Below are positions 1 to 6,650 of a DNA stretch of 6,650 bases, one piece after another. The DNA is from Candidatus Zixiibacteriota bacterium (GTDB lineage: Bacteria > RBG-13-66-14 > B26-G2 > WVWN01). The stretch spans positions 1-6,650 of the forward strand of contig JAUWLW010000078.1 of NCBI GenBank assembly GCA_030613505.1, given 5' to 3'. A program made the translations under genes and the position numbers. The stretch's first letter is position 1, and every line of letters starts with the position of its first letter. The notes beneath the pieces are model-generated. The model was not told the origin of the DNA. It saw nothing but the letters and a program-made list of their open reading frames with translations, and made no database searches.

Positions 1-463
1 GGCCGCGCCAGCCGAAGTACAGGTCCGAGAAGGTGCATTTGGTGGGCGACGGCTTGAAGCGTACGCCGCCCAATATGCCGAGCTGGCCCACCGAGCCGCC
101 CACGCCGCTGGTTGCGAAGCGCGCGCCGAAGAAAGGCCTGACCGCCGGCCGCAGCACCCCCGACGTGAAGTGGATGGGCAGGTTGTAGTTGAAGTCGAAG
201 ATCTTTATGGGCGGGCCGGCGTAGCCCTCGGTCGCGGCGAAGTCGAAGGTGACGAGGTGCGTAAGGCGGCCGTCGTTGCGGTAGAGGTCCGCGCCGAGGT
301 GGAAACCGACGTTGTACGAACTTTCCCTCTCGCGTGCCACCTCGCCGAAGGCCTCGTACGACGTGGCGCCCAGAGCGCCGGCCACGAGCGTCGAGTGTTC
401 GAACTCCTGGGCGTACGCGGCCGCGGCCGCGGCCAGGACGATGACCAAGACCCTATTTCTCAA
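1..463 (-). CDS. Secreted, probable outer-membrane beta-barrel protein (3' end outside window)
   Basis: The gene starts at a TTG codon (463-461) and stays open to the left edge, giving about 154 residues. TTG is chosen because a strong Shine-Dalgarno sequence, AAAGGAGG, lies 7 nt upstream and because translation from it begins with a textbook signal peptide: MRNR, a hydrophobic Val/Leu/Ala stretch, then AYA before QEF, so signal peptidase I probably cuts after residue 18. The mature part alternates polar and aromatic or aliphatic residues (for example YNVGFHLGADLY, IFDFNYNLPIHF, VRPFFGARF), the pattern of amphipathic beta strands in small outer-membrane barrels. The preceding gene, 13 nt upstream, encodes another barrel-like protein, and its stop codon lies inside this gene's ribosome binding site. 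I cannot name a family and see no catalytic motif. Signal peptide and start are well supported; the barrel assignment is inference. Confidence 0.75.
   Translation of the reverse strand, partial: MRNRVLVIVLAAAAAAYAQEFEHSTLVAGALGATSYEAFGEVARERESSYNVGFHLGADLYRNDGRLTHLVTFDFAATEGYAGPPIKIFDFNYNLPIHFTSGVLRPAVRPFFGARFATSGVGGSVGQLGILGGVRFKPSPTKCTFSDLYFGWRG
416..434. repeat. Short hexanucleotide tandem repeat in a signal peptide
   Basis: Three copies of CGCGGC plus one base encode the alanine run in the hydrophobic core of the signal peptide of the gene starting at 463. The unit is a multiple of three, so a copy change would add or remove two alanines without shifting the frame. It may simply be a consequence of GC-rich alanine codons. 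Confidence 0.5.
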
Positions 464-470
464 TTTTTGT

Positions 471-478
471 CCTCCTTT
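471..478 (-). promoter_or_regulatory. Strong ribosome binding site that decides a TTG start
   Basis: On the minus strand this reads AAAGGAGG, followed by a 7-nt A-rich spacer and TTG. It overlaps the TAA stop of the upstream barrel gene (479-477), so terminating ribosomes could reinitiate directly. It is the main evidence for the unusual start of the gene at 463. Confidence 0.8.
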
Positions 479-1100
479 AGAAGCTGAACGACGGGCCGAC
501 GTCTACCAGGCCGTAGCCGAATTTAGCTTTGTCGAATTCGAACGCGGCCTCGAAGCCCGCGCGGAGCGCTATCGTTTCCGTTAGCGCGAAGAAGTAGCGG
601 TTCCGGAAGGTCCCGAAGCCGTCATCGTCGACGTATTTATAACCGCCGTCAAAGGTGAAGTAGAACGGCGACGACAACGAGTTTAAGCGGACGCCGAAGT
701 AGGCCGCTATTATGGGGCGGAAACTCTCATCGTGCCCGCTCCGCCAGGGATCGGCGTAGTCGTAAGCGAAATAACCCAAACCGACGGCCGGCGCGAAATA
801 GGGCCGGAATTTCCCTTTGAAGAAATACATACGATATTCATTTTCCCATCGGACCGACGTCGTGTTGCTGTCGTTCAATACGTGGCCGCCGAGGCGGATG
901 TCGACGCCGAACCAGGAGCCGTCGTATTGGGCCCAGAAGGCGGCCCCGCCGCCGAAGGCCGAGGACGGCCCGAGCGCCGCTACCGCCATAGGCCCCAGGC
1001 GCAGCGCGGCCTCGTCGGTGGCGTTGGGGATGGTCCCGGCCCACGCCGCCGTCGCCGCAGCGCATAGCGCCGCCGTCAGCAAAACAATAATACGTCCCAT
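477..1100 (-). CDS. Secreted small outer-membrane beta-barrel protein
   Basis: A 207-aa protein. Residues 1-21 form a signal peptide (MGRIIVLLTAALCAAATAAWA), with probable signal peptidase I cleavage after the AWA at 19-21. The mature part is rich in Gly, Tyr and Phe with alternating hydrophobic residues, and has likely strands such as WFGVDIRLGGHV, RPYFAPAVGLGYFAYDY and FYFTFDGGYKYV. It ends in phenylalanine (VGPSFSF), the C-terminal aromatic signature recognised by the BAM machinery in many outer-membrane proteins. The start is supported by AGGAGG with a 7-nt spacer. It follows the transporter ATPase gene with an 18-nt gap and precedes a second secreted barrel-like gene by 13 nt. The family is not recognised. 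A size near 185 mature residues fits an 8-stranded barrel, but strand number was not computed. A role in metal passage is possible from context only. Confidence 0.85.
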   Translation of the reverse strand: MGRIIVLLTAALCAAATAAWAGTIPNATDEAALRLGPMAVAALGPSSAFGGGAAFWAQYDGSWFGVDIRLGGHVLNDSNTTSVRWENEYRMYFFKGKFRPYFAPAVGLGYFAYDYADPWRSGHDESFRPIIAAYFGVRLNSLSSPFYFTFDGGYKYVDDDGFGTFRNRYFFALTETIALRAGFEAAFEFDKAKFGYGLVDVGPSFSF

Positions 1101-1118
1101 ACGTACTCCTCCTATTTA

Positions 1119-1880
1119 TTAGCGTACGCGGTATTCTTCTTCGTACGTAATCAGGTTATACTCGGCGAGGTCGGCCCGGGCGAGGACCGCCGGCATCGGC
1201 CCCGCCGCGCCCAGCTCGCCGCCGGCCTTCATTAGATATCCGCGCGTGGCGAGCTCGCGCGCCGCCGCCACCTCGTGGGTCGCGAACACCAGCGTCGTTC
1301 CCCGCGCCTCGTTGAGCTCCCTCAAATAGGATATCACCCGCTCGCGGGCCGCCGGGTCGAGCCACTCCAGCGGTTCGTCGAGCACCAACAGCTCGGGCGA
1401 CGTCACCAAAGCCCCCGCCAGCGCCACCAACCTCTTCTCGCCGCCCGAGACGTAGTGCACGACCTTGCCGGCGAGTTTCTCTATTTCCAACGCGGCGAGG
1501 ACGTCGCCCACGCGACGGGTGACTTCCTCGCGCGGCATCGCCAAATTACGCGGCGTGAACGCGACGTCGTCGAAGACGGTGGGGCCCAGGATCTGTTCGT
1601 CCACGTTCTGGAGGACGACGCCGATGCGGCCCACCAGCCGGTCGAACTCGCGGGCCGGGTTCAAGCCGAAAACGCGCACGTCGCCGTCGACGGGTTCGAG
1701 CATCCCCAGGATGTGTTTGAGGAGCGTGGTCTTGCCGCAGCCGTTGGGGCCGAGGATGGCGACCCGTTCGCCCGGGTATATTTCGAAGTCGAGGCCGCAG
1801 ATGTCGACCTCCGTCCGGTCGCCGTAGACGTGGCGGACGCACCGCACCGAGACTATCGGCTCAGAGGTATATTCGGCCAT
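1119..1880 (-). CDS. cbiO: ECF-type metal transporter ATP-binding protein (CbiO/EcfA)
   Basis: A 253-aa ABC ATPase that would sit on the cytoplasmic face and power uptake through the CbiQ and CbiM proteins encoded just upstream. All core motifs are intact: Walker A GPNGCGKT (44-51), Q-loop Gln91 in VVLQNVDEQ, signature SGGEKR (145-150), Walker B LLVLDEP (164-170) with catalytic Glu169, a D-loop LDP (174-176) and the H-loop His202 in ATHE. The LxxxDEQ Q-loop context and the SGGEKR signature are typical of the CbiO/EcfA group. One detail is unusual: the stretch after Walker B is LEWLDP instead of the common T-S/A-G-LDP. Only one ATPase gene is present, so a homodimer is likely, as in other group I ECF importers. 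The first codons overlap the last 20 nt of the EcfT gene and there is no convincing ribosome binding site, which suggests translational coupling. Confidence 0.95.
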   Translation of the reverse strand: MAEYTSEPIVSVRCVRHVYGDRTEVDICGLDFEIYPGERVAILGPNGCGKTTLLKHILGMLEPVDGDVRVFGLNPAREFDRLVGRIGVVLQNVDEQILGPTVFDDVAFTPRNLAMPREEVTRRVGDVLAALEIEKLAGKVVHYVSGGEKRLVALAGALVTSPELLVLDEPLEWLDPAARERVISYLRELNEARGTTLVFATHEVAAARELATRGYLMKAGGELGAAGPMPAVLARADLAEYNLITYEEEYRVR

Positions 1881-2478
1881 TGAAGCCCCGCACTTTGAGC
1901 GCCGCGGCGGCGTTCTCGGAGCGCTCGAGCGCCGCCGATACTACGTACCCCACCGCCCGGCCGGTGTTGGTTACGAAGCGGCGGGGCCGGCGCCACCCGG
2001 GCGCGCCCCGCAGGCGGTACGCGGTCCGCACGTCGCGCGCCACGGCCGCGAGTATGAATATGGCGCGGTAACTTAAAAAGAGGCCTGCGACCAGAAATTT
2101 CGGCAGAAACCGCGCCGCGGCCAGCAGCCGCGGCAGCGGCGTCGTCGCCACGAGCAACAGGACCGTGAGCGCCACCGACATGACCCGCACCGCGAAGTAC
2201 AATACGGCGAAGACGTCCAGGCCCTGCACGCTGAAGAACAAGAACGTCAGAAAGACCAGCGGGTACGCCGACGCCGCCAGTATGCGCCGCGCCGGCAGTC
2301 GCGACGTGAAAAGAAACGCGAGCAGCACGACGTACAGCGCGCCGTAGAACAGGAAGTCGTAGACGAATATTATGGCCGCGACGACGCCGGCGAGCCAGAC
2401 CAGCTTGAGCCACGTCGGCACGCGGTGCAGCCACCCGCCGCCGCTGGTCGCCCAGTAGTCGAGGTCTTCGAAGAACAT
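1861..2478 (-). CDS. cbiQ: ECF transporter transmembrane coupling component (CbiQ/EcfT)
   Basis: A 205-aa integral inner-membrane protein that links the ATPase to the substrate component. Long hydrophobic segments lie at about residues 23-40, 42-58, 66-85 and 88-112, with further ones near 125-147. It carries the two Arg-Gly motifs that EcfT proteins use to dock in the ATPase grooves: RLRG (155-158) within the coupling region, and KVRG (195-198) in AALKVRGFNG near the C-terminus. The start MFFEDLD is chosen because its ATG overlaps the TAA of the CbiM gene by one base (TAATG). The frame stays open much further upstream, but that extension is arginine-rich, lies antiparallel in register to cbiM coding sequence and has no membrane or family features. 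No ribosome binding site is visible, so translation probably depends on ribosomes finishing CbiM. The length is slightly short for the family but the ends look complete. Confidence 0.93.
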   Translation of the reverse strand: MFFEDLDYWATSGGGWLHRVPTWLKLVWLAGVVAAIIFVYDFLFYGALYVVLLAFLFTSRLPARRILAASAYPLVFLTFLFFSVQGLDVFAVLYFAVRVMSVALTVLLLVATTPLPRLLAAARFLPKFLVAGLFLSYRAIFILAAVARDVRTAYRLRGAPGWRRPRRFVTNTGRAVGYVVSAALERSENAAAALKVRGFNGRIYL

Positions 2479-3200
2479 TACGTCGCTTTCGGCAAAAGGC
2501 GCGGCGCGGCCTTCTTGAGGTACGCCGCCACCGTGGCCGTTACCAGGGCCTCCAAGACCCAGCCGACGGCGCCCAGGCCGAAGAAGAGGGCGGCCAGACG
2601 CCCGGGCGATACGCTGCCGTGGCTTTCGCCGGCGCGGTGCTCTTCGTGTCGGTCGTGGCCGTCGAACAGCTCGAAGGCGACGACGCTGCCGCGGCCTCGC
2701 TCGACGACGTCGCCGAAGTCGCGCGTCCCCACGACCACGACGCCGTACGCCAGCGTCGTAGCCGCGGCGACCGCCACCAGCGTAGCGACGAACGCGCGGG
2801 GCCACGTCGCTTTAATGAACGCCGCGGCGCGGAAGACGGCGAAGGCCGCGAGCGCCTCGGCGCCCAACGTCAGCGTGTTCAGGCCGATTACGGTAATGCC
2901 GCCGTGGCCCAAAAGCGCGAGTATGACGTTGGCGAACAGGCAGGCCAGGAGCGCCGCCGCCGGCCCGGCCACGATGCCCGCCAGCGCCGCCAGGTTAAGG
3001 TGGTACCCCAGCGGCGCGACGTGGAAAGACATGGCCACGACCATGAGCGCGGCGAAGAATCCCGCCCGGGCGAAGACGACCAGGTTGCGGGCCCGCCGGA
3101 ACTTCAGCCACAGGAGAACCAAAACGGCGGCCACGACGGCGTAGCCGGCCGCCCACAGGTAGAAAGGTAGAACGCCGTCCGGGAGGTGGAGGTGAGCCAT
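2478..3200 (-). CDS. cbiM: ECF transporter substrate-binding membrane component for Co2+ or Ni2+ (CbiM/NikM family)
   Basis: A 240-aa polytopic membrane protein. The N-terminus MAHLHLPDGVLP matches the family's HIPDG metal-binding N-terminus but carries three extra residues. His60 and His67 (SFHVAPLGYHLN) lie in the second helix region and loop where a further metal ligand is expected, followed by the family motif GHGGITVIGLNTL (98-110). Hydrophobic segments lie at about 13-33, 41-60, 70-97, 112-130, 135-158 and 203-228. A His-rich loop (DGHDRHEEHRAGESH, 180-194) separates the last two. The family binds Co2+ or Ni2+; the sequence does not decide between them, and no cobalamin gene or hydrogenase/urease gene is in view. 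No CbiN gene is present. The start follows the NfeD stop by 34 nt and has no clear Shine-Dalgarno sequence. No in-frame start codon was found just upstream of it, and a later start would remove the metal site. Confidence 0.92.
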   Translation of the reverse strand: MAHLHLPDGVLPFYLWAAGYAVVAAVLVLLWLKFRRARNLVVFARAGFFAALMVVAMSFHVAPLGYHLNLAALAGIVAGPAAALLACLFANVILALLGHGGITVIGLNTLTLGAEALAAFAVFRAAAFIKATWPRAFVATLVAVAAATTLAYGVVVVGTRDFGDVVERGRGSVVAFELFDGHDRHEEHRAGESHGSVSPGRLAALFFGLGAVGWVLEALVTATVAAYLKKAAPRLLPKAT

Positions 3201-3234
3201 AGCGCTTCGTCGAACCGTTCGCCGGCGCGGCGAC

Positions 3235-4527
3235 TTACGCGATGCGGCGGACTTCCACTAACAGGCCGTCGGCGCGGACCACTTCCACCGTCGCGCCCGC
3301 TGGTATCGCCTCGGCCGCGGTGGCCCGCCAGTACTCGCCGCGGACGTGGACCTGGCCGCCCGTCGGCCCCACCGCCGTCGTGGCCCGGCCGCGCTCGCCC
3401 ACCATCCCCTTGTCGCCGGTGGTGGGCTTGCGGCGCTGGGCGCGCAGGCCCATCCCCACGGCGAACAGGAAAAAGAGCAGCGTCGTGACCACCGCCGGGA
3501 TGATGACGGCCCAGGATATCTGCAGGTATTGCGCGGGCGTATTTATGAGTAAAATCGAACCGAGCAGCATCGAGATCGTTCCTCCTACGGCGAGCAGGCC
3601 GTGGCTGGTTATCTTTATCTCGGCCAGGAAGAGGATTACGGCAAAAAGTATGAGCGCTACGCCGGCGTAGTTCACCGGCAGCGTCGACAGCGCGTAGAAG
3701 GCGAGGATGATGCAGATGCCGCCCACCACCCCCGGCAGGATGGAGCCGGGGTTGGAGAGCTCGAAGATAAGGCCGTAGAAGCCGAGGATGAGGAGGATGT
3801 AGGCCACGTTGGGGTTGGTCAGGACGGCGAGTAAGCGCTGGCGGAAGTCGGGCGTCAGCTCCTCGACGCGGGCGCCCTTCGTCTTTATGACGACGATGCG
3901 GCCCGCGGCCTTAACCTTTCGGCCGTGCACCTTCTTTAGCAGCTCGTCGAGGTTCTCGGCGACGAAGTCGACGACGTTCTCCGCCACGGCGTCCTCCGCC
4001 GAGAGCGACGCCGACTTGCGGACGGCGAGCTCGGCCCACTTCTCGTTGCGGCCTCGCCGCCGCGCCAGGCTCTTGATGTAGGAGGCGGCGTCGTTGGTTA
4101 TCTTATCCACCATGGCCGCGTCGGCGCCCTCGCCGCCCGAGCCCAGCGTCACCGGGTGGGCCGCGCCGATGGAGGTGTTGGGGGCCATCGCGGCGACGTG
4201 CGCCGCCAGCGTGATGAAGGTCCCCGCGCTCGCCGCCCGGCCGCCCGGAGGCCACACGTACACCGCCACCGGCACCTTCGACGCCAGGATCTTCTTGATT
4301 ATCTTGCGCATCGACGGGTCGAGGCCGCCGGGGGTATCGAGCGAGACGACCACCAACGACGCGCGGTCCGCCTCCGCCTCTTCTATGCCCTCGACGATGA
4401 ACTCCGCCATGATGGGGCTGACGACGCCCTCTATCTTGAGGTGGCGAACGAGGGGGGCGTCGGCCGCGAGGGCCGCGGCCGCAAACGCCGCCACTAACAA
4501 TCCCGTGAATCTAATTATTGTTTTCAT
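3235..4527 (-). CDS. nfeD: Full-length NfeD membrane-bound serine protease (ClpP-class domain plus NfeD domain)
   Basis: A 430-aa protein. Residues 1-22 form a signal peptide or N-terminal anchor ending AALAAD. Residues about 25-220 are a ClpP-class protease domain: SLDTPGG (62-68), then PPGGRAASAGTF with the likely catalytic Ser100, and Lys142 in DKITND as the likely dyad partner. Residues about 240-360 hold several membrane segments, and residues 367-430 form the OB-fold NfeD domain (GMVGERGRA, VHVRGEYWRA). This long architecture is usually encoded beside a stomatin/SPFH protein, which it is thought to process or assist in membrane quality control. No such gene is in the window. The ATG lies in an ATGA overlap with the stop of the upstream lipoprotein gene and lacks a ribosome binding site, implying coupled translation. 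An open frame continues 105 nt further upstream, but that start would leave a charged extension before the signal sequence. Confidence 0.94.
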   Translation of the reverse strand: MKTIIRFTGLLVAAFAAAALAADAPLVRHLKIEGVVSPIMAEFIVEGIEEAEADRASLVVVSLDTPGGLDPSMRKIIKKILASKVPVAVYVWPPGGRAASAGTFITLAAHVAAMAPNTSIGAAHPVTLGSGGEGADAAMVDKITNDAASYIKSLARRRGRNEKWAELAVRKSASLSAEDAVAENVVDFVAENLDELLKKVHGRKVKAAGRIVVIKTKGARVEELTPDFRQRLLAVLTNPNVAYILLILGFYGLIFELSNPGSILPGVVGGICIILAFYALSTLPVNYAGVALILFAVILFLAEIKITSHGLLAVGGTISMLLGSILLINTPAQYLQISWAVIIPAVVTTLLFFLFAVGMGLRAQRRKPTTGDKGMVGERGRATTAVGPTGGQVHVRGEYWRATAAEAIPAGATVEVVRADGLLVEVRRIA

Positions 4528-5123
4528 ATTGTATAGAATACGGCAAGTACGCTGCCCAAAGTCGTAGGCCGAAGGGCCGCGGGTGCCTCGTCGCAGTAGC
4601 GGCCGCGGTCTTGCCATTCCGTAAGGCGCCAATGCTTCCCGCCGCCTTCGGCGAGGTAGCGTTCGAACGCAAAGGTGGACGCGCTATTGGCGATATAACC
4701 GTTAAGCTCGTCCAGCATGGCCAACAGCTCCACGGGCACGTTTTCCGCTTGGTACTCCGTCGCTTCCGGCCGCGGCTCGCCGACGCTGCCGGTTTCGATA
4801 GATAACGAGATCGTGTGCGCCTTTTTAAACATTTTGGCAGCCGCTCTCAAGAATTCCGTTCTGGTCCAAGATTCCGGGATCACGTATTGGCTAACGCCGG
4901 GCGGCCTTCGGCCTACGTCCCGCGGGTCGAAATGGAAAACGAACTCCGGGCTCAGTACCAGCTCGAGAAGATCGGTGTTGCGTTGGTTAAAAGATATCTC
5001 GACATCTTTGAGCGCCGCGACGGGCGAGGTGGGTGTGGGGTAACCCGGAGAGAGAGTTTCTTCCTCGCCGCAGGCCAATAGTAATACGGCGACGGCTAGA
5101 GATGCAATTATTAACTTCTTCAC
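4524..5123 (-). CDS. Lipoprotein of an unnamed tandem family, most divergent copy
   Basis: A 199-aa protein starting at GTG (5123-5121), supported by GGGAGG with a 7-nt spacer. The signal peptide MKKLIIASLAVAVLLLAC has a lipobox-like LLAC with lipidatable Cys18, followed by an acidic, Pro/Thr-rich linker (GEEETLSPGYPTPTSP). The core shares with its neighbours ISFNQRN, LLELVLSPEF, FDPRDVGRRPPG, a YVIPESW motif, the Met-Phe-xx-Ala segment and a final WRLT-W-DR stretch before TTLGSVLAVFY. It differs from the other copies in having no GYCN motif (NSAS at that place), no tandem Trp pair, and a cysteine moved to GRYCDE. No known enzyme motif is seen. The fold may be NTF2-like, judged only from size and the Trp-rich closing strand. 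Its TGA overlaps the NfeD start by four bases, tying the two proteins' synthesis together. Confidence 0.85.
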   Translation of the reverse strand: MKKLIIASLAVAVLLLACGEEETLSPGYPTPTSPVAALKDVEISFNQRNTDLLELVLSPEFVFHFDPRDVGRRPPGVSQYVIPESWTRTEFLRAAAKMFKKAHTISLSIETGSVGEPRPEATEYQAENVPVELLAMLDELNGYIANSASTFAFERYLAEGGGKHWRLTEWQDRGRYCDEAPAALRPTTLGSVLAVFYTI

Positions 5124-5135
5124 GTCGTGACCTCC

Positions 5136-5726
5136 CTATCTAAACAGCGCTAATACCTTCCCGAGCGACGCGGGCCCCACGCCCGGATATTCGTCGAAGG
5201 ACTCGCTCGTCCGGTCCCACCATCCCGTAAGGCGCCAATACTTCTTGCCCGCGGCCGACTCGTACCTCTCAAACTCGAAGTTGCAGTAACCCTGGTCGGC
5301 GATGAAGCCGTTGAGGGAGTCTATCATTACCAGAAGCGATATCGATATGTTCTCCGCCTTGTATTCGGTCTCGTTTTCACCGGGCGTCCCGACGCGTTCG
5401 GTCGGGATGGAAAGCGAGATGGAGTACGCCTGGTTGTACATGTTGTTTACGGCCTCCCGGAACTCGTTATACGACCACGACTCCGGGATTATGTAATGCT
5501 TCCCCGGCGGGGTCTTCCCCACGTCGCGCGGGTCGAAGTAGAAGACGAAATCGGTGCTGAGCACGAGCTCGAGCAGCTCGGCGTTCCGTTGGTTGAAAGA
5601 TATCGCGACGTCGGTAAGGACGACGGCGGGGGACGTGGGCTCGGGCTTAGGCGGCGGGGGCTCCTCCTTGAAACAGGCGAGGCCGAGCAGCGCTAAGGCC
5701 GCGGCCAATGATACCATTCTCTTCAT
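5136..5726 (-). CDS. Lipoprotein of an unnamed tandem family, third copy in transcription order
   Basis: A 196-aa protein. The signal peptide MKRMVSLAAALALLGLAC leads to Cys18, the probable lipid-modified residue, although Gly at -3 and Leu at -2 make the lipobox weak. A Pro/Glu linker (FKEEPPPPKPEPTSP) tethers the core. The core carries ISFNQRN, FVFYFDPRDVG, YIIPESW, LSIPTERVGTPGENET, YKAENISISLLVMI, GYCNFEFERY and KKYWRLTGWWDRTS. The start at 5726 is chosen over a longer open frame reaching 5834 because that extension overlaps the previous paralogue, while ATG 5726 has GGAGG at 7 nt and gives the same signal peptide as the next paralogue. Function is unknown. With membrane attachment and no catalytic signature, a binding or structural role is plausible but unproven. 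It ends 12 nt before the next lipoprotein gene. Confidence 0.88.
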   Translation of the reverse strand: MKRMVSLAAALALLGLACFKEEPPPPKPEPTSPAVVLTDVAISFNQRNAELLELVLSTDFVFYFDPRDVGKTPPGKHYIIPESWSYNEFREAVNNMYNQAYSISLSIPTERVGTPGENETEYKAENISISLLVMIDSLNGFIADQGYCNFEFERYESAAGKKYWRLTGWWDRTSESFDEYPGVGPASLGKVLALFR

Positions 5727-5749
5727 ACAAAAGCCTCCGTTTTTTTCGA
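5727..5749 (-). promoter_or_regulatory. Duplicated intergenic leader with ribosome binding site (copy 1)
   Basis: Reading on the minus strand, a T/A-rich run follows the upstream stop, then ACGGAGGCTTTTGT leads to the ATG. GGAGG is 7 nt from the start codon. The sequence is nearly the same as that at 6356-6379 apart from a one-base indel and a few substitutions. No -10/-35 pair or terminator hairpin is visible, so it is best read as a translation leader within an operon. Confidence 0.7.
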
Positions 5750-6355
5750 TTAATAGTACGTCGCTAATACCTTCCCGAGGGATGCAGGCGTCAGGCCCGG
5801 GTATTCGTCGTAACCCTGGCTCGTCCGATCCCACCAGCCGGTAAGGCGCCAGTACTTCTTACCCGCGGCCGACTCGTACCGCTCGAACTCGAAATTGCAA
5901 TAACCGTTATCGGCGACGTAGCCGTAGAGCTCGTTTATCATTACCAGAAGCGATATCGATACGTTCTCAGCTTTATATTTCGTTTCGTTTTCGCCGGGGG
6001 TGCCGACGCGGCCCGTGGGGATCGATAGTTTTATCGAGTAGGCCTCATCGAACATATTTTTTACGGCCTGTAAGAATTCGGTGCGCGACCACGACTCCGG
6101 GATTTTATATTCAGGTTTCTCCGGCGGGCTTCGGCCCACGTCGCGCGGGTCGAAGTAGAAGACGAAGTTCTCGCTGAGCATGGCCTTGAGGAGGTTGATG
6201 TTACTTTGGTTAAAAGATATCTCGACGTTCTTGAGGACGCCCGCGGGGGACGTGGCCTCGACGCGGTCTATCTCGCGCGGCATAACGCTCTCCTCCTCGA
6301 AGCAAGCGAGCGTCGTAAGCGCCAAGGCCGCGGCCAAGGATACCATTCTCTTCAT
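5750..6355 (-). CDS. Lipoprotein of an unnamed tandem family, second copy in transcription order
   Basis: A 201-aa protein with signal peptide MKRMVSLAAALALTTLAC; Cys18 is the expected lipidation site in a degenerate lipobox (TLAC). The first 13 residues match the downstream copy exactly. After the cysteine comes an unrelated, charged linker (FEEESVMPREIDRVEATSP). The core repeats ISFNQSN, FVFYFDPRDVG, YKIPESW, MFDEAYSI, SIPTGRVGTPGENET, YKAENVSISLLVMI, GYCNFEFERY and KKYWRLTGWWDRTS, ending LGKVLATYY. The segment from GYCN to DRTS (29 residues) is identical to the downstream copy, whereas the middle and linker have drifted. The ATG is preceded by GGAGG with a 7-nt spacer. The gene lies 24 nt after the upstream copy and 23 nt before the next. 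Confidence 0.88.
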   Translation of the reverse strand: MKRMVSLAAALALTTLACFEEESVMPREIDRVEATSPAGVLKNVEISFNQSNINLLKAMLSENFVFYFDPRDVGRSPPEKPEYKIPESWSRTEFLQAVKNMFDEAYSIKLSIPTGRVGTPGENETKYKAENVSISLLVMINELYGYVADNGYCNFEFERYESAAGKKYWRLTGWWDRTSQGYDEYPGLTPASLGKVLATYY

Positions 6356-6379
6356 ATAAAAGCCTCCGTTTTATTTCTA
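6356..6379 (-). promoter_or_regulatory. Duplicated intergenic leader with ribosome binding site (copy 2)
   Basis: The minus strand reads AACGGAGGCTTTTAT before ATG, with the same GGAGG and 7-nt spacer as the leader at 5727-5749. It shows that the duplication unit included the non-coding leader. Confidence 0.7.
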
Positions 6380-6650
6380 CTAATAGTACATCGCTAAGAC
6401 CCTGCCCAGCGACGCAGGTTCAACGCCGGGACTTCCGTCGTAACCCTGGCTCGTCCGGTCCCACCAGCCGGTAAGGCGCCAGTACTTCTTACCCGCGGCC
6501 GACTCGTATGGCTCGAACTCGTAATTACAATATCCGTGGTCCACTATAAACCCGTTGAGCTCGTCGACCATAACGAGTAAAGAAAGAGATATGTTATCCG
6601 CTCTGTACGTGGTCTCATTCTCGCCGGGGGTCCCGACGCGGCCCGTAGGT
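6380..6650 (-). CDS. Lipoprotein of an unnamed tandem family, first visible copy (5' end outside window)
   Basis: The last 89 codons or so of a fourth paralogue, ending in TAG. Reading in from the edge gives PTGRVGTPGENETTYRADN, then SLSLLVMVDELNGF, GYCNYEFEPYES, KKYWRLTGWWDRTSQGYD and LGRVLAMYY, colinear with the complete copies. The reading frame is open to the window edge, so the gene is not broken here. An internal ATG at 6571 is only a conserved methionine (LLVMVDEL), not the start. By alignment roughly 110 residues, including signal peptide and tether, should lie beyond the window. More copies may follow. Confidence 0.85.
   Translation of the reverse strand, partial: PTGRVGTPGENETTYRADNISLSLLVMVDELNGFIVDHGYCNYEFEPYESAAGKKYWRLTGWWDRTSQGYDGSPGVEPASLGRVLAMYY

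Follow-up and report, generated by a model that had tools for sequence, protein, structure and literature searches.

What is the role of a tandem run of paralogous lipoproteins that belong to no named family? This question is raised by the window, i.e., the whole 6,650 bp stretch of DNA that was analysed, which is an entire contig (C89) of a 2.86 Mb genome from an uncultured bacterium (Coatesbacteria); the genome is 93% complete and split over 100 contigs. The reading favoured here, the chances of which are judged to be about evenly balanced, is that NTF2-like lipoproteins, encoded by an operon-like array of which one end falls in the window, take part in SprA-dependent protein sorting that uses a short tag at the C-terminus. 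The feature of most interest is the C-terminal tail of the array proteins (SLGkvlALFR), which was overlooked in the first-pass annotation and through which the array is connected with over 100 further exported proteins. The tag looks like an undescribed protein-sorting signal.

Layout, conservation and fold of the array

The array lies on the minus strand and comprises W1 (4524..5123, 199 aa, with a GTG start), which is the most diverged of the copies in the window, W2 (5136..5726, 196 aa), W3 (5750..6355, 201 aa), which served as the query for structure prediction, and W4 (6380..6649), which is cut by the contig end. The longest open reading frame of W2 extends to 5834; the ATG at 5726 was chosen as its start, and a CGGAGG ribosome-binding site is located immediately upstream. 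The ribosome-binding site of W1 (GGGAGGT, 5130..5136, minus strand) abuts the stop codon of W2, which amounts to tight operon spacing. The copies are 50-78% identical to W3, far beyond chance. The first-pass annotation had described a run of at least four paralogous genes that share the motifs ISFNQ, FDPRDVG, IPESW, M[FY] and WRLT.W.DR. The minus-strand run was confirmed, with the fourth gene represented only by its C-terminal 89 residues; the motifs are present in W1-W3, and the first three of them, like the signal peptide, fall outside the W4 fragment. The signal peptide and Cys18 ascribed to each complete copy were found as well, with the lipoboxes LLAC, GLAC, and TLAC in W1, W2, and W3 and the Cys18 codons at 5070..5072, 5673..5675, and 6302..6304 (minus strand), respectively. 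A lipobox also occurs in nearly all relatives. With a signal peptide, a lipobox, and a cysteine at +1, the array proteins are predicted from sequence to be lipidated, in line with their earlier description as lipoproteins.

At the start of another contig of the same genome (C13) lie 11 complete copies, together with the N-terminal part of a further one, in the same orientation as the array on C89. If these two contig ends adjoin, with which the orientation is consistent, the array would count at least 15 copies and be larger than the "at least four" given earlier; about 75 codons are missing between the two array ends. The spacing is mostly 12-24 bp and nearly every gene is preceded by a ribosome-binding site, which suggests that the array forms one operon. 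Scanning the array for promoters and terminators gave nothing above chance, and in the part of the window that the array occupies no tandem repeat was detected by TRF. Two more relatives are situated off the array, namely, a distant copy on C63 and a lone copy on C15 (L010:4047-4622), the latter without the C-terminal tail common to the array copies.

Purifying selection acts over the whole array gene (NG86 dN/dS, computed for 83 usable pairs among the complete array genes: median 0.28, range 0.19-0.42). These ratios, together with a conserved core and a conserved tail, speak against the ligand diversification or antigen-like variation that had been put forward; selection at a few sites may be compatible with such whole-gene values. 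The search of related genomes that had been proposed turned up the family, using a profile of 16 copies, in all 14 genomes of the phylum that were examined, with 2 to 18 matches each that are often in tandem. The array is expanded in the host genome (G000), and its relatives have 2-11 copies. Among contig databases, a first scan with a single array protein returned no match and an alignment-based scan returned two relatives, one in Candidatus Coatesbacteria bin961 (CP070633.1) and one on a contig labelled Zixiibacteriota, which is possibly a misassigned metagenome-assembled genome.

The array proteins have no sequence match in Pfam, NCBIfam or PDB, which agrees with the earlier statement that they belong to no recognised family. 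None of them reached the Pfam gathering score of SnoaL or DUF4440, and a single relative from another phylum reached no better than E 0.014 to SnoaL_3. The earlier guess of an NTF2-like fold was supported by structure prediction. The AlphaFold model of W3, built with 16 paralogues, has a mean pLDDT of 86, which rises above 90 for the greater part of the core, and a pTM of 0.81, and its best Foldseek matches are NTF2-like proteins, i.e., 3rob (E 2.3e-5), SnoaL2, and scytalone dehydratase. VIA-align superposed the model on 3rob with Z 14.3 and an rmsd of 2.0 across 122 residues. The modelled cone-shaped alpha+beta fold, with its curved sheet and N-terminal helices, places the family in the NTF2-like superfamily. 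The arrangement of N-terminal helices above the curved sheet is shared with SnoaL, scytalone dehydratase, ketosteroid isomerase, and 3rob (VIA Z 11-14); unlike these, the array proteins are lipoproteins in a tandem array, escape Pfam and NCBIfam, and add a C-terminal strand (residues 188-190) and helix (residues 193-199) that are formed by the tag-like tail and predicted with a pLDDT of about 95 in W3.

A C-terminal tag on exported proteins

Every array copy terminates in a variant of SLGkvlALFR. In the window, these tails are PTTLGSVLAVFYTI in W1 (4527..4568), VGPASLGKVLALFR in W2 (5139..5180), LTPASLGKVLATYY in W3 (5753..5794; the predicted strand and helix, residues 188-199), and VEPASLGRVLAMYY in W4 (6383..6424), all on the minus strand. 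The wider distribution of the tail emerged from an unrelated NHL-repeat gene on C59, which matched the array DNA over its last codons only. When the host genome was searched with the C-terminal pattern [S/T..][L/F/W]Gx[hydrophobic]xAx[FY]x-stop, 120 matches were obtained, as compared to none for the reversed control. From 100 matched ORFs that were read, with carriers taken from selected stretches, 89 non-array tails were used to derive the consensus V-x-P-[AT]-S-[LF]-G-[RK]-V-K-A-L-[FY]-[RK], e.g., AVAPASLGRVKALFR. Several conserved positions are not forced by the search pattern, namely, V at -14 (77/89), P at -12 (86/89), R/K at -7, V at -6, K/R at -5, and L at -3, and the tag ends in F or Y followed mostly by R or K. 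A scoring matrix (PSSM) for the tag, trained without the array proteins, gave 32.6 for the tail of W2, 21.3 for W3, and 31.5 for W4; the divergent tail of W1, which is two residues longer, scored 14.7 without its last two residues. Overall, 14 of the 15 array tails outscored the best of 833 non-motif C-termini (10.0).

The third codon positions within the tag are free, which indicates that selection acts on the peptide. A DNA-level repeat as the origin of the tag is ruled out by this freedom, by the use of W or L according to phylum, and by the TRF result. Signal peptides were predicted by a strict test in 61 of 84 tagged ORFs as compared to 14 of 150 untagged ORFs (p 1.5e-23), and the tag occurs on at least 12 unrelated families. 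When 78 tag carriers were clustered by sequence, they sorted into 12 groups; most of them are beta-propellers, and the others include a cupredoxin and several unnamed families. In AlphaFold models of the NHL carriers, the tag (residues 307-321) has a pLDDT below 50 and the propeller one of about 98. The contrast between a tag modelled as disordered in NHL carriers and as ordered in W3 suggests that the NTF2-like domain may be built to hold a tag.

The PEP-CTERM/exosortase and LPXTG/sortase tails resemble the tag in being short, conserved C-terminal motifs on many unrelated exported proteins. However, the tag forms the very end of the protein with no hydrophobic transmembrane stretch after it, and the PEP-CTERM arrangement of motif, transmembrane helix, and basic end was not found in it. 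The tag strings that were looked for appear in no open-licence paper among those searched, and the partial coverage of that search makes this weak evidence of novelty; the open-licence literature searched likewise included no paper in which NTF2-like lipoproteins are joined with type IX secretion, and six of its papers mention Coatesbacteria.

Co-occurrence of tag, lipoprotein family and SprA

A stricter tag pattern matched 53 of 386 genomes, with almost no matches in the reversed control. Outside Coatesbacteria, the tag takes the form [ST]-W-G-x-[IV]-K-A-x-[YF]-[RK] and again occurs on proteins with signal peptides. Several genomes have exactly one tagged protein, and eleven of the sole or nearly sole carriers are mutually related proteins of about 130 residues that end in TWG[SA]IKA[MLI]FR; by inspection, this secreted protein is FN3-like. 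After removal of one false match (G171), the tag-positive set outside the phylum consisted of 39 genomes. SprA_N was found in all 39 of these and in 57 of 333 tag-negative genomes outside the phylum (Fisher 1e-26, ignoring phylogeny).

The lipoprotein family follows a similar distribution. A profile built from Coatesbacteria only, with no more than eight candidates scored per genome, matched at least 53 genomes outside the phylum, 52 of these 53 being SprA-positive. Within the SprA-positive genomes, the family is present in 35/39 tag-positive and 17/57 tag-negative genomes (p 5e-9, ignoring phylogeny), and a deeper search added matches in two more tag-positive genomes (37/39). The 17-18 genomes that have the family without the strict tag count against the favoured reading. 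It may also be that SprA, the lipoprotein family, and the tag do no more than delimit a single broad group of phyla that are related to each other. Tandem pairs of the family are frequent in other phyla, with one member having a TWGxLK-like tail and the other ending right after the domain. Looser tail forms, such as TWGVLRGDYRQ and SWGLLKGRNRL, are also seen among these relatives.

The SprA of the host genome has 1953 residues and scores 313 bits against TIGR04189 (cut-off 200), and PF14349 is also above its cut-off. By these profile matches, the host has the SprA/Sov translocon of a type IX secretion system (T9SS). Its sprA is directly adjoined by two divergent tagged NHL genes, and in a second genome (G004) three tagged NHL genes adjoin sprA. 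In a third (G014), a tagged gene adjoins one that is PorD-like and lies near one of the PorV family; these two neighbours score 90 bits (cut-off 170) and 42 bits (cut-off 90), respectively, and thus fall short of their thresholds.

SprF/PorP and PorV, the shuttles of T9SS, are outer-membrane beta-barrels. Known type IX C-terminal domains (CTDs) span about 100 aa for the Ig-like type A and 150-235 aa for type B, and were reviewed as restricted to Bacteroidota (PMC10202324; PMC12618676). A linear signal of 10-14 residues would therefore be a new form of type IX signal. The tag resembles CTDs (types A, B, and C) in being C-terminal, in being carried by Sec-exported proteins, in occurring with SprA, and in the location of some tagged genes beside T9SS genes. 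It differs from these domains in being short, linear, and predicted to be disordered in NHL carriers. Ordinary type A CTDs are found in the host genome as well, with 33 matches to PF18962, which means that T9SS cargo does not generally require the tag. That the tag has replaced type A CTDs is ruled out by the co-occurrence of both in this genome. A Pfam scan of the array proteins gave no match to PF18962 (Por_Secre_tail).

A candidate sorting route and its alternatives

The favoured route can be described in four steps, namely, I) cargo leaves the cytoplasm via Sec, as the signal peptides indicate; II) each cargo bears a flexible end tag of 10-14 residues, [ST]-[WL]-G-x-[IV]-K-A-x-[FY]-[RK]; III) this tag would serve as the address for a SprA-dependent route of type IX-like character across or onto the outer membrane; and IV) the lipid-held NTF2-like lipoproteins would be tagged components whose own tail is predicted to pack on their own domain. 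The third step is drawn from the complete co-occurrence with SprA and from the tagged genes beside sprA. For the fourth, it is hypothesised that the lipoproteins read or hold the tag, acting as receptors or anchors in which the tag of the cargo takes the place of the protein's own tail, and the tail-less copies would then be the open form. The role proposed is that of receptor or shuttle, as for SprF/PorP and PorV, here assigned to NTF2-like lipoproteins instead of beta-barrels. A more far-reaching version, which is tentative and rather unlikely to hold in full, envisages a sorting code across phyla, in which tag-holding NTF2-like lipoproteins exchange their 10-residue tag for that of the cargo at the type IX translocon, with both cargo (more than 100) and receptors (at least 15) having been expanded in Coatesbacteria. 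Two further observations count against the favoured reading. Lipid-anchored proteins are unusual cargo for T9SS, and all array tails of the host genome have L or I at -5 in place of the K of the tag, which is more in keeping with a tail packed on the protein's own domain than with one on display.

Should the tag prove to be a sorting signal, sequence alone would suffice to read the surface proteome of many uncultured bacteria, type IX-like secretion would reach well outside Bacteroidota, a very short peptide would do what whole domains do in the known type IX signals, and lipoproteins with no family name would gain a function that can be tested.

The array proteins could also be ordinary tagged cargo, i.e., ligand-binding or enzymatic NTF2-like lipoproteins that were amplified for dosage or ligand range and have no part in reading the tag. 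This is the strongest competitor, albeit on the unlikely side, and it accounts for array tails that match the tag as well as for the expansion in the host relative to the 2-11 copies elsewhere; moreover, proteins with an NTF2-like fold usually bind small molecules or act as enzymes, examples being the SnoaL2, scytalone dehydratase, and ketosteroid isomerase matches. It fits less well with the association of the family with the tag inside SprA-positive genomes, and with the conservation of a tailed and a tail-less pair even in genomes that have a single tagged protein.

Alternatively, the tail might be a mere structural C-terminal helix of the NTF2-like family, the likeness to the tag being ancestral or convergent and the function not being shared. 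Its predicted order on the domain, the substitution of K at -5, and the looser tails in other phyla would all be explained in this way. However, array tails outscored all non-motif C-termini, with one exception among 15, in a model trained on other proteins only, and in tag-rich genomes the lipoprotein tails have the same form as the cargo tag (SWGSIKALFR, TWGSIKAMYR). This explanation is considered improbable. Equally little probability is given to the tag serving some different process of the envelope, be it proteolytic control at the C-terminus, covalent glycan or lipid attachment, or polymer assembly. Such a handle would suit a short, linear, extreme C-terminal peptide that is modelled as disordered in NHL carriers and borne by Sec-exported proteins, but sits poorly with the 39/39 co-occurrence with SprA and the tagged genes directly adjoining sprA in two genomes.

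With regard to the gene neighbourhood, the outer-membrane protein encoded next to the lone copy on C15 is weakly similar to outer-membrane proteins of other phyla (hmmsearch E 1.3e-7 to a single sequence; BLAST E 0.005). In several genomes, the lipoprotein pair lies close to an outer-membrane protein of 640-750 residues, pdxJ, and secDF.

In-frame TGA codons in tagged families

Two families of exported proteins that end in the 10-14 residue C-terminal motif (the tag) contain in-frame TGA codons, and the positions of these codons correspond between genes. In the source genome, G000, they occur in L036, L067, L076 (four genes), L068 (three genes), and L082, and a gene of G115 (L191), a genome from a different phylum, has its TGA at approximately the same site. 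Most of the contexts are CxxU- or CU-like (CPG-TGA-GG, CG[TS]-TGA, GC-TGA), a hairpin lies 3' of the TGA in the majority of these genes, and G000 encodes a tRNA-Sec (66.7 bits, exceeding the gathering score). Based on these sequence features, the TGA-bearing tagged proteins are probably secreted selenoproteins. In the NHL gene of L038, TGA replaces the Trp that is usual in relatives (G-K-W-G), and here a nonsense change or an assembly error is likely, rather than selenocysteine.

The SprA locus and a small tag carrier

In Coatesbacteria, the type IX translocon SprA (L197:2811-8672; TIGR04189, 313 bits) is followed by four further genes, two of them TolQ/ExbB-like and two TolR/ExbD-like; NCBIfam confirms three of the four. 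This locus represents type IX components beyond Bacteroidota. Genomes with one or nearly one tag contain a conserved small secreted FN3-like protein (L179-L188 and L165:8471-8896) with the C-terminus TWG[SA]IKA[MLI]FR, one representative of which gave no match in a Pfam search.

Gene neighbourhoods and the remainder of the window

Several genomes (L167, L168, L172, L173, L176, and L178) share a neighbourhood of a large OMP, an NTF2-like lipoprotein pair, a polysaccharide deacetylase-like gene (PF04748), pdxJ, secD, and secF, although individual genomes may lack some of these genes. The array family of the window also occurs, at 56% identity, on L033 (WVWN01000060.1), a contig labelled Zixiibacteriota; this label may be wrong. 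Elsewhere in the window, two small OMP-like genes (2-1100) lie beside genes for an ABC ATPase, CbiQ, CbiM, and an NfeD/ClpP-like membrane protein (1119-4527), the first three of which form a cobalt-type uptake set.
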